DNA of 64,000 bases from positions 124,001 to 188,000 of the forward strand of contig NZ_JAAIIF010000009.1 of the NCBI RefSeq assembly GCF_012932675.1. Reading direction: 5' to 3'. Shown here one piece after another: positions 1 to 64,000 of this stretch. This DNA is from Bifidobacterium erythrocebi (GTDB lineage: Bacteria; Actinomycetota; Actinomycetes; Actinomycetales; Bifidobacteriaceae). Under the pieces are notes generated by a model. The model was not told where the DNA came from and searched no databases. It worked only from the letters and a program-made list of their open reading frames with translations. The position numbers were made by a program, and so were the translations under genes. How positions within the stretch are numbered: position 1 is the stretch's first letter; each line of letters starts with the position of its first letter.

Positions 1-1967
1 CCTTCGGGCCGGAAAACCTCGCCGTGCCGCACAAGAGGCTCGGCGAACGCATAGCCGATGCCCTGCACGCCGTCGGCCTGCAGCACCAGCGGCACAGCAA
101 CCCGACCCGCATGAGCGGCGGCCAGCAGCAGCGCGCCGCCATCGCCGGCATGCTCGCCATGAAACCGCGGCTGCTGGTGCTCGACGAGCCGACCGCGATG
201 CTGGACGAAACCGCACGCGACGACATCATGCAGGTGCTCGACGAGCTGCAACGCCAAGGCTCCACCATCGTCCACGTGACGCACCGCCCCGAAGAAACCG
301 CCCATGCGACGCGCATTCTCAGGCTGGAGCGCGGAAGGCTCATCGACGCTACCGGCATGGCAACCGACTCGGAGACCTTCGCGGCTCCCGAAACCGGCAG
401 TCGTGAAAAACCCTCGGCAGATGCCATGCCACCGGCAGCCTTACACGCCGAGAACAGCACGAACAGCCCACTGGTCTCTATCGAACACCTCTCCTACACC
501 TACCCCGGCGCATCCGCACCGGCGATTACCGACCTCTCGCTCACCATCGGCCACGGCGAGACCGTCGCCATCATGGGACCCAACGGCGCCGGCAAATCCA
601 CGCTCGCGAAGATCCTGTGCGCGCTCGCCAAGCCGAATGCCGGCACGGTCGTGGTGGACGGCATTCCCGTGCAGCGCGCCAAACGCAAGCAGCGTGCGCA
701 GGTGCACGCCACGGTCGGCTACATCATGCAGCACCCCGAACGCCAGCTGTTCGCCGCGACCGTTGCCGAAGACATCGCCTACGGCCCGCGCAACCAGGGA
801 TTGGGCGAGCAGGAGGCCATGCAGCGTGCCGAGCAGACCATGCGTCTGCTGCATATCGAGCATCTTGCAGATCGCTCGCCGTTCGCCCTGTCCGGCGGGC
901 AGCAGCGGCTCGTCGCCATCGCCGGTGTGCTGGCATGCCGGCCGAAGCTCATCATCATGGACGAGCCCGCGGCGGGACTGGATGACGCGGCGCGGCACCG
1001 TTTGCACGGCGTGATCCGGCATCTGCACAATCTGGGCGTTGCCGTCATGCTCATCACGCATGACGCCGACGAGGCGCGTGCCCTTGCCGACCGTATCGTG
1101 CGTATCTCCTCGCCTGCCGTTGCGGACGCGGATACGGATACGGATGACGCGAGTGGCGATAATCGGTCCGCCGATTCCGCACGATCGGCGGACCGCGTCT
1201 CCGACTCTTTGATTGGACGTCTCGATCCGCGTGCGAAGCTGCCGGTCTTCCTGCTGGTCATGATGTGCGCGTTCGCCATCTCGAACGGCCTCCAGCTTGC
1301 CGTGGGCGCGTGCGCGGTGGCCGGCGTGCTGGCGGCGTCGCATATCGGCGTGCGGAGACTGTGGCGTTCGATTCGCGTGTTCCTGGTGCTGTTCGTGCTT
1401 ATGGGCCTGGCGAACGTGCTGTTCGTCCGCACCGGCACCGTGCTTGCGACCATCGGATCCATACCCATCACCGATGACGGATTGGCCATATCGGCGCTGT
1501 ATATCTGCCGATTCGCAATGGTCATCGTGCTGGGTGCGGTGTTCCTCGCCACCACCACGCCCACGGCCATCACCGACGCGGTCGATTCCCTGTTCTCGCC
1601 GTTGCGCAGATTCGGCGTGCACACGCAGGAGGTCGCGCTGGTGTTCAGCCTGGCGCTGCGGTTCATGCCGACATTGGCCGACGAGACGCATGCGATCATG
1701 GATGCGCAGTCGGCGCGTGGCGGTTCCATCGAGACCGGTTCCCCGCTGAATCGTGCACGCGCCCTGGCGGCGATCATCGTGCCGGTGTTCGCCGGGGCGC
1801 TGCGGCATGCGGATAATCTCAGTCTCGCGCTCGATGCGCGCTGCTATGAGGAGGGCATCCGGCGCACGCACTGGAGGGTGCTGCGCATCACCTCGAATGA
1901 CATCGTATTCATAGCCGCTGCGGGGCTGACCGTTCTCGACATCGCGCTGTTCGCGTTCCTGCCATAG
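1..1967 (+). CDS. ECF transporter fusion: ATPase-ATPase-EcfT permease (5' partial)
   Basis: Energising module of an energy-coupling-factor vitamin/metal importer. The reading frame is open from base 3, so the gene begins upstream of the window. The visible part holds the end of a first ABC ATPase (signature MSGGQQQR, Walker B LLVLDEPT), then a complete second ATPase (Walker A GPNGAGKST about residue 187 counted from base 24, signature LSGGQQRL, Walker B LIIMDEPAAGLD), then a C-terminal EcfT-type membrane domain with several hydrophobic helices and an ARG-containing coupling stretch (SARGGS). In most bacteria EcfA, EcfA' and EcfT are separate; a single three-domain chain is known in bifidobacteria. 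The substrate-binding S component is not visible, so the substrate is unknown. The family assignment is secure. Confidence 0.93.
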   Translation, partial: FGPENLAVPHKRLGERIADALHAVGLQHQRHSNPTRMSGGQQQRAAIAGMLAMKPRLLVLDEPTAMLDETARDDIMQVLDELQRQGSTIVHVTHRPEETAHATRILRLERGRLIDATGMATDSETFAAPETGSREKPSADAMPPAALHAENSTNSPLVSIEHLSYTYPGASAPAITDLSLTIGHGETVAIMGPNGAGKSTLAKILCALAKPNAGTVVVDGIPVQRAKRKQRAQVHATVGYIMQHPERQLFAATVAEDIAYGPRNQGLGEQEAMQRAEQTMRLLHIEHLADRSPFALSGGQQRLVAIAGVLACRPKLIIMDEPAAGLDDAARHRLHGVIRHLHNLGVAVMLITHDADEARALADRIVRISSPAVADADTDTDDASGDNRSADSARSADRVSDSLIGRLDPRAKLPVFLLVMMCAFAISNGLQLAVGACAVAGVLAASHIGVRRLWRSIRVFLVLFVLMGLANVLFVRTGTVLATIGSIPITDDGLAISALYICRFAMVIVLGAVFLATTTPTAITDAVDSLFSPLRRFGVHTQEVALVFSLALRFMPTLADETHAIMDAQSARGGSIETGSPLNRARALAAIIVPVFAGALRHADNLSLALDARCYEEGIRRTHWRVLRITSNDIVFIAAAGLTVLDIALFAFLP

Positions 1968-2115
1968 CCGCATAAGGCGGATCGGCCACACGCCAACCGC
2001 GTGCCGACCCCAATCCCCGGCTTCCCCGCGACACCTTGCGCAACCCCTTGCGGTATGCTGGCGGATGGTATGACGCGCATGACCGCATGCGCGCATTGAT
2101 TCGAAGGACGTATCC

Positions 2116-2421
2116 ATGGCATTGACCAAGAAGCAGACCAAGCAGCTGCGTGCGCTGGCGAATTCGCTCAAGCCGCTGTTCTACGTGGGCAAGAACGATC
2201 TGACCGAGGCCGCGATCAAGCAGGCCGACGAGACGATCGAAAAGCACGAGCTCATCAAGTGCGCCGTGCAGGACGGTTCCGGCCTGACCGCCAAGGAAGC
2301 CGCCGAGCAGCTGGCGGAGCAGCTGGGTGCCGACGTCGTGCAGACCATCGGCAACCGTTTCGTGATCTACCGTCGTTCCAAGCGCGACGATGTGGAGCAT
2401 ATCCGACTGGTGCGCGAGTAG
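2116..2421 (+). CDS. yhbY: YhbY-family RNA-binding (CRM domain) protein
   Basis: Small 101-residue protein made of a single CRM/YhbY domain, a ribosome-assembly-linked RNA-binding fold. The family pattern is visible: N-terminal LTKKQTKQLRALANSLKP, the FYVGKNDLTEA segment carrying the GxxG-like loop, and the C-terminal QTIGNRFVIYR strand. The length matches stand-alone YhbY proteins. A Shine-Dalgarno-like GAAGGA lies just upstream of the ATG. It is followed by a strong hairpin that ends the transcript. Known family members associate with pre-50S particles; the exact role here is inferred. Confidence 0.9.
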   Translation: MALTKKQTKQLRALANSLKPLFYVGKNDLTEAAIKQADETIEKHELIKCAVQDGSGLTAKEAAEQLAEQLGADVVQTIGNRFVIYRRSKRDDVEHIRLVRE

Positions 2422-2489
2422 TTCCGTACGCTTCGATGCGTCTGCCATCTCGATGACACGGCAGACGGCACATCGCATGCATAACAACA

Positions 2490-2530
2490 ATTGGGGCGGC
2501 TTCCTTCATAGCGAAGGAAGCCGCCCCAAT
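2490..2530. terminator. Strong bidirectional terminator hairpin
   Basis: Perfect 18-bp inverted repeat with a 5-nt loop (stem 2490-2507 and 2513-2530, GC-rich core GGGGCGGC) lies between the convergent yhbY and MFS genes. It is placed to stop transcription from both sides. Confidence 0.85.
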
Positions 2531-2606
2531 GCATTACAGGCGATCACCGGCATCCGTGCGGCGAGATTCCAGGCACCGCACGGATGATCTCAGCCACCAA
2601 TCTCAA

Positions 2607-4229
2607 TCACTGGTCTCGGCCACGTCGCGACGCGGCGGCATGGCGACGCACGCGGATGCGCATGGCCATGGCAAGGCAGCTCCAGCCGATCAGGCAGATC
2701 AGAATCATCGTGGCGAAGATCCACGCACCGCCCACCGCCGTGGCATGGGCGAACGAAGCGGTCCCCTCGGCACCGGCACCAGCCTGCGCCACCGACAGGA
2801 TCGTGGCGAACAGCGCGGTTCCGGCCGCGCCGCCGAACTGCAGGCAGGTGTTGAAGATGGCATTGCCGTCCGGCTTGAACGCGCCGGGCACTTCGGACAG
2901 CGCGCTGGTCATCACGTTCGCGTTGCCGATGGCGTAGAAGAATCCGAAGATGAAGTAGAAGCCGGCCAGCATGGTCGCCGTCAGACGCATGGAGAACACC
3001 AGCATCAGCGTCGGGCCGAGAATGGCGATGCCCATGGGGATGAGGATCGGCTTGACCGCGCCGAAACGGTCGTAGAACCAGCCGCCGAGCGGAGCGCATA
3101 CCGCGCCGACCAGAGCGCCGGGCAGCACCAGCGCACCGGCCACGAACGTGGACGTGCCGAGCGAAAGCTGCGCAACATTGGTGATCACATAGCCGTAGCC
3201 GATGGCGACAAGCGGCATCAGCGTATACGCCACGGCGTGCAGCAGCACCACCGGGTCGCGCAGGATGCCCAGGCGCAGCAGCGGCGAGAACGCCCTGCTG
3301 GACATGTACGCGAACAGCACCAGCGATCCCAGGCCGACCACCAGGCACACCACGGTCACGACGATCGGGAACGTGGCGTCCCCTCCGGACACCAGCTTGC
3401 CCACGGCCACGCCGTCCTGGTTCAGCGCGAGCACCAGGCCGACCAGCGCGAACACGATGGCGGTCAGCTGCAGCGGATCCAGGTAGGCGTCCTCGTTCGG
3501 CACCTTCTGCTCGATGCAACGGCAGCCGATCACCGCGGCCAGCAGAATGATCGGAATCGCGATGACGAAGATCGCACGCCACGGCAGCACACTGGTCACC
3601 GCGCCGCCGACGGTCGGGCCGATCGCGGGGGCCACGGTGATCACCAGCGAGCCGACACCCATCAGACGACCAATCTTGGAACGCGGCGACTGCTCAAGGA
3701 TGATGTTCATCATCAACGGCGTGGCGATGCCCGAGCCGATGCCCTGGATGACACGGGCCAGCAGCAGCAGCGGGAAGGCGTGCGCGACGATCATGATCAG
3801 CGAGCCGATGATGGCGAGCGCCACCGCGGCGAGGAACAGGGCCTTGATCTTGAAGCGTCGCTTCAGGAAGGAGCTGACCGGCATGGTGGCCGCGACGGAC
3901 AGCAGGTAGATGGTGGTGATCCATTGGACCGTGGAGGTGGAGACGCTGAATTCTCGCATGAGCGAGGGGAACAGCACCGTCATCACGGTTTCCGTGAGAA
4001 TGCCGATGAAGGCGAGCGATCCGACCGCGATGATGGACCCGATGAGCTTGCCGCTGATCTTCTCGTCGTCGCTCTGCTGTGCCTGCGGCTGCTGCGGCGG
4101 CTGTGGTGATTGTACCGACTGCTGTGATTGCACTGCGCTTGCCGCCTGTGCCGTATTTATGGTGTTGTCTGCGTTCGTTGTTTCCGTCGGTGCGCCCATT
4201 CGCACGTTCCGACCAGTGTTGCGTTCCAT
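2607..4229 (-). CDS. MFS drug/proton antiporter, DHA2 (14-TMS) type
   Basis: Integral membrane exporter of the major facilitator superfamily, probably a multidrug efflux pump. About 14 hydrophobic segments are visible. Motifs include the DHA2-type N-terminal TVMTVLFPSLMREF helix, the QWITTIYLL segment, the RVIQGIGSGIATPL motif C-like stretch and PAIGPTVGG. A Gln/Pro/Ser-rich, about 60-residue hydrophilic tail precedes the first helix. The start chosen is the ATG at 4229 (MERNTGRN); a second ATG at 4199 (MGAPTETT) is possible, and the open frame up to 4403 has no membrane signal. It converges on yhbY. The substrate cannot be read from sequence. Confidence 0.87.
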   Translation of the reverse strand: MERNTGRNVRMGAPTETTNADNTINTAQAASAVQSQQSVQSPQPPQQPQAQQSDDEKISGKLIGSIIAVGSLAFIGILTETVMTVLFPSLMREFSVSTSTVQWITTIYLLSVAATMPVSSFLKRRFKIKALFLAAVALAIIGSLIMIVAHAFPLLLLARVIQGIGSGIATPLMMNIILEQSPRSKIGRLMGVGSLVITVAPAIGPTVGGAVTSVLPWRAIFVIAIPIILLAAVIGCRCIEQKVPNEDAYLDPLQLTAIVFALVGLVLALNQDGVAVGKLVSGGDATFPIVVTVVCLVVGLGSLVLFAYMSSRAFSPLLRLGILRDPVVLLHAVAYTLMPLVAIGYGYVITNVAQLSLGTSTFVAGALVLPGALVGAVCAPLGGWFYDRFGAVKPILIPMGIAILGPTLMLVFSMRLTATMLAGFYFIFGFFYAIGNANVMTSALSEVPGAFKPDGNAIFNTCLQFGGAAGTALFATILSVAQAGAGAEGTASFAHATAVGGAWIFATMILICLIGWSCLAMAMRIRVRRHAAASRRGRDQ

Positions 4230-4493
4230 CGTGAACTCGACCCCGTTAGATTTCGTTGTTTCTTCTGTGCACTTGGAATGTAAGGTTTGCCAACCGGCAT
4301 ATATGAGCAATACGTGATGTTCGTGTGCATCCGAATGCCGCGCGTACGGCGGCCGATGCGGTATCAGTATCGAATAGCCAAGGGCACAGTCTAGTCGGGT
4401 CAACTGGACAAATCTTCAGGGCAAAACCTGCAGAGCGATGGATCGCTTCGGCGGAGCTTCGAGGATCGCCGGGCTTGTGCCGGCCGACGGGGG

Positions 4494-5873
4494 TCAGGAC
4501 GCGGTGCCGTCCTCGCTGTGCAGGATGGCGCGAATCTTGGCAAGGCGCGCGCCGACCTCGTGCTCGTACCCGCGGTCGTTGGGATGGTAGTATTCGCGTC
4601 CCTTGAGCTCGTCGGGCATGTACTGCTGCGGGGCCACCGCGCCGGGCCAGTCGTGCGCGTAACGGTAGCCTTCGTGGTTGCCCCATTCCTTCATGAGTTT
4701 GGTGGGCGCGTTGCGCAGGTGCAGCGGGACCGCGCCGATATGCCCGGCATCCACATCGGCCAGGGCTTCGTTGATGGCGTTGTAGCTGGCGTTCGACTTG
4801 GGGGCCGTGGCCACCGCAAGCGTCGCCTCCGCAAGGATGATCCGCGCCTCCGGCATGCCGACCAATGCCACGGCCTGCGCTGCGGCCACCGTGACCTGGA
4901 GGATCTGCGGAGCCGCCATGCCGACTTCCTCTGCGGCGGCGATCATGATGCGGCGGGCGATGAAACGCGGATCCTCGCCAGCACGGATCATACGGGCCAG
5001 GTAATGGATGGCCGCGTCCGGGTCGGAGCCGCGCATGGACTTGATGAACGCGGAGATCACGTCGTAATGGTCGTCGCCGTCCTTGTCGTACCGGACGGTG
5101 GCCGTATCCATGACGGTCGAGACGACATCCGGCGTGATGATGGGCTTGCGCGCACCCTTTTTCCGTGCCTTGTCCCCCGTCACCGCGCCCGCCGCGGCTT
5201 CGAGGATCGTCAGGCTCTTGCGGGCGTCGCCGCCGGCCATGCGCACGATCTCGTCGATGGCGTCGTCACTTGCCTTGACCTCGCCCTTCAGCCCGTTCGG
5301 GCTTGCCAGTGCGCGGACGATGAGTTCCCGGAGCTGATCGGGCTCCAGCGATTCGAGCTTGACCACCACGGAACGCGACAGCAGCGGTTTGATGACGGAG
5401 AAGCTGGGGTTTTCGGTGGTGGCGCCGATGAACGTGACATCGCGGTTCTCCACGGCCGGCAGCAGCGCGTCCTGCTGGGATTTGGAGAAACGGTGCACCT
5501 CGTCGATGAACAGCACCGTCTCCTTGCCCTGCGATACCAGGCGTTCGTGCGCCCGGTTCAGCACGTCGCGCACGTCCTTGACGCCGGATGTCACGGCGGA
5601 AAGCTCTTCGAATTCGCGGCCGGACTGCTTGGCGACGATGGTGGCGAGCGTGGTCTTGCCCACGCCGGGAGGGCCGAACAGGATGATGGAGCTGGGCGCG
5701 GTGAGCGACCCTTTGGAGGCGGGGTTGGCGAGACGGCGCAGCGGGGAGCCCTGCCCGAGCACATGCCTCTGGCCCACCACCTCGTCGAGGGTGTGCGGGC
5801 GCATGCGCACCGCCAATGGTCTCGTCATGTCTTCAGGCGCGTCGGAAGCGCCGAACAAATCCTGCTCGCTCAT
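4494..5873 (-). CDS. rarA: Replication-associated recombination protein A (RarA/MgsA AAA+ ATPase)
   Basis: Clamp-loader-like AAA+ ATPase that acts at stalled replication forks. Starting at the ATG at 5873 (MSEQDLFGAS) the protein is 459 residues, normal for the family. Visible motifs are the RarA N-terminal PLAVRMRPHTLDEVVGQ signature (about 19-35), Walker A GPPGVGKT (67-74), Walker B FIDEVHRF (122-129), sensor 1 GATTENPSF, and the C-terminal tetramerisation region ending in the QQYMPDELKGREYYHPNDRG segment typical of RarA. The open frame extends 47 codons further upstream, but that stretch is Arg/Pro-rich low-complexity sequence and unlikely to be protein. It is divergent from ppk2. Confidence 0.93.
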   Translation of the reverse strand: MSEQDLFGASDAPEDMTRPLAVRMRPHTLDEVVGQRHVLGQGSPLRRLANPASKGSLTAPSSIILFGPPGVGKTTLATIVAKQSGREFEELSAVTSGVKDVRDVLNRAHERLVSQGKETVLFIDEVHRFSKSQQDALLPAVENRDVTFIGATTENPSFSVIKPLLSRSVVVKLESLEPDQLRELIVRALASPNGLKGEVKASDDAIDEIVRMAGGDARKSLTILEAAAGAVTGDKARKKGARKPIITPDVVSTVMDTATVRYDKDGDDHYDVISAFIKSMRGSDPDAAIHYLARMIRAGEDPRFIARRIMIAAAEEVGMAAPQILQVTVAAAQAVALVGMPEARIILAEATLAVATAPKSNASYNAINEALADVDAGHIGAVPLHLRNAPTKLMKEWGNHEGYRYAHDWPGAVAPQQYMPDELKGREYYHPNDRGYEHEVGARLAKIRAILHSEDGTAS

Positions 5874-6111
5874 GGTTCTCACTCTACCGCGCGGTCTGCG
5901 AAGCGGTCGGAAGATCGGTCGGCAGACTGGCCATCGAATTGGCCGTCGGATTGGCCGGCAATACGATTGCACCCCGCCCTCGCATCCGCGCATCGCCATC
6001 TCGCCCGGCAGCATTGTTTTGCGACAATCCGCCGGAAAACCGCCGATCGCAAGAATTCGCCACTACGATGGAATCGACCGCAATATCGGCAGCATCGGCA
6101 AGGAGGCTGAC

Positions 6112-7107
6112 ATGGCTGACAAGGATGTGAAGAAGGGAACCGTCAAGGACTCGAACGTGGAGAGGACCCTGAAGAAGGTGGAGGATCATCTCGACACCAT
6201 CAGAAGGGCGAAAACCGTATCGGTGCGTCTGGCGCATGTGGCGAAGGTGAGCGAGCTGCTGAGCTCCGTGTGGGAGCTGCCGCCGGCGCAACTGCTGCGC
6301 TTCCATTCCGACATGGACGTGCGCGAGGTCGACCCGCATTCGCTGCCGGGCTGGGGCGGCGACCGCAGCGACGCCGAGCATTTCATGCAGATCAGCTCGC
6401 TGAGCATCGCCCGCTACCAGCGGCTGCTGTATGCGAACGGCACGCAGAAGTCGCGCAAGCGCTTGCTGATCGTGCTGCAGGGCATGGACGCCTCCGGCAA
6501 GGGCGGCATCGTGCGCCACGTGTTCAGCCAGGGCGACCCGATGGGCATCCACTACCACGGGTTCGGCGCCCCCACCGAGGAGGAGAAGCAGCATGATTAC
6601 CTGTGGCGTGTGAAGCGGCAGCTGCCCCCGAACGGCTGGATCGGCATTTTCGACCGTTCCCACTACGAGGACATCGTAATGCCGCACATCTACGGCACGG
6701 TTCCGGAGGACGAGTGGCGTGCACGCTACGACGAGATCAACCAGTTCGAGCATGATCTGGTGGCCGACGGATGCGCCGTGCTGAAGATCTTCCTGGTCTC
6801 CAGCCGTGAGGAGCAGAAGAAGCACTTCCTTGACCGTCTGGACGATCCGACGAAATACTGGAAGTTCGATCCGAGCGACCTGGAGGCCCGCGAACGCTGG
6901 GACGAATACATGGATGCCTGGCAGGAGGTCTTCGAGAAGACCAGCACCGACGATGCGCCCTGGTACATCGTTCCCGCGGATAACCGCTGGTATTCCAGGG
7001 CCGTGGTGTCGGAACTGCTGCGCATCAGCATGCGCAACATGAACCTGATGTGGCCGCCGCTCAAGGTGGATGCCGATGAGATGAGACGCCGTTTGGAGAA
7101 CGACTGA
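6112..7107 (+). CDS. ppk2: Polyphosphate kinase 2 family phosphotransferase
   Basis: 331-residue PPK2-family enzyme that transfers phosphate between polyphosphate and nucleotides. It shows the P-loop GMDASGKGG (about 124-132), Walker-B-like FDRSHYEDIV, and the lid region with SSREEQKKHFLDRLDDP and KYWKF. A single PPK2 domain is present. The ATG at 6112 is chosen because AAGGAGG lies 6 bases upstream; the open frame extends much further back only because it shadows rarA. Which nucleotide it uses (AMP, ADP or GDP) cannot be decided from sequence. Polyphosphate is a known energy and stress store in actinobacteria. Confidence 0.9.
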   Translation: MADKDVKKGTVKDSNVERTLKKVEDHLDTIRRAKTVSVRLAHVAKVSELLSSVWELPPAQLLRFHSDMDVREVDPHSLPGWGGDRSDAEHFMQISSLSIARYQRLLYANGTQKSRKRLLIVLQGMDASGKGGIVRHVFSQGDPMGIHYHGFGAPTEEEKQHDYLWRVKRQLPPNGWIGIFDRSHYEDIVMPHIYGTVPEDEWRARYDEINQFEHDLVADGCAVLKIFLVSSREEQKKHFLDRLDDPTKYWKFDPSDLEARERWDEYMDAWQEVFEKTSTDDAPWYIVPADNRWYSRAVVSELLRISMRNMNLMWPPLKVDADEMRRRLEND

Positions 7108-7128
7108 GCAGGTACGCCTGTTGCGTTG

Positions 7129-7177
7129 TGCGGTATCGGGCGGTCGTCTGTTGCGGCGATGCTCGCCCGATACCGCA
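7129..7177 (+). terminator. Hairpin after ppk2
   Basis: 14-bp perfect stem (7129-7142 with 7164-7177) starts 21 bases past the ppk2 stop. It has no strong T-run, so it is a candidate terminator or 3' stabiliser. Confidence 0.5.
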
Positions 7178-7234
7178 GCAATACCGCAGCACATTATGCC
7201 GCTACGCAGAGGGGGCCGAGCGTAATGTCACCGA

Positions 7235-7263
7235 GCGGGGGTGCCACAGGCAAGCACCCCCGC
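7235..7263. terminator. GC-rich hairpin between convergent ppk2 and helicase genes
   Basis: Perfect 10-bp stem GCGGGGGTGC (7235-7244) pairs with 7254-7263 across a 9-nt loop. It lies 18 bases beyond the 3' end of the minus-strand helicase gene, suiting a terminator for either strand. Confidence 0.6.
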
Positions 7264-7281
7264 CAAGGCCAGCCAGCCGCC

Positions 7282-9858
7282 CTACCGCAGGTCGGTGCCT
7301 ACCGCGTAGTCGAGGAACACGACCTCGCCGCCGTTCTGCGTGGCGTCGAGATCGACCACGCCGGTGATGGCCCAGTCGTGATCGCCGTCGGAATCGTCGA
7401 TGATCTGGCGCACCTTCCACGTGTGCTCGTCGTGCTCATGGGCATCGTCCAGCATGAAGAGCTTGGGGGAACGGGCTTCGGCGTCGACGTTCACGTATTC
7501 GTGCTCGTCATAGTAATCGTCGAGCGTGTCCTCCCACTCGTGCACGCCATAGCCCCAGTCCTTGTCAAGAGTGCCGAGCTCTTCGGGCCTGTCGAGATCC
7601 ATGAGCTGCACACGGCGGAACATGGCGTTGCGCACCAATACGGTGAGCCCGCGCCGATCCTCGACCACCTCGTTGCCGGAGCCGGGGGCGGCGAGGGATG
7701 CCGCGGCCTGCGACGCCTCATCCGAGGTGCCGGCGTTCTCCCATTCGTCCACCAGGCTGGAGTCGATGGAGCGTACGAGCACGCGCAGCCAGGCGATGAT
7801 GTCCTTCAGCCGTTCGTCGCGCTTTTCGACCGGTACGGTGCGTGCCAGCGACCGGTAGGCGTCGGACAGGTAGCGCAGCAGCGTGCCTTCGGAGCGCGCG
7901 ATGTTGTATCGGGCGATGTAACCGGTGAAATCCGACGCCGTCTCGACCATGTCGCGCACCACGGATTTGGGGCTCAGCCAGTAGTCGTTCGCCCATGGCA
8001 CATCGTGGCGGTACTTGGTGAAGGCCGCGTCCAGCAGATCCTCCAACGGCTTCGGGTAGGTGATCTCGGCAAGCCTGTCCATACGTTCGTCGTAGTCCAG
8101 ACCGTCAGCCTTCATGTCGGCCATGGCCTTGTCTTTCGCCGCGCGTTCCTGAGCACGCAGCACCTGACGCGGATCCTCAAGCGTGGCCTCGACCATGGAG
8201 ATCACATCGAGCGCGTAGGTCTCCGATTCGGGGTCGAGCAGTTCGAGCGCAGCCAGTAGGAACGGGGACAACGGCTGGTCAAGCGCGAAATCATCCGGCA
8301 TATCGAGCGTCATCAGGTAGTCCAGGCTGCCGTCGGGGCGACGCTCGGTCTCGATGACCTGCGTGTCGAAAAGCGTCTGGAAGATCTCGTCGGCACGCTG
8401 GTGCAGCCGTTCCTTCTGGTCGGGGGTCTGCGCCGAATCGTCGATGAGCTGGTCGATGCGCGCCCGGGCGTCGCCGCCCTGCTCCACTTCGTTCAGCACC
8501 ATGGAATGCGTGATCTTCAGATGCGGCACCAGTGTTTCCGGCTCGGCGTCGATGAGCTTGTCGAAAGTGCTCTGGTTCCAGTTCACGAAGCCTTCGGGGG
8601 CCTTCTTGCGCTTGATCTTCTTCAGCTTCTTCGGATCGCCGCCGGCCTTGGCTATGGCCTTCTGGTTCTCGATCTCGAATTCCGGGGCCTCCGCGATCAC
8701 CAGCCCTTCGGTGTCGAAACCCATACGCCCCGCACGCCCGGCGATCTGGTGGAATTCGCGGGCCTTGAGCCTGCGCATCTTGTTGCCGTCGTATTTGGTC
8801 AGGGCGGTGAGCACCACGGAATGGATGGGCACGTTGATGCCGACGCCCAGCGTATCGGTGCCGCAGATCACGGACAGCAGGCCCTGTTGGGCCAGCTGTT
8901 CGACCAGCCTGCGGTAGCGGGGCAGCATGCCGGCATGGTGGACGCCGATGCCGGTGCGTAGCAGGCGCTGCAGGATCTTGCCGAATGCCGTGGTGAACTT
9001 CACACCTTTGATGGCTTCGGCGATGGCGTTGCGCTGCTCCTTGCTGGACACGCCGGCGGATGCCAGCGCCTGAGCGGTCTCAAGCGCCGCGTCCTGGGAG
9101 AAATGCACGACGTAGATCGGCGTGGAGCCGTCCTTGTATGCCAGTTCGACGGTACGCTCAAGCGGATCGAGCGTGTATTCGTAGCTCAGCGGGACCGGAC
9201 GCGGCGCATTCGCGATGACATCCACGTCGGGGGTGTCGTTCAGATCGGCAAGCTTATCCGCGATGGCGTCCACGTTGCCCAGCGTGGCACTCATCAGCAG
9301 GAACTGCGTCTGCGGCAAGGTAAGCAGTGGCACCTGCCACGCCCAGCCGCGTTCCGAATCGCCGAAATAATGGAACTCGTCCATGGCGACCAGACCGATG
9401 TCGGCATGGACGCCTTCGCGCAGCGCCTGATTGGCCAGGATCTCGGCCGTGCAGCAGATGATCGGCGCATCGGCGTTGATATGGCTGTCGCCCGTGATCA
9501 TGCCGACGTTCTCGCGGCCGAACACCTCAATCAGGTCGAAGAACTTCTCGCTGACCAGCGCCTTGATCGGCGCGGTGTAGTAGGAGCGGCGGCCGGTGCA
9601 CAGGGCCGCGAAATGCATGCCCAGCGCCACCAGCGACTTGCCCGATCCCGTAGGGGTGTTCAGAATGACGTGGTCGCCGGCGAGAATGTCCATGATGGCC
9701 TCCTCCTGATGCGGCCATGGCTCGATGCCCTTCACATCGATGGCCCAATCGAAGAACCGTTCATAGATATCGTCCGCCGTCAGATTGCGGACGCCTTCGC
9801 CGCCGTCCCAGTCCGGGGCGAGACGCCCCAGGGATCCATACATCGTCTCATCGCTCAT
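7282..9858 (-). CDS. DEAD/DEAH-box RNA helicase, DUF3516 (Ski2-like) family
   Basis: 858-residue superfamily 2 helicase of the actinobacterial DUF3516 type, related to Ski2/Mtr4-like RNA helicases; probably involved in RNA turnover. Motifs in order: Q-like WPHQEEAI (48-55), Walker A TPTGSGKS (68-75), motif II DEFH (160-163, a Phe variant of DEVH/DEAH), SAT (190-192), motif IV-VI region with GVGINVPI and QIAGRAGRMGFDTEG. The C-terminal half is the DUF3516 region. A basic KKLKKIKRKK patch lies about mid-protein. It is followed upstream (in genome order) by nrdR on the same strand, 92 bases apart. Substrate unknown. Confidence 0.9.
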   Translation of the reverse strand: MSDETMYGSLGRLAPDWDGGEGVRNLTADDIYERFFDWAIDVKGIEPWPHQEEAIMDILAGDHVILNTPTGSGKSLVALGMHFAALCTGRRSYYTAPIKALVSEKFFDLIEVFGRENVGMITGDSHINADAPIICCTAEILANQALREGVHADIGLVAMDEFHYFGDSERGWAWQVPLLTLPQTQFLLMSATLGNVDAIADKLADLNDTPDVDVIANAPRPVPLSYEYTLDPLERTVELAYKDGSTPIYVVHFSQDAALETAQALASAGVSSKEQRNAIAEAIKGVKFTTAFGKILQRLLRTGIGVHHAGMLPRYRRLVEQLAQQGLLSVICGTDTLGVGINVPIHSVVLTALTKYDGNKMRRLKAREFHQIAGRAGRMGFDTEGLVIAEAPEFEIENQKAIAKAGGDPKKLKKIKRKKAPEGFVNWNQSTFDKLIDAEPETLVPHLKITHSMVLNEVEQGGDARARIDQLIDDSAQTPDQKERLHQRADEIFQTLFDTQVIETERRPDGSLDYLMTLDMPDDFALDQPLSPFLLAALELLDPESETYALDVISMVEATLEDPRQVLRAQERAAKDKAMADMKADGLDYDERMDRLAEITYPKPLEDLLDAAFTKYRHDVPWANDYWLSPKSVVRDMVETASDFTGYIARYNIARSEGTLLRYLSDAYRSLARTVPVEKRDERLKDIIAWLRVLVRSIDSSLVDEWENAGTSDEASQAAASLAAPGSGNEVVEDRRGLTVLVRNAMFRRVQLMDLDRPEELGTLDKDWGYGVHEWEDTLDDYYDEHEYVNVDAEARSPKLFMLDDAHEHDEHTWKVRQIIDDSDGDHDWAITGVVDLDATQNGGEVVFLDYAVGTDLR

Positions 9859-9950
9859 CGTTTGCCCACCTTATAACCATGCCGCCAAGCGGGGCATGCA
9901 GTATATTGCCCAAATATCCCATGTCGGGAAGCCGCATCGCTTCCGTTTCG

Positions 9951-10403
9951 TCAGTCCTCGCCGCCATTGCGCAATTCGTTGATCGCCGCCTGGAAGTCCT
10001 CAAGGTTCTCGAAGTTCTGGTACACGCTCGCGAACCGCATGTACGCCACCTCGTCCAGATCGCGCAACGGCTTGAGAATCGCCTTGCCGACCTCCGCCGA
10101 CGTGACCTGCGCCTGACCGGCCGAACGCAGATCCTCCTCGACCCGCTGCCCGAGCTTCTTCAGATCGGCCTCCTGCACCGGCCTGCCCTGGCATGCCTTG
10201 CGCACCCCGGAGATCACCTTGTCGCGGTTGAACGGCTCCAGGCTTCCGGAGCGCTTCTCCACCAGCAGCGTGGTGGTCTCCAATGTGGTGAAGCGACGGT
10301 TGCAGTGCAGGCACAGACGCCGACGCCGAATGGAGTATCCGTCCTCGCTCACACGCGTCTCGATGACCTTGGTTTCGGAATGATGACAATAAGGGCAATG
10401 CAT
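9951..10403 (-). CDS. nrdR: Transcriptional repressor NrdR
   Basis: Zinc-finger/ATP-cone repressor of ribonucleotide reductase genes. It shows the N-terminal zinc ribbon (MHCPYC ... RLCLHCNRRFTT) and the ATP-cone with FNRDKVISGVRKAC and the DEVAYMRFASVYQNF segment. Family members begin exactly at MxCPxC, so the ATG at 10403 is preferred over the ATG four codons upstream (10415). The gene lies next to the LysM protein and lexA, an arrangement conserved in actinobacteria. Target operators are not near this copy. Confidence 0.95.
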   Translation of the reverse strand: MHCPYCHHSETKVIETRVSEDGYSIRRRRLCLHCNRRFTTLETTTLLVEKRSGSLEPFNRDKVISGVRKACQGRPVQEADLKKLGQRVEEDLRSAGQAQVTSAEVGKAILKPLRDLDEVAYMRFASVYQNFENLEDFQAAINELRNGGED

Positions 10404-10468
10404 GACCCCCACCATACCCGAAACCGCAGGAATTCGCGTGTTGCAACGCGATTTTACATATGAGGCGG

Positions 10469-10870
10469 CTAATCGGCGGGCACGATGATCCGCTGCCCGG
10501 GAACAAGCACCGCCGAATCGAGCTCGTTCAACGACATGAGCTCGTTCACCGTCTGCGCAATATCACCCCCTTTTGGAGTCACCGAGGACGCGTACGCCCA
10601 TAGGGTGTCTCCCGGACGCACCGTATAGCTCACCACCCGTGTCGGCAGCGTTGCCGAATCGGCTTGCGGCAGCTTCACCACATCCGCCACGGACCATACG
10701 GCGGCCACGGCCAGCAACGAGACGAGCACGCAGACCCATCGCCTCCTTCCTGCCGCACCAAGCAAACCCATCGCCCTGGAACGGTGCGAATGGGCCGCAG
10801 TGCCCGCATCCCCGAATTCACCGGCCGTATCGTTAACGCCAGTCTGCACATCGACCATGCCGTCCATCAT
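10469..10870 (-). CDS. LysM membrane protein, probable SOS-induced cell-division inhibitor
   Basis: About 133 residues: a hydrophilic N-terminus, one membrane helix (RRRWVCVLVSLLAVAAVWSV) and an extracytoplasmic LysM domain (YTVRPGDTLWAYA ... VPGQRIIVP). It is divergent from lexA and shares its SOS-box promoter, as do YneA of Bacillus and its actinobacterial counterparts, which stop division during DNA damage. The longest frame begins at 10894, but that codon falls inside an SOS box; the ATG at 10870, preceded by a GGTGGT stretch, is a better start. Domain and placement are seen; the division-inhibitor role is inferred from synteny. Confidence 0.8.
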   Translation of the reverse strand: MMDGMVDVQTGVNDTAGEFGDAGTAAHSHRSRAMGLLGAAGRRRWVCVLVSLLAVAAVWSVADVVKLPQADSATLPTRVVSYTVRPGDTLWAYASSVTPKGGDIAQTVNELMSLNELDSAVLVPGQRIIVPAD

Positions 10871-10888
10871 CGCGACCACCAGCCTTTC

Positions 10889-10900
10889 GAACATCTGTTC
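10889..10900. promoter_or_regulatory. SOS (LexA) box 1, LysM-gene proximal
   Basis: GAACATCTGTTC matches the Gram-positive/actinobacterial LexA consensus GAAC-N4-GTTC exactly. It lies in the lexA/LysM divergent promoter. Confidence 0.8.
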
Positions 10901-10904
10901 TATC

Positions 10905-10916
10905 GAACGTTTGTTC
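10905..10916. promoter_or_regulatory. SOS (LexA) box 2
   Basis: GAACGTTTGTTC is an exact GAAC-N4-GTTC match, 16 bases (centre to centre) from box 1, so two LexA dimers could bind side by side. Confidence 0.8.
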
Positions 10917-10924
10917 TAAGTGTT

Positions 10925-10936
10925 GCACAGATGTTC
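10925..10936. promoter_or_regulatory. Possible degenerate SOS box 3
   Basis: GCACAGATGTTC has one mismatch in the left half (GCAC for GAAC) and a perfect right half. It sits in the middle of the divergent promoter. Confidence 0.4.
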
Positions 10937-10958
10937 GAATAGCGCAACCCGCCACATC

Positions 10959-10970
10959 GAACAAATGTTT
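10959..10970. promoter_or_regulatory. SOS box 4, lexA proximal (one mismatch)
   Basis: GAACAAATGTTT keeps the left half and has one change in the right half. It lies 53 bases before the lexA start codon and is suited to autoregulation. Confidence 0.65.
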
Positions 10971-11022
10971 GATTTCAGCGGGGATTCACGTTAAGCTGAG
11001 TGGAACGACGAAAGGAGCGCCC

Positions 11023-11754
11023 ATGAGCACTGCCCCCCGCACAACCCAATCAGACGCCGCGGTGGCCGATCTTACCGACCGCCAGCTCCAGGTGCTCAAG
11101 GCGATCACCACATACCAGAACGAGCGCGGCTTCGTCCCCTCGTTCCGCGAGATAGGCGCGGCGGCAGGCCTGAAAAGCCCCTCGTCGGTCAAGCACCAGC
11201 TGCAGATGCTGGAAGACAAAGGCTATATCCGTCTCAACGCCAACAAGGGTCGCGCCGTCGAGATCCTGCGCGATCCGTTCTGCCAGGAACCCGACGAAGT
11301 CGATGCCCCCGGCGGCCGTGAAGGCGTCGCGACCATCATCCCCTTTCCGGCGGCAAAGGCCAGCGAAGCCGTTCTGGAGTCCCGCGATATTCCGTTGGTG
11401 GGTCGCATCGCCGCAGGAGCGCCGATCACCGCGGAGCAGCATATCGATGATGTGATGCGCCTGCCCGAGCGTCTTACCGGCACCGGCGGCAACATGTTCA
11501 TGCTGGAGGTGCATGGCGATTCCATGATCGACGCCGCGATCTGCAACGGCGACTTCGTGGTGGTGCGCGAACAGCATACGGCGGTGAACGGCGATATCGT
11601 CGCGGCACTGCTTGACGGCGAGGCAACGGTGAAGACGTTCCGCAAGGAGAACGGACACGTATGGCTCATGCCGCACAATCCCGCCTACTCCCCCATCGAC
11701 GGCACACACGCCACCATTATGGGGAAGGTGGTCACCGTCCTTCGAAAGCTGTAG
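11023..11754 (+). CDS. lexA: SOS-response repressor/protease LexA
   Basis: 243-residue LexA. The N-terminal winged helix (LTDRQLQVLKAI ... SFREIGAAAGLKSPSSVKHQL, about 17-60) binds SOS boxes; the C-terminal S24 peptidase domain has the self-cleavage Ala131-Gly132 bond (RIAAGAP), Ser167 (HGDSMID) and Lys204 (ATVKTF). The ATG at 11023 is chosen because AAAGGAG lies 5 bases upstream. Several SOS boxes in the divergent promoter indicate autoregulation and co-control of the LysM gene. A further SOS box at 42852 shows the Y-family polymerase belongs to the same regulon. Confidence 0.97.
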   Translation: MSTAPRTTQSDAAVADLTDRQLQVLKAITTYQNERGFVPSFREIGAAAGLKSPSSVKHQLQMLEDKGYIRLNANKGRAVEILRDPFCQEPDEVDAPGGREGVATIIPFPAAKASEAVLESRDIPLVGRIAAGAPITAEQHIDDVMRLPERLTGTGGNMFMLEVHGDSMIDAAICNGDFVVVREQHTAVNGDIVAALLDGEATVKTFRKENGHVWLMPHNPAYSPIDGTHATIMGKVVTVLRKL

Positions 11755-11774
11755 AGTCAATCCCGGAAATACCG

Positions 11775-11803
11775 CGAGACCCCGGCCATGCGCCGGGGTC
11801 TCG
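11775..11803 (+). terminator. lexA terminator hairpin
   Basis: Perfect 12-bp GC-rich stem (11775-11786 / 11792-11803) with a 5-nt loop lies 20 bases after the lexA stop. There is no long T-run. Confidence 0.7.
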
Positions 11804-11831
11804 TCGTATCTGAGGCTAAACGCAAATGGTA

Positions 11832-11848
11832 TTGAGAAGCAGTCTCAA
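11832..11848. promoter_or_regulatory. Inverted repeat upstream of the CDF exporter
   Basis: TTGAGA-N5-TCTCAA lies 24 bases before the exporter start codon. Its position and symmetry suit an operator for a metal-responsive regulator (Fur/Zur or ArsR type); the regulator is not identified. Confidence 0.4.
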
Positions 11849-11871
11849 CTGCACGAGGGAAAGGAACCGAC

Positions 11872-12795
11872 ATGGCACACACGCATACCGCGCCCCAAGG
11901 CAAGGGGCATCAGCAACGTCTGATGGCCACATTGGCGGTCACCGTCACCGTATTCGTCGTCGAAGTCGTGGCGGCGTTCATCACCGATTCGCTGGCGCTG
12001 CTCACCGATGCCGGCCATATGCTCACCGATGTCTCCGTGCTGATCGCCTCCACCATCACCGCCATACTGATGCGGCGCAAGCCCAACAGCACCCGCACCT
12101 GGGGCTGGGCCCGGCTTGAGGTCATCACCGCGGCATGCGGCGCGCTGGTACTGCTGTTCGTCGGCATCTACGCGCTGTTCGAGGCCTGCATGCGGCTGTT
12201 CGGCAATTCCGAGGCCGAGATCAACGATGTCCGGCTGCTGCTGTTCGTCGGCATACTGGGCCTCGTGGCCAATATCGTCTCCATCACCATTCTCTCTGCG
12301 CAACGCGGCGACAATATGAACATGAAGGCGGCCTTCCTTGAAGTGATGAACGACGCCCTGGGATCGGTGGCCGTGGTCGCGTCCGCCCTAGTCATGCTGA
12401 CGACCGGCTGGGATAAGTTCGACGCGATCGCCGGCGGCATCATCGCCCTGATGATGATCCCCCGCGCCATCAAGCTGCTGCACAACGCCGTACGCGTGCT
12501 GTTGGAGGAGACCCCTCAGGGATTGGATCTCGACGAGGTGCGCAAGCACCTGGAATCGGTGCCGCGCGTGGTCGCCGTGCATGACCTGCACGCCAGCACC
12601 GTTTCGACCGGCATGCCGATTCTGATGGCGCATGTGGTGGTGGAGAACGGCCTGACCATGGAGGAAGGCGCGGATATCCTCAAGCAACTGCAGGATTGCC
12701 TGCGCGAGCATTTCCCCGTATCGGTGCCGCACACCACCTTCCAGCTCGAACCGGAAGGCTACGACTCCCCCTCCGCCGACAAGATGCATCGCTGA
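11872..12795 (+). CDS. Cation diffusion facilitator (Zn2+-type metal exporter)
   Basis: 307-residue CDF exporter with about six membrane helices and a cytoplasmic C-terminal domain. It starts with a His-rich N-terminus (MAHTHTAPQGKGH), common in zinc CDFs. The helix-2 metal motif DAGHMLTD is intact. In helix 5 the usual His is Glu (EVMNDALGS), a change seen in some actinobacterial CDFs that may affect metal choice. A GGAAAGGAA ribosome site lies upstream of the ATG. An inverted repeat directly upstream may serve metal regulation. Zinc is the most likely substrate but is not proven. Confidence 0.88.
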   Translation: MAHTHTAPQGKGHQQRLMATLAVTVTVFVVEVVAAFITDSLALLTDAGHMLTDVSVLIASTITAILMRRKPNSTRTWGWARLEVITAACGALVLLFVGIYALFEACMRLFGNSEAEINDVRLLLFVGILGLVANIVSITILSAQRGDNMNMKAAFLEVMNDALGSVAVVASALVMLTTGWDKFDAIAGGIIALMMIPRAIKLLHNAVRVLLEETPQGLDLDEVRKHLESVPRVVAVHDLHASTVSTGMPILMAHVVVENGLTMEEGADILKQLQDCLREHFPVSVPHTTFQLEPEGYDSPSADKMHR

Positions 12796-12817
12796 TCGGT
12801 CTCCCTAACAAACCAGT

Positions 12818-12846
12818 GTGCCTTGCACAAGCCCCATGCAAGGCGC
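12818..12846 (+). terminator. Possible terminator after CDF gene
   Basis: 10-bp stem (GTGCCTTGCA with TGCAAGGCGC, one G-T pair) with a 9-nt loop lies 22 bases past the stop, without a T-run. Confidence 0.4.
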
Positions 12847-12937
12847 GCCTGCCAATATCATCCCGTCCACGTCGCGAAAGCGCATGAAACCACACGTCGA
12901 CTGATAGTTCACGACAGAAAAGTCCGCAGAAATACAA

Positions 12938-12970
12938 GAACGGGACGCCGCACTAGGCAGCGTCCCGTTC
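12938..12970 (-). terminator. ldh terminator
   Basis: 11-bp stem (12938-12948 / 12960-12970) lies 30 bases after the ldh stop. On the minus strand it is followed by a T-rich TTGTATTTC tract. Confidence 0.75.
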
Positions 12971-13000
12971 CTATTCGGTCTATGACCGTCGGCGAATGAA

Positions 13001-14002
<1,002 letters not shown>

Positions 14003-14118
14003 TCATTCCTCACAACATCCCTTTCACCCTACTCACACAACCTGACACTGTCAGCGCTCACATCCATCGCATGCCGCAGCGGCGCACGACGAAACGCCCA
14101 CGGATATAGGCAAATCGT

Positions 14119-15783
14119 CTAATCAATCGCCGCCGCAACGATTTGCGCCGACAGCCTGTCGTCCACATCGGCCGACACGTGCACGCCGTTGTCCAGCCAC
14201 TGCACGTCCTGAACATGCCCGTATTCCCTGATCTGAGACAACAGCGCGCCCGCCGAATACGGCAGCAGCGCCTCCACATGCACGCCCGGCGTGGGCAGCA
14301 GCGCCTCGACCGCGGCACGCAGTTCAGCGACGCCACCACCGGAATATGCGGAGACGATGTGCGCGTCGGGTTCGAGCGCGGCCAGACGCCCCAGCGTGGC
14401 CTCGTCGCACAGGTCGGCCTTGTTGAAGGCCAGAATACGCGGGATGGCGGCGGTGCCCTCGATATCCGCAAGAATCTCGTTGACCGCTTCGATCTGCGAG
14501 AACGGATCGGGGTGCGAGGCATCCACCACATGCAGGATCACGTCGGCCTCGGCGACCTCCTCCAACGTGGACTTGAACGCCTCGACCAGCTGCGTGGGCA
14601 GTCTGCGCACGAATCCGACCGTGTCCACATACGCGTACAGGCGGCCGTCCCTGGCCTTGGTACGGCGCACCGCGGTATCGAGCGTGGCGAACAGCGCGTT
14701 CTCCACCAGCTCGCCCGATCCGGTCAGACGGTTCGTCAACGACGATTTGCCGGCGTTCGTATAGCCGACCACGGCGATGGTGGGCAGACCGTAGCGGCGG
14801 CGCGAGCCGCGCTTGACCTCGCGGGCCGGGGCCATCTGCGCGATCTGCTTCTTCAACCGCGCGATGCGCGTACGAATCACGCGGCGGTCCATTTCGATCT
14901 GCGTCTCGCCCGGGCCACGCGATCCGATGCCGCCGTTCTGCCCGGCGGCCTGGCCACCGGCCTGACGCGACAGGGACCCGCCCCAGCCACGTAGACGCGG
15001 AAGCATGTATTCGAGCTGCGCCAGCTCCACCTGGGCCTTGCCCTCACGGGAAGTGGCGTGCTGGGCGAAGATGTCGAGGATCACGGCGGTGCGGTCCACC
15101 ACCTTCACCTTGGCGGCGTCCTCCAGGCCACGGCGTTGGCTCGGCGGCAGGTCGTCGTCGACCACGATCGTATCGGCCTCCTCGCGCGCCACGATGTCGG
15201 CGATCTCCTTCGCCTTGCCGGAGCCCACGTATGTGGCGGCGTCCGGCCTCGAACGGTGCTGCAGCAGACCGTCGCACACCTCGGCGCCGGCGGTCTCGGC
15301 CAGCGCGGCCAGCTCTCGCAGCGATTCCTCGGCCTTGGCCTGCGTGGTCACGGCGCTCGACCATACGCCCACCAGCACCACACGCTCCAGACGCACCTTG
15401 CGGTATTCGACTTCGGTGACGTCCTGCAGCTCGCCAAGGCCCGCAACATGCTTGAGCTGATTACGCGACTCTCGTTCGGCCCATTCCTCGTTGCCGGAGG
15501 AGTCGAAATTCACACCATGCGTGTTGTCACCGAGCAGCACCTCAGATGATTCGGCGAGCACGTTCGCGTCGGATCGCGCCGGCTCACCGCCTGCCTTACG
15601 GATCGTCTCGTCGGCCTCGCCGATATCGTCGGTCTTGTCGCTCAGGGTCAATGCCACCTCGTTCTCGTTTCGTCGCCGCCCACGCCCCGTCATAGCCGGC
15701 GGGTACGGCGAACCGTTCTCCATGCTCGCCGGCCGGGCGCGACCACGCGGGGCATCATGGCGGGCATGATTCATTATTATCAT
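14119..15783 (-). CDS. hflX: Ribosome-associated GTPase HflX
   Basis: Translational GTPase that splits stalled or hibernating ribosomes. The chain shows the HflX N-domain with a TYVGSGKAKEI segment, a Gly/Gln-rich linker (SRQAGGQAAGQNGGIGSRGPGETQ), then the G domain: G1 GYTNAGKSS, G3 DTVGF, G4 NKAD. The N-terminal boundary is uncertain: the frame is open to a GTG at 15867, and ATG codons occur at 15783, 15774, 15723 and 15693, none with a convincing ribosome site; 15783 is provisional. It is divergent from the methyltransferase gene. Confidence 0.9.
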   Translation of the reverse strand: MIIMNHARHDAPRGRARPASMENGSPYPPAMTGRGRRRNENEVALTLSDKTDDIGEADETIRKAGGEPARSDANVLAESSEVLLGDNTHGVNFDSSGNEEWAERESRNQLKHVAGLGELQDVTEVEYRKVRLERVVLVGVWSSAVTTQAKAEESLRELAALAETAGAEVCDGLLQHRSRPDAATYVGSGKAKEIADIVAREEADTIVVDDDLPPSQRRGLEDAAKVKVVDRTAVILDIFAQHATSREGKAQVELAQLEYMLPRLRGWGGSLSRQAGGQAAGQNGGIGSRGPGETQIEMDRRVIRTRIARLKKQIAQMAPAREVKRGSRRRYGLPTIAVVGYTNAGKSSLTNRLTGSGELVENALFATLDTAVRRTKARDGRLYAYVDTVGFVRRLPTQLVEAFKSTLEEVAEADVILHVVDASHPDPFSQIEAVNEILADIEGTAAIPRILAFNKADLCDEATLGRLAALEPDAHIVSAYSGGGVAELRAAVEALLPTPGVHVEALLPYSAGALLSQIREYGHVQDVQWLDNGVHVSADVDDRLSAQIVAAAID

Positions 15784-15954
15784 CTTGTGAGGTGACAGAC
15801 CGGCCTTCGTCCACTTCGCCGCGAGCGAACCGCGCAACGGACGCGGAGCCTGCGGCCGAAACCACACGACGGCACAGGCGAACAGCCGGCGACAGACGAC
15901 AACCCAAGTACGGCAAGTACGGACAGACCAGACGCAGAAAGGCGCGGACCAATC

Positions 15955-16590
15955 ATGGCGGAACAGTATTTCTCGGCCGACCCCTCATCGAAGGACGTAC
16001 GGCGTACCCTGCACGTGCAGCTGCGCGGGGCCGATGTCGAGGTCGAGGTATCGAACGGCGTGTTCTCCGGATCGCGTCTTGACCTGGGCACGTCCGTGCT
16101 GCTCAAGCAGGTTCCGGAACCGCCCGAGCAGGGCAATCTGCTTGATCTGGGCTGCGGCTGGGGGCCGATCGCATTGTCGCTGGCCATGGCCTCGCCGCAG
16201 GCGAACGTGTGGGCGCTGGACGTGAACGAGCGCGCCTTGGAGCTGACGGCGATCAACGCCAAACGCAATGGCTGCGCGAATGTCAGGACCGTGCGCACCG
16301 ATGCCGACGCCCTGCCGGTCGATCCGAAGGCGGTCGACCCGGACATGACCTTCGACGTGATCTGGTCGAACCCGCCGATCCGCATCGGCAAGGAGGCCCT
16401 GCACACGCTGCTGATGAACTGGCTGCCGCGTCTTTCGGACAATGGCAGGGCCTATCTGGTGGTGCAGAAGAATCTGGGCGCCGACTCGCTGATCAACTGG
16501 CTTGCGGACGAGCTGGGCGAAGGGTACAAGGTGTCGAAGTACCATAGCGCCAAGGGATTCCGCGTGATCGAGGTCTCGCGCGCGGCATAA
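15955..16590 (+). CDS. RsmC-like class I SAM-dependent methyltransferase
   Basis: 211-residue Rossmann-fold methyltransferase resembling the catalytic domain of RsmC/RsmD-type 16S rRNA guanine-N2 methyltransferases. Motif I DLGCGWGPIALSLA and motif IV SNPPIRIG (NPP-aromatic/hydrophobic signature of base N-methylation) are clear. It lacks the N-terminal duplicated domain of E. coli RsmC, as is common in actinobacteria. The precise RNA target is inferred only. It starts with an ATG, with an AAAGG about 12 bases upstream. Confidence 0.85.
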   Translation: MAEQYFSADPSSKDVRRTLHVQLRGADVEVEVSNGVFSGSRLDLGTSVLLKQVPEPPEQGNLLDLGCGWGPIALSLAMASPQANVWALDVNERALELTAINAKRNGCANVRTVRTDADALPVDPKAVDPDMTFDVIWSNPPIRIGKEALHTLLMNWLPRLSDNGRAYLVVQKNLGADSLINWLADELGEGYKVSKYHSAKGFRVIEVSRAA

Positions 16591-16602
16591 CGGTAAGCAA
16601 TA

Positions 16603-16657
16603 TAGACATGGTCTAAAGGAAGGTTACGAGCCGAGCGCACCATGGTCACATGACCAT
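16603..16657. promoter_or_regulatory. Two inverted repeats upstream of hrpA
   Basis: TAGAC-ATG-GTCTA (16603-16615) and ATGGTCA-CA-TGACCAT (16642-16657) lie in the 192-base gap between the methyltransferase and hrpA. They may be operators; no regulator is known. Confidence 0.3.
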
Positions 16658-16782
16658 ATGACCGCGCCCGCGAAACCGCAGAACACCTGAAACGCACACC
16701 GAACCGCATCATCCAGGATCCCGCACGGGAACCCGCACAAACCACATCGTCCACGTCATACCCATTCAAGCTAAGGATGCTG

Positions 16783-19700
16783 ATGAAATTCGTTTACCCA
16801 CCTGAACTGCCGGTGTCGGCCGCACGCGACGACATCGCCCAAGCCGTTCGTTCGAGCCAGGTGGTCATCGTCTCCGGCCAGACGGGTTCCGGCAAGACCA
16901 CTCAGCTGCCGAAGATCCTGCTGGAGCTCGGCCGCGGCTCGCATGGCCATCAGATCGTGCACACGCAGCCCCGCCGCATCGCCGCACGCACCGTGGCGGA
17001 ACGCATCGCCGCCGAAATGGGCGTGCGTCTGGGCGACGAGATCGGCTACCAGGTGCGTTTCACCGACGACACGTCCAAGTCCACGCGGCTCAAGGTCGTC
17101 ACCGACGGCATCCTGCTGGCGCAGATCCAGCGCGACCCGAAGCTCAGCGCCTACGACACCATCGTGATCGACGAGGCGCACGAACGCAGCCTGAACATCG
17201 ACTTCCTGCTCGGCTACCTGACCGCCCTGCTGCCCAAACGCCGCGACCTGAAGCTCATCATCACGTCCGCGACCATCGATTCGGTGAAGTTCCAGCAGCA
17301 TTTCGAGCATGCCCTGCACACCAAGGTGCCGGTGATCGAGGTGTCCGGGCGCACCTACCCCGTGCAGATCGTGTACGAGCCGTTGGGCGCGGCACCGGCG
17401 CTGATGCATGACGTGCCGGGCTTCGCGCGCGGCGTGGACCCCGGCAGCGACGAATACGGCACCGAGGACAGCGCCGGCGAGACCGACATGCCCACCGCCG
17501 TGGCACGCGCCTGCAGCGAGCTCATCATCCATTCGAGCCATGAGCGCGGCGCGCGCGACATTCTCGTCTTCGCCTCCGGCGAGCGCGACATCCATGAGTT
17601 CGAGTCCGCGTTGCGGCATCATCTCGGCCCGCGCGCGGAGGATATGCGCCGCCCGGACGCCATCGAGATCATGCCCCTGTTCGCCAGGCTTTCCGCGGCC
17701 GACCAGCATAAGGTGTTCGAGTCGCATACGCATCAGCGCATCGTGATCGCCACGAACGTGGCCGAGACGTCGCTTACGGTTCCGGGCATCCGCTATGTGG
17801 TCGACCCGGGCACGGCGCGTATCTCCCGGTATTCCAAGACGGCGAAGGTGCAGCGTCTGCCGATCGAGCCGATCAGTCAGGCCAGCGCCGACCAGCGTTC
17901 GGGCCGATGCGGCCGTGTGGCGGACGGCATTGCGATCCGCCTGTACAGTCGTGAGGATTATGAGACGCGCCCGCGGTTCACCGACCCCGAGATCCTACGT
18001 ACCTCGCTGGGCGCGGTGGTGCTGCACATGCTCAGCGTGGGCGTGGCGCGCACCGCCAAGGATGTGACCGAGTTCGGCTTCATCGACCCGCCGGACATGA
18101 AGGCCGTGTCCGATGGTTTCAACGAGCTGACCGAGCTGAAGGCCGTGGCACGCAGGCATGGCGAGGTGACGCTGACGCATATCGGCCGCCAGCTGGCGCG
18201 TATTCCGATCGACGTGCGCCTGGGGCGCATGGTGATCGAGGCCGCGCGTTCCACCTCCCCCAATACGCTGGCCGCGGTGTTGGTCGTGGTGGCGTTCCTG
18301 AGCCTGCAGGATCCGCGCGAGCGCCCGGAGGAGCATCGCGAGGAGGCGGACCGCATCCACAACCGGTACGCCGATCCGACCAGTGATTTCCTGACCGCGT
18401 TGAATATCTGGGACCGTGTGTTCCAGGCCGACGGCGAGCCGAGCAACAATGCGCTGCGCCGTATCTGCAAGACCGAGTATTTCAGCTGGCTGCGCATGCG
18501 CCAATGGAAGGATCTGGTCGCGCAGTTGCGCCAGATGTGCCGTGAAATGAAGTTCAAGGTGGGCGATCCGCTGCCGAGTTCTCGCGCTGGGCTGGAGATC
18601 CGCCAGCTGCCGTTGAACCAGCAGGCGGCGCATAGCCTGTGCTGTTCGTGGGACGCCGAGGGCATTCACAAGTCCATGCTTTCCGGCTTGCTGTCCATGA
18701 TGGGCATGCAGGTGGTGCGCGAACCGAAGGCCTCGGATTTCGCGGGGCTCAAGGGTGCGGCCAAGGCGAAGGCGATCAAGCGCGCGCAGAAGATGGCGAA
18801 GAACGACTATCAGGGTGCCCGCGGCACGCATTTCGCCCTGTTCCCCGCGTCCGCGGTGGCCAAGTCGACGCCGAGCTGGGTGATGAGCACCGAACTGGTG
18901 GAGACCTCTCGCCTGTGGGCGCGGTATTGCGCCGCGATCGACCCGGCGTGGGCCGAGCCGCTGGCCGGTTCGCTCACCCGAGTCACCTATGCCGAACCGC
19001 ATTGGTCCGGTTCGCGTGGCTCGGCGGTGGCGAGCGCGAAGGTGCTGCTGTATGGCCTGCCGATCGTGCAGGACCGCAAGGTGCTGTGGGGCCGTATCAA
19101 TCCGCCTGAGGCGCGTGATTTCCTGATCCGTCAGGGTCTGGTCGAGGGCGATATCCAGCAGCGGTTCAGCTATGACGATTTCGTGCGCAGGAATCTGCGC
19201 ATTCTTGAGGATGCCGCGGATGATGCGAATCGTACGCGTCAGATCGCGCAGACCATTACGGATGAGGATCTGTTCGACTTCTACAATCGTGTGATTCCGC
19301 AGGATGTGACGTCGCTGGCGTCGTTGGCGAAATGGTGGAAGACGAACCATGATGCCGATCCGACGCTGCTTGATTTCGATCCGTCCAAGGTGGAGCGTCT
19401 GGGCGAGGCCGATTCGGTGAGTCTGGACGATTATCCGGATCATTGGCATACGCGCGGCACGGATGGCCAGCCCATCGACCTGCGTCTGTCGTATATCTAC
19501 GATCCGACCGACCCGGATGATGGCGTCACCGTGCATGTGCCGTTGAAGGCGTTGGGACGTATCACGCCGGAGCAGTTCACCTGGAATGTGCCCGGCCTGA
19601 TGGATGAGCTGCTGCTTGCCATGATCAAGGCGTTGCCCAAGCAGCTGCGCGTGCAGTTCGTGCCGGCGCCCGATGCCGCGCGTAAGATCCGCGCGTGGAT

Positions 19701-20817
19701 CGACGAACGGTACCCGGATCTGCCGGGCACGGCGGCGGATGTGGACTGCCCGGATCTGGCGCACGCGTTCACGCAGGCCGCCATCGCCACGATCGGCGCG
19801 CAGATCCACCCCGAAGTGCTGGGCAAGGATCTGACCGATCGTCTTTCGCCGTACCTGCGCATGACGTTCGCGGTGGAGCAGCCGCTCGGCGGGCACGGCT
19901 CGGGGCATGGACGGCGTGGTCCTCGCCGGCAGGTGAAGGTGCTGGGCAAGTCCAAGGATCTCAAGGCGTTGCAGGTCAGGTTCGCGCAGGAGGCCGAGGA
20001 GTCGGCGCGTCGCATGGTCAAGAAGCAGGCGGACAAGGCCGCCGATCAGGGCAAGATCGTGCGCCAGGCCGATCTGCTGCATCGTTCCGGCGCCACCACC
20101 GAATCGCGCGCGTCGATGCTGTGGCATGGGGCGCTCGACGCGCTGCGCCTGCCGGACGAGCGCATCTCCTCGCGTTGGCTGGGCACTGAGGCGCTGATGC
20201 TCGCGTCCGCGCCGTACAAGTCCACGAAGGAGCTGGCGCAGGATCTGCAGCTGGCCGCCGTCAAGCGCCTGCTGCCGCAGGTGGACAGGCTCAAGGACGA
20301 CGAGGCGCTGGCGAATGCGGTGCTCGACGTGCGCGAGGTCTACGAGGACACGGTGTACGACGTGTCACACGATGTGATCGCGATTCTGAAACGGTATGCC
20401 CAGGTCGACAAGGCGGTGAGCGGCAAGGCCGACCTGCCGATGCTGTCGGTACTGCAATCGATCCGAGAGCACATCGCCACGCTCGTGTTCCCCGGATTCA
20501 TCGGCCAGACGCCGCCCGATGCGCTCAAATCCGTGGAACGCTACCTGCATGCCGACCTGATGCGGCTCGCCAAGGCGAAGAACGACAAGAACCGCGACGT
20601 GCGCTGGGCCTGGCAGGCCGACGAAGCCAAGCAGCTCGTGGACAAGGCCATGGCCAAGGCGAAGGCCGAACCGGCAGGCCCCAAGCATGAGGAGCTCATG
20701 CGCAAGGCCACCGACGCACGCTGGATGCTCGAAGAGTTCTACGTAAGCCTATGGGCGCAGGAACTCGGCACCCCCAGGCCCGCAAGTCTCAACCGCATCA
20801 AGAAGGCGCTCGCCTGA
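16783..20817 (+). CDS. hrpA: ATP-dependent RNA helicase HrpA
   Basis: 1,344-residue DEAH-box helicase, the normal size for full-length HrpA. It acts on RNA and rescues collided or stalled ribosomes in E. coli. Motifs: Walker A GQTGSGKT (about 32-39), motif Ia TQPRRIAAR, motif II DEAH (130-133), SAT (162-164), motif VI QRSGRCGR, then the helicase-associated/OB region and the long DUF3418 C-terminal domain. The ATG at 16783 (MKFVYPPELP) is preferred over the one at 16777 because the AAGGA ribosome site would be too close to the latter. A GC-rich hairpin follows. Confidence 0.95.
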   Translation: MKFVYPPELPVSAARDDIAQAVRSSQVVIVSGQTGSGKTTQLPKILLELGRGSHGHQIVHTQPRRIAARTVAERIAAEMGVRLGDEIGYQVRFTDDTSKSTRLKVVTDGILLAQIQRDPKLSAYDTIVIDEAHERSLNIDFLLGYLTALLPKRRDLKLIITSATIDSVKFQQHFEHALHTKVPVIEVSGRTYPVQIVYEPLGAAPALMHDVPGFARGVDPGSDEYGTEDSAGETDMPTAVARACSELIIHSSHERGARDILVFASGERDIHEFESALRHHLGPRAEDMRRPDAIEIMPLFARLSAADQHKVFESHTHQRIVIATNVAETSLTVPGIRYVVDPGTARISRYSKTAKVQRLPIEPISQASADQRSGRCGRVADGIAIRLYSREDYETRPRFTDPEILRTSLGAVVLHMLSVGVARTAKDVTEFGFIDPPDMKAVSDGFNELTELKAVARRHGEVTLTHIGRQLARIPIDVRLGRMVIEAARSTSPNTLAAVLVVVAFLSLQDPRERPEEHREEADRIHNRYADPTSDFLTALNIWDRVFQADGEPSNNALRRICKTEYFSWLRMRQWKDLVAQLRQMCREMKFKVGDPLPSSRAGLEIRQLPLNQQAAHSLCCSWDAEGIHKSMLSGLLSMMGMQVVREPKASDFAGLKGAAKAKAIKRAQKMAKNDYQGARGTHFALFPASAVAKSTPSWVMSTELVETSRLWARYCAAIDPAWAEPLAGSLTRVTYAEPHWSGSRGSAVASAKVLLYGLPIVQDRKVLWGRINPPEARDFLIRQGLVEGDIQQRFSYDDFVRRNLRILEDAADDANRTRQIAQTITDEDLFDFYNRVIPQDVTSLASLAKWWKTNHDADPTLLDFDPSKVERLGEADSVSLDDYPDHWHTRGTDGQPIDLRLSYIYDPTDPDDGVTVHVPLKALGRITPEQFTWNVPGLMDELLLAMIKALPKQLRVQFVPAPDAARKIRAWIDERYPDLPGTAADVDCPDLAHAFTQAAIATIGAQIHPEVLGKDLTDRLSPYLRMTFAVEQPLGGHGSGHGRRGPRRQVKVLGKSKDLKALQVRFAQEAEESARRMVKKQADKAADQGKIVRQADLLHRSGATTESRASMLWHGALDALRLPDERISSRWLGTEALMLASAPYKSTKELAQDLQLAAVKRLLPQVDRLKDDEALANAVLDVREVYEDTVYDVSHDVIAILKRYAQVDKAVSGKADLPMLSVLQSIREHIATLVFPGFIGQTPPDALKSVERYLHADLMRLAKAKNDKNRDVRWAWQADEAKQLVDKAMAKAKAEPAGPKHEELMRKATDARWMLEEFYVSLWAQELGTPRPASLNRIKKALA

Positions 20818-20840
20818 ACGCCACACGCCACGCACCAGCC

Positions 20841-20889
20841 CCCGGAGACCGGCCGACATACAACCGATATGGACCGGCCGGCCTCCGGG
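20841..20889 (+). terminator. hrpA terminator-like hairpin
   Basis: 14-bp stem with one wobble pair (20841-20854 / 20876-20889) starts 24 bases after the hrpA stop. There is no T-run. Confidence 0.5.
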
Positions 20890-21023
20890 CCTCCGGCTTT
20901 CCAGACATCCCTCCGGGAACCCCGGCAAACCCCGCATACGCCGCCACTCCCCCACCATGGCCCACCCGCCGCCACGCACACACCGGCAAACGCCTATCTA
21001 GCGCGAGTGACAGAATATGAGCC

Positions 21024-22313
21024 ATGACTGATTCCACCTCCGTACAACGCAGTATCAACCGCTCCCTGGGCACGCCACTGGGCAAGCAGCCCACCCGCGT
21101 GCTCTTCCTCGGCGCAGGCGAACTCGGCAAGGAAGTCACCATCGAACTCATGCGCCTGGGCGCATGGGTATGCGCCGCCGACTCCTACGCCGGAGCCCCC
21201 GCACAACAGGTGGCCCACGAAGCCCGCGTGCTCGACATGGCCGACCCCAAACAGCTCAAAGCCCTCTTCGACGACATCAAACCCGACATCATCGTCCCGG
21301 AAGTGGAAGCCATCGCCACCCAGGTACTCGCCGAAGCCGCCGCAAACGGCGCACAGGTCGTGCCCAGCGCCGAAATCGCAGCCATCTGCATGGACCGCGA
21401 ACGCCTCCGCGTCCTCGCCCACGAAGAGCTCGGCCTGCCCACCACCCCCTACCGCTTCGCCGGAACCCTCGAAGAACTCCGCGCAGGCGCCGAAGAAGTC
21501 GGCTACCCCTGCGTCGTCAAACCCATCATGAGCTCCTCTGGCCACGGCCAATCCATCGTCCGCTCCGCCGACGCCATCGACGCCGCATGGACCGAAGCGC
21601 AGGAAGGCCGCCGCGCACACGACGAAGGAGACATCTCCCGCGTCATCGTCGAAGCGCTCGCACCCCTGGAACGCGAACTGACCGTACTCACCGTCAGCTC
21701 CAGCGCCGGCATCGTCACCTGCACCCCCATCGGCCAACGCCAGGAATCCGGCGACTACCGCGAATCCTGGCAGACCAACGAACCGGCCGGCACCACCGAC
21801 AGGAACGACGAAACCGCACGCGCCCAGCACATCGCCAAAACCGCCGTCGAAGGCCTCGTCGCCAAGGCACGCACCTCCGGCGAAACCGGCTGGGGCGTCT
21901 TCGGCGTCGAACTCTTCGTCCTCACCGACGGCTCCATCCTGTTCAACGAGGTCTCCCCGCGCCCGCACGACACCGGCATGGTCACCATGATCTCCCAGCG
22001 CCTGAGCGAATTCGCCCTGCACGCCCGTGCCATCCTCGGCCTGCCCGTCACCCCCGAACACGTCGCGCTCTCCATCCCCGAAGGCACCACCGCCGCAAGC
22101 CACGCCATCGTGGTCGAAGGAGACGGCCAAGCCGCATTCGGCAACGTCGCACAGGCGCTCGCCGAGCCCAACACCGACCTGCGCATCTTCGCCAAGCCCG
22201 AGGTGCACGGCCATCGCCGCATGGCCGCCGCGCTGGCCATCGGCACCGACGAGACCGACGCCCGCGCCAAGGCCGCACGCGTAGCCGATTCGCTCGACAT
22301 CCGGGTCATCTGA
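21024..22313 (+). CDS. purT: Formate-dependent GAR transformylase PurT
   Basis: ATP-grasp enzyme that formylates glycinamide ribonucleotide with free formate and ATP, replacing the folate-dependent PurN step. 429 residues, standard for PurT. Family landmarks: LFLGAGELGKEVTIELMRLG near the N-terminus, the VKPIMSSSGHGQS P-loop-like segment, ELFVLTDGSILFNEVSPRPHDTGMVT, and FALHARAILGLP. The start ATG (MTDSTSV) lies in the weakly conserved N-terminal extension. It is the first gene of the purT-purC-purL group; a hairpin separates it from purC. Codon third positions are strikingly C-rich. Confidence 0.96.
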   Translation: MTDSTSVQRSINRSLGTPLGKQPTRVLFLGAGELGKEVTIELMRLGAWVCAADSYAGAPAQQVAHEARVLDMADPKQLKALFDDIKPDIIVPEVEAIATQVLAEAAANGAQVVPSAEIAAICMDRERLRVLAHEELGLPTTPYRFAGTLEELRAGAEEVGYPCVVKPIMSSSGHGQSIVRSADAIDAAWTEAQEGRRAHDEGDISRVIVEALAPLERELTVLTVSSSAGIVTCTPIGQRQESGDYRESWQTNEPAGTTDRNDETARAQHIAKTAVEGLVAKARTSGETGWGVFGVELFVLTDGSILFNEVSPRPHDTGMVTMISQRLSEFALHARAILGLPVTPEHVALSIPEGTTAASHAIVVEGDGQAAFGNVAQALAEPNTDLRIFAKPEVHGHRRMAAALAIGTDETDARAKAARVADSLDIRVI

Positions 22314-22353
22314 CGTCTCATTCGCGCGCACGTTCGCGCACCCGTCCATAAAC

Positions 22354-22389
22354 ACCACGGGAGGCCACGCAATGTAGCCTCCCGTTGGT
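22354..22389 (+). terminator. Hairpin between purT and purC
   Basis: Core stem ACGGGAGGC / GCCTCCCGT with a flanking ACC/GGT extension; 41 bases after purT and about 60 before purC. It may end purT transcription or attenuate read-through. Confidence 0.55.
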
Positions 22390-22449
22390 ATCTTGTAACC
22401 GTCAAGTTCACCAAACTATCTACCTCCCAAACACCAGGAAAGGCGAGTA

Positions 22450-23202
22450 ATGGAGAAGTTGGAAAAGCTCTACGAGGGCAAAGCCAAGCAACTGTACGCA
22501 ACTGACGATCCGGAGGTCCTCTGGGTCGAATACAAGAACTCCGCTACCGCAGGTGACGGCGAGAAGAAAGAAGATTTCGCCGGCAAGGGCAGGCTGAACA
22601 ACCTCATCACCACGCTGATCTTCGATCTGCTGAAGAAGCGCGGCATCGACAGCCATCTGGTGGCCCGCGTGGGCGAGACCTCCCAGCTGGTCAAGAAGGT
22701 CACCATGTTCCCGCTCGAAATCGTGCTGCGCAACACCGCGGCCGGCCACTTCTGCTCCCGCCTGGGCGTCGAAGAGGGCATCGAGCTCAAGGAACCGGTG
22801 CTCGAATACTTCCTGAAGAACGACGAACTGCACGATCCGTTCGTCAACGACGACGATCTGGTGGCACTCGGCGTGTGCACCCGCGAGGATCTGGCCGAGA
22901 TCGCCCCGCTCGCCCGCCGCATCAACGAGGCTCTGATCGAGATCTTCGCCAAGATCGACGTCAAGCTCGTGGACTTCAAGATCGAAATGGGCCGCACCTC
23001 CGACGGCACGCTGCTGCTCGCCGACGAGATCACCCCGGATTCCTGCCGCCTGTGGGATCAGCGCGACCACTCCGGCAAGGTCGAGCACCTCGACAAGGAC
23101 CTGTTCCGCCGCGATCTGGGCGACATCATCCCCGCCTACGAGGAGATCGAAAGCCGCCTGGCCGAGCTCGCCAAGTCCGAAGGCATCGAAGTCGCCGAAT
23201 GA
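22450..23202 (+). CDS. purC: SAICAR synthase PurC
   Basis: Ligates aspartate to CAIR in purine synthesis. 250 residues. It starts [18 protein letters not shown], the typical SAICAR synthase opening, and has [29 protein letters not shown] and the [14 protein letters not shown] active-site signature. A GAAAGGCGAG ribosome site lies upstream of the ATG. It is followed by an intrinsic terminator before purL. Confidence 0.97.
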
Positions 23203-23211
23203 CGCACGCAC

Positions 23212-23246
23212 AGCCCGCATCCGCAGTATCCGCTCGGATGCGGGCT
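23212..23246 (+). terminator. Intrinsic terminator after purC
   Basis: 12-bp perfect stem AGCCCGCATCCG / CGGATGCGGGCT with an 11-nt loop, followed by TCGTTGTTT; begins 10 bases after the purC stop. purL may have its own promoter in the following 90 bases. Confidence 0.75.
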
Positions 23247-23338
23247 TCGTTGTTTCGCCTTCGTTTTCAAATTCCAACGTTTCCAAACGTTTCCCATCAA
23301 CCCGCTAATTTTCAAAGCCCCTTTCAAGGAGTTGACCC

Positions 23339-26300
23339 ATGGTTTTTCGCGTATACGTGGAAAAGAAGCCGGGCTTCGACGTCGAGGCACAGCAGCTCGC
23401 CAATGAGCTCAAGACCATCCTCGGCATCACTGCCCTGAAGAACGTTCGTCTCGTCAACCGCTACGACGTGGAAGGCATCAGCGAGGAGCTGTTCGCCAAG
23501 GCCACGCCGACCGTGTTCAGCGAGCCGCAGGTGGACAACGTGTCCGCTGACCTGCCTGATTTCGGCGGCGCGACCGTGTTCGCCGTGGAATACCTGCCCG
23601 GCCAGTTCGACCAGCGCGCGGATTCCGCCAGCGAGTGCATCCAGCTGATCTCCCAGGGCGAACGCCCGACCGTGCGCTCCGCCAAGGTGTACGCGCTGGA
23701 AGGCGAGCTGTCCGAAGCCGACGTCGAGGCCATCAAGCATTACGTGATCAACCCGGTGGAGGCCCGCGAGGCCTCGCTGGACGTGAAGACCACGCTCAAG
23801 ACCCAGGTGCCGGTGCCCGGCAAGGTGGAGGTCATCGACGGCTTCCGCACGATGAGCGACGCCGAACTCGAACAGTTCATCGAGGATCGTGGTCTGGCCA
23901 TGGATCTGGCCGACCTGCAGTTCTGCCGCGAGCATTTCACCGAGGAGCAGCGCGACCCGACGATCACCGAGATCAAGGTGATCGATACGTATTGGTCCGA
24001 CCACTGCCGTCACACCACGTTCGGCACGCAGCTCGACGAGGTCCAGATCGACGACGCCACCGTCAAGGCCGCATTCGACAAGTACCTTGAGATGCGCCAT
24101 GAGCTGGGACGCGACGCCAAGCCGGTGTGCCTGATGGATATGGGCACGATCGGCGCGAAGTGGCTCAAGAAGAACGGCATTCTGAAGAACCTTGACGAAT
24201 CCGAGGAGATCAACGCCTGCACCGTCAAGGTGAAGGTGGATGTGAACGGCCACGACGAGGATTGGCTGTTCCTGTTCAAGAACGAGACCCACAACCACCC
24301 CACCGAGATCGAACCGTTCGGCGGCGCGGCCACCTGCATCGGCGGCTGCATCCGCGATCCGCTGTCCGGCCGCTCCTACGTGTACCAGGCCATGCGCGTG
24401 ACCGGCGCCGCCGACCCGACCGTGCCGGTGTCCGAGACGCTTGAGGGCAAGCTCCCCCAGCGCAAGCTCGTCACCACCGCCGCGGCCGGCTACTCCTCCT
24501 ACGGCAACCAGATCGGTCTGGCCACCGGTCAGGTGGACGAGATCTACCACCCCGGCTATGTGGCCAAGCGCATGGAGGTAGGCGCGGTCGTGGCCGCGAC
24601 TCCGGCCGACCACGTGCGCCGCGAGACCCCGGCTCCGGGAGACAAGGTCATCCTGCTCGGCGGTCGTACCGGCCGTGACGGCATCGGCGGTGCCACCGGC
24701 GCGTCCAAGGCGCATAACGTCGAATCGCTGGAACTCGACGGCGCCGAGGTGCAGAAGGGCAACGCCCCCGTCGAACGCAAGCTGCAGCGTCTGTTCCGCC
24801 GTGGCGACGCGTGCCGTCTGATCAAGCGCTGCAACGATTTCGGCGCCGGCGGCGTGTCCGTGGCGGTCGGCGAGCTGGCCGACGGCCTGTACGTGGACCT
24901 CAACAAGGTGTCGAAGAAGTACGAAGGCCTGGACGGCACCGAGCTGGCGATCTCCGAATCGCAGGAGCGTATGGCCGTCGACGTGGCCGCGGAGGACGTG
25001 GACGAGTTCCTGGGCTATGCCAAGGAGGAGAACCTCGAGGCCGAGGTCATCGCGACCGTGACCGAGGAGCCGCGCATGACGATGGTGTGGAACGGCGACA
25101 CGATCGTGGATCTGTCCCGTGAATTCCTTGCCTCCAACGGTGCTCCGAAGCATCAGGTGGTGCATGTCGAGGCGCAGCACGACTACGCCACCCCGTGGAA
25201 GACCGGCACTCTTGCCGAGCGCATGCACACCATGCTCACCGACCTGAACGTGGCTTCCAACAAGGGCCTTTCCGAACGTTTCGACTCCACCATCGGCGCG
25301 GGCACCGTGCTCATGCCGTTCGGCGGCAGGAAGCAGCTGACCCCGAACATGGCCATGGTCGCCAAGCTGCCGGTGTTCGGCGAGACTACCACCGCCTCCG
25401 CGATGGCTTGGGGCTTCAACCCGTACATCATGGAGAAGAACCAGTTCACGGGCGCGTACCTGTCCGTGGTCGAATCGCTCTCCAAGCTGGTCGCGGCCGG
25501 CTTCGAGCATGAGAAGGCGTACCTGAGCTTCCAGGAGTACTTCGAGAAGCTGCGCGACGAGCCGGAACGCTGGGGCAAGCCGACGGCGGCCGTGCTGGGC
25601 GCGTTGATGGCCCAGGTGGATCTTGGCGCGGGCGCGATCGGCGGCAAGGACTCCATGTCCGGCACATTCGAACAGCTTGACGTTCCGCCGACCCTGATCT
25701 CCTTCGCCGTGGCGGTGGGCAATATGAAGCGCGCCACCTCCCCCGAGTTCAAGGGCGCTGGCCACCGTGTGGTCCGCATCGCGCCGCGGTACAAGGCCGA
25801 TGGCCTCACCCCGGACAAGGACGGCCTGCTGGAGGTGTTCTCCGCGGTCGAGCAGCTCACCGAGTTCGGCGACGCGCTGGCCGTGTCCACGCCGGGCTAC
25901 GGTGCGAGCGCCGAGGCGATCTTCAAGATGACGGTCGGTAACCAGATCGGCGTGAAGCTGGCCGACGGCATCACCGTGGACGACCTGTTCGCCCCGGCCT
26001 ACGGCTCCTTCATCATCGAGCTTGCGGACAACGCGAAGGTTCCGGCCGTGTCCAACCTGGTCGAGGTCGGCGAAGTCGGCGAGACCACCGAGGAGTACTC
26101 GTTCGTGGCCGCCGGAGAGACGCTGGATCTTGCCGAGCTGCAGGACGCTTGGGAGGGCGGCATCGAATCCGTGTTCCCGTACCGTTCCAAGGACGAGGAG
26201 AAGGGCAAGACCGTCGAGACCGTGTCCTTCGAGGCTCCGAAGAAGACCGTGTACACCGGCACCGGCGTCGCCAAGCCGCACGTGATCATCCCCGTGTTCC

Positions 26301-27073
26301 CGGGCAACAACTGCGAATACGATTCCGCCGCCGCCTTCGAGCGTGCGGGTGCCGACGTGAGCACGCTCATCGTGAACAACCTCACCCCCGCCGCCGTGGC
26401 CGAATCCACCAACGCGCTGGTCGAGGAGATCAGGAAGAGCCAGATCATCATGATCCCCGGCGGCTTCTCCGGTGGCGACGAGCCGGACGGCTCCGCCAAG
26501 TTCATCACCGCGTTCTTCCGCGCCCCGGCAGTGACCGAGGCCGTGCGCGACCTGCTGAACAACCGCGATGGCCTGATGCTCGGCATCTGCAACGGCTTCC
26601 AGGCGCTCATCAAGCTTGGCCTGGTGCCGTACGGCGACATCGTGCCGATGACCGCCGAATGCCCGACGCTGACGTTCAACACCATCGGCCGCCACCAGAG
26701 CCGTCTGGTGCGCACCCGCGTGGCATCGAACCTCTCCCCGTGGCTGGCCAAGACCGAGGTGGGCGACATGCACACCATCGCCATCTCCCACGGCGAGGGC
26801 CGTTTCGTGGCTTCCGACGACGTGCTCGCCCAGCTCAAGGCCAACGGCCAGATCGCCACGCAGTACGTGGACGAGAACGGCGTGCCCGGCATGGACCTGG
26901 ACGTGAACCCGAACGGCTCGCTGCTGGCCATCGAAGGCATCACCAGCCCGGACGGCCGCGTGTTCGGCAAGATGGGCCACTCCGAGCGCTACAGCAACGG
27001 CACGTTCGTGAACGTGCCCGGCGAGAAGGACCAGCCGCTGTTCGCAGCCGGCGTGGAGTACTTCGCCGCCTGA
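23339..27073 (+). CDS. purL: Phosphoribosylformylglycinamidine synthase, large one-piece PurL
   Basis: Converts FGAR plus glutamine and ATP to FGAM. 1,244 residues: an N-terminal PurS-like region, two AIRS-like synthetase halves (FKNETHNHPTEIEPFGGAATCIGG, GGKDSMSGTFE), and a C-terminal class I glutamine amidotransferase with FPGNNCEYD, the nucleophile Cys in GICNGFQALIKLG, and a His/Glu pair near the end. This long form fuses what most Gram-positives encode as PurS, PurQ and a short PurL; the long form is known in bifidobacteria and proteobacteria. A CAAGGAG ribosome site precedes the ATG. Confidence 0.97.
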   Translation: MVFRVYVEKKPGFDVEAQQLANELKTILGITALKNVRLVNRYDVEGISEELFAKATPTVFSEPQVDNVSADLPDFGGATVFAVEYLPGQFDQRADSASECIQLISQGERPTVRSAKVYALEGELSEADVEAIKHYVINPVEAREASLDVKTTLKTQVPVPGKVEVIDGFRTMSDAELEQFIEDRGLAMDLADLQFCREHFTEEQRDPTITEIKVIDTYWSDHCRHTTFGTQLDEVQIDDATVKAAFDKYLEMRHELGRDAKPVCLMDMGTIGAKWLKKNGILKNLDESEEINACTVKVKVDVNGHDEDWLFLFKNETHNHPTEIEPFGGAATCIGGCIRDPLSGRSYVYQAMRVTGAADPTVPVSETLEGKLPQRKLVTTAAAGYSSYGNQIGLATGQVDEIYHPGYVAKRMEVGAVVAATPADHVRRETPAPGDKVILLGGRTGRDGIGGATGASKAHNVESLELDGAEVQKGNAPVERKLQRLFRRGDACRLIKRCNDFGAGGVSVAVGELADGLYVDLNKVSKKYEGLDGTELAISESQERMAVDVAAEDVDEFLGYAKEENLEAEVIATVTEEPRMTMVWNGDTIVDLSREFLASNGAPKHQVVHVEAQHDYATPWKTGTLAERMHTMLTDLNVASNKGLSERFDSTIGAGTVLMPFGGRKQLTPNMAMVAKLPVFGETTTASAMAWGFNPYIMEKNQFTGAYLSVVESLSKLVAAGFEHEKAYLSFQEYFEKLRDEPERWGKPTAAVLGALMAQVDLGAGAIGGKDSMSGTFEQLDVPPTLISFAVAVGNMKRATSPEFKGAGHRVVRIAPRYKADGLTPDKDGLLEVFSAVEQLTEFGDALAVSTPGYGASAEAIFKMTVGNQIGVKLADGITVDDLFAPAYGSFIIELADNAKVPAVSNLVEVGEVGETTEEYSFVAAGETLDLAELQDAWEGGIESVFPYRSKDEEKGKTVETVSFEAPKKTVYTGTGVAKPHVIIPVFPGNNCEYDSAAAFERAGADVSTLIVNNLTPAAVAESTNALVEEIRKSQIIMIPGGFSGGDEPDGSAKFITAFFRAPAVTEAVRDLLNNRDGLMLGICNGFQALIKLGLVPYGDIVPMTAECPTLTFNTIGRHQSRLVRTRVASNLSPWLAKTEVGDMHTIAISHGEGRFVASDDVLAQLKANGQIATQYVDENGVPGMDLDVNPNGSLLAIEGITSPDGRVFGKMGHSERYSNGTFVNVPGEKDQPLFAAGVEYFAA

Positions 27074-27078
27074 TGTTC

Positions 27079-27125
27079 AATCCGTTTGAATCATGTGGGA
27101 ACGACCCAGATGATTCAAACGGATT
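27079..27125 (+). terminator. First of two tandem hairpins after purL
   Basis: 16-bp perfect stem (27079-27094 / 27110-27125) with a 15-nt loop, starting 5 bases after the purL stop. It lacks a T-run and probably acts with the second hairpin. Confidence 0.6.
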
Positions 27126-27127
27126 CC

Positions 27128-27194
27128 AAACAAAAACCGAGGGGGATGCGTTTTCAGGATAGGTCCTTGAACGCATCCTCCTCGGTTTTTGTTT
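27128..27194. terminator. Bidirectional terminator between purL and the sensor kinase gene
   Basis: About 25-bp stem with one G-T wobble, A-rich 5' flank (AAACAAAAACC) and T-rich 3' flank (GGTTTTTGTTT), so it is an intrinsic terminator on both strands. It separates the convergent purL and histidine kinase genes. Confidence 0.85.
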
Positions 27195-27212
27195 GCCCTG
27201 TCATCTCCGGTT

Positions 27213-28466
27213 TTACCGCGATATTGGAATATTCACGGAAACAAGCAATCCTCCTCCACCCCTGGCCTGGAGCCGTATCGAGCCACCATGCAATGCGACG
27301 ATCTCTTTGGCGATGGATAAGCCCAGACCATGATTCGCCACCGACTGAGACGAACCGTCATGTTCCATGATTCTGCTGTTTTGTCCTTTGTTGAACGGGG
27401 TGAACAGGTCGTCAAGATCCATCTCGCGTAAATCCGTTCCTGTATTTTCGATATTCAGCGATGCCGTCTTTGACCCGTCCTCATCGGAACTCTCCTCTAG
27501 GGACACCCATATCTGCCCATCCGCTCTATTGTGTTGTACCGCATTGAGCGTCAGATTCCTCACAAGCTGTGTGAGCAGAAGCCCATCTCCCATTACGGAT
27601 ACGTTCTTCTCTATCCGTTTATGCAGCGTCAATCCTTCAAAGGCGGCATCATCGGAGAAAGACGTGAGTACGTCATCGACAACGGCTCCCATATCCACCG
27701 ATGTCAGTTGGGCATGTTCAAGCTGCTGGACATGAGCAAGATCCAGCAGATGCCGGGTCAGCGCAATGCATGACGCATTGGATGCCCTGGCCTTTTCGAT
27801 GAATGGAAGCGCCCTCCCATCAATCAAACCGTTATGCATCGATATTTCCAAAGCGGTAGCCGTGGCCGCAAGCGGATTCTTGAGCTCATGGGACGCGTCG
27901 GCGATAAACCGTTTCTCCCGCACAATGGAGGCGGCAACATCACCAATCGCATCGTTATAGGCATCGGCTATTACCGTTGCCGCATCGTTCTCCCGAGGAA
28001 TATGAATGACTTGTTTCGTTAGTTCCCCGTTTGAAGCCCGTATCTGTCTCGCTACCTCATCTATCCTGTGTTGAGAACGCGTGCATATACTCCAAGTTGC
28101 AATGGCCGAAAGCGCTCCGAATATCAGAATCGGCGCCACACTGGTAAGGAGCAACAAATTGCGCGCCTTCTCGTTACCGCGGGAAGCGGTAACAGCAAAC
28201 CCGTCCGGAGATGCGTTCTTCCCCACCGCGATATATGAATCGTCCTGTGATGGTTCAGCGGATTCCTGTTGTGCATATTGTGCATCCGAAGACCGCCCCG
28301 TCGTAAAACGGCCAATGGATACCGTATCGATTTGCTGATCGACGATGATGAAAGTCGCCATGGAAATAATCGCCGTCAAAGAGATAAATACGGCCAGAAT
28401 GACTGCGATAAGCCGCTTTCTTGTCGACCATAGAATACATGGGGCCGTTGGTTCTCTACTCTTCAT
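27213..28466 (-). CDS. Two-component sensor histidine kinase
   Basis: 417-residue membrane sensor: TM1 about 17-42, a short extracytoplasmic loop of about 60 residues, TM2 about 103-126, a HAMP-like linker, DHp helix with phospho-acceptor His193 (FIADASHELKNPLAAT), then a HATPase domain with an N-box (LTLNAVQHN) and G-boxes (GLGLSIAKEIVALHGGSI). Its ATG overlaps the stop of the upstream response-regulator gene (ATGA), so the two are translationally coupled. The pair is divergent from a lipoprotein/adaptor/ABC exporter operon, which it probably controls; this suggests sensing of an antimicrobial or envelope stress (inference). Confidence 0.92.
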   Translation of the reverse strand: MKSREPTAPCILWSTRKRLIAVILAVFISLTAIISMATFIIVDQQIDTVSIGRFTTGRSSDAQYAQQESAEPSQDDSYIAVGKNASPDGFAVTASRGNEKARNLLLLTSVAPILIFGALSAIATWSICTRSQHRIDEVARQIRASNGELTKQVIHIPRENDAATVIADAYNDAIGDVAASIVREKRFIADASHELKNPLAATATALEISMHNGLIDGRALPFIEKARASNASCIALTRHLLDLAHVQQLEHAQLTSVDMGAVVDDVLTSFSDDAAFEGLTLHKRIEKNVSVMGDGLLLTQLVRNLTLNAVQHNRADGQIWVSLEESSDEDGSKTASLNIENTGTDLREMDLDDLFTPFNKGQNSRIMEHDGSSQSVANHGLGLSIAKEIVALHGGSIRLQARGGGGLLVSVNIPISR

Positions 28467-29128
28467 GGGATCCGATACCCCTGCCCTGGAATCGTCTCGA
28501 TGAAGTCGGGGATGCCGATTTTCGTTCTCAACGCATATATGGTGGTCTTGACGATGCCACGTGTATGTGCGTGGTCATCATGCCATATCCTTTGATACAG
28601 CTCCTCCGTGCTCACCACGCCGCCATTCGCCTCGATCAACGTCTGTAACACGGCAAGTTCTCTGGCGCCGAATCTCAAACGACGTCCTGAGACAGTGACA
28701 ATGCCAGTATGGAAATCCGCTTCAAAGTTTCCCCTATGGAATGTGCTGACGCGACTTCGCTCTTTTCTACGCCGAACCGCGTTGACCCGTGCCAGAAGAA
28801 CCGCATATTCGAACGGTTTGGTCAGATAATCGTCCGCGCCGAGATTCAATCCCTGAACGATATCCTCGGTCTGGGAAGCCGCAGTAAGCATGAGCACATA
28901 GGTGGAGGCATGCCGTTCACTGAGCATACGGGCTATATCGTCTCCATGCACCCCTGGAAGATCACGATCCAAAATGACCATGTCGTACTCGCCATTGTCC
29001 AATTCCTCGACGGCATCCCGGCCATCGTACACGGCTTTGGCCTGCATGCCTTCCATATTCAGTCCCATGCCAATCACATCGGCCAAATTCGTGTTGTCTT
29101 CCACAATCAGAACTTTCACCGCCACCAT
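28463..29128 (-). CDS. OmpR/PhoB-type response regulator
   Basis: About 221 residues: receiver domain with IVEDN, phospho-acceptor Asp54 (VILDRDLPG) and Lys in YLTKPFEYA, followed by a winged-helix DNA-binding domain (RRLRFGARELAVLQTLIEANGGVVSTEELYQRIW). Family members usually begin MKVLIVED; the ATG at 29128 gives MVAVKVLIVED, and a GTG three codons later (29119) with AAGG upstream is an alternative. It is transcribed before the partner kinase with a 4-base overlap, and is divergent from the exporter operon at 29293. Confidence 0.92.
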   Translation of the reverse strand: MVAVKVLIVEDNTNLADVIGMGLNMEGMQAKAVYDGRDAVEELDNGEYDMVILDRDLPGVHGDDIARMLSERHASTYVLMLTAASQTEDIVQGLNLGADDYLTKPFEYAVLLARVNAVRRRKERSRVSTFHRGNFEADFHTGIVTVSGRRLRFGARELAVLQTLIEANGGVVSTEELYQRIWHDDHAHTRGIVKTTIYALRTKIGIPDFIETIPGQGYRIP

Positions 29129-29292
29129 CCTTGTCCGTTCCGTCTCACACCTTAGCAGTCATAATCACGAAGGTCAGGAACAGGTCAAGTCAGGTCAGTT
29201 CCCAGGCAAAAAGCATTCCAACAGACCATGGATTCTTACGCTTGCAACCGATATCGCACCATCGGAAACAAATAATGAAGGAAGAAAATCTG

Positions 29293-29928
29293 ATGTCCAA
29301 ATCATTTCGAATGTTGCTGGCCACTGGTCTTGCGGTTTCATTACTGACGCTGAATGCCTGCTCACCAAACCTGAACAGCAGCCATTCAAAAGCGCAATCC
29401 TCGTCAGGTACCGACACCTCCCAATCAACCGCATCCTATGAGACGCAATTGCGTCAGGCACTGCAATCCGCCACCAGCGATTTCGAAAAGCAGGTGCTCA
29501 CCAAAGCAATCAAAGCCGGGAAAATCAGCGAATCCGATTACCGTGAGGCCAACGAAAAATACCAACAGTGCATGATTTCCAAAGGAGATCAGATAACGTT
29601 CAGCACGGATCAATCCACAGGCCTGATGCAGGAAAGCATGGATGTTGACGGTCAGGATTACGACTCCGATAAGGTGAATTCCGACAGCATCGCATGCGCG
29701 AAGGGAACGAATCTGCTTATTCGCGATCTATACGAACGCATGACCACCAATCCCTCGAATGCCGATGACATCGAACTGATTGTGAGCTGCCTGAAACGTA
29801 AAAAACTGGTTCCGAACTCGTTTACCAAGCAGGATTACCTGAACGAATCCTCCAAAACGGATGGCAGCTCGAAGCTGGACACCGATTCCGAACCATTTTC
29901 CCAATGTCTGGCAAATCCGAATAAGTGA
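29293..29928 (+). CDS. Secreted lipoprotein of the exporter operon
   Basis: About 211 residues. A signal peptide (MSKSFRMLLATGLAVSLLTL) ends in a lipobox LNAC, so the mature protein is probably lipid-anchored from that Cys. The mature part has a Ser/Thr-rich linker followed by a helical domain with two Cys residues (YQQCM, SIACAK) and two more near the C-terminus, which may form disulfides. No known domain is recognised. The ATG at 29293 is chosen for the AAGGAAG site 8-9 bases upstream. First gene of an operon with the adaptor, ATPase and permease; perhaps a ligand sensor or accessory for them (inference). Confidence 0.8.
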   Translation: MSKSFRMLLATGLAVSLLTLNACSPNLNSSHSKAQSSSGTDTSQSTASYETQLRQALQSATSDFEKQVLTKAIKAGKISESDYREANEKYQQCMISKGDQITFSTDQSTGLMQESMDVDGQDYDSDKVNSDSIACAKGTNLLIRDLYERMTTNPSNADDIELIVSCLKRKKLVPNSFTKQDYLNESSKTDGSSKLDTDSEPFSQCLANPNK

Positions 29929-29942
29929 GGACTGATATCACC

Positions 29943-31007
29943 ATGTTTTTGCCACCAGTATTTCACGGCAAAATCCATGGCGCCGGATTCATAGCTTTGT
30001 GTATGGTCGCTTGCCTGTGTTCCGGTGCCGGTCTTGCCATTGGCCTTACCCAATCCAAGACGCCATCATCGCTCAGACCGTCATCGGACAGTGGAAATCT
30101 GCCACTGCAAACCGAGCAATTCGATGACACCCGCACCATATCATTGAATGTCACGGCATCGCATGCGCAGAATATATCTTTCGGCAGAACAGGACAGGTC
30201 ACTTACGCTTCCTGCCCAGACAATGGCGTAATAGTCTCGGGGTCCCATGAATACGATATGGATGGCGCACCGCTGGTGACTCTATATGCTCAAACGCCGC
30301 TATATCGCGACCTTTCTTACGGAGATAAAGGAACCGATGTCAAGGCGCTGCAGGCCGAATTGACACGTTTGGGATATTCCTCATCGCAGTCAGGCACTTT
30401 TGATTGGAGTACGTGGAATGCTTGGAAACAGCTTTACGCGGCTTACGGCGGAACAGCCCAGAATGGGACATTCGATAAGGCACTGGTGATCTGGATTCCT
30501 ACCGAAAGCCTGATTACCACCGGTTGCGCCACCGAGTTGGGATCGTCCGTATCCGATGACGATTCCGCAGCCGCATTCACGACAGCTGAGGGAATACAGT
30601 CAATCAAGGCCACAAATCTGCCGACAGACAGGGTGGCCGGAGAACGCACCGTCGAAATCAACGGCCAGACATATTCCATTGGCGAGGACGGCACAGTGAA
30701 CGATCCACAGGCCCTCACCGCAATGTCCTCTTGGGAAGGATATACGGGGAACCGTAAGGACGGCGAGCAGACCACCGACGTTTCCGTAAGCTACCGTCTG
30801 AAACAACCGATTGACGTCTATTCGATTCCAGCGAAAGCACTTGTCAATCTCAATAAATCGGATGGCTGCATTGTCAGCGCCAGCGGGGCCGCTCTGAAAG
30901 CTCATATCGTCGGCAGTTCATTAGGGCGAACCCTTGTCACGCTGGAAGGCAAAGCACCCGGCAGCATTCAGACGAATCCCGGAAAGTCAACATGTAATGC
31001 GCATTGA
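29943..31007 (+). CDS. Membrane-anchored adaptor with peptidoglycan-binding domain (ABC export adaptor)
   Basis: About 354 residues: one N-terminal membrane helix (AGFIALCMVACLCSGAGLAIGL), then an extracytoplasmic region. It includes a PG_binding_1-like helical domain (YGDKGTDVKALQAELTRLGYS) inserted in a beta-rich membrane-fusion-like chain, and ends with a segment resembling HlyD/MacA-type barrels. Such adaptors pair with MacB-type ABC transporters in actinobacteria and Firmicutes. A GTG start at 29925 overlapping the lipoprotein stop is possible; the ATG at 29943 is used here. The next gene begins inside this one. Export of a peptide or antimicrobial is inferred, not shown. Confidence 0.8.
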   Translation: MFLPPVFHGKIHGAGFIALCMVACLCSGAGLAIGLTQSKTPSSLRPSSDSGNLPLQTEQFDDTRTISLNVTASHAQNISFGRTGQVTYASCPDNGVIVSGSHEYDMDGAPLVTLYAQTPLYRDLSYGDKGTDVKALQAELTRLGYSSSQSGTFDWSTWNAWKQLYAAYGGTAQNGTFDKALVIWIPTESLITTGCATELGSSVSDDDSAAAFTTAEGIQSIKATNLPTDRVAGERTVEINGQTYSIGEDGTVNDPQALTAMSSWEGYTGNRKDGEQTTDVSVSYRLKQPIDVYSIPAKALVNLNKSDGCIVSASGAALKAHIVGSSLGRTLVTLEGKAPGSIQTNPGKSTCNAH

Positions 31008-31599
31008 ACTGAACAACATAGGACATCGATATGTCGACGGCCCGCTACTGTTCCATGGCTTGAGCGTGACGCTTCTCCCCAACCATGTCTATGCGCTTAC
31101 CGGCCCAAGCGGATCCGGTAAATCCACGCTGCTCGGCATTATCGCCGGTTGGATACGGCCGTCAAATGGCGAAGTATCGAAGCAAAACGTGGATTCCATG
31201 CGTTGGGTGTTTCAGAATCCTCATGGCATCGCGCAAAGAACGGTACTCGATCATGTCTCCCTTCCTTTGCTCGCCAAAGGGTTGACACGGAAACAGGCAG
31301 AGTATGAGGCTGTTCCCGCTTTGAAGCGGTTCGGTTTGAATCATGTGGCCGATCACCGGTTCTCCGATCTTTCCGGAGGAGAGGCGCAACGGCTCATGCT
31401 CGCGCGCGCGTTCGTGGCACATCCCTCGCTCATGTTGGTCGACGAGCCCACCGCCCAGCTTGACATGCATACAGCGGCCACAATCAGTGATGCATTGACT
31501 CGAATCGCACAATCCGACACCATCGTCGTCGTTTCTACCCATGACCCCCGAACACGCGACGCATGCACCGATGTCATTGACCTGAAGGATTTCCAATGA
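30997..31599 (+). CDS. ABC transporter ATP-binding protein (MacB/LolD type)
   Basis: 200 residues, a compact single ATPase: Walker A GPSGSGKST (about 37-45), Q-loop FQNP, signature LSGGEAQR, Walker B LMLVDEPTAQLD, and H-loop VVVSTHD. The start ATG at 30997 overlaps the end of the adaptor gene by 11 bases, and the stop overlaps the permease start (ATGA). Tight overlaps show one translation unit. The sequence class fits the MacB/LolD/FtsE family that powers lipoprotein or peptide movement rather than bulk solute import. Confidence 0.92.
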   Translation: MRIELNNIGHRYVDGPLLFHGLSVTLLPNHVYALTGPSGSGKSTLLGIIAGWIRPSNGEVSKQNVDSMRWVFQNPHGIAQRTVLDHVSLPLLAKGLTRKQAEYEAVPALKRFGLNHVADHRFSDLSGGEAQRLMLARAFVAHPSLMLVDEPTAQLDMHTAATISDALTRIAQSDTIVVVSTHDPRTRDACTDVIDLKDFQ

Positions 31600-32678
31600 G
31601 ACTATTCTCCATCTGCTCCGAAGCCTGGCGCAGTATATCCAGCGGGTCATCCCGCTGTGTTCTCGCGATACTATCCATCACCATTCTCGTTACCGGATCT
31701 TCGCTCTTTGAAATATCGACATCCTCAAGCATTCTTCGACAAGCCCGACAATACCGTAACGCCGGCGGCAACATCATGGTGCTCAATGCCACTGGCGGAG
31801 TGGATGGGCAGGCTTGTGAACGGCTGTCCAAACTCAATGGCGTACAGGCCTCCGGAGCGATCAGGGAGAGCGATCAGTTGACGGCATCGGCGTTGCCCGA
31901 CACCAAAATCCCAAGCTATGCCGTCACACCAGGCTTTGCCCGCGTATTACACGCAACGCAGAACGACAAAGTCCAAGGCATATTCGTTTCCAAGGAACTG
32001 GCCAAGACCTTCGGACTGCATGAGGGAGACAATCTCGCATTACGCGATGGTAGCCAGACCCGCATCCGAGGAATCTACAGATACCCCGATGATGGAAGAA
32101 CCCCCGGATACTCGTATGCGGTTCTTTCCTCCACGCCTTCAGCCGGAACTTTTGACGCTTGCTGGGTCAGTATCTGGCCACAAACAAGCCAAACGGAAGA
32201 TATGATCTGGTCTGCACTCACCCCAGCGGCCAAATCAGACAAGGACAACTCAATCACTTTGGGACAGCTCAACTCATCACTAGGAAGCTCCTTCGACGGA
32301 CAGGCCATGTATCGGCATCGTTCCACGGCTTTCCTGCCCATTGCGGTTGCATGTGCGGGAGCGATCCTAGGATACGCATTAGTTCATGTCAGACGTTTGG
32401 AAATCGCATCCGCGTTGCACTGCGGAGTATCGAAACCGGCATTGATGCTGCAAATATGCATCGAGTCGCTGATCATCATCAGCGTTTCTTCAGCGATTTC
32501 CGTGCCCATATCCTATCTGATGGCCACGGAATACGTCGGCAAAACTGACAGACTGCAAGTATTATTCAACGCTTCACTCCCAATACTCACCGCATATTCA
32601 GCATATGTGTTAGGCACCCTAGGATGCGTTCTCGCAATAAAGGAAAAACACCTGTTCGCTTATTTCAAAGAACGCTAG
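31596..32678 (+). CDS. FtsX-like ABC transporter permease
   Basis: 360 residues. One membrane helix near the N-terminus (CVLAILSITILVTGSSLFEI), a large extracytoplasmic MacB-PCD-like domain of about 200 residues, and three C-terminal helices (FLPIAVACAGAILGYALV, LMLQICIESLIIISVSSAISVPIS, ILTAYSAYVLGTLGCVLAI). This is the FtsX/MacB layout. It overlaps the ATPase gene by 4 bases. With the divergent two-component system it forms a self-contained sensing/export module. It is last in the operon; no clear terminator follows. Confidence 0.88.
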   Translation: MRLFSICSEAWRSISSGSSRCVLAILSITILVTGSSLFEISTSSSILRQARQYRNAGGNIMVLNATGGVDGQACERLSKLNGVQASGAIRESDQLTASALPDTKIPSYAVTPGFARVLHATQNDKVQGIFVSKELAKTFGLHEGDNLALRDGSQTRIRGIYRYPDDGRTPGYSYAVLSSTPSAGTFDACWVSIWPQTSQTEDMIWSALTPAAKSDKDNSITLGQLNSSLGSSFDGQAMYRHRSTAFLPIAVACAGAILGYALVHVRRLEIASALHCGVSKPALMLQICIESLIIISVSSAISVPISYLMATEYVGKTDRLQVLFNASLPILTAYSAYVLGTLGCVLAIKEKHLFAYFKER

Positions 32679-32738
32679 CAATGTTCTAAGTGGCGTCTTT
32701 CTCTTGTGCCTCTGCTCTTTGGCAAAAATACAATTCCA

Positions 32739-32790
32739 TTTTATGCTTACGAGTATAATACTCATGAGTATTATACTCGTAAGCATAAAA
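32739..32790. repeat. Perfect 52-bp palindrome upstream of the ATPase-nuclease gene
   Basis: Uninterrupted palindrome, 26 bp per arm with no loop, centred between 32764 and 32765. Outer 12-bp arms TTTTATGCTTAC / GTAAGCATAAAA enclose two 13-bp near-palindromes, GAGTATAATACTC and GAGTATTATACTC, separated by AT. Thus four GAGTAT half-sites alternate in direction, and TATAAT-like hexamers occur on both strands. Just outside, TGCCTCTGCT (32708) and GCAGAGAGGCA (32793) extend the symmetry imperfectly. It ends 16 bases before the ATG of the next gene, so it is well placed as an operator/promoter or a structured 5' leader. Confidence 0.9.
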
Positions 32791-32806
32791 CAGCAGAGAG
32801 GCAGCC

Positions 32807-34228
32807 ATGTTCGTTGGAAGACTCAAGGAGCTCGAAGTACTCAACACCATGTGGGAACAGACCACGTTTCAGATGATGGTGCTACTCGGCCGCAGGCGTG
32901 TGGGCAAAACCGCCTTGTTGGACGAATTCTCAAAAGACAAGAACACGCTGTACTTCACCGCACGTCAGCAAACCACGCAGAACAATCTGCGCGATTTCTC
33001 ACGCGTCATCCAACGATTCTTCCATCTGCCAGAAGGTATGTTCACCTTCGGCACATGGCAGGACGCATTCGATTTCATCATCGAACAAGTCAAGAACCGG
33101 ACGGAACGTTTTCTCCTGGTATTTGATGAATTCCCCTACGCGGCCATGGCCGACCCCTCGTTGCCATCCGTGTTGCAAGTCGCCATAGACCATGGCTTCG
33201 CGGACACGAACACCATGATGGCGCTGTGCGGCAGCAACGAAGGATTCATGGAAAGCGAAGTACTGGGCTACAAAAGCCCCCTATACGGGCGCAGAACAGG
33301 ACAGCTGCGACTCAAGCCCTTCGACGTGTTCGACACCGCGAAAATGCTCGACTTCGCAGGGGTGGAGGATGTCATCAAGTATTACGCCACGTTCGGTGGC
33401 ACCCCATACTACCTGCAGCAGATACGGCCAGACCTGTCTTATGAGCAGAATGTAATCAATCTTCTGTTCTCTCCCAACGGTCTGCTCTATGAGGAGCCGC
33501 TTATGCTGCTGCGGCAGGAATTGCGCGATCCGACGGTTTACAACTCGGTGATGGACGCGATAGGCAGCGGCACGACAAGGCAGAATAAGATCGCCGACCA
33601 AGCCGGCATACAACCGGTCACGAACCTCAGCAAGTACCTTCGCGTGCTTGAGGACCTGGGATTGGCCGAACGCGAAGTCCCCTTCGGAGAGGACCCCTCC
33701 CGTTCAAGAAAAGGACTATGGAAACCCGCCGACCCATTCTTCGCGTTCTGGTACCGTTTCGTCAGCCCCAATATCGTGAACGTGGAAAACGGCCAAGGTG
33801 AGTTGACCGCCCAACATATGGTATTCGGCCCGGCGCTCGACACGTATGTCGGGCAGCAGTTCGAAAGCGTCTGCATGCAGTGGCTCTGGCACGTCAACGG
33901 CAGCGATCAGCTTCCATTTGTCGCCTTGCGATTCGGGAAATGGTGGGGCGGAAATCCCACAACCAAGCAGCAGACCGATATCGACGTAATCGCGGCGAAC
34001 GAAACCGAAAAACGCATCCTGCTTGGCGAATGCAAGTGGAAGAACGATCTGAACGTCGCGGACACCATCGCCACACTTCGTTCCCGCGCAGACCTCATAC
34101 CCGGATATTCCGAACGGCATTACGCATTGTTCGTCAAGACGGATGAGCTGGCATCAGCCGCACGCGAGCGCCATGAGCCCGATCTGACCGTCGTTTCCGC
34201 GAACAGCATGTTCGAGAATGCACGATGA
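32807..34228 (+). CDS. AAA ATPase fused to a PD-(D/E)XK-like DUF234 nuclease domain
   Basis: 473 residues. N-terminal P-loop ATPase of the archaeal ATPase/STAND-related type: [12 protein letters not shown] box, Walker A GRRRVGKT (28-35), Walker B LLVFDEFP (103-110). A winged-helix segment follows (about 255-290, [26 protein letters not shown]). The C-terminal DUF234-type domain shows a PD-(D/E)XK-like signature: Asp391/Asp393 (TDIDVI) and Glu408-x-Lys410 (GECKWK). Such proteins are widespread and uncharacterised; a DNA-related defence or maintenance role is a hypothesis. AGAGAGG precedes the ATG. It stands alone, flanked by a 52-bp palindrome and a 470-base repeat tract. Confidence 0.88.
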
Positions 34229-34275
34229 TCGGGCGTCTTCATCAGGATGCCTGCACAACCACCTCGACGTGAACC

Positions 34276-34294
34276 ATCTCGCTTACGTGTGGCA
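34276..34294 (-). repeat. 19-base repeat copy 1 (inverted)
   Basis: Reverse complement of TGCCACACGTAAGCGAGAT, exact; 48 bases after the ATPase-nuclease stop. Confidence 0.85.
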
Positions 34295-34364
34295 CCTCTC
34301 CCCTGATATTCCCAAACAGAACGTTGCAATTCCGCGGTTTGTTTCCGTCGTATCGCGCTTCGGG

Positions 34365-34383
34365 TGCCACACGTAAGCGAGAT
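34365..34383 (+). repeat. 19-base repeat copy 2
   Basis: Exact TGCCACACGTAAGCGAGAT. Copies 1 and 2 face each other across 70 bases. Confidence 0.85.
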
Positions 34384-34406
34384 AGCACGCCTGGAACGCG
34401 AAAATC

Positions 34407-34425
34407 TGCCACACGTAAGCGAGAT
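34407..34425 (+). repeat. 19-base repeat copy 3
   Basis: Exact TGCCACACGTAAGCGAGAT, also followed by AGC as in copy 2 (AG then C); 42 bases from copy 2 start to start. Confidence 0.85.
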
Positions 34426-34518
34426 AGCGCCCCGGATAGGACTTATTTGAGCTCACCAGCTAAGGAAAGCAAAAATGCCAATATGAAGCCAACAAACAGC
34501 GGTCAAAACTGCCAAGTG

Positions 34519-34659
34519 GCTTGTTTGTGGCATCCAAAACGCGTTAGCCCGAGTACGAGGCGCATAATTGCAACGCTCATACTCGGGCTAATGCGGAAAA
34601 GGTGCCATAAATAAGCAGACAAGCGAAACCGAACCGTTGAAATCCGCCACAAACAAGCG
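34519..34659. repeat. Degenerate repeat relatives
   Basis: TGCCACAAACAAGC on the minus strand (34519-34532), GTGCCATAAATAAGC (34602-34616) and GCCACAAACAAGCG (34646-34659) share the TGCCA-N5-AAGC core with the 19-base repeat. Confidence 0.55.
34546..34591. other. Hairpin inside the repeat tract
   Basis: 12-bp stem TTAGCCCGAGTA / TACTCGGGCTAA encloses 22 bases, with further partial pairing (CGAG..GCTC-like). There is no T-run on either strand, so it is not a typical terminator. Confidence 0.55.
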
Positions 34660-34699
34660 TATTAGTACGCTGTTCCTCTCTTAGCGGCGGCAACGCCCA

Positions 34700-35353
34700 C
34701 TAGTTGCTCGCAAGCTGAACCTTGACCTTGTATCCATCCGTTTTGGCGATCTGCGAATACGCCTTCTCCACAATCTGCTTGGCCTGCTTGTCTGCCTCCT
34801 GCAGGAGCTTACTCTTGGATGCCTTGTCAGCCGCCGACTTCTTGGCATGCTTCAACGCTTCGGCAGTATCCGTTACCTCATTGCCATTGAACAACGAGCT
34901 CTCCGAGTCAAAGAAGCGCAGCGAGTCAGGATCCACCGACACGGATTGCAGGTCCGCCTTGGGCAAGGTAATCGAAATTATACGATTCGTGTCATCCACC
35001 GCGATTTTCGCCTTAGCCAGATCGACACCGGCACGAATCTCATAGCTGTAGAACATCGTGAACTTCTTCTTGTTCACATGGGCGATGTTTCCTTCGGAGA
35101 ATTCCTCAAAACCATAGTCGTTCTCCTTGGCGGTGGTCAGATCCTGCATTGTCTGCAGCTGACGGGAGACGATGGTGGTGGTGATTTCCGGCTCGGCTTT
35201 CTTCGGATTGAAAATCCCGTCTACCTTACGGTATCCAGCAATCACGATTCCTATAAACACCGCAACGGCAACGACGATTGCAATCGCCTTCGTCTTGGCG
35301 CTCATGCCTCCCATTGAATTCCTCATAGAACTCTTTCTGGAACTCCTAGGCAT
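34700..35353 (-). CDS. DUF4230 membrane-anchored protein
   Basis: 217 residues. A short basic N-terminus, one membrane helix (TKAIAIVVAVAVFIGIVIAGY, about 21-41), then an extracytoplasmic DUF4230 domain (ITTTIVSRQLQTMQDLTTAKENDYGF ... FYSYEIRAGVDLAKAKIAVD ... ISITLPKADLQSVSVDPDSLRFFD). The family is widespread and of unknown function. A GAGGGAAAGAG ribosome site precedes the ATG. It is the last gene of a minus-strand run of five to seven genes reaching back to 39731; the 120-base gap before it could carry its own promoter. Confidence 0.85.
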   Translation of the reverse strand: MPRSSRKSSMRNSMGGMSAKTKAIAIVVAVAVFIGIVIAGYRKVDGIFNPKKAEPEITTTIVSRQLQTMQDLTTAKENDYGFEEFSEGNIAHVNKKKFTMFYSYEIRAGVDLAKAKIAVDDTNRIISITLPKADLQSVSVDPDSLRFFDSESSLFNGNEVTDTAEALKHAKKSAADKASKSKLLQEADKQAKQIVEKAYSQIAKTDGYKVKVQLASN

Positions 35354-35473
35354 AATCTTCTCTTTCCCTCGATATTCCCTATGTTGGCATGGAAATACTA
35401 GCAGATTGTTGGTTGGTACAAGCCCAATAACTTGATTTCATATCAACCGACACATCGGCAAAGCGAAGCATTT

Positions 35474-36268
35474 CTATTTTGCAACTTCATAGCCGCTGAC
35501 AGACACCTTGACCTGTGCGGCATTCACATCGCTACCGGCCTCGAACCGGACCTTCTCGCCCGCTGCCCATGAGCTGGTGCTGGCATAGGCCTCTTCCACT
35601 TTCACGCCATCGGCATCATAGAGCGCCAGCAGCAGCGAGACATTGCTGAAATTGATCTTGCTGGTGTTCTCGATGACTGCGGAATACGTATAGTAGCCGA
35701 CATATTCCGCTTCCGTCTTATCGAATTTAGCCGAAGCGATCAGGCTATTGATTGTCTGATCCGTTTCGTTCTTCTCCTGGACGGAATTGCCGTTGCGAAC
35801 CAGATCGTCAAGAGTGTCCTGATATTTCGAATCGACTTTAAGCCCGTACTTATCCACGAATGTCTTCAAAATCGTAGATCGCTTGTCATATGCTTTGCTC
35901 CGCGCCTCAGCAGATCCGGCACTGGTGCTTGAATATTTCTTAACCACAGCCAACTGATCATCCAATGAATTCAAATAGGCAATAACCTGCTCTTGGAGCT
36001 TCGAATCCTTGAACTGGCGCGCCTTCAACGGCTTATCATTATCGATCTCAGTCTGAATGATCTGCTGGAAATACTTTGATTCGCTCGTATCCTTGCCCTG
36101 ACCTTTAAGCTTGTCAATCAGAGCCGAACGCTTATTGAATCCATCCGCAATAATGGACATCGCCTCGTCATCGGCATAATCCGGCCCTTCGTTCTTTTTC
36201 TCGCCACAGGCGGATACGCCGGCGATCAAGACAATGCTCAATATCGCGGTAAAAATCTTCTTCATCAT
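35474..36268 (-). CDS. Lipoprotein with C-terminal FxLYD-like domain
   Basis: 264 residues. Signal peptide MMKKIFTAILSIVLIAG with lipobox VSAC, so lipid-anchored. A helical central part (about 30-180, many Lys/Asp) precedes a beta-rich C-terminal domain in which YYTYSAVIENTSKINFSNVSLLLALYDADG resembles FxLYD/DUF-type beta sandwiches found in Gram-positive surface lipoproteins. The ATG pair (MM) follows an AGGAGA site lying in the 9-base gap after the SPFH gene. No enzymatic motif is seen; function unknown, probably part of the neighbouring envelope module. Confidence 0.82.
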   Translation of the reverse strand: MMKKIFTAILSIVLIAGVSACGEKKNEGPDYADDEAMSIIADGFNKRSALIDKLKGQGKDTSESKYFQQIIQTEIDNDKPLKARQFKDSKLQEQVIAYLNSLDDQLAVVKKYSSTSAGSAEARSKAYDKRSTILKTFVDKYGLKVDSKYQDTLDDLVRNGNSVQEKNETDQTINSLIASAKFDKTEAEYVGYYTYSAVIENTSKINFSNVSLLLALYDADGVKVEEAYASTSSWAAGEKVRFEAGSDVNAAQVKVSVSGYEVAK

Positions 36269-36277
36269 TTTTTCTCC

Positions 36278-37447
36278 TTACAACCCGAGAATCTGCTTCT
36301 TTTTGGAATCGAACTCGTCCTGGGTCAGCACCCCGGCATCAAGCAGCTCCTTAAGCTTCTTGACCGCATCCAGCTGCTCGCTAACCGACATGGACGACAC
36401 CGACGCGACCGCCGGATGCTGAGTCGCAGGCCGCTCCGCAACCGCAGCATTGGACTGCGCGCCGGTCACGGGATTCACACCCTGCGCAAAAGCCGCGCCG
36501 AACATCATCGCACCTGCATCACCAAAGCCATGCTCTTCCACACCGTGTGCGATCTTCTGTTGCGCCGCCACATTCGACGCATGCTGCGACACATCCTCAT
36601 ACGCCTTCAAATCCATCTTGTTGGCGGAGAACTTCTGCACAAGCTCACGCGAAGCATCCGAAAACTCGATGTTCTCAATACCGATCTTGACGATATTGAA
36701 TCCAAACCGGGCCGGCCACGTACCCGCATTCTGTCTGTCGTTCGCAACCTTGATCGCAATATCGTTCGCCTGAGCCGGCAACTGCGAAATCCTATACTGC
36801 GTCGACAACGCATTCAACGCCACCGTAAACGACTGCAGGAACTCCGACAGAATCTGCGAGCGCGCCCGCTGATCATCAAACGAATAATACGCGACATTCG
36901 CCGGAACGAAATTACGAATGAATCGCACCGGGTCGCCAATCTGAATACTGAACGAACCATACGCGAAAATCTCAAGATCCGTCCCATAGAACAGGTCGTT
37001 ATACATGAGCGGACCACGCGTACCGAACTTGATGTCACGAATCTCACGCAGATTCACAAACGCGATCTGCTTGTAATCGGACGTGATGCCGCCGTAGCCA
37101 ATGCGTTCGCCAATCTGCTTGAAAATCGATTTCTTTACTCCGTCGCCGTTGAAGATGCTGTCCTGCCCGTCATGATATTCATAACCGCCCGGCTGGGAAA
37201 TGATGTTCTCTATGCCGGACTGATTGAAGATGAATGCCGCTGTGTTCTCCGGCACATAGATCTTCGACCCGTTGGTGATGACACCCTCCGAGCCACGACC
37301 ATTGGAGCCGCGGCCATTGTCCTCATCTCTTAAGACGCCGGGCACGACAGCGGAATGCTCATCAAAGCGACTCGCAGTGACGACGTCTTTCCATTGGTCG
37401 GCCAGAGTTCCGCCTATAGCTCCTCCGATTGCACGTAACATGCCCAT
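36278..37447 (-). CDS. SPFH-domain protein with C-terminal SHOCT motif (YdjI-like)
   Basis: 389 residues. An SPFH/Band-7 domain of the virion-core-protein/YdjI type (opening LADQWKDVV; PENTAAFIFNQSGIENI; FGTRGPLMYNDLFYG; ELVQKFSANKMDLKAY), a low-complexity hinge, and a C-terminal SHOCT motif (LKELLDAGVLTQDEFDSKKKQIL). In Bacillus, YdjI works with PspA-like YdjF, YdjG (zinc ribbon) and YdjH at stressed membranes. The neighbouring zinc-ribbon gene strengthens the parallel. GAGGAAA precedes the ATG. No N-terminal membrane anchor is obvious, so membrane contact may be through partners. Confidence 0.88.
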   Translation of the reverse strand: MGMLRAIGGAIGGTLADQWKDVVTASRFDEHSAVVPGVLRDEDNGRGSNGRGSEGVITNGSKIYVPENTAAFIFNQSGIENIISQPGGYEYHDGQDSIFNGDGVKKSIFKQIGERIGYGGITSDYKQIAFVNLREIRDIKFGTRGPLMYNDLFYGTDLEIFAYGSFSIQIGDPVRFIRNFVPANVAYYSFDDQRARSQILSEFLQSFTVALNALSTQYRISQLPAQANDIAIKVANDRQNAGTWPARFGFNIVKIGIENIEFSDASRELVQKFSANKMDLKAYEDVSQHASNVAAQQKIAHGVEEHGFGDAGAMMFGAAFAQGVNPVTGAQSNAAVAERPATQHPAVASVSSMSVSEQLDAVKKLKELLDAGVLTQDEFDSKKKQILGL

Positions 37448-37496
37448 GTCTATTTCCTCGTTTTCCTGTTCCTGTCTGGCCTGTTACCTGTTTCCG

Positions 37497-38105
37497 TCAC
37501 AGCGTCTGCACCGTATCGCAGTATTTGCATTGCACGGTCATGCCAGTACGTCCCGAAAGCGGGGCTCTGCACCCAATGCATTTTGCGGTGACGACTGTTC
37601 TAACAGGCGCATTCCGTTGACTTGTATTCGGTCCGGTGAAAGTCGTTTTGACCACATCGAACGTGTCCTTCAAGGCACCGGCCAGCATTTCGACTCCTGG
37701 TACGCTCCTGCGCAAAGCCGTGGCTTCGGAGGATTTCGTTCCCGTCACTGCCATACTGATTGCATCCAGCCATGCGGCAGTCAGCTTACGGCTCACGTTT
37801 TTCTCCGGGCTGCGGAAAACGAAGGATACTTCTTCATCAGCCGGGTAAAGCTTGAAGCTGGTTTCATAATCGGAAGGTTGGCAATCCACTCGAATCTCAT
37901 CTTTCTGCGTTGCCAGCTCATTCAACGGGTATGACAGGCATGAAAGGTCTTCTCCCGTCCGTCTTCTGCTGCTCCATTCGTATACCAAGCGCATATTGGT
38001 GAGCATCAGTCTCGTTTTGTTCTGCTCACCATCAACGTTCTTGCAGAATGCGCAATGGCTGGTGAGCGTTACTGTCTCATTGGGAAATGGGATATATCCG
38101 GGCAT
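37497..38105 (-). CDS. PH/GRAM-like protein with C-terminal zinc ribbon
   Basis: About 202 residues. The N-terminal half has an unusual early Cys pair (SHCAFCKN) and a GRAM/PH-like pattern (RLMLTNMRLVYEWSS) found in short membrane- or lipid-contacting domains; the C-terminus is a zinc ribbon (AKCIGCRAPLSGRTGMTVQCKYCDTVQTL). The ATG at 38105 has GAGGTGAG upstream at good distance; a GTG at 38117 is less likely. It starts just after the DUF4839 gene, whose stop overlaps its ribosome site, so both are co-translated. Domain class is inferred from patterns only; function unknown. Confidence 0.72.
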   Translation of the reverse strand: MPGYIPFPNETVTLTSHCAFCKNVDGEQNKTRLMLTNMRLVYEWSSRRRTGEDLSCLSYPLNELATQKDEIRVDCQPSDYETSFKLYPADEEVSFVFRSPEKNVSRKLTAAWLDAISMAVTGTKSSEATALRRSVPGVEMLAGALKDTFDVVKTTFTGPNTSQRNAPVRTVVTAKCIGCRAPLSGRTGMTVQCKYCDTVQTL

Positions 38106-38113
38106 GGTTTTTC

Positions 38114-39436
38114 TCACCTCATCGTGATGGAGACAGGGCTCAGTTCAAGCAGACAGGATGCGGAGTCATAGCTTTCGATTTCAGCGACGACATGAATGTT
38201 GAGCCCTTCGGTAAGCGAACTCGGGACATTATCGCCAGTCAGGTGAAGATCGTAATAATTCACATCGCTGAAATGGAAGTTCGGCCCACGTGTACTTCCC
38301 GTGTTCCCGGCAAGAATCAGGTAATCGAACCTCGTCTTATACGAGCCGTGCGGCAATACCGATGCCGTATAGCCGTCGAATTCAATATTGCGTCCCTGAT
38401 ACTTACCGGCAAAATTCTCGATGGCCTGGCCGGAATCACCGCCTGCAAGTATCTGGGCGAATTCCTGGTTGTTCTGCGTCGTGATATTTTCCTCAGCGAC
38501 TTGCGACGCATTGTCCTTACTACCGGACGAGTTGGATGGTTCGGAAGAGTCATCCTCCGTATCGTCTGTTTCCGCCTTCGCCTTCTCTTGAGTTGCGGAA
38601 TCACTGTCGTCCGAATCACTGTCGTCCGATGACGATTCGCCGCTTGTTGAGTACGAATGGTATCTGATAACGATTCGTGCGTCCGGACTGAATTTCTGGC
38701 GGGAACTATAGCTTGTGCTTCCATTGACCGACACCGTCTTGACATCCCCATCCTTATGAAGGAATCCGGTAATCAAGTCGCCAAGGCCTTCGGTCTCTAT
38801 ATTGGTGAATCCCGCGGATTCCAGTCTTGTGACCACATCCTTATAGTTTTCGCCTTCGAATCCGGACGAGGACTCCGGAATCGCCACTTTTCCATCGTTG
38901 ACCGTTTTAGATGAAGCACCGCACGAGGTGATGCCACAGATAAGGCCTATGACGATGAAGAACGCAATAACGCCCACGAGAATTTTCGTGGTAAGAGACG
39001 CTTCGGAGACGCGCTGCGCCAGCTCGGAGACAACGGGCACAGACCCACTTCCATGCTTCGCCTCTTTCCTTACGTCCGCTCTTCGCGATGCCGTTTGGCG
39101 CTCATGGTCTATTTGCACCGAGGTCATGCCGATCTGCGCCTGGTAATCCCGAAGAAAATCGCCAAGACGTCGTACAGCACGATTCGCATCCCGACAATCC
39201 GACGTTACCTTGACCTCACATTCGGATTCGGTTTTCTCGTGGATCACCGCAACAAGATCGACGTCGTCGAAGGAGCTGAACGAAATCGAGCGTTCTTCGT
39301 CATTCCAACGGCGCATCATGAACATCGCGCTGCAGGAAAGCATGTTTTTCAGCACGTCATAGGCCTGATTAGCCGACAGAGTCAGCTGCATTGTCTGATT
39401 GATATTCGACGGCCGCGACTCGTTTCCCCCAGTCAT
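38114..39436 (-). CDS. Membrane protein with PASTA-like and DUF4839 domains
   Basis: 440 residues. A cytoplasmic N-terminal domain (about 1-125), one membrane helix (ILVGVIAFFIVIGLICGI, about 152-169), a PASTA-like repeat (IPESSSGFEGENYKDVVTRLESAGF), a long acidic Ser/Asp linker (about 265-305, DSDD repeats), and a C-terminal DUF4839 domain (NQEFAQILAGGDSGQAIENFAGKYQGRNIEFDGY...). PASTA domains often bind peptidoglycan or muropeptides, so an envelope-sensing role is plausible. The cytoplasmic domain has no recognised signalling motif. AGAGGGAGAAG precedes the ATG. Confidence 0.82.
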   Translation of the reverse strand: MTGGNESRPSNINQTMQLTLSANQAYDVLKNMLSCSAMFMMRRWNDEERSISFSSFDDVDLVAVIHEKTESECEVKVTSDCRDANRAVRRLGDFLRDYQAQIGMTSVQIDHERQTASRRADVRKEAKHGSGSVPVVSELAQRVSEASLTTKILVGVIAFFIVIGLICGITSCGASSKTVNDGKVAIPESSSGFEGENYKDVVTRLESAGFTNIETEGLGDLITGFLHKDGDVKTVSVNGSTSYSSRQKFSPDARIVIRYHSYSTSGESSSDDSDSDDSDSATQEKAKAETDDTEDDSSEPSNSSGSKDNASQVAEENITTQNNQEFAQILAGGDSGQAIENFAGKYQGRNIEFDGYTASVLPHGSYKTRFDYLILAGNTGSTRGPNFHFSDVNYYDLHLTGDNVPSSLTEGLNIHVVAEIESYDSASCLLELSPVSITMR

Positions 39437-39478
39437 GTTCTTCTCCCTCTCTTAGATGAAACATTGGAAAATAAACAG

Positions 39479-39571
39479 CTACGCCGTTGTTTCGCAAAAC
39501 GTGTTCTTGGTGTTCATCGAATCGGCATGAAACCTGCAAATCATTGCCTTCGGTTCGTCATCGAACGTCAT
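39479..39571 (-). CDS. Possible 30-residue microprotein
   Basis: Starts at an ATG preceded by AAAGGAA at ideal distance and overlaps the end of the next upstream small frame by 14 bases. The peptide (MTFDDEPKAMICRFHADS...) has two Cys and no membrane helix. It lies 42 bases before the DUF4839 gene. Evidence is only the ribosome site and position in the operon. Confidence 0.4.
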   Translation of the reverse strand: MTFDDEPKAMICRFHADSMNTKNTFCETTA

Positions 39572-39731
39572 TGTCGTTTCCTTTCTTGTGGGAGTTCTCG
39601 CCGCGGCGATGTCCGCTCTGTGCCTCGTTGCATTCATCGGGGCGATTCGTCTCGGCCGGTGTGGTGTTCTTTGCCACCTCGTCGAATATGCGCACGCCAT
39701 GCAGAATCGTGTTTGCCAATTGCGCGAACAT
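39558..39731 (-). CDS. Possible 57-residue small protein, first gene of the envelope operon
   Basis: ATG at 39731 with AAGGAAG about 8 bases upstream. The N-terminal half is amphipathic/hydrophobic (MFAQLANTILHGVRIFDEVAKN), the rest is polar with a charged tail (RRGENSHKKGNDND). No family recognised. Its position directly downstream of the divergent promoter and just ahead of the 30-residue frame and DUF4839 suggests it is the leader gene of the operon. It could be a small regulator or antitoxin-like partner (speculative). Confidence 0.5.
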   Translation of the reverse strand: MFAQLANTILHGVRIFDEVAKNTTPAETNRPDECNEAQSGHRRGENSHKKGNDNDVR

Positions 39732-39951
39732 GATGGTGCTTCCTTTCTGACGGCGCTCCATATAAGAAACGACTGACTTTCAGCCATTCCAAGACCGTGA
39801 ATCGGTCTCGTTGCGGAACCCGTCATCAGGGGGCGTGATTTTTTCGCGTGCGGCTTCTCCCTTCTTTCACAAGACGCGAAAACACGGTGTCGAACCCCAC
39901 AGCAGATGAGTTCTCTCCTTTGGTGTCTATCCTCTTTCATCCCTGCTATGG

Positions 39952-39976
39952 CGTCAATGACGTAACATGTTATAAT
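39952..39976. promoter_or_regulatory. Tandem palindromes and -10 box in the divergent promoter
   Basis: CGTCA-A-TGACG (39952-39962) is followed at once by TAACATGTTA (39963-39972), which overlaps a perfect TATAAT (39971-39976) for the plus-strand regulator gene. The region separates the XRE regulator from the opposite operon and is a likely operator. Confidence 0.55.
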
Positions 39977-40000
39977 TCACTCGTATTTTGAAGGGGGTTT

Positions 40001-40016
40001 ATACCATGAGTGGTAT
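40001..40016. promoter_or_regulatory. Inverted repeat over the XRE regulator start codon
   Basis: ATACC-N6-GGTAT spans the ATG at 40006. It could be an autoregulatory operator or block translation by a small hairpin. Confidence 0.35.
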
Positions 40017-40785
40017 ATCTGCACGAAGCAGCGCTTGCTGGAGAACACGGCTGAAACAGTGCATGGACGAGCGAGGGCTTACACAGTTGGATTTCGTACG
40101 CGCACTCAATCGGCAGTACTTCACGAAATTCCATCAGAAGGATGTCAGCAGATGGCTGAACACTGGTAACCGCACCTCATCGGGCGAAATCGGATTTCCC
40201 AAATACGAAACCATGGCGACCATCGCCGACTTCTTCGGCGTGGACGTTGGCTATCTGACCGGAGAAACGGATGAGAAAACCTATGCCATGAGCCATGCCT
40301 GCGCATTCACCGGGCTAAGCAGCAGCTCCATCGCCGCCATTCAGTCCTGGATCGATACACCAGTAGAACAATCCCCTGGCACCGAGCCGGCAGACAACAA
40401 TTCCCAGCAAGACGATGGCGCTTCCAAGCAATCCCAAACAAATAGCAACATCAGTAGCGCCAGCAACGCGCCAACGGATAGCTCAGCGACAAATGACGCG
40501 GAACACGGCAACGACCCGATGCACGAATACCGCGCCGCCACCATCAATCGTCTTCTATCATCGCCGAAATTCCCCGAACTCGCGTCCAAGCTGCTGACCT
40601 TGCAGGAGATGTCATCGATATGGAACAGTAATCCACAGAAATTCGAAGGCATCCTTGGCTCCCTCGCCAACGACAACGACCTGCCGGACGATCTGGCTTT
40701 GCAACTATTGCTCGGGGCTTTCTACGGTATGGCGAGTGAAAGCTTCTCCTCACTGTTGCACGACGCATACCCCATGCCGGAATAG
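40006..40785 (+). CDS. XRE-family helix-turn-helix regulator
   Basis: 259 residues. The N-terminal XRE-type HTH (about 12-80: WRTRLKQCMDERGLTQLDFVRAL ... KDVSRWLNTG ... YETMATIADFFGVDVGYLTGETDE) is followed by an Asn/Ser/Gln-rich linker (about 125-165) and a helical C-terminal domain that may bind a ligand or mediate dimerisation. The ATG at 40006 is chosen for GAAGGGGG upstream. It is divergent from the microprotein/DUF4839/SPFH operon, so it probably controls that operon (inferred). No S24 protease site is seen, so it is not a LexA/CI-type cleavable repressor. Confidence 0.85.
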   Translation: MSGISARSSACWRTRLKQCMDERGLTQLDFVRALNRQYFTKFHQKDVSRWLNTGNRTSSGEIGFPKYETMATIADFFGVDVGYLTGETDEKTYAMSHACAFTGLSSSSIAAIQSWIDTPVEQSPGTEPADNNSQQDDGASKQSQTNSNISSASNAPTDSSATNDAEHGNDPMHEYRAATINRLLSSPKFPELASKLLTLQEMSSIWNSNPQKFEGILGSLANDNDLPDDLALQLLLGAFYGMASESFSSLLHDAYPMPE

Positions 40786-40837
40786 CCACGACCAGACGCT
40801 CACATTCTTCGCCGCTTCACCCCTCGCCCACCTCACA

Positions 40838-41065
40838 TCAGGCGGGCATGTAGCCGTCCGCCACATCGATGGGGGCGTTGGCCTTGGCCACGGCTTCTTC
40901 GTTGGCACGGGCCGTCTGCTCGATTACGGCGTCGTAGCCCGTCAGCGCCGCGAATGGCATGAACTGCGCGGCTCTGGACTGCAACGGCATGCGGGCATGA
41001 CGGCGGGATTGATGATGCGGCAGGTCGATGATGTCGTCGTAATCATGCGTTTCCGTAAGTGCCAT
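40838..41065 (-). CDS. YolD-like small protein of the Y-family polymerase operon
   Basis: 75 residues with the family core DDIIDLPHHQSRRHARMPLQSRAAQFMPFAALTGYDAVI, conserved in small proteins encoded next to ImpB/UmuC-type polymerases in Gram-positives. It lies 62 bases downstream of the polymerase gene on the same strand, and GGGAGG lies before its ATG. Probably co-expressed from the SOS promoter at 42.85 kb. It is thought to be an accessory of the polymerase; the mechanism is unknown. Confidence 0.82.
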   Translation of the reverse strand: MALTETHDYDDIIDLPHHQSRRHARMPLQSRAAQFMPFAALTGYDAVIEQTARANEEAVAKANAPIDVADGYMPA

Positions 41066-41127
41066 AGGTCATGCCTCCCGATTCCGGCCGTTGTTCCCCG
41101 ATACTGTCGCCTTCCGAACAGAACCGC

Positions 41128-42777
41128 TCATGCGGCATGCCCTCCGATCTGATGATTGCGCTGCTGACCGGTGGCTCCGTCGAACATATCCATGGCCTTG
41201 ATCACCGCGTTCTTGCCGAATTTCCGCTTGATATCCAGCAACGCCCGTTGCACGTTCTGCTCAGCCTGTTCGCTCACGCCGCCCGAGTCGCCGGAGTCAT
41301 CCGAACCAGCCGAACCACCCGAACCGTCCAAGTCAACCGAACCAGACGAGCCAGCCACGCCATCACGCTCATCCTCAACAGCCGCGAACAGATCAGGCTG
41401 CTCATAGCGCGCAACGGCGGCCAGGTCCTTTGGCGTCGCCAAATCGACCGCCACCACATTGAGACTGCGCACCAGCAAACGCGGATCGACCAACCGGGCG
41501 AACAGCCCATCCACCGCAGCACGGATTCTGGAAGCCAATGACGTGAAACCACCCAAATCAGCCGACCCGGAAACAGGTTTGGGCACGCGACGCCCATACC
41601 TGTCCAAGCTGACCGGCCCCGCATACGACGCCGACGCATTGGCCGCCGCACGCTTCAACTCATCAGGTGCGCACGCATCCACACGCCCCGGATCCAGGCT
41701 CCCCGCGTCGTAGCCGACCATCAACGCCACCTTGTCGGTCACCAATCCCTTATCGACCAGGTCCAACGCAAGCTCGTCCGCCATCTCCTTCACGATCAGA
41801 CGAGCCGTGCCGAACGTGGCGGCGCTGGTCATCACCTGACCGACGCTCGTACTGTGCCCGGCGGGCTTATACGCCTTGATATCGGCGATGGTGCACGGCT
41901 CCCACCCCCACGCGTGGTCGATGAGCAGTTCCGCGTTCACACCGAACAGCCGGTACAGCAGCTCCTCGTTGTAATAATCGGAGGCCCGCCCGAGCGAGCA
42001 CCGTGCGATATCGCCCATGGTCATGAGCCCGTGGGCCTCCAGCTTGTTCGCATATCCGCGCCCGACCCGCCAGAAATCGGTCAAGGGCCTGTGCCCCCAC
42101 AGCAACCTCCGATACGACATCTCGTCAAGCTGCGCGATACGCACTCCCTCGGCATCGGCGGGAATATGCTTGGCCACAATATCCATGGCAACCTTCGCCA
42201 AATACATATTGGTACCGATGCCCGCAGTCGCGGTAATACCCGTCTCGCTATAGATCGCACGCACAATGTCCCGCGCAAGATCATGCGGCGTCTTGCCATA
42301 TGCACGCAAATAACGCGTGGCATCCATGAACACCTCGTCAATGGAATACACATGGATGTCCTCGGCAGAGGCATATCGCAAGTAAATGCCATATATCTTC
42401 CCGCTCACGCTCAGATAATGCGACATCCTCGGCTTGGCGATATACACATCTACAGCCAGACCGGGATCGGCCTCGACCTCATCGGCGTAATACGATTTGC
42501 CATGGAACCGACGCCCCGGGGCCCGCAACTGCCGCTCGGCATTGATCTGCCTCAGCTTTTCCTTGACCTCGAACAAACGCGCGCGACCAGGCAACCCATA
42601 GGCCTTCAACGACGGAGACACCGCAAGACAGATGGTCTTGTCGGTACGCGATTCATCGGCAACGACCAGATGCGTGCGCAGCGGGTCGAATCCCAATTCC
42701 ACGCATTCGGACGACGCATAGAAGGATTTCAGATCAATGGCGATATACGTACGTTCCGCACCGACGCCAACGCCCAT
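41128..42777 (-). CDS. Y-family DNA polymerase (UmuC/UvrX-like), SOS-regulated
   Basis: 549 residues starting at the ATG at 42777, which has an excellent AAAGGGGG site; the frame runs further upstream without protein-like content. Translesion polymerase motifs: AIDLKSFYASSECVE (first catalytic Asp), VYSIDEVFMDAT (catalytic Asp-Glu), GIGTNMYLAKVAMD (thumb helix-hairpin-helix region). The C-terminal part has a repetitive Ser/Gly/Asp linker (encoded at about 41,280-41,360) before the conserved ALLDIKRKFGKNAVIKAMDM tail. An exact SOS box upstream places it under LexA. Likely error-prone bypass of lesions. Confidence 0.93.
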   Translation of the reverse strand: MGVGVGAERTYIAIDLKSFYASSECVELGFDPLRTHLVVADESRTDKTICLAVSPSLKAYGLPGRARLFEVKEKLRQINAERQLRAPGRRFHGKSYYADEVEADPGLAVDVYIAKPRMSHYLSVSGKIYGIYLRYASAEDIHVYSIDEVFMDATRYLRAYGKTPHDLARDIVRAIYSETGITATAGIGTNMYLAKVAMDIVAKHIPADAEGVRIAQLDEMSYRRLLWGHRPLTDFWRVGRGYANKLEAHGLMTMGDIARCSLGRASDYYNEELLYRLFGVNAELLIDHAWGWEPCTIADIKAYKPAGHSTSVGQVMTSAATFGTARLIVKEMADELALDLVDKGLVTDKVALMVGYDAGSLDPGRVDACAPDELKRAAANASASYAGPVSLDRYGRRVPKPVSGSADLGGFTSLASRIRAAVDGLFARLVDPRLLVRSLNVVAVDLATPKDLAAVARYEQPDLFAAVEDERDGVAGSSGSVDLDGSGGSAGSDDSGDSGGVSEQAEQNVQRALLDIKRKFGKNAVIKAMDMFDGATGQQRNHQIGGHAA

Positions 42778-42849
42778 ATACCACCCCCTTTGCGGCATCG
42801 CGATCAGTGCCGCAAACACACAGCACCCGCACTCCAACAGGTCTTCGAT

Positions 42850-42865
42850 TCGAACATCCGTTCGA
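42850..42865. promoter_or_regulatory. SOS (LexA) box of the Y-family polymerase operon
   Basis: TCGAACATCCGTTCGA (16 bases) contains an exact GAAC-N4-GTTC with one more symmetrical base pair on each side, stronger than any single lexA-promoter box here. It lies 72 bases upstream of the polymerase start codon. Confidence 0.85.
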
Positions 42866-42987
42866 TTGCCCTCTATCATACACGCCCTGTCGGCTCAACG
42901 AGACGCGATATGCGAATGTAGCCGCCGCTTGATAGGGTTAACGCGGTAGAAATCCCCTGTCTCCACAGTTTCGGAAGGAGCTTTGGC

Positions 42988-44493
42988 GTGTCAGCAGAAC
43001 TCGAAGACATCCACGAGGAATGCGGTATTTTCGGCGTCTGGGGGCATCCCGACGCCGCCAGACTCACTTATTTCGGCTTACACGCTTTGCAGCATCGCGG
43101 GCAGGAAGGTGCCGGCATCGTCTCGAATGACGACGGCCACCTGCTCGGTCATCGCGGCAAAGGACTGCTCACCCAGGTGTTCAGCGACGAACGCGAGATC
43201 CAGCGTCTCAAGGGAAGCCACGCCATCGGCCACGTGCGTTACGCCACCGCAGGTTCCGGCGGCAGCGACAACATCCAGCCGTTCATCTTCCGTTTCCATG
43301 ACGGCGACATGGCCCTGTGTCACAACGGCAATCTGACCAACTGCATCTCTCTGCGCCGCAAGCTCGAAGACGAGGGCGCGATCTTCCATTCGAATTCCGA
43401 TACCGAAGTGCTGATGCACCTCATCCGCCGCTCCAGCAAGCCCACGTTCATGGACAAGCTCAAGGAAGCGCTCAATACCGTGCACGGCGGCTTCGCCTAC
43501 CTGATCATGACCGAACATGCCATGATCGGCGCGCTTGACCCGAACGGTTTCCGCCCGCTGTCCCTTGGCAAGATGACCAACGGCGCCTACGTGCTCGCTT
43601 CCGAGACCTGCGCGCTCGACACCGTCGGCGCCGAACTGGTGCGCGACATCCGCCCGGGCGAGATCGTGGTCGTGGACGACAGCGGCTACCACATCGACCG
43701 CTACACCGACCAGACCCAGCTGGCCATCTGCTCGATGGAATTCATCTACTTCGCACGCCCCGACTCCAATATCTACGGTGTGAACGTGCATTCCGCCCGC
43801 AAGCGCATGGGCGCACGGCTGGCCCAGGAATCCCCCGTCGACGCCGATATGGTCATCGCCGTGCCGAACTCCTCCCTGTCCGCGGCATCCGGCTACTCCG
43901 AAGAGGCCGGCCTGCCGAACGAAATGGGTCTGATCAAGAACCAGTACGTGGCACGTACCTTCATCCAACCCACGCAGGAGCTGCGAGAACAAGGCGTGCG
44001 CATGAAGCTGTCCGCTGTGCGCGGTGTGGTCAAGGGCAAGCGCGTGGTCGTCATCGACGATTCCATCGTGCGCGGCACCACCTCGAAGCGCATCGTGCAG
44101 ATGCTCAAGGAGGCCGGAGCGGCCGAAGTGCATATGCGCATCAGCTCCCCGCCGCTGAAGTACCCGTGCTTCTACGGCATCGACATCTCCACCACCAAGG
44201 AGCTGATCGCGGCCGAGAAGTCCGTCGACGAGATCCGCGACTACATCGGTGCGGATTCGCTCGCGTTCCTGTCGCTCGACGGCTTGGTCGAGTCGATCGG
44301 CCTTGGTGCCGACGCCCCTTACGGCGGTCTGTGCGTCGCGTACTTCAACGGCGACTACCCCACGGCCCTGGACGACTACGAAGCGGACTTCCTCAAGTCC
44401 CTCGCCCCCGAGGATCGTGTGCGTCTGCCCGAATTCGCGCTCTACAAGAGCAAGTACGAGGGCAACGAATACCAGGCCCTTCCCCAGGCCTAG
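42988..44493 (+). CDS. purF: Amidophosphoribosyltransferase PurF
   Basis: First committed step of purine synthesis: PRPP plus glutamine to phosphoribosylamine. 501 residues; the GTG start at 42988 has GGAAGGAG upstream. An 11-residue propeptide precedes the N-terminal nucleophile Cys12 ([10 protein letters not shown]), as in Bacillus-type PurF. Visible also are the Ntn-hydrolase GHVRYATAG, the type I PRTase motif [14 protein letters not shown], and the C-terminal [18 protein letters not shown] region. It is first in purF-purM-purD and divergent from the polymerase operon. Confidence 0.97.
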
Positions 44494-44570
44494 CAAGACC
44501 ACCCCGAACACTTCATTCCCAACAATCCCCAACAACCCAGCAATCCCACCTAAGCAATAGGAAGGCCAAA

Positions 44571-45605
44571 ATGCCAGAAGCATACGCAAACGCCGGCGTC
44601 AGCGTCGAAGCAGGTTACGAAGTCGTCAAGCGAATCAAATCCCATGTGGCACGCACCAACCGACCGGGCGTGGTCGGCGGCATCGGCGGTTTCGGCGGCC
44701 TGTTCGACCTCGCCTCCCTGGGCTACAAGGAGCCGGTGCTGATCTCCGGCACCGACGGCGTGGGCACCAAGCTGGTCGTCGCCAAGATGGCGAACAAGCA
44801 CAACACCATCGGCATCGACTGCGTGGCCATGTGCGTCAACGACATCGCGGCACAGGGCGCCGAACCGCTGTTCTTCCTGGATTACATCGCCTGCGGCAAG
44901 AACGATCCGGCCCTGCTTGAGCAGGTCGTGTCCGGTGTGGCGGACGGCTGCGTGCAGGCCGATTGCGGTCTGATCGGCGGCGAGACCGCGGAAATGCCCG
45001 GCATGTACGACGAGGACGAATACGATCTGGCTGGCTTCACCGTGGGCGTGGCCGAGAAGTCCGCCATCGTCGACGGCTCTACGATCGTCGACGGCGATGT
45101 GCTGATCGGCCTTCCCTCCACCGGCGTGCACTCCAACGGCTTCTCCCTGGTGCGCAAGGCCCTGTTCGAGCAGGCCGGCTACACCGTCGACACCCAGCTG
45201 GACGAGCTCGGCGGCGAAAAGCTCGGCGACGTGCTGCTCACCCCCACCAAGATCTATGTCAAGACGCTGTCCCCGCTGTTCAAGGCCGGCGTGGTCAAGG
45301 GCGTCGCGCACATCACCGGCGGCGGCTTCATCGAGAACATCCCGCGCATGATCCCCGACGGTCTGGCAGCGCACATCAACCTCGGCTCCTGGCCGATTCT
45401 GCCGATCTTCGACGTGCTGGAGAAGGCCGGCAAGATCGACCATATGGAGATGTTCAACATCTTCAACATGGGCATCGGCATGGTGCTGGCCGTCAGCGCC
45501 GAGAACGCCGACAAGACCATGAAGCTGCTCGAAGCCAACGGCGAGACCGCCTACGTGCTCGGCAACATCGTGAAGAACACCGGCACCGACGTGGAACTCG
45601 TGTGA
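44571..45605 (+). CDS. purM: AIR synthetase PurM
   Basis: ATP-dependent ring closure of FGAM to AIR. 344 residues, the usual size. It starts at the ATG at 44571 with AGGAAGG upstream, giving [19 protein letters not shown]. Motifs: [60 protein letters not shown] and the [10 protein letters not shown] stretch. The frame is open upstream only because it shadows purF. 77 bases after purF and co-oriented; an intrinsic terminator-like hairpin follows. Confidence 0.97.
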
Positions 45606-45610
45606 TACGC

Positions 45611-45647
45611 AAGTTAAGGCCTCCCCCTTGTGAGGAGGCCTTAACTT
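45611..45647 (+). terminator. Hairpin after purM
   Basis: 14-bp perfect stem AAGTTAAGGCCTCC (45611-45624) with 45634-45647 and a 9-nt loop, 5 bases after the purM stop. No T-run; it may be a partial terminator ahead of purD. Confidence 0.6.
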
Positions 45648-45765
45648 ATGCCGCTCATGCTGCTTATGTTGCCTGTGCCATGCGGGCACGGCAACGCAGC
45701 ATTCCAATCGCAAAAGCTCATTTCAATAATTTAAGATTTCACAGCAATTTCGAGGAGACAAGATT

Positions 45766-47034
45766 ATGGGTCAGAAGGTTCTGGTTATCGGTTCCGGCGC
45801 GCGCGAGCACGCCATCGCCCACGCGCTCATGCGTGGCGGCAGCGTCGATGAGGTGACCGTTGCCCCCGGCAATCCGGGCATGGAGCTCGACGGCATCCGC
45901 ACCACGCAGATCAGCCTGTCCAACCACGCCGCGCTCATCAACTTCGTGCAAAGCAACGATTACGACTGGGTGTTCGTCGGTCCGGAAGTGCCGCTGATCG
46001 AAGGCATCGTCGATGATTTCGAAGCGGCCGGCATCAAGGCGTTCGGCCCGAACAAGGCCGCGGCCCAGATCGAAGGTTCCAAGGACTTCGCCAAGCAGCT
46101 CATGGAACGTCACTCCATCCCGACCGCCAAGTACCGTACCTTCGAGGAGCTTGAGCCGGCCAAGGCATACGTGCAGGAGCATGGCGCCCCGATCGTGATC
46201 AAGGCCGATGGCCTTGCCGCGGGCAAGGGCGTCACCGTCGCCATGGACGTCAAGACCGCCATCGACGCGCTTGACGACATCTTCATCGACCATCGTTTCG
46301 GCGCGGCCGGCGCCAAGGTCGTCATCGAGGACTTCCTCGAAGGCCAGGAATTCTCGCTCATGAGCTTCGTGCGCGGCACTGAATTCTGGCCCATGCCCAT
46401 CTCCCAGGATCACAAGCGCGCCTACGATGGCGACAAGGGCCCCAACACCGGCGGCATGGGTGCCTACAGCCCCGTCCCGCAGATTTCGCAGAGCGTTGTC
46501 GACGAGGCCATCGAAACCATCGTGCGCCCGACCGTCGAGGCCATGGCCGCCGAAGGCACCCCCTTCACCGGCATCCTCTACGCAGGTCTCATCGCCACCG
46601 CCGACGGCCCCAAGGTCATCGAGTTCAACGCCCGCTTCGGCGATCCCGAAACCGAAGTCGTACTCCCCCAGCTCACCAGCGACCTCGCCGCAGGTATCTG
46701 GGCCATTCTCAACGGCGGCACCCCCACGTTCACCTGGGATGAGCACAACACCACCCTCGGCGTCGTGCTCGCCTCCAACGGCTATCCTGTCGACGTGATC
46801 AAGGGCGCGCACATCCCCGAAATCCCCGTCGGCTCCGATTCCCACGTCTACTACGCCGGTGTCTCCAACTCCGACGAAGGCCTCGTCGCCTCCTCCGGAC
46901 GCGTTCTGCTCGTCGAAACCTCCGCACCAGACATCAAGGCCGCGCAGGATAAGATCTACGCGATCATCGACAACCTCGATACGACGGGAATGTTCTACCG
47001 CCACGACATCGGCTCCAAAGCCTTGAATGCGTGA
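45766..47034 (+). CDS. purD: Phosphoribosylamine-glycine ligase PurD
   Basis: Second step of purine synthesis; ATP-grasp ligase joining glycine to phosphoribosylamine. 422 residues, starting MGQKVLVIGSGAREHAIAHAL. Landmarks: FVGPEVPLIEGIVD, VIKADGLAAGKGVTVAMD, EEFLEGQEFSLMSF-like ATP-grasp region (here EDFLEGQEFSLMSF), PNTGGMGAYSPVP, and EFNARFGDPETEV. GAGGAG precedes the ATG. Last purine gene in this block. Confidence 0.97.
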   Translation: MGQKVLVIGSGAREHAIAHALMRGGSVDEVTVAPGNPGMELDGIRTTQISLSNHAALINFVQSNDYDWVFVGPEVPLIEGIVDDFEAAGIKAFGPNKAAAQIEGSKDFAKQLMERHSIPTAKYRTFEELEPAKAYVQEHGAPIVIKADGLAAGKGVTVAMDVKTAIDALDDIFIDHRFGAAGAKVVIEDFLEGQEFSLMSFVRGTEFWPMPISQDHKRAYDGDKGPNTGGMGAYSPVPQISQSVVDEAIETIVRPTVEAMAAEGTPFTGILYAGLIATADGPKVIEFNARFGDPETEVVLPQLTSDLAAGIWAILNGGTPTFTWDEHNTTLGVVLASNGYPVDVIKGAHIPEIPVGSDSHVYYAGVSNSDEGLVASSGRVLLVETSAPDIKAAQDKIYAIIDNLDTTGMFYRHDIGSKALNA

Positions 47035-47190
47035 CGATGGCGCGCTGACTGCGTTGCGGGAACCTCGATGTACCGTCGTACACCTTCAGTTCCCACGCCT
47101 CGCCACCGCGCGCATCTCACGCACGCAACCGCGGTAGCCGACATATGATGTCTCATTGACCGGCGCACCATCAGAATAATTGAAGACAGC

Positions 47191-47262
47191 AAACGAACAG
47201 GCCCCTGGGCTCAATGGAAAAGAGAGTTAAGAAACCATTGAAACCCAAGGGCCTGTTCGTTT
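47191..47262. terminator. Bidirectional terminator between purD and the MFS gene
   Basis: Outer 14-bp stem AAACGAACAGGCCC (47191-47204) pairs with 47249-47262, with an inner CAATGG/CCATTG stem. A-rich left and T-rich right flanks (TTCGTTTCC) fit a terminator for the convergent genes. Confidence 0.75.
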
Positions 47263-47293
47263 CCTCCCGTCCGAAGCCAGACGGGAAGGATCG

Positions 47294-48709
47294 TTACCTC
47301 TGCTCCCCCTGCTTCGGGATGAGCAACGAGGCACCGAACGCCAGGGCCAGCAGCACGACCCCGCCGATCATTGCGCCGACATAGCCGTTGGTGGCGTCGC
47401 CGGAAGCGCCGAAGGCGTTCTGCATGGCGTACAGCACCGCGTAGCTCAGGCCGGCGCCCAGGTTGAACGCACCGGAGTTCAGACCAGGCAGATAGCCCGG
47501 GTTGTCTTCAGGCGAGAGCACGATGCCCAGGCCGTTCAGCATGATGTTGGCAGTGCCCGCGTAAGAGACGCCAAGCGCCACAGACATGACCACCAGAGCC
47601 CAGATGCTCGGCACATGGCACACGTAGATGCCGAAGAGCACGCCGATGACGGACACGATCAGACCGGTACGGAGCACCGCGCGATAGCCGAACTTGGAGG
47701 CGAGCACACCCGCAACCGGGCCGAACGCCAGACCGACCAGCGCATACGGGGTCAGCGTCGCGAGGGAGACCACCGAGGCGCTCATGCCGGCACCGACCTT
47801 GGTGTCCTGCGCCAGCGCCGGGACGATGCCGTTCATGATGGCGAACACACCGGTCATAGTCAGCAGGGTGGTCAGCAGCAGGCCCCAGGTGCGACGCTGC
47901 TTGAGATAGTGGGTGGTGACCATAGGCGCCTTCTGACGCTTCTCGATGTTCCAGAAGACCACGAACAGCACGGCGGCGACAACCAGCTCGACGGCGACCA
48001 GAGCCCAGTTCGCGGCGGCGAGCTTCTGGATCTCGTTGATGGCCAGGTAGGCGGCAAGGAAGGCCGCGGCGAGCGAAACCACGCCGGCCCAATCCATCTT
48101 CGGCGTCTCGGCTGCGGTGGATTCCTCGGCATAGACGAACACGAGCACGATGGCCAGAACGGCGACGCCGACCATGACCCAGAACACGGAACGGAAGCCG
48201 AAGGTGCCGGCGAGCCAACCGCCGAGGATGGCGTCGACACCGCCGATACCACCGTTGACGGAGGTCAGGATGGCCATGAGCTTGGCGTACTTCTTGTCTT
48301 CGGTGACCTTGGCGTGCAACATGATCAGCGTCATCGGCACGATCGGGCCGGCAACGCCCTGGATCACACGGCCGGCCATCAGCATCGGCACGTTGACCGC
48401 GAGCGCGGAGACCACACATCCGATGGCGGTCAGACCGAGGATGCCGAGCAGTACCTTCTTACGTCCGATCAGATCGCCGAGTCGCGGCAGGAACAGCGAG
48501 AACACGGCGCAGGATGTGAAGAACACGGTCTGGGTGAGGCCGATCTGGGCGTCCGTGGTGTTGAGTTCCACGCGCATGGTGGTCAATGCCGGTGACAGCA
48601 TCGAGGCGTTCAGCTGGAAGGCGAAGATCGCGGCCATCAGGGCGGCCATCAGGGCGACGACGGACTTGCCTCCCGCGTCGAGCATCTTATCGCTCTTGGT
48701 TTCAGTCAT
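47294..48709 (-). CDS. MFS transporter of the nucleoside operon (14-TMS type)
   Basis: 471 residues with about 12-14 membrane helices. It shows FQLNASMLSPALTTMRVEL, RLGDLIGRKKVLLGILG (motif A) and GRVIQGVAGPIVPMTLIM. Sequence class resembles DHA2-type exporters, but it is the last gene of a run with a nucleoside hydrolase, Fe-ADH, a TrpF-like protein and a PfkB kinase, so nucleoside, base or sugar import is the more likely job (context inference). A CAAGGAG site precedes the ATG. A paralogous island member (55135-56580) suggests two different substrates. Confidence 0.82.
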   Translation of the reverse strand: MTETKSDKMLDAGGKSVVALMAALMAAIFAFQLNASMLSPALTTMRVELNTTDAQIGLTQTVFFTSCAVFSLFLPRLGDLIGRKKVLLGILGLTAIGCVVSALAVNVPMLMAGRVIQGVAGPIVPMTLIMLHAKVTEDKKYAKLMAILTSVNGGIGGVDAILGGWLAGTFGFRSVFWVMVGVAVLAIVLVFVYAEESTAAETPKMDWAGVVSLAAAFLAAYLAINEIQKLAAANWALVAVELVVAAVLFVVFWNIEKRQKAPMVTTHYLKQRRTWGLLLTTLLTMTGVFAIMNGIVPALAQDTKVGAGMSASVVSLATLTPYALVGLAFGPVAGVLASKFGYRAVLRTGLIVSVIGVLFGIYVCHVPSIWALVVMSVALGVSYAGTANIMLNGLGIVLSPEDNPGYLPGLNSGAFNLGAGLSYAVLYAMQNAFGASGDATNGYVGAMIGGVVLLALAFGASLLIPKQGEQR

Positions 48710-48737
48710 GATTGTTCTCCTTGCTTCTTTCCCTCAT

Positions 48738-49679
48738 TCAGCCGATGGCTCTAATGGCCTCGGTCACCAGATCCCAGAACTTGTCGAAATCGAGCTTCGT
48801 GGCGACCTGGGTGTGGCATTCCTCGGCGCTGGGCTCGGGACCGCGCAGGTCGGCGACGGTCATGCCGAGCGTCAGTTCGCCGTGGATCTCGATGTCGACC
48901 GGGCAACGACGGGTCTTGACCACGCTCGGGTCGATGAGGTAGGCCACGGTGCACGGGTCGTGCACCGGCGGGTCGATGAAGTCCTGGTTATCCTGGTAGG
49001 TCTTGCGGAAGAAGTCCATGAGCCCCGAGACGAACATGGCAAGGTCGGTGCCCACGCCTTCGATACGCTTCTGCACTGCGGGCGTGCACATCGCCTGGTG
49101 GGTCAGGTCGAGTCCGACCATGGTGATCGGCCAGGCCTCGTTGAATACGATGTGCGCCGCTTCCGGGTCGACCTTGATGTTGAATTCGGCCACGGCGCTC
49201 CAGTTGCCCACGTGGTAGCCGCCGCCCATCAGCACAACTTCCTTGACGCGTTCGACGATGCGCGGTTCCATGCGCACGGCCATGGCGATGTTGGTCAGCG
49301 GACCGGTCGGCACGAGGGTGATGGTGCCGGGCTCGTTGTTCATGATGGTGTCGATGATCCAGTTGACCGCATGTCCCTGTTCCAGTGGGCGGGTCGGTTC
49401 CGGCAACTCAACGCCGTCGAGGCCGGTCTCGCCGTGGATGGAGGCTGCGACCTCCTGCTTGCGCACGATGGGCCTGTCACAGCCGGCATGCACCGGGATG
49501 TCGGTGGCGTGCGCCTTTTCCAGCACGGCGCGCGCGTTGTAGGTGACCTTGTCAAGGCTCTGATTGCCGCCGACGGTGGTGACGCCGATCAGGTCGATGT
49601 TAGGATTGCCGACTGCCAGCAGGATGGCGACGGCATCGTCGTGACCAGGATCGCAGTCCAGAATGATCTTCTTTGCCAT
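48738..49679 (-). CDS. Inosine-uridine nucleoside hydrolase family protein (copy 1)
   Basis: Hydrolyses the N-glycosidic bond of ribonucleosides to base and ribose. 313 residues from the ATG at 49679 (MAKKIILDCDPGHDDA), chosen for TAGGAGGA upstream; the longer frame is not protein-like. Calcium/ribose motif DCDPGHDDA at the N-terminus, LVPTGPLTNIA, MGGGY and the C-terminal HDPCTVAYLIDP (active-site His and Asp). The IU-nucleoside hydrolase fold is certain; base preference is not readable. 28 bases upstream of the MFS gene and co-transcribed with it. Confidence 0.93.
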   Translation of the reverse strand: MAKKIILDCDPGHDDAVAILLAVGNPNIDLIGVTTVGGNQSLDKVTYNARAVLEKAHATDIPVHAGCDRPIVRKQEVAASIHGETGLDGVELPEPTRPLEQGHAVNWIIDTIMNNEPGTITLVPTGPLTNIAMAVRMEPRIVERVKEVVLMGGGYHVGNWSAVAEFNIKVDPEAAHIVFNEAWPITMVGLDLTHQAMCTPAVQKRIEGVGTDLAMFVSGLMDFFRKTYQDNQDFIDPPVHDPCTVAYLIDPSVVKTRRCPVDIEIHGELTLGMTVADLRGPEPSAEECHTQVATKLDFDKFWDLVTEAIRAIG

Positions 49680-49704
49680 GAGATTCCTCCTATTGTGTTG
49701 CTTT

Positions 49705-50865
49705 TCAGCGTTTGCCGAATTCTCGCAGCAGCTGCTGCGCTGCCGCCAGATCGATGGTCCGTGGCGTATTGCCCGCAAAGCGTTCATCCACGACCGCCTG
49801 CGCGTTGCTGACCACGTCATCTTCACTGATGCCGTAGTCCTCAAACGGATGTAATCCAATCATACGGTCGCGGAAGTCCTTGAACGCGCGGCTGGCGATA
49901 ATCGCCACCTGCTCGCAAGGGGCGTTCTGCGGGAAGACGGCTCCGAGAATCTGCCCGATTTCACGGACTTTCTTCTCACGTACGGGGGCTACGAATTCCA
50001 TAACCGCCGGCAGCGCGTATCCGACCGCCTCGCCGTGCACGATGTGGTATTTCGCGCCCAGCACATGCGCTATCGAATGGCCCGCGATGGTGCCCGCGTT
50101 GTTTAGCATCCATCCGGCGAGGGTGGATGCGACCATCACGCGTTCGCGCGCCTCGCGGTCCTGTCCATCCGCCACCGCTCGCGGCAGGTAGTTATAGAGC
50201 AGGAACATCACTTTCTCGCAGATGGCGTCGGTGACCGGGCTGGCCAGATTCGACAGGTATCCTTCGGCCGCATGGCAGAAGGCGTCGAGTCCGCAGGCGA
50301 TGGTCATCTTCGGCGGAAGCGTGAGCATCAGGTCCGCGTTAAGCACCGCGTATTCGCTGACCGCCGGGTCGGCGAGCACCGCGAGCTTGCGATTGGTCTG
50401 TTCATCGGTGATCACCAACGCGTTGGACATTTCGCTGCCGGTGCCGGCCGTGGTCGGTACCGCGATCATGCCGCCGCAATGTGCGATGGGCTTCGCCGGG
50501 TCCGTGTAGTCGATGATGGATCCGCCGTTGACGCGTACGATGTTGATGCCGCGTGCCACGTCCATGGAACTGCCGCCGCCGATGGCGATGATCGAATCGG
50601 CGTCATGCTCTGCGAACGCTGCCACACCGTCGGTCACGGTTCCGCTCAGTGGATCGGGCTTGACCTCATCGAATACCGCGACGGAGATGCCGACCGATTC
50701 CAGCATGGCGATCGCTCCGGTCACGAGTGCCATCGATCCCACGAAGGAATCGGTGACGACCAAAGGGCGGCGGTAGTGTTCCGTCTGACAGATTTCCGTA
50801 AGTGTCTGCCCCAGATTGTCGGTGCAGACAACCTTAACGGGCTGCAGGAGTTTGACGTTCAGCAT
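49705..50865 (-). CDS. Iron-containing alcohol dehydrogenase family protein
   Basis: 386 residues from the ATG at 50865, one base from the stop of the TrpF-like gene, so the two are translationally coupled. NAD(P)-binding GGGSSMDVARG (97-107) and the metal ligands Asp194 and His198 (DAFCHAAEG), His263 (HSIAHVLG) and His277 (HGEAVGY) are all present, so it should be an active group III dehydrogenase. Members reduce aldehydes or dihydroxyacetone-type compounds. In this operon it may handle an aldehyde or ketose made from the nucleoside sugar; the substrate is unknown. Confidence 0.9.
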   Translation of the reverse strand: MLNVKLLQPVKVVCTDNLGQTLTEICQTEHYRRPLVVTDSFVGSMALVTGAIAMLESVGISVAVFDEVKPDPLSGTVTDGVAAFAEHDADSIIAIGGGSSMDVARGINIVRVNGGSIIDYTDPAKPIAHCGGMIAVPTTAGTGSEMSNALVITDEQTNRKLAVLADPAVSEYAVLNADLMLTLPPKMTIACGLDAFCHAAEGYLSNLASPVTDAICEKVMFLLYNYLPRAVADGQDREARERVMVASTLAGWMLNNAGTIAGHSIAHVLGAKYHIVHGEAVGYALPAVMEFVAPVREKKVREIGQILGAVFPQNAPCEQVAIIASRAFKDFRDRMIGLHPFEDYGISEDDVVSNAQAVVDERFAGNTPRTIDLAAAQQLLREFGKR

Positions 50866-50866
50866 G

Positions 50867-51562
50867 TCACAATCCGATCTTCGCGGCTGCCGCATCGGCG
50901 TTGATGCAGAACTGACGGACCTTGTCGATGTCCTTCTCCATACGGCCGCCATCATATTTGATGCTGGTCTTGGTCAGCGAATCGACGCCGTAAGGCTTGC
51001 ACTGTTCGATGGCGTCGGCGACGTTATCCGGGCCGAGACCGCCGGCCATGATCACCGGCTTGCCGCATTCGGCGACGATGCGCGCGTCGATGCTCCAATC
51101 ATGGGTCAGGCCGCTGGCACCGATGCCGGTGTCCGGCGCGAGACCGGAATCGGTGAGGATGAAGTCGCAGTACTTGGCGTATTTCTTGGCGCGGTCGACG
51201 GCTGATTCGTTGTCGACGAGCACGGCCTGCATGAGCTTGGTGTGCGGCGCGACTTCCTTCAGACGTGCGGCGAAGGCCTCGTCGGCGGCATATCCGTCTC
51301 CGGCGATGTGCAGGATGTCCGGCTGGACTTCCTTGGCCAGTTCGATCATCTCGTCCGGATCGTTGGTCAGCATGATGGCGACGGAGGTCACGCCGCGACG
51401 CTTGCATTCGTCGAAGATGCGGTGCACGCGTTCGATTGGCACGCGGTGCGCGGGCACACCGCCGTTCTGCATCGGGACCAGACCGATATTGTCGGCACCG
51501 GCTTCCATCGTCTTGACAGCCTCGTCGTATTCGATCAGGGAATAAATCTGCTTGACGACCAT
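50867..51562 (-). CDS. TrpF-like (phosphoribosylanthranilate isomerase-like) barrel protein
   Basis: 231-residue (beta/alpha)8 protein related to phosphoribosylanthranilate isomerase: AGADNIGLV (21-29), Asp138 (FILTDSG, aligned with the general acid), GIGASGLTHDWS (147-157, phosphate-loop region) and IMAGGLGPDNVADAI (171-185). The general-base Cys of TrpF (KICGL) is replaced by Tyr7 (IYSL), so canonical Trp-pathway activity is unlikely. There are no trp genes nearby; it is coupled to Fe-ADH and follows a PfkB kinase, suggesting an isomerase on a phosphorylated ribosyl compound. AAAGGAG precedes the ATG. Confidence 0.85.
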   Translation of the reverse strand: MVVKQIYSLIEYDEAVKTMEAGADNIGLVPMQNGGVPAHRVPIERVHRIFDECKRRGVTSVAIMLTNDPDEMIELAKEVQPDILHIAGDGYAADEAFAARLKEVAPHTKLMQAVLVDNESAVDRAKKYAKYCDFILTDSGLAPDTGIGASGLTHDWSIDARIVAECGKPVIMAGGLGPDNVADAIEQCKPYGVDSLTKTSIKYDGGRMEKDIDKVRQFCINADAAAAKIGL

Positions 51563-51610
51563 AAGTGGGTTCTCCTTTGTGCTGTTGGTTTGTTGGTTTG
51601 GTATTGGGGT

Positions 51611-52591
51611 TCAGCCGACGAGCGGCTCAGTCTCGCCGTTCATCTTCTCGTAGATGCGCTCGACGGTGATGTCCGGTACGGCCTTGGTGCATTCCAGTGC
51701 GATACTGGATGCGGCCTGGGCGATGCGCCCAACCTCCTTGATGTCCCGGTCGGGGTCGTCGAAGTAGCTCCAGGTGATGGCGGCCATGCCGGAATCGCCT
51801 GCGCCGTTGGCCGTGGCGATGTTGGTGCGGTACGGCGGCACGTGTTCGAAGCGGTATTGGCCGTTGTTGTGGCTGGCACACAGGATGCCGTTGGCGCCCA
51901 GGGAGATGAAGACGTTCTTCACACCCTTGTCGAGCAGCGTCTTGGCGGCAGCTCCGGCGGAGTACTGGTCGGCGATGCCGATGCCCGTCAGTACGGAGGC
52001 CTCAAGGTCGTTGGGCTTGAGCACCGTCATCTTGTCCAAGATGGGATCGAAGCGGTGTGCCTTGATGGTGGAGACGGTATCTCCGAACAGCGGGGCGGTC
52101 ACATGCTCGCCGATCCAGGCCATGGTCTCTTCTTCGAGGTTGGCGTCGAGCAGGCAGATGGCGGCGTTGTTGATGAAATCGAGACGCTGCTCAAGGAATT
52201 CGGGATTGATCTCCTTGCAGATGTCCATGTCGTTGACCGCCACCAGCAGATCGCCGGTCTCGTCGGTGATGAACATGTATGTGGAGGAGCGACGCCCCTT
52301 CATCTGTTCGGCGTAATCGAGATGGATGTTGTTCTTGCGGCAGCATTCGGCGAGCGTTTTGCCGTTCTCATCGTCACCGTACACGGTGATGAGATAAGTA
52401 GGCATGCCCAGATGCGCCATATTCTGTGCGATGTTCTGACCAACGCCGCCTGCGGACAGGCTCACGACCCCAGGATTGGAGTCGCGGTTGACCACGGTGT
52501 CGTTCGGACGCCCGCAGATGTCCATGTTCATGCCGCCGATGACCACGACGTAGCGGTCGCTCGGCATTGTGGTAGAAGACATATCCGCCAT
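51611..52591 (-). CDS. PfkB-family (pseudouridine/nucleoside-type) kinase
   Basis: 326 residues from the ATG at 52591, with CAGGAGG upstream. Ribokinase-fold landmarks: VVVIGGMNMDICG near the N-terminus, SAGGVGQNIAQNMAHLG (sugar-binding GG), and the catalytic NGAGDSGMA with base Asp266. The overall pattern is closest to PsuK/YeiC-type pseudouridine kinases, but the partner glycosidase PsuG is not seen. First gene of the 52.6-47.3 kb operon; a LacI-type operator and an 18-bp palindrome overlap its promoter. Likely phosphorylates ribose or a nucleoside. Confidence 0.9.
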   Translation of the reverse strand: MADMSSTTMPSDRYVVVIGGMNMDICGRPNDTVVNRDSNPGVVSLSAGGVGQNIAQNMAHLGMPTYLITVYGDDENGKTLAECCRKNNIHLDYAEQMKGRRSSTYMFITDETGDLLVAVNDMDICKEINPEFLEQRLDFINNAAICLLDANLEEETMAWIGEHVTAPLFGDTVSTIKAHRFDPILDKMTVLKPNDLEASVLTGIGIADQYSAGAAAKTLLDKGVKNVFISLGANGILCASHNNGQYRFEHVPPYRTNIATANGAGDSGMAAITWSYFDDPDRDIKEVGRIAQAASSIALECTKAVPDITVERIYEKMNGETEPLVG

Positions 52592-52636
52592 GGATATTTT
52601 CCTCCTGTGTTCTGAGTGCATCAACTTCGATGCACT

Positions 52637-52652
52637 GCTGAAACGTTTTATC
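52637..52652. promoter_or_regulatory. LacI-type operator upstream of the PfkB kinase operon
   Basis: CTGAAACGTTTTATC shares the AAACGTTTTATC core with the perfect operator at 57658. It lies just downstream of the inferred -10 box of the minus-strand promoter, a classic repression site. Confidence 0.6.
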
Positions 52653-52689
52653 TTGAATTCAAGATACAACATATGTTTATAACCGTCAA
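52649..52689 (-). promoter_or_regulatory. Promoter with 18-bp palindrome for the PfkB kinase operon
   Basis: On the minus strand: -35 TTGACG (52684-52689), 17-base spacer, -10 TATCTT (52661-52666). The -10 is one end of a perfect 18-bp palindrome TATCTTGAATTCAAGATA (52649-52666). CAAC(A/T)TATGTTTA also occurs twice, 20 bases apart (52667, 52687), across the -35 region. Confidence 0.55.
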
Positions 52690-52738
52690 CTTATGTTTAG
52701 TGCGTGTTGCGTCGATGCCCTGCAAAATACAAGAAAAA

Positions 52739-52764
52739 CGCCGTGTGCCATCAGGCACACGGCG
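52739..52764 (-). terminator. Intrinsic terminator of the HTH-PfkB gene
   Basis: 11-bp perfect stem CGCCGTGTGCC / GGCACACGGCG with a 4-nt loop, followed on the minus strand by TTTTTCTTG, 27 bases after the stop. Confidence 0.9.
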
Positions 52765-52791
52765 CCATCAACTTCCTGTGGAATAGCCTTC

Positions 52792-53892
52792 TTACGCACC
52801 TAATCCTGCATGTTCAAGCAACACACGCGCATTAATCTCGGGGAACACCGAGGTCACCTGTCTCATGCTCAACGCCGCTGCTGCCGCCGCCAGATGCGCG
52901 CTCTGCGAATCGTCACGTCCCTCCATGCGAGCCCACAGCAATGCGCTCATCGCGCCGGATGCGGCACCGTTCTCATACCTCATCGCATGCGATGCGCTTT
53001 CCGGCAACGGCACCGTCACCGTCTCATCATCACCCCGATATATCAGACCAACGCCCTGCACGAACATCAGCGTATGCTTCACACCGGTTTTGGCAAGCGC
53101 TTCCATGCACACATGCGCCGTCTGCTCATCATGCACCGCGATTCCAGAGACCAGGCGTGATTCCGCCTCGCTCAGCACCAGCGTATCGACATGGTCAAGC
53201 ACCGGCAGCAGCCGCGTCGCCTTGTTGACGGACACCACACGCGCGAAAATAGGCCTACTCACCTTGGAACACACCCATGCGATCGTCTGCGGCGGCAGGC
53301 TCGAATCAATCACCACCGCCTCGGCGTTGATGATTATCTGTTCACGTTGTTCCAGAAACTCTGGGGTAATGTTCTCGCTGATCTTCATATCGTCGAGGGC
53401 AACGATCTGCTTCCCATTCGCATCCACCACCGATAGGTATCGTGACGTGGACGAGTTCGAGAACTGCTTGCAGTACGTGATGTCAATGCCGTTGGCGAAG
53501 GAGTCGCTGCGCACGTTCTCACCCTCCTCATCGTCGCCGTAGACGGAAATGAGATAGTTGCGCACGCCGAGATGCCCCAGGTTGTAGCAAACGTTGCGGG
53601 CAATACCGCCTACCGCCGAGACGATGCTGCCCACGTTGGAGCTCTCCCCCACCACGTCGTTGTCGGCGATGCCGTACACGTCCATGTTGATCGCCCCGAT
53701 AACGGCCACATACCGTGGCGGAGTAAGCACATAGCCCTTGCCCTGAATATACCCCTTCTTCATCAGGTTGGAGATGTGCGCGGCCACGCCGGAGCGGGTG
53801 ATGCCGCACAGCTGCGCCAGGTCGTTCTGACTGATCATTGGATTCTGCTCGATCTTCTCCAGAATCTGCCGTTCGCGTTCGGTAAGTGCCAT
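52792..53892 (-). CDS. HTH-PfkB fusion, degenerate kinase, probable regulator
   Basis: 366 residues. N-terminal winged-helix HTH (about 1-55: TERERQILEKIEQNPMISQNDLAQLCGITRSGVAAHISNL pattern) fused to a ribokinase-fold domain (VAVIGAINMDVYG, GGIARNVCYNLGHLG). HTH-PfkB fusions such as E. coli YeiI are kinases, but here the catalytic GAGD is GAAS (309-312): the base Asp is Ser312 and the anion-hole Gly is Ala. The sugar site looks kept. It is therefore probably a ligand-sensing transcription factor of the island rather than an enzyme (inference). GGAAGGGAG precedes the ATG; it has its own terminator. Confidence 0.88.
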   Translation of the reverse strand: MALTERERQILEKIEQNPMISQNDLAQLCGITRSGVAAHISNLMKKGYIQGKGYVLTPPRYVAVIGAINMDVYGIADNDVVGESSNVGSIVSAVGGIARNVCYNLGHLGVRNYLISVYGDDEEGENVRSDSFANGIDITYCKQFSNSSTSRYLSVVDANGKQIVALDDMKISENITPEFLEQREQIIINAEAVVIDSSLPPQTIAWVCSKVSRPIFARVVSVNKATRLLPVLDHVDTLVLSEAESRLVSGIAVHDEQTAHVCMEALAKTGVKHTLMFVQGVGLIYRGDDETVTVPLPESASHAMRYENGAASGAMSALLWARMEGRDDSQSAHLAAAAAALSMRQVTSVFPEINARVLLEHAGLGA

Positions 53893-53957
53893 ACCCTTCT
53901 CCCTTCCGTTTCCTTAGTGTATGGCATCTGGGATATAGCCGGGCCTTGCATATGGAA

Positions 53958-53998
53958 AAGCCCGCCGTCCACGGCTTCTTGCCACGGACGACGGGCTT
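53958..53998 (-). terminator. rbsK terminator
   Basis: 13-bp stem with one mismatch (53958-53970 / 53986-53998), followed on the minus strand by TTTTCC, 20 bases after the rbsK stop. Confidence 0.75.
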
Positions 53999-54017
53999 AC
54001 GCGAATCGGGGCCTAAA

Positions 54018-54998
54018 TCAGGCGAACTTCGCCTTGATCTGTGCCGCGGTGCCGTACGACGCCTGCGCGCCGTAACCGGTGGCGGCGTAGGCGGACACGT
54101 ACGAGGCGAGCCTTGCGGCGTCCTGCAGGCTGAAGCCGGAGGCCAGGCCCGCAAGCACGGTTCCCATGAAGGAGTCGCCGCAGCCGGTGGTGTCGACGGC
54201 ATCGATCTTCACCGGCGCGATGCGCACGACGCGCTGCCCCGGCTGTGCCGCGGTGTCGAGCACCACGGAACCGTCGCCGCCCAGGGTGACGATCGCCTCC
54301 TTGAAGCCGTATTCGGCCATGCGGTCAGCCGCGTTCTCCCAGTCGAACCCGTCCCAATCGTCGTTGTCGGGCTCGTCGATGCCCAGCAGCTGCGCCATCT
54401 CATGCTCGTTGACGAGCAGCACGTCGGAGGCCTCGATGAGTTCGGCCGGGATCGTGGGGGTGAACGGGGAATCGTTCAGCAGCACCTTCACCCCGGCTTC
54501 GTGGCACATGCGCGCAGCCGCGGTGACGGTTTCGATGGGACTTTCCAAGCACAGTCCCAGCACGCTGGACGAGACGAGCTCGTCCTTCATGGACTGCACG
54601 TAGTCGACGGTGACCTGTGCGTTGGAGCCGGGCGAGTACACGATGATGTTCTCGCCGTCGGCGTCCACCACGATGACGGTGGTTCCGCTCGGTCCCAGCA
54701 CGCGGCGAACGTTCGACACGTCGACGCCGGCGTTTTCGAGCTGTTCCAGCAGGAAGTCGGCGTTGGAGTCAGAACCGACCGCACCGAACATACGCACGGT
54801 GGCGCCTATCTTGGCCGCCGCGGCCGCCTGATTGCCTGATTTTCCGCCGGGCAGCAGCTGCAGCGGCCCGCCGGTGATGGTCTCCCCCGGCCCGGGCAGG
54901 CGCTGCGCGGTGACGGTGTAGTCGGCGTTCATGGATCCGATCACGGACACGGTGCCGTGGATGCGGTCCAACGCGGAGAGGATTTCGGTTGCGCTCAT
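54018..54998 (-). CDS. rbsK: Ribokinase
   Basis: Phosphorylates ribose released by the nucleoside hydrolases to ribose-5-phosphate, feeding the bifid shunt and PRPP synthesis. 326 residues: VSVIGSMNADYTV, GGKSGNQAAAAAKIGA (sugar-binding PfkB signature 1), NEHE, and TTGCGDSF with catalytic Asp275 (signature 2). The full active site is present, unlike the HTH-PfkB neighbour. AAGGAAGG precedes the ATG. It is flanked by terminators, with the MFS and nucleoside hydrolase genes upstream on the same strand. Confidence 0.93.
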   Translation of the reverse strand: MSATEILSALDRIHGTVSVIGSMNADYTVTAQRLPGPGETITGGPLQLLPGGKSGNQAAAAAKIGATVRMFGAVGSDSNADFLLEQLENAGVDVSNVRRVLGPSGTTVIVVDADGENIIVYSPGSNAQVTVDYVQSMKDELVSSSVLGLCLESPIETVTAAARMCHEAGVKVLLNDSPFTPTIPAELIEASDVLLVNEHEMAQLLGIDEPDNDDWDGFDWENAADRMAEYGFKEAIVTLGGDGSVVLDTAAQPGQRVVRIAPVKIDAVDTTGCGDSFMGTVLAGLASGFSLQDAARLASYVSAYAATGYGAQASYGTAAQIKAKFA

Positions 54999-55066
54999 GA
55001 TTGCCTTCCTTCGATGACTGTGTCTGTAGGTTGTCGCGTATTACAGGGTTCGGGAGAGATGCGAGC

Positions 55067-55101
55067 CCCGGGCCGGGCCATGGCTCCGGTACCGGCCCGG
55101 G
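55067..55101 (-). terminator. GC-rich hairpin after the second MFS gene
   Basis: 10-bp stem CCCGGGCCGG / CCGGCCCGGG with a 15-nt loop, 34 bases after the MFS stop on the minus strand. No T-run. Confidence 0.5.
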
Positions 55102-55134
55102 AATTCGCCAGTGAGTCCGTATGGGCTTATGGGC

Positions 55135-56580
55135 TTACTCGGCCTTCGCCTTGTCGTTCTCCAACGCGTGGTTGCCTTCGTAGATCTTCTTCTTGAAGAC
55201 GAAGAACACGATCAGGCCGAGCAGCGCGGTGCCGGCCGCGATCAGCATCAGGTTGGAGTAGTTGGCCGCCACGCCGGTGGCGCCGGTGACGGAGTGGCCG
55301 GCGAGCGCGTTGGAGCCGAGCAGGCTGCCGATGATGGCGATGCCGATGGACGGCGAGACGTTCATGGCCAGATCGTTCATGCCCACGCCTCGGCCGGATT
55401 CGTCCTTCTCGATGGTGCCCAGCACGGTGGAGACGATCGGCGAGTACATCATGCCGCAGCCGGCGTAGAACACGCAGGCCCACACGGTCAGGACCACGAA
55501 TCCGCTGTTCACGCTGAACGCGGCGCCGGTCCAGCCGATGAACATGAGGGTTCCGGCGGTCACCAGGCCGGCCTTGATGCCGATCTTGCCGACGATCATG
55601 CCGGAGCAGGTGCCCACGATGGCGGCGACCACGAAGGCCCACACGATGTGCAGGGAGACCTGGGTGGTGGTCATGTGGTAGATGTTCGTGCCGATGGCGT
55701 TGAAGATCGGGCTCAGCGCGTAGTTCACGAAGTAGAACACGAGGATGAGGCTGATGGCGCGCAGCCAGCGGGTGTTCCTGAAGAACGCGGGGGTGATGAA
55801 CGGGTTGGAGGCCTTGTTGATGTAGAAGCCGAACGCCACGTACAGGATCACGGACACCGCAAGCATCCACCATGCCATGTAGGAGAAGAACAGGGTGAGG
55901 AACGCGGTGGCGAAGCCGAAGATCACGAAGCCGAAGCCATCGACCTTCTGACCGTTGCCGCTCTTGGACGGCAGGGTCTTGAGCAGGATCGGCAAGAACA
56001 GGATGGTGACGGACGGGATCAGGAACAGGTACTGCCAGGCGATGGAGCTGAGCATGCCGGCGGCGAAGACGCCGATGGATGCGGACAGCTGGTAGGCGGC
56101 GGTGAACAGGCCGAAGAAGATCACCTTAAGATCGTTGCGCAGGTATTTGGTCGCCACCACGAGGAAGGCGGAGCCGGCCACCTGCTCGCCTGCGGTCTGC
56201 AGCACGCGCGCGATGATGACGGTCCACAGGTTCGCGGTGAAGAAGAAGTTGGCGACGAAGCCGAACAGGGAACCGACGAACAGGGTCACCAGGCCGACAG
56301 TGACGAGTTTGCGCAGCGATACGAAGTCGCCCAGCGAGCCGTAGATGAAGCACACGATGCCGAGCACGATGCTCGGGAACGCGGTGATGAGGGACGCCTG
56401 GTTCGGGGAGCCGACGTCGGCGCCGACCTGCTGGAACACCAGATTGAATCCTTGCAGGCACAGGGTGCCGAGTACGAAGGTGATGAGCAGCGGGATCAGC
56501 GCGCGCACGGCCATCTTGTTGCTGGTGACCGGATCATCGAACGGATCCTTTGCCGCGACTGCCGTAGTCTCAGTGGTCAT
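55135..56580 (-). CDS. MFS transporter of the nucleoside island (copy 2)
   Basis: 481 residues, about 12-14 membrane helices. Landmarks: LIPLLITFVLGTLCLQGFNLVFQQV, YGSLGDFVSLRKLVTVGLV (motif A-like), RVLQTAGEQVAGSAFLVVATKY. It lies between a nucleoside hydrolase (48 bases upstream) and rbsK (136 bases downstream) on one strand, so it probably takes up nucleosides or ribose. AAGAGAGAAC precedes the ATG. Sequence family alone would allow an exporter; direction and substrate are inferred from context. Confidence 0.82.
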   Translation of the reverse strand: MTTETTAVAAKDPFDDPVTSNKMAVRALIPLLITFVLGTLCLQGFNLVFQQVGADVGSPNQASLITAFPSIVLGIVCFIYGSLGDFVSLRKLVTVGLVTLFVGSLFGFVANFFFTANLWTVIIARVLQTAGEQVAGSAFLVVATKYLRNDLKVIFFGLFTAAYQLSASIGVFAAGMLSSIAWQYLFLIPSVTILFLPILLKTLPSKSGNGQKVDGFGFVIFGFATAFLTLFFSYMAWWMLAVSVILYVAFGFYINKASNPFITPAFFRNTRWLRAISLILVFYFVNYALSPIFNAIGTNIYHMTTTQVSLHIVWAFVVAAIVGTCSGMIVGKIGIKAGLVTAGTLMFIGWTGAAFSVNSGFVVLTVWACVFYAGCGMMYSPIVSTVLGTIEKDESGRGVGMNDLAMNVSPSIGIAIIGSLLGSNALAGHSVTGATGVAANYSNLMLIAAGTALLGLIVFFVFKKKIYEGNHALENDKAKAE

Positions 56581-56628
56581 GATTGTTCTCTCTTTTCGTT
56601 GATGATTGCCGTTATCTACCGCGGTGCG

Positions 56629-57585
56629 TCACTTGGCGTTCTTCGCCAGGTTGGTGATGCGGGTCATGAATTCGTCGAGGAACCTCGGCACGTCGACGCC
56701 GACGGCGACCTTCATGGTCTTGACGGGGTCGTTGAGCCTGTCCACGTCGCCGATGGTGCGGCCGCGGGTGGGTCCTTCCAGGTCGACCTTCATGTTGATC
56801 GGCAGGGTGGTGACGAGCGTCGGGTCGACGGCCACACCCACGGCGAGCGGGTCGTGCAGGCCGCATCCGCCCAGGTTCGGGGAAGTGGTCTCGTAGGCCT
56901 TGATGTAGAAGTCGGTCATGTCGGCGAGGAATGTGCCGGCCTTGGTGCCCAAGTCGCGCCAGCGCTTGGTCTCCTTGTAGGTGAGCAGCGTCTGGAGCGT
57001 CACGTCGAGGCCGATCATGGTGGTCGGGGCTCCGGAGCGGAACAGGTAGTCGGCCGCCTCCGGGTCCTGGGAGATGTTGGCCTCCATGCAGGCGTTGCAG
57101 TTGCCGGGCACGGTGAGCGCGCCGCCCATGAGCACGATGCCGCCGATCTCGTCCTTGATTTCCGGCGCTTTCTTCAGGGCGGCCTGGATGTTGGTCATCG
57201 GGCCGGTCGGCACGTAGATGAGGTCCTTGCCGTAGGTCTTCACCGCGTCGATGATGAAGTCGACCGCGGGTTCGCTTTCCACGGATCGGTTGGAGTCGGG
57301 GATGTCCACGTCGCCGATGCCGTTCTCGCCGTGGATGAAGGCCGATACCGGCAGAACGGAGAAGGAGTCGGTGGTGCTGGAGTGCGGCAGGCCTTGGTAG
57401 ACCTTGACTTCCGGGTGTCCGAGCAGGTCGGTGACGGCGAGCGCGTTGCGCACGCCCTGTTCCACGAGCACGTTGCCGTAGGTCCCGGTGATGCCGATGA
57501 GTTCGACTTCGGGGCTGCCAAGCGCGTATGAGATCGCCAGGGCGTCGTCAACACCGGTGTCGAGATCAAGGATGAGTTTCTTCAT
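56629..57585 (-). CDS. Inosine-uridine nucleoside hydrolase family protein (copy 2)
   Basis: 318 residues; MKKLILDLDTGVDDALA gives the calcium/ribose-binding Asp cluster, followed by GITGTYGN, YVPTGPMTNIQ, VLMGGAL and the catalytic-His region GLHDPLAVGVAVDP. Clearly diverged from copy 1 (DTGVDDA versus DPGHDDA), so the two likely differ in base preference. First gene of the 57.6-54.0 kb operon, under a perfect LacI-type operator placed between the promoter elements. GAAAGGCGGA precedes the ATG. Confidence 0.93.
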   Translation of the reverse strand: MKKLILDLDTGVDDALAISYALGSPEVELIGITGTYGNVLVEQGVRNALAVTDLLGHPEVKVYQGLPHSSTTDSFSVLPVSAFIHGENGIGDVDIPDSNRSVESEPAVDFIIDAVKTYGKDLIYVPTGPMTNIQAALKKAPEIKDEIGGIVLMGGALTVPGNCNACMEANISQDPEAADYLFRSGAPTTMIGLDVTLQTLLTYKETKRWRDLGTKAGTFLADMTDFYIKAYETTSPNLGGCGLHDPLAVGVAVDPTLVTTLPINMKVDLEGPTRGRTIGDVDRLNDPVKTMKVAVGVDVPRFLDEFMTRITNLAKNAK

Positions 57586-57657
57586 GCGTTCCGCCTTTCA
57601 ACATTGATGGCTTCAAGTCACTTACGCTTTCGGAAAAACGCCGTGACATACCAAGTA

Positions 57658-57675
57658 TGATAAAACGTTTTATCA
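57658..57675. promoter_or_regulatory. Perfect LacI-type operator at the nucleoside hydrolase promoter
   Basis: 18-bp perfect palindrome TGATAAAACGTTTTATCA with the central CG typical of LacI-family operators. On the minus strand it sits between TTGAAA (-35-like, 57679-57684) and TATCAT (-10-like, 57657-57662), so bound repressor would block RNA polymerase. Confidence 0.8.
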
Positions 57676-57784
57676 ATGTTTCAAAATATGCCGCGTGTCG
57701 CTTCGTGAAATCAAAGAAGAAACAACGGCGGCATCGGCGAATCCGCCAGCCCCCATCGGCGCTCTACCGCCCTGTCATACGCCC

Positions 57785-58822
57785 CTACAGCCCGCGTACG
57801 GTCGCCCGAGAGACCAGATGAGGGCGGATCCTGCTCATCCGCGCCGCCGCCTTCGGGTGCGCGAACCGTTCCTTCAGCACGGACCAGCATTCCGCAGCCA
57901 GCGCGTCCACGTTCTGCGAGACGGTGGTCAGGTCGTTGAGCAGGCCGAAGCGGGGCAGCACGTCGTCATATCCCACGATCGAGATGTCCTCGGGCACGCG
58001 AAGCCCACGTTCCTCCACGCGCCTGCGCAATCCCATGGCCATAAGATCGTTCGCGCAGAACACGGCCCGCACCCCGGCGTCCAGCAGACGGTCGGCGGCA
58101 TCGTATCCGCTTGAATACCGGTAATCCCCCATCACGATACAGTCGTCGTCAAGCGGCACACCGGCCTTCGCCAATGCGTCGGCGAACCCCTGGAGGCGCT
58201 GGTCGGACATGCCATCCGGTCTCTTCACGCACACGCAACCTATGCGCCCGCGCTCCTCCGGCGCCACGCCTTTCAGCGAGGCGAGCAGCGCTTCGGCGGC
58301 CAGCCTGCCGCCTTCCTCGTTGTCCACGCCCACACCGTCGCAATAGCCGGAATCGACCAGACGATCCACGAACACCACCGGGCACGGGCATTCCTCCACG
58401 TCGCGGCGCAATGCGCCCTCCTGCGCGCAGGATTCCAGGGCCGGCACCAGAAACAGGCCGTCGATGCCACGGGTCGCCACGCCGGAGATCAGCGAATGCT
58501 CACGATCGCGCGAATCGTCGCTGTTGGCCACGATCACCGAATACCCGTCGCGTATGGCCACATCCTCCAAGGCCTTGAACAGCGATGAGAAGAACATGTT
58601 CTCGATGTCCGGGACCACCAGCCCCACCATGTTCGAACGTTTGGTAACTAAGGCCCTGGCCGTCTGATTAGGCTGATAGTGCATGGATGCGGCGACCTTC
58701 ACTATCTGCTCGCGCCGCTCGTCGGAAATACGCACCGGCCTGCCGTTGAGCACCAACGAGACCGTCGCCGGCGATACGCCGACGGCCGCCGCGACGTCCT
58801 TCAGCGTGATCCGTGCCCCCAT
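57785..58822 (-). CDS. LacI-family transcriptional regulator
   Basis: 345 residues from the ATG at 58822 (MGARITLKDVAAAVGVS), with AGAGGGGAGA upstream; the longer frame is not protein-like. N-terminal HTH and hinge (ITLKDVAAAVGVSPATVSLVLNGRP, about 5-29; YQPNQTARALV), then a periplasmic-binding-protein-like sensor domain (GLVVPDIENMFFSSLFKALE ... GIDGLFLVP ... DRLVDSGYCDGVGVDNEEGG). Encoded just upstream of the nucleoside operon on the same strand. Matching operators at 57658 and 52637 suggest it represses both catabolic operons until ribose or a nucleoside binds (inference). Confidence 0.93.
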   Translation of the reverse strand: MGARITLKDVAAAVGVSPATVSLVLNGRPVRISDERREQIVKVAASMHYQPNQTARALVTKRSNMVGLVVPDIENMFFSSLFKALEDVAIRDGYSVIVANSDDSRDREHSLISGVATRGIDGLFLVPALESCAQEGALRRDVEECPCPVVFVDRLVDSGYCDGVGVDNEEGGRLAAEALLASLKGVAPEERGRIGCVCVKRPDGMSDQRLQGFADALAKAGVPLDDDCIVMGDYRYSSGYDAADRLLDAGVRAVFCANDLMAMGLRRRVEERGLRVPEDISIVGYDDVLPRFGLLNDLTTVSQNVDALAAECWSVLKERFAHPKAAARMSRIRPHLVSRATVRGL

Positions 58823-58929
58823 GGGCTCTCCCCTCTTTCCAATCGTCATTCCGCGCGCCAAGATGCCCGTGACCCTCGTCGCCCACGAGCGTGTTGACAC
58901 AATGCTTCGTTCCGTCACCAGCATACCGC

Positions 58930-58947
58930 TGATAAAACGATTGACTT
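58930..58947. promoter_or_regulatory. Possible imperfect operator upstream of the LacI gene
   Basis: TGATAAAACGATTGACTT keeps one full half of the operator (TGATAAAACG) and loses the other. It lies 108 bases upstream of the LacI start and may allow weak autoregulation. Confidence 0.35.
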
Positions 58948-59007
58948 GTCGGCGTGCCTTACATTTGTATCGTCTCGTCCCACTCTCCGCAAAGGCACAC
59001 GGCATAC

Positions 59008-59051
59008 GACAAGGGGCGACCGGAAGTCCGTGCTCCCAATCGCCCCTTGTC
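59008..59051 (-). terminator. Terminator of the LTA-synthase-like gene
   Basis: 12-bp perfect stem GACAAGGGGCGA (59008-59019) with 59040-59051 across a 20-nt loop, 52 bases after the stop. Confidence 0.65.
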
Positions 59052-59103
59052 ATCACGGCAGGCGCGGCATCGCCGTCGGCACAGCCGAATGCCGCAGAAC
59101 CCG

Positions 59104-61149
59104 TCAGTTCTTCGGTAGGTCCATGAACCCGAGATCCTTCAGATAGTTATGGCCCGTGGTGATGTCGTACTGGATCAGCTTGTAGTCCTCGACCAGCTGC
59201 TTGGTCTCCTTGTCGAAGTCGCTTGCGGCCATCGGCTTGCCCGAGGCATCCAGATACAGGCTCTGACCTTCGGGGATGCGCTGCCAGCCTTGGATCTGGT
59301 TGACCACCGGCGGCTCCATGGCGGAGATCTTCTGATGCATCCGCGTCAGGAAGGCGATGAACGGCGAGACCTTAGCGTCCATATGCTCGGCGGCCTGGGC
59401 CATGAAGAAGTTCGGCGAGGTGTACTTGCTATTCGCGATCTTCGTGCCCTGGGACGCGGAGGCCTTGTTCGACCAGATGAAGTAGTCGGTCAAGTGCAGG
59501 GCGAGCGAGTTGTTCGAATCCTCGCTGGCGGTCGAATAGATGCCGGGCAGGTGGTCGCCGTAGAAGACTACGGTGATGGGCTTGTCGATCTTGTCCAGCT
59601 GCTTGAGGAACTTCAGGGTCTCCTCGTCGGTGATGGACGCGCCCTTCTGGTAGGTCTGGATCGATTCCTGCTCGTTCTTGCCCAACGCGGTGCCGGTGGT
59701 GGACTGGGCGGTGAACTCGTTGTTCGGATACCAGTCGTGGTACGGCATGTGGTTCTGCATGGTGATGAGCTGGATGAACTGGCTGGACTTGGTCTTGCGC
59801 AGCTGTTCCAGGGTGCTCGTGTAGGCGGCCTTGTCGGAGACGTACGGGCTGGTGCCCAGCTTGTCCTGGTGGGAGATGATGTCCGGCCCGGTCAGCGTGT
59901 AGAAGTGGGCGAACCCGAACTTCTTGTAGTTGGTGGCGCGCGAGTACATCGAGGACTCGTACGGGTGCACGCCGATCGAGTTCTTCGGCGCTCCCCACAG
60001 CTGGTTGATCGTCGGCGTCCAATGCTGGTTGGGCACCAGCTGCTGGTAGGGGCTCGACAGCGAGGAGTCGAAGTTGGCCATGCTCATGCCCGTCAGACCC
60101 ATGTATTCGAGGTTGGCGGTGCCGCCGCCGTAGCCGGACGACAGCATGTAGCCGGAAGTGGTGTTCTCCTTGATCTTGCGGATGTTCGGCATGGAGTCCT
60201 TGTTCACCTTCAGACCGGGCACACGGCTCGGGTCGGAGAAGGATTCGGACAGCACGTACACCACGCTCGAATCGTTCAGGTTGGCGTCGCGCTTGGCGTT
60301 GATGCTCGCCGCGGCCTTCTCGTAGCGCTTGGCGACCTGCTTCATCGTCGCCTCCGAGTAGTCGCTTGGCTTGTCCATCACCTTGGGGTTGAGCTGGCGA
60401 AGGAAGGAGACGACCGGGCCATTGCGCTGCGCGTCGTATACGGAATCCCACATGGAGGACTGGTCGCCCATGGCGAGGTTCAGGTTGTTCGCCCACGATC
60501 CCACGGTGCCGGCCTGCATGGCGTACATGCCGAAGAAGCCGGCCGGGACGATGACCAGCAGCAGTCGCGCCGCGGCGTTCGCCAGGCGTGTGCGGCTGTC
60601 GGCGGCGCGGAACATGCGCCCGTGGCGTGCGTCGATGCGGTTCAGGTAGATGCACAGGCCGAGCAGCACCAGGAATCCCGCCGCGGCGCCGAGGATGATC
60701 CATTGCGCGCCGGCGGGCATGAAGCTCATGAGATTGCCCGCATCCGCCTTGAGGAAGTTCAGGTCGGAGGGAATCACCGCCTCATAGCGGATGGTGATCT
60801 TGAAATGCTCGATGACCGCGATGATGATCGCGAGCGCCAGGTATATCGGCGTCGCGACCCAGAAGCGGTTGGAGATCATCAGCACGAGCAGGTAGACGAT
60901 GCCGCAGATCAGCAGGTTCAGCACGGCGACGAAGTTGCCGTCGGTCCACATCTTCGATACGAATCCCCAGCCAATGGTAGGGCTGGAGAGCTTGACCCTC
61001 GAAGTGGCGGTGACGCCCAGTTCGAGCACGCCCACGCCTATGGCGTCGAACAGGACGAACAGCACCCCGTACAGCCAGCCGGGGAACGGCCTGCGTGTTG
61101 TTCCTTGCGCTTTGTCTACTTCGTGTTCCTGGTTATCCATACGCTCCAT
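59104..61149 (-). CDS. LTA synthase family membrane sulfatase-fold enzyme
   Basis: About 681 residues. Five N-terminal membrane helices, then an extracytoplasmic sulfatase-like domain of the LtaS/phosphoglycerol-transferase type: metal-binding Glu in YVLSESFSD, nucleophile Thr in GGGTANLEYMG, and FYGDHLPGIY with metal-binding Asp/His. It probably transfers glycerol-phosphate or a related group to a cell-wall polymer or glycolipid. The ATG at 61149 (MERMDNQEHE) is chosen, with AAAAGAAG upstream; an ATG at 61140 is also possible, and the frame above is Arg/Ser-rich non-protein. The exact product is unknown. Confidence 0.88.
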   Translation of the reverse strand: MERMDNQEHEVDKAQGTTRRPFPGWLYGVLFVLFDAIGVGVLELGVTATSRVKLSSPTIGWGFVSKMWTDGNFVAVLNLLICGIVYLLVLMISNRFWVATPIYLALAIIIAVIEHFKITIRYEAVIPSDLNFLKADAGNLMSFMPAGAQWIILGAAAGFLVLLGLCIYLNRIDARHGRMFRAADSRTRLANAAARLLLVIVPAGFFGMYAMQAGTVGSWANNLNLAMGDQSSMWDSVYDAQRNGPVVSFLRQLNPKVMDKPSDYSEATMKQVAKRYEKAAASINAKRDANLNDSSVVYVLSESFSDPSRVPGLKVNKDSMPNIRKIKENTTSGYMLSSGYGGGTANLEYMGLTGMSMANFDSSLSSPYQQLVPNQHWTPTINQLWGAPKNSIGVHPYESSMYSRATNYKKFGFAHFYTLTGPDIISHQDKLGTSPYVSDKAAYTSTLEQLRKTKSSQFIQLITMQNHMPYHDWYPNNEFTAQSTTGTALGKNEQESIQTYQKGASITDEETLKFLKQLDKIDKPITVVFYGDHLPGIYSTASEDSNNSLALHLTDYFIWSNKASASQGTKIANSKYTSPNFFMAQAAEHMDAKVSPFIAFLTRMHQKISAMEPPVVNQIQGWQRIPEGQSLYLDASGKPMAASDFDKETKQLVEDYKLIQYDITTGHNYLKDLGFMDLPKN

Positions 61150-61323
61150 ACGCTTCTTTTCGTTCGATTCGGACTTTCGGTTACCCGGCGCATCATCTCG
61201 TCTTTGCCGCGGGCTGTGGCGGCCGCGACTCTCTCTACTTCTTCTGCTCTTGTCTCTTTTGCGCTCTCTCAGCGTAGTGCATGGGCGGGGCGAGGGGCTC
61301 CGCCCATGCGATTCGGCCACAGT

Positions 61324-61740
61324 TCATTCACTGTGGGCGTGGTTCTTCTGGCAGTCCGAGCACAGGCCGAACACCTCTATGGTGTGGCTTTTGATGGCGA
61401 ACCCGTGCTTCTCCGCTATGCCGCGCAGCCAGCTCTCCCCCGGCGATTCGATCTCCACCGTGCGGCCGCAATCGGTGCACACCATGTGGTGATGGTGCGC
61501 GTCGTCTCCGCACAGGCGGAACAGCTGCTGTCCGTCCAGGCGGATTGTGTCCACCGCCCCGGATTCGGCCAGGGAGTTCAGCTGGCGGTAGACCGTGGCC
61601 AGGCCGATGCGCATGCCGGAGTCCTGCAGGCTGCGGTGCAGGTCCTGCGCGGAGATGAATTCGTCGCAGCTTGCCAGTTGGGCGCGGATCGCGTCCTTCT
61701 GTTTGGTCTGCCGTTCGATGTGTTCCACCATCGCGGGCAT
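61324..61740 (-). CDS. Fur/Zur-family metalloregulator
   Basis: 138 residues. N-terminal winged helix (ISAQDLHRSLQDSGMRIGLATVYRQLNSL, about 29-57) and a C-terminal metal/dimerisation domain with HHHHMVCTDCGRTVE and FGLCSDCQKNHAHSE, i.e. two CxxC pairs for structural zinc plus a His-rich regulatory site. It resembles Zur or PerR/Fur; zinc sensing is likely but unproven. The ATG at 61740 shares its A with the purK stop (TGATG), so it is coupled to purK. A GTG at 61743 is an alternative. Confidence 0.9.
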   Translation of the reverse strand: MPAMVEHIERQTKQKDAIRAQLASCDEFISAQDLHRSLQDSGMRIGLATVYRQLNSLAESGAVDTIRLDGQQLFRLCGDDAHHHHMVCTDCGRTVEIESPGESWLRGIAEKHGFAIKSHTIEVFGLCSDCQKNHAHSE

Positions 61741-62927
61741 CACGCCTTGGCGTCGCGCGGGCGCAGGTCGTCCCAGCAGCCGGTGGATTCAAGCGCCTCG
61801 ACGGTGGCGGCCGTGTCGTCGGTCAGCACCGTGATATGTCCCATCTTGCGGTCGTGTCGCACTTCGGCCTTGCCGTAGTCGTGCACGTTCCATTCCGGGT
61901 GTTCGGCGATCAGGGCCCTGGTGGGTTCCACGTGCTGGCCGAGCACGTTGACCATGACCGCGGGGCTCAGCAGCTTCGGCTGTTCCAGCGGCCAGCCGGC
62001 GATACCGCGGATATGCGCGTCGAACTGGTCGAAGGAGCAGGCCTCGATGGTGTAGTGGCCGGAATTGTGCGGGCGCGGTGCCAGCTCGTTGACGATCACG
62101 TCGTCATCCTTGGTGATGAACAGTTCGATGGCGAGCGTGCCTGCCAGCTCGAAGCCCTTGGCCAGGCGCAGGGCGAGTTCGTGCGCCTTGCGGGCCACGC
62201 TCTCGCTCACCTCGGCGGGGGCGATGGTCATGTGGAGGATGTTGTTGCGATGCTCGTTGCGCACGATGGGGAACGTGACGAATTCCTTGCCGTTGCCGGA
62301 CACGAGGATGCTCGCCTCGAAGGCGAAGTCCACGAATCCCTCAAGGATGCTCGGAGGGAAGCCGCCGCCACGATCGCCGCGCGCGCGGACCTGTTCGAGG
62401 TCGGCGTCGGACCTGAGCACGGTCTGCCCGTGGCCGTCGTACCCGCCGGACCTGGTCTTGAGCACTGCCGGGTAGTGGATCTCGTCCAATGCGGCGTCGA
62501 GCTCGTCGAAGTTGTTGACGGCGCGCCATGGTGCGGTCGCGGTGCCGTGGTCGTTGATGAACTGCTTCTCGTTCACGCGGTCCTGCGTGACGCGCAGCAG
62601 GTCGGTGCCCTGCGGGGCTGCCGCTATGCCGCGCACCTCGTCGATGGCGTCGGCGTCCACGTTCTCGAACTCGTAGGTGAGCACGTCGGATTTGACGGCG
62701 AGGTCATGGATGGCGGTCTTGTCGTCGTATTCCGCGGTGATCTGGAAATCGGCCACCTGCGCGGTCGGGCAGTCGGGGGTCGGGTCGAGCACGCCGACGC
62801 GGAAGCCCATGTAGCGGGCGGAAAGCGCCATCATGCGGCCGAGCTGGCCGCCGCCGATGATGCCGATGGTCGAGCCGGGCATCAGGCGTTCGACGCGGCC
62901 GTTGGTTTCTTCAGACAAGCTGGGCAT
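61740..62927 (-). CDS. purK: N5-carboxyaminoimidazole ribonucleotide synthase PurK
   Basis: ATP-grasp enzyme that carboxylates AIR with bicarbonate. 395 residues: [22 protein letters not shown] at the N-terminus (about 21-42), [51 protein letters not shown] and the [14 protein letters not shown] segment. Its start lies 17 bases inside purE and its end overlaps the Fur-type gene, forming a tight purE-purK-fur transcript. The usual PurK opening would also fit the ATG at 62882. Confidence 0.96.
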
Positions 62928-63408
62928 TGGATTCGGCCACCTTTTCCTTCAGCGATTCACGGTAGTCCTGCAGCGCCTTGGCCAGGCGCTCGTCGGTAGT
63001 GGACAGGATGGAAACGGCGAGCAGGCCGGCGTTCGTGGCGCCGGAGTTGCCCACGGCGGTGGTGGCGACGGGGATGCCGCCCGGCATCTGCACGATGGAA
63101 AGCAGCGAATCCCAGCCGGACAGGGCGTGGGAGCGCACCGGCACGCCGATGACGGGGAGGGTGGTCTGTGCGGCGATCATGCCCGGAAGGTGGGCCGCGC
63201 CGCCGGCGCCGGCGATGATGACCTTGAAGCCGTTGCCGCGTGCGCTGTGGGCGAACTCGCCCATCAGTTCCGGCGTGCGGTGGGCGGAGATGACCTGCTT
63301 GTGGTACGGGACATCGAACTGGTCGAGAATCTCGCAGGCGTGCTTCATCGTCTCCCAATCGCTGGAAGAGCCCATGACCACGGCAACTTCGGGCGTGCTT
63401 TCGCTCAT
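62911..63408 (-). CDS. purE: N5-CAIR mutase PurE
   Basis: Converts N5-CAIR to CAIR, the partner step of PurK. 165 residues from the ATG at 63408: [32 protein letters not shown] (catalytic His) and [16 protein letters not shown]. The ATG at 63408 has GGAGG at 9 bases, while the one at 63414 is too close to it. First gene of purE-purK-fur, with a 17-base overlap into purK. Confidence 0.97.
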
Positions 63409-63711
63409 TATCATTTACCTCCGTTTATTGAGAATACGCATTCACTCTACCCTCGCCGTCTGTCATTGTGAACTCCTCGTTCGTACTTTCCGACGCGGCA
63501 CTTTCCGAACCGCGCTCCTCGCCCGTTCCGGAGCCGTTCGCGCACCGTTTGCGCACTGCTCGCATGCCGTTCGCACGTCGCTTCGACACGGGTATGTGGG
63601 GGAAGTTGGGAGCATTTACGGAATACACGGACAGTGCGAGCCGCACGGCTGTATGATGTCCCCTTTGGAGCGAGGAACATGCCGAAACGCATCAAGAGAA
63701 GGAGAGGACAG
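63409..63711. other. Intergenic region between divergent purE and the Dxs-like gene
   Basis: About 300 bases with no credible gene. TATTCT on the minus strand (about 63,430) may be the purE -10, and TATGAT (63,651) may serve the plus-strand gene. The middle has several short CGTTCGC/TTTGCGCA-like GC-rich repeats but no clear operator. Confidence 0.4.
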
Positions 63712-64000
63712 ATGCACGAGGGGCTGCTGAGAACCATCACGGGACCGGCCGATGTGAAGGCGCTCGATCCCGGCCTGCTCGCCGACCTGTGCGCCGAGAT
63801 CCGCACCGTCCTGCTTGAGTACGGCCATCGTCATGGCGGTCATATCGGTTCCAATCTCGGCTTGGTGGAGGCCACCGTCGCCCTGCACCGCGTCTTCGAT
63901 TCCCCGCATGACCGCATCGTCTTCGATGTGTCGCATCAAAGCTATGTGCACAAGATGCTCACCGGGCGCACCGGTGCCTATCTCGATCCCGCCCGTGCCG
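63712..64000 (+). CDS. dxs: 1-deoxy-D-xylulose-5-phosphate synthase-like enzyme (3' partial)
   Basis: Only the first 96 residues are in the window. GGHIGSNLGLVEATVALHRVFD and DRIVFDVSHQSYVHKMLTGR are the Dxs N-terminal signature, including the thiamine-diphosphate phosphate-region His pair. The DVSHQS and GGHIGSN forms differ from the classic DVGHQ/GGHLASS and match a shorter second Dxs class found in Firmicutes and bifidobacteria. The ATG at 63712 follows GGAGAGG. It would make DXP for isoprenoids (MEP pathway) and thiamine/pyridoxal; which pathway this copy serves cannot be told from the fragment. Confidence 0.85.
   Translation, partial: MHEGLLRTITGPADVKALDPGLLADLCAEIRTVLLEYGHRHGGHIGSNLGLVEATVALHRVFDSPHDRIVFDVSHQSYVHKMLTGRTGAYLDPARA

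Follow-up and report, generated by a model that had tools for sequence, protein, structure and literature searches.

What is the role of a perfect 52-bp palindrome that stands directly in front of a gene for an ATPase with a nuclease-like domain? The question was raised by a 64-kb stretch of a Bifidobacterium genome, hereafter called the window. The palindrome at 32739-32790 is exact, its arms of 26 nt are 100% complementary with a loop of 0 nt and no mismatch, and it reads TTTTATGCTTAC GAGTATAATACTC AT GAGTATTATACTC GTAAGCATAAAA. It is the sole long loop-free palindrome in the window, where a random sequence would be expected to hold about 1e-11 palindromes with 26-nt arms (4^-26 x 64000). 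The ATG at 32807 sits 16 nt past its end. Within it GAGTATNATACTC occurs twice and exactly, at 32751-32763 and 32766-32778, with starts 15 bp apart, and TATAAT is present at 32754-32759 on the plus strand with a symmetric copy on the opposite strand. An earlier sequence-only reading had described the loop-free palindrome 16 bases before the start, the two 13-bp units with GAGTAT half-sites and the TATAAT-like hexamers on both strands, and all of these were found as described; its assignment of the DNA to Bifidobacterium and of the gene to the DUF234 ATPases was likewise correct. As single-stranded DNA the palindrome folds with -23.2 kcal/mol (z=-11). The features of the locus are as follows.

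32719-32747, plus strand: promoter-like TTGGCA-17-TATGCT, second hexamer inside the left arm (consensus match only)
32739-32790, no strand: perfect 52-bp palindrome, a symmetric array of 15-bp-spaced half-sites (from sequence and homologues)
32746-32753, no strand: first of three CTYRYRAG dyads, CTTACGAG, a dyad also present in homologues
32751-32763, no strand: unit 1, GAGTATAATACTC, two GAGTAT half-sites
32761-32768: second CTYRYRAG dyad, CTCATGAG, at 15-bp spacing
32766-32778, no strand: unit 2, GAGTATTATACTC, starting 15 bp after unit 1
32776-32783: third CTYRYRAG dyad, CTCGTAAG, at 15-bp spacing
32796-32801, plus strand: GAGAGG, at 5 nt from the ATG and likely to be the ribosome-binding site (inferred from sequence)
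32807-34228, plus strand: ATPase_2 and DUF234 protein of 473 aa, PADLOC PDC-S27 (Pfam and PADLOC profiles)
33530-33727, plus strand: predicted winged helix, residues 242-307 (AlphaFold2 model)
33632-33634, plus strand: codon of Lys276, the residue that tracks the array sequence across the family
33749-34045, plus strand: DUF234 domain with PD-(D/E)XK-like D393, E408 and K410

The upstream gene is oriented toward the palindrome and so would not need the bidirectional promoter that the sequence-only reading had guessed. Promoter-like matches numbered 2 in 401 bases against 0.8 expected, which is not clearly above chance. In the 2.29-Mb genome no further copy was found of the 13-mer unit (at most 1 mismatch) or of the 28-bp core of the palindrome (at most 3 mismatches). 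The array is thus present in cis only, and the absence of its motif elsewhere in the genome fits a dedicated cis site.

The protein encoded at 32807-34228 matched both ATPase_2 (PF01637) and DUF234 (PF03008) above the curated Pfam cut-offs, and the PADLOC candidate defence family PDC-S27 with 2.5e-58. The anti-phage role of PDC-S27 is that of a candidate, since PDC status is assigned by association. Systems of this family have been counted at 3503 in Archaea and 4562 in Bacteria (PMC12988326). The AlphaFold2 model (mean pLDDT 86.9) combines an AAA+ core with a winged helix and has the DUF234 domain at its C-terminus; the winged helix comprises helices 242-253, 259-266 and 271-283, the last being the recognition helix, and wing strands 287-290 and 304-307. 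The nearest solved structures to the model were the archaeal ATPases 2qen and 2fna, followed by Orc1/Cdc6 and NLR/CED-4. Among 95 bifidobacterial homologues, the Walker A/B residues G28, G33, K34, T35, D107 and E108 were invariant, D393 and E408 were present in all 95, and K410 in 94, with one gap. Judged by these three residues and by prior knowledge, DUF234 is a putative PD-(D/E)XK-type nuclease.

Homologues of ATPase_2-DUF234 type were found in 60 of 112 genomes of the same genus, with 1 to 5 per genome. We compared 96 non-redundant upstream regions of the bifidobacterial homologues with block-shuffled sequence as null. Mean identity at lag 15 was 0.376 against 0.268 in shuffled sequence (z=26); lag 30 appeared as a harmonic (z=9.6), and every other lag gave z of at most 7. 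A clear 15-bp period, above the 99% level of the null, was recorded for 75% of the loci, and about one quarter had no clear array. Outside the genus the same period was seen again, with z=9.9 for the upstream regions of 36 homologues and z=5.6 for a mixed set of 27 regions from other phyla and viral contigs (Rhodothermus, rhizobial, haloarchaeal, fusobacterial and viral-contig sequences); start codons of the out-of-genus loci were set by profile-based calls. The array unit has the form X6-N-X6'-RY, where X6 is GAGTAT, GACTAT, GATTTG, GATTAT or others, the letters vary between paralogue groups, and arrays extend to five units at most (L108). A palindromicity score of at least 10 was reached by 69% of the upstream regions, whereas shuffles got there in 0.3% and window tiles in 1.6% of cases. 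The sequence-only reading had tied its case to the palindrome being kept in front of orthologues, and this half holds: the 15-bp array is kept, whereas perfect arms of at least 18 nt occurred at only 15 of the 96 loci. The conserved trait is therefore a 15-bp array of inverted half-sites and not perfect symmetry, and the palindrome of the window is a symmetric member of this array family.

The letters of the array were found to vary together with one residue of the adjacent protein. In a register-free scan, array distance was compared with about 390 variable protein columns, with a correction for how far apart the proteins are overall. Residue 276 led with r=0.33 over all pairs and 0.41 within clades, against 0.23 and 0.27 for the runner-up in each case, and the AlphaFold2 model, consulted after the scan, located it midway along the predicted recognition helix of the ATPase's winged helix. 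The neighbouring Y277 is invariant, which makes the variation at 276 local. For Lys276 the third base of the half-site was G (GAGTAT) in 21 of 21 assigned loci and for Phe276 it was C (GACTAT) in 9 of 10, while T at this base, mostly as GATT, accompanied Val276 (7/7), Thr276 (8/9), Ala276 (9/10) and Ser276 (6/7). By mutual information residue 276 was top of 369 columns, accounting for 1.27 of the 1.44 bits in the base label; this test used a base classifier, RA(b)TW, written after inspection of the arrays, so that only the register-free scan was blind. Position 272 of the same helix was among the top four columns for half-site base 6. On a tree built without the winged-helix columns, independent switches amounted to 1 for the K-G pair, 3-4 for F-C and 4-5 for small residue-T pairs, nearly all concordant and too few for significance.

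Outside the genus, the code at residue 276 was correct for 12 of 20 assignable loci against 6.7 expected (P=0.006), and 8 of 20 were missed. Among the successes were a Rhodothermus plasmid homologue of 41% identity with K276, which carries GAGTATAATACTC itself, a Veillonellaceae homologue with F276 and GACTAT, and three viral-contig homologues with V276 and AAATCACGATTT or similar. The failures included haloarchaeal K276 homologues with a different motif and two A276 proteins with AAGTAA arrays. Two traits of iteron-type sites were found across the family, i.e., repeats of constant 15-bp spacing beside the gene of the putative binder, and site letters that track a predicted DNA-contact residue of the adjacent protein, the latter in part also out of sample. 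The covariation suggests that each enzyme may read its own array. The idea that paralogues of one genome are kept orthogonal to each other found no support, as their arrays differed no more than expected (mean percentile 0.52).

We consider it probable that the protein encoded directly downstream binds the palindrome as a symmetric array of sites, which is most likely an autoregulatory operator. This is the best reading of a private array that lies next to the start codon, in cis only, and with letters matched to a recognition helix. Each 15-bp step would carry inverted GAGTAT half-sites, into which ATPase subunits would place the recognition helix (271-283) of their own winged helix, with Lys276 contacting the third half-site base, G, and multiple subunits could align along the array. 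That the winged helix of the ATPase is what binds we infer from the covariation. The array reaches into the beginning of the control region and ends 16 nt short of the start codon, so that occupancy would most likely repress the gene and let an ATPase-nuclease that could be harmful limit its own amount to a low level. Repression, with release upon infection or other stress, is the least certain part of this reading and has the standing of an ordinary guess. Among the four functions guessed by the sequence-only reading, the tandem operator is the best supported, by the conserved 15-bp array and the letters that follow residue 276; a cleavage target is conceivable.

The main rival, which is compatible with an operator and which we hold to be unlikely as the primary role, is that the enzyme works or assembles on the array. 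There the ATPase would form an Orc1/Cdc6- or STAND-like oligomer, DUF234 would nick the DNA or be restrained on it, and regulation would be secondary. Invariant catalytic residues, a combination of AAA+ core and winged helix that matches 2qen/2fna, Orc1/Cdc6 and NLR/CED-4, and arrays of up to five units would all suit such a role. However, a self-cutting chromosomal site beside the enzyme's own gene would be costly, and no signs of rearrangement were seen. Three array patterns were searched in viral contigs and gave no matches, so there is no evident phage-borne target of that kind.

It is improbable, in our judgement, that the palindrome itself was selected as a cruciform or hairpin, or kept perfect by template switching, with binding sites explaining the core only. 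Some loci do invite this explanation. The B. ruminantium orthologue, whose protein is 93% identical, has one 15-bp unit fewer and the same outer arms and is still perfect, and it differs from the window also by a paired C/G to T/A change. In this paired change (CTTAT/ATAAG in L032, about 2945-2990, versus CTTAC/GTAAG in the window) both arms have changed together. In L006 the outer arms are unrelated in sequence yet fully complementary, e.g., TTAGACCTCCGTGC; such unrelated but complementary arms belong to the 15 of 96 loci with perfect arms of at least 18 nt. Most homologues, however, lack a long perfect palindrome and have the 15-bp period, and the letters of the core track residue 276. Binding would not require outer arms of such perfection, which in some copies, that of the window among them, extends well past the binding units; it might stem from template switching between arms or from selection acting on a cruciform.

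We regard it as very improbable that the site is read by another regulator or is a mere promoter element. The TATAAT within the unit and the TTGGCA-17-TATGCT match would fit a promoter, but promoter matches did not clearly exceed chance, TATAAT is not retained in the arrays of homologues (e.g., GTATGATAC, GATTTGACAAATC), and the array letters shift with the adjacent protein, across phyla too. It is highly improbable as well that the palindrome terminates a mobile element or is one of a set of dispersed, REP-like palindromic repeats. Gene and palindrome behave as a presence/absence cassette, absent in G059, and homology between the window and B. ruminantium starts inside the palindrome; the core is, however, single-copy in the genome, no matching second end was found downstream, and the neighbouring genes were scanned without finding a transposase or integrase. 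An end of a transposon or insertion sequence was disfavoured, as second terminal repeat, transposase and multiple copies were all not found. A leader RNA hairpin acting as RNase III site, attenuator or translation block, another guess of the sequence-only reading, is hardly credible, for the strong hairpin of the window (leader -44.8 kcal/mol) is not conserved in strength, many homologues having an array without it (weak in L039, L021 and L020), the 15-bp direct-repeat period is left unexplained, and an Rfam search gave no family at gathering score, with sub-threshold matches nearly all to eukaryotic miRNA, as is typical of any hairpin.

Tandem autoregulatory operators and iterons are known from plasmid Rep iterons, archaeal Orc1/Cdc6 origin boxes and the C-protein boxes of restriction-modification systems. 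The array shares with them short repeats of fixed spacing beside the gene of the proposed binder, and its ATPase shares the AAA+ and winged-helix fold with Orc1/Cdc6. In contrast to these systems, no origin, Rep or methylase function is known for the array ATPase, each unit holds two dyads, the 15-bp step is family-wide with changing letters, and the proposed binder carries a nuclease-like domain. While the protein matches PDC-S27 (2.5e-58) and both Pfam domains, the array is not part of the PADLOC family description. Mycobacterial IniR is an SSO1545-like ATPase in transcriptional control (PMC5760070). The array ATPase, too, is SSO1545-like and is proposed to act as a regulator, but the C-terminal domains of IniR are MalT-like and SdiA-like, and what it regulates is iniBAC and not its own gene via an array. 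Autoregulatory repeat arrays are thus of a known kind, and in the literature searched, which covers few subscription journals, we found no DUF234-linked array or DNA target, nor any account of an array that is private to each gene of this family, changes in its letters and follows a code at the level of a residue; papers retrieved for DUF234 dealt mostly with type VI secretion. As DUF234 ATPases number thousands, a specificity code of one residue offers a concrete and cheap handle on their binding targets; predicted sites can be read from many genomes and checked by gel shift with residue swaps.

Loci of DUF4143 ATPases were chosen as negative control for the 15-bp period, and this period was not found in their upstream regions. 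The DUF4143 (AAA_14) ATPase genes of Bifidobacterium were instead preceded by 3-5 direct repeats with a period of 23 bp (z=10), located 20-150 bp before the start in L127, L128, L131, L134, L135, L137, L148 and L154. These repeats differ in their letters from locus to locus and parallel the 15-bp arrays in another ATPase family, which is presumably also a defence candidate (PDC-S01). It would be a bold and rather unlikely generalisation that candidate immune ATPase-nucleases with DUF234, perhaps also those with DUF4143 and 23-bp repeats, each keep a private array beside their gene on which an Orc- or resistosome-like oligomer could assemble, the array being operator and holding or trigger platform together.

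The gene lies in a variable segment (window 27075-34527, between purL and a DUF4230 gene), which is missing entirely in G019 (L220 8342 to 8234) and partly present in G059. In G059, where gene and palindrome are absent, the permease gene upstream is followed by a repeat that the window has on the far side of the ATPase gene. Together with the B. ruminantium homology that starts within the palindrome, this fits a gene horizontally exchanged with its control site. The repeat, GGCTTGTTTGTGGCA...GAGTATGAGCCGCGGAATTGCAACGCTCATACTCG...GTGCCACAAACAAGC, is intergenic, measures about 110-150 bp and occurs in several genomes of Bifidobacterium (window 34505-34659; L032 4453-4607 and 5284-5406; L221 1884-1990; L220 about 8180-8234). 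In B. ruminantium two copies flank an apparent toxin-antitoxin pair of YefM/YoeB type, read by eye. Downstream of the ATPase gene, ATCTCGCTTACGTGTGGCA occurs three times in window 34276-34425, with one copy inverted relative to the other two. Right after purL there are two consecutive near-perfect hairpins, 27079-27125 and 27127-27195, with arms 95% and 96% complementary, which are likely terminators or repeat remnants.
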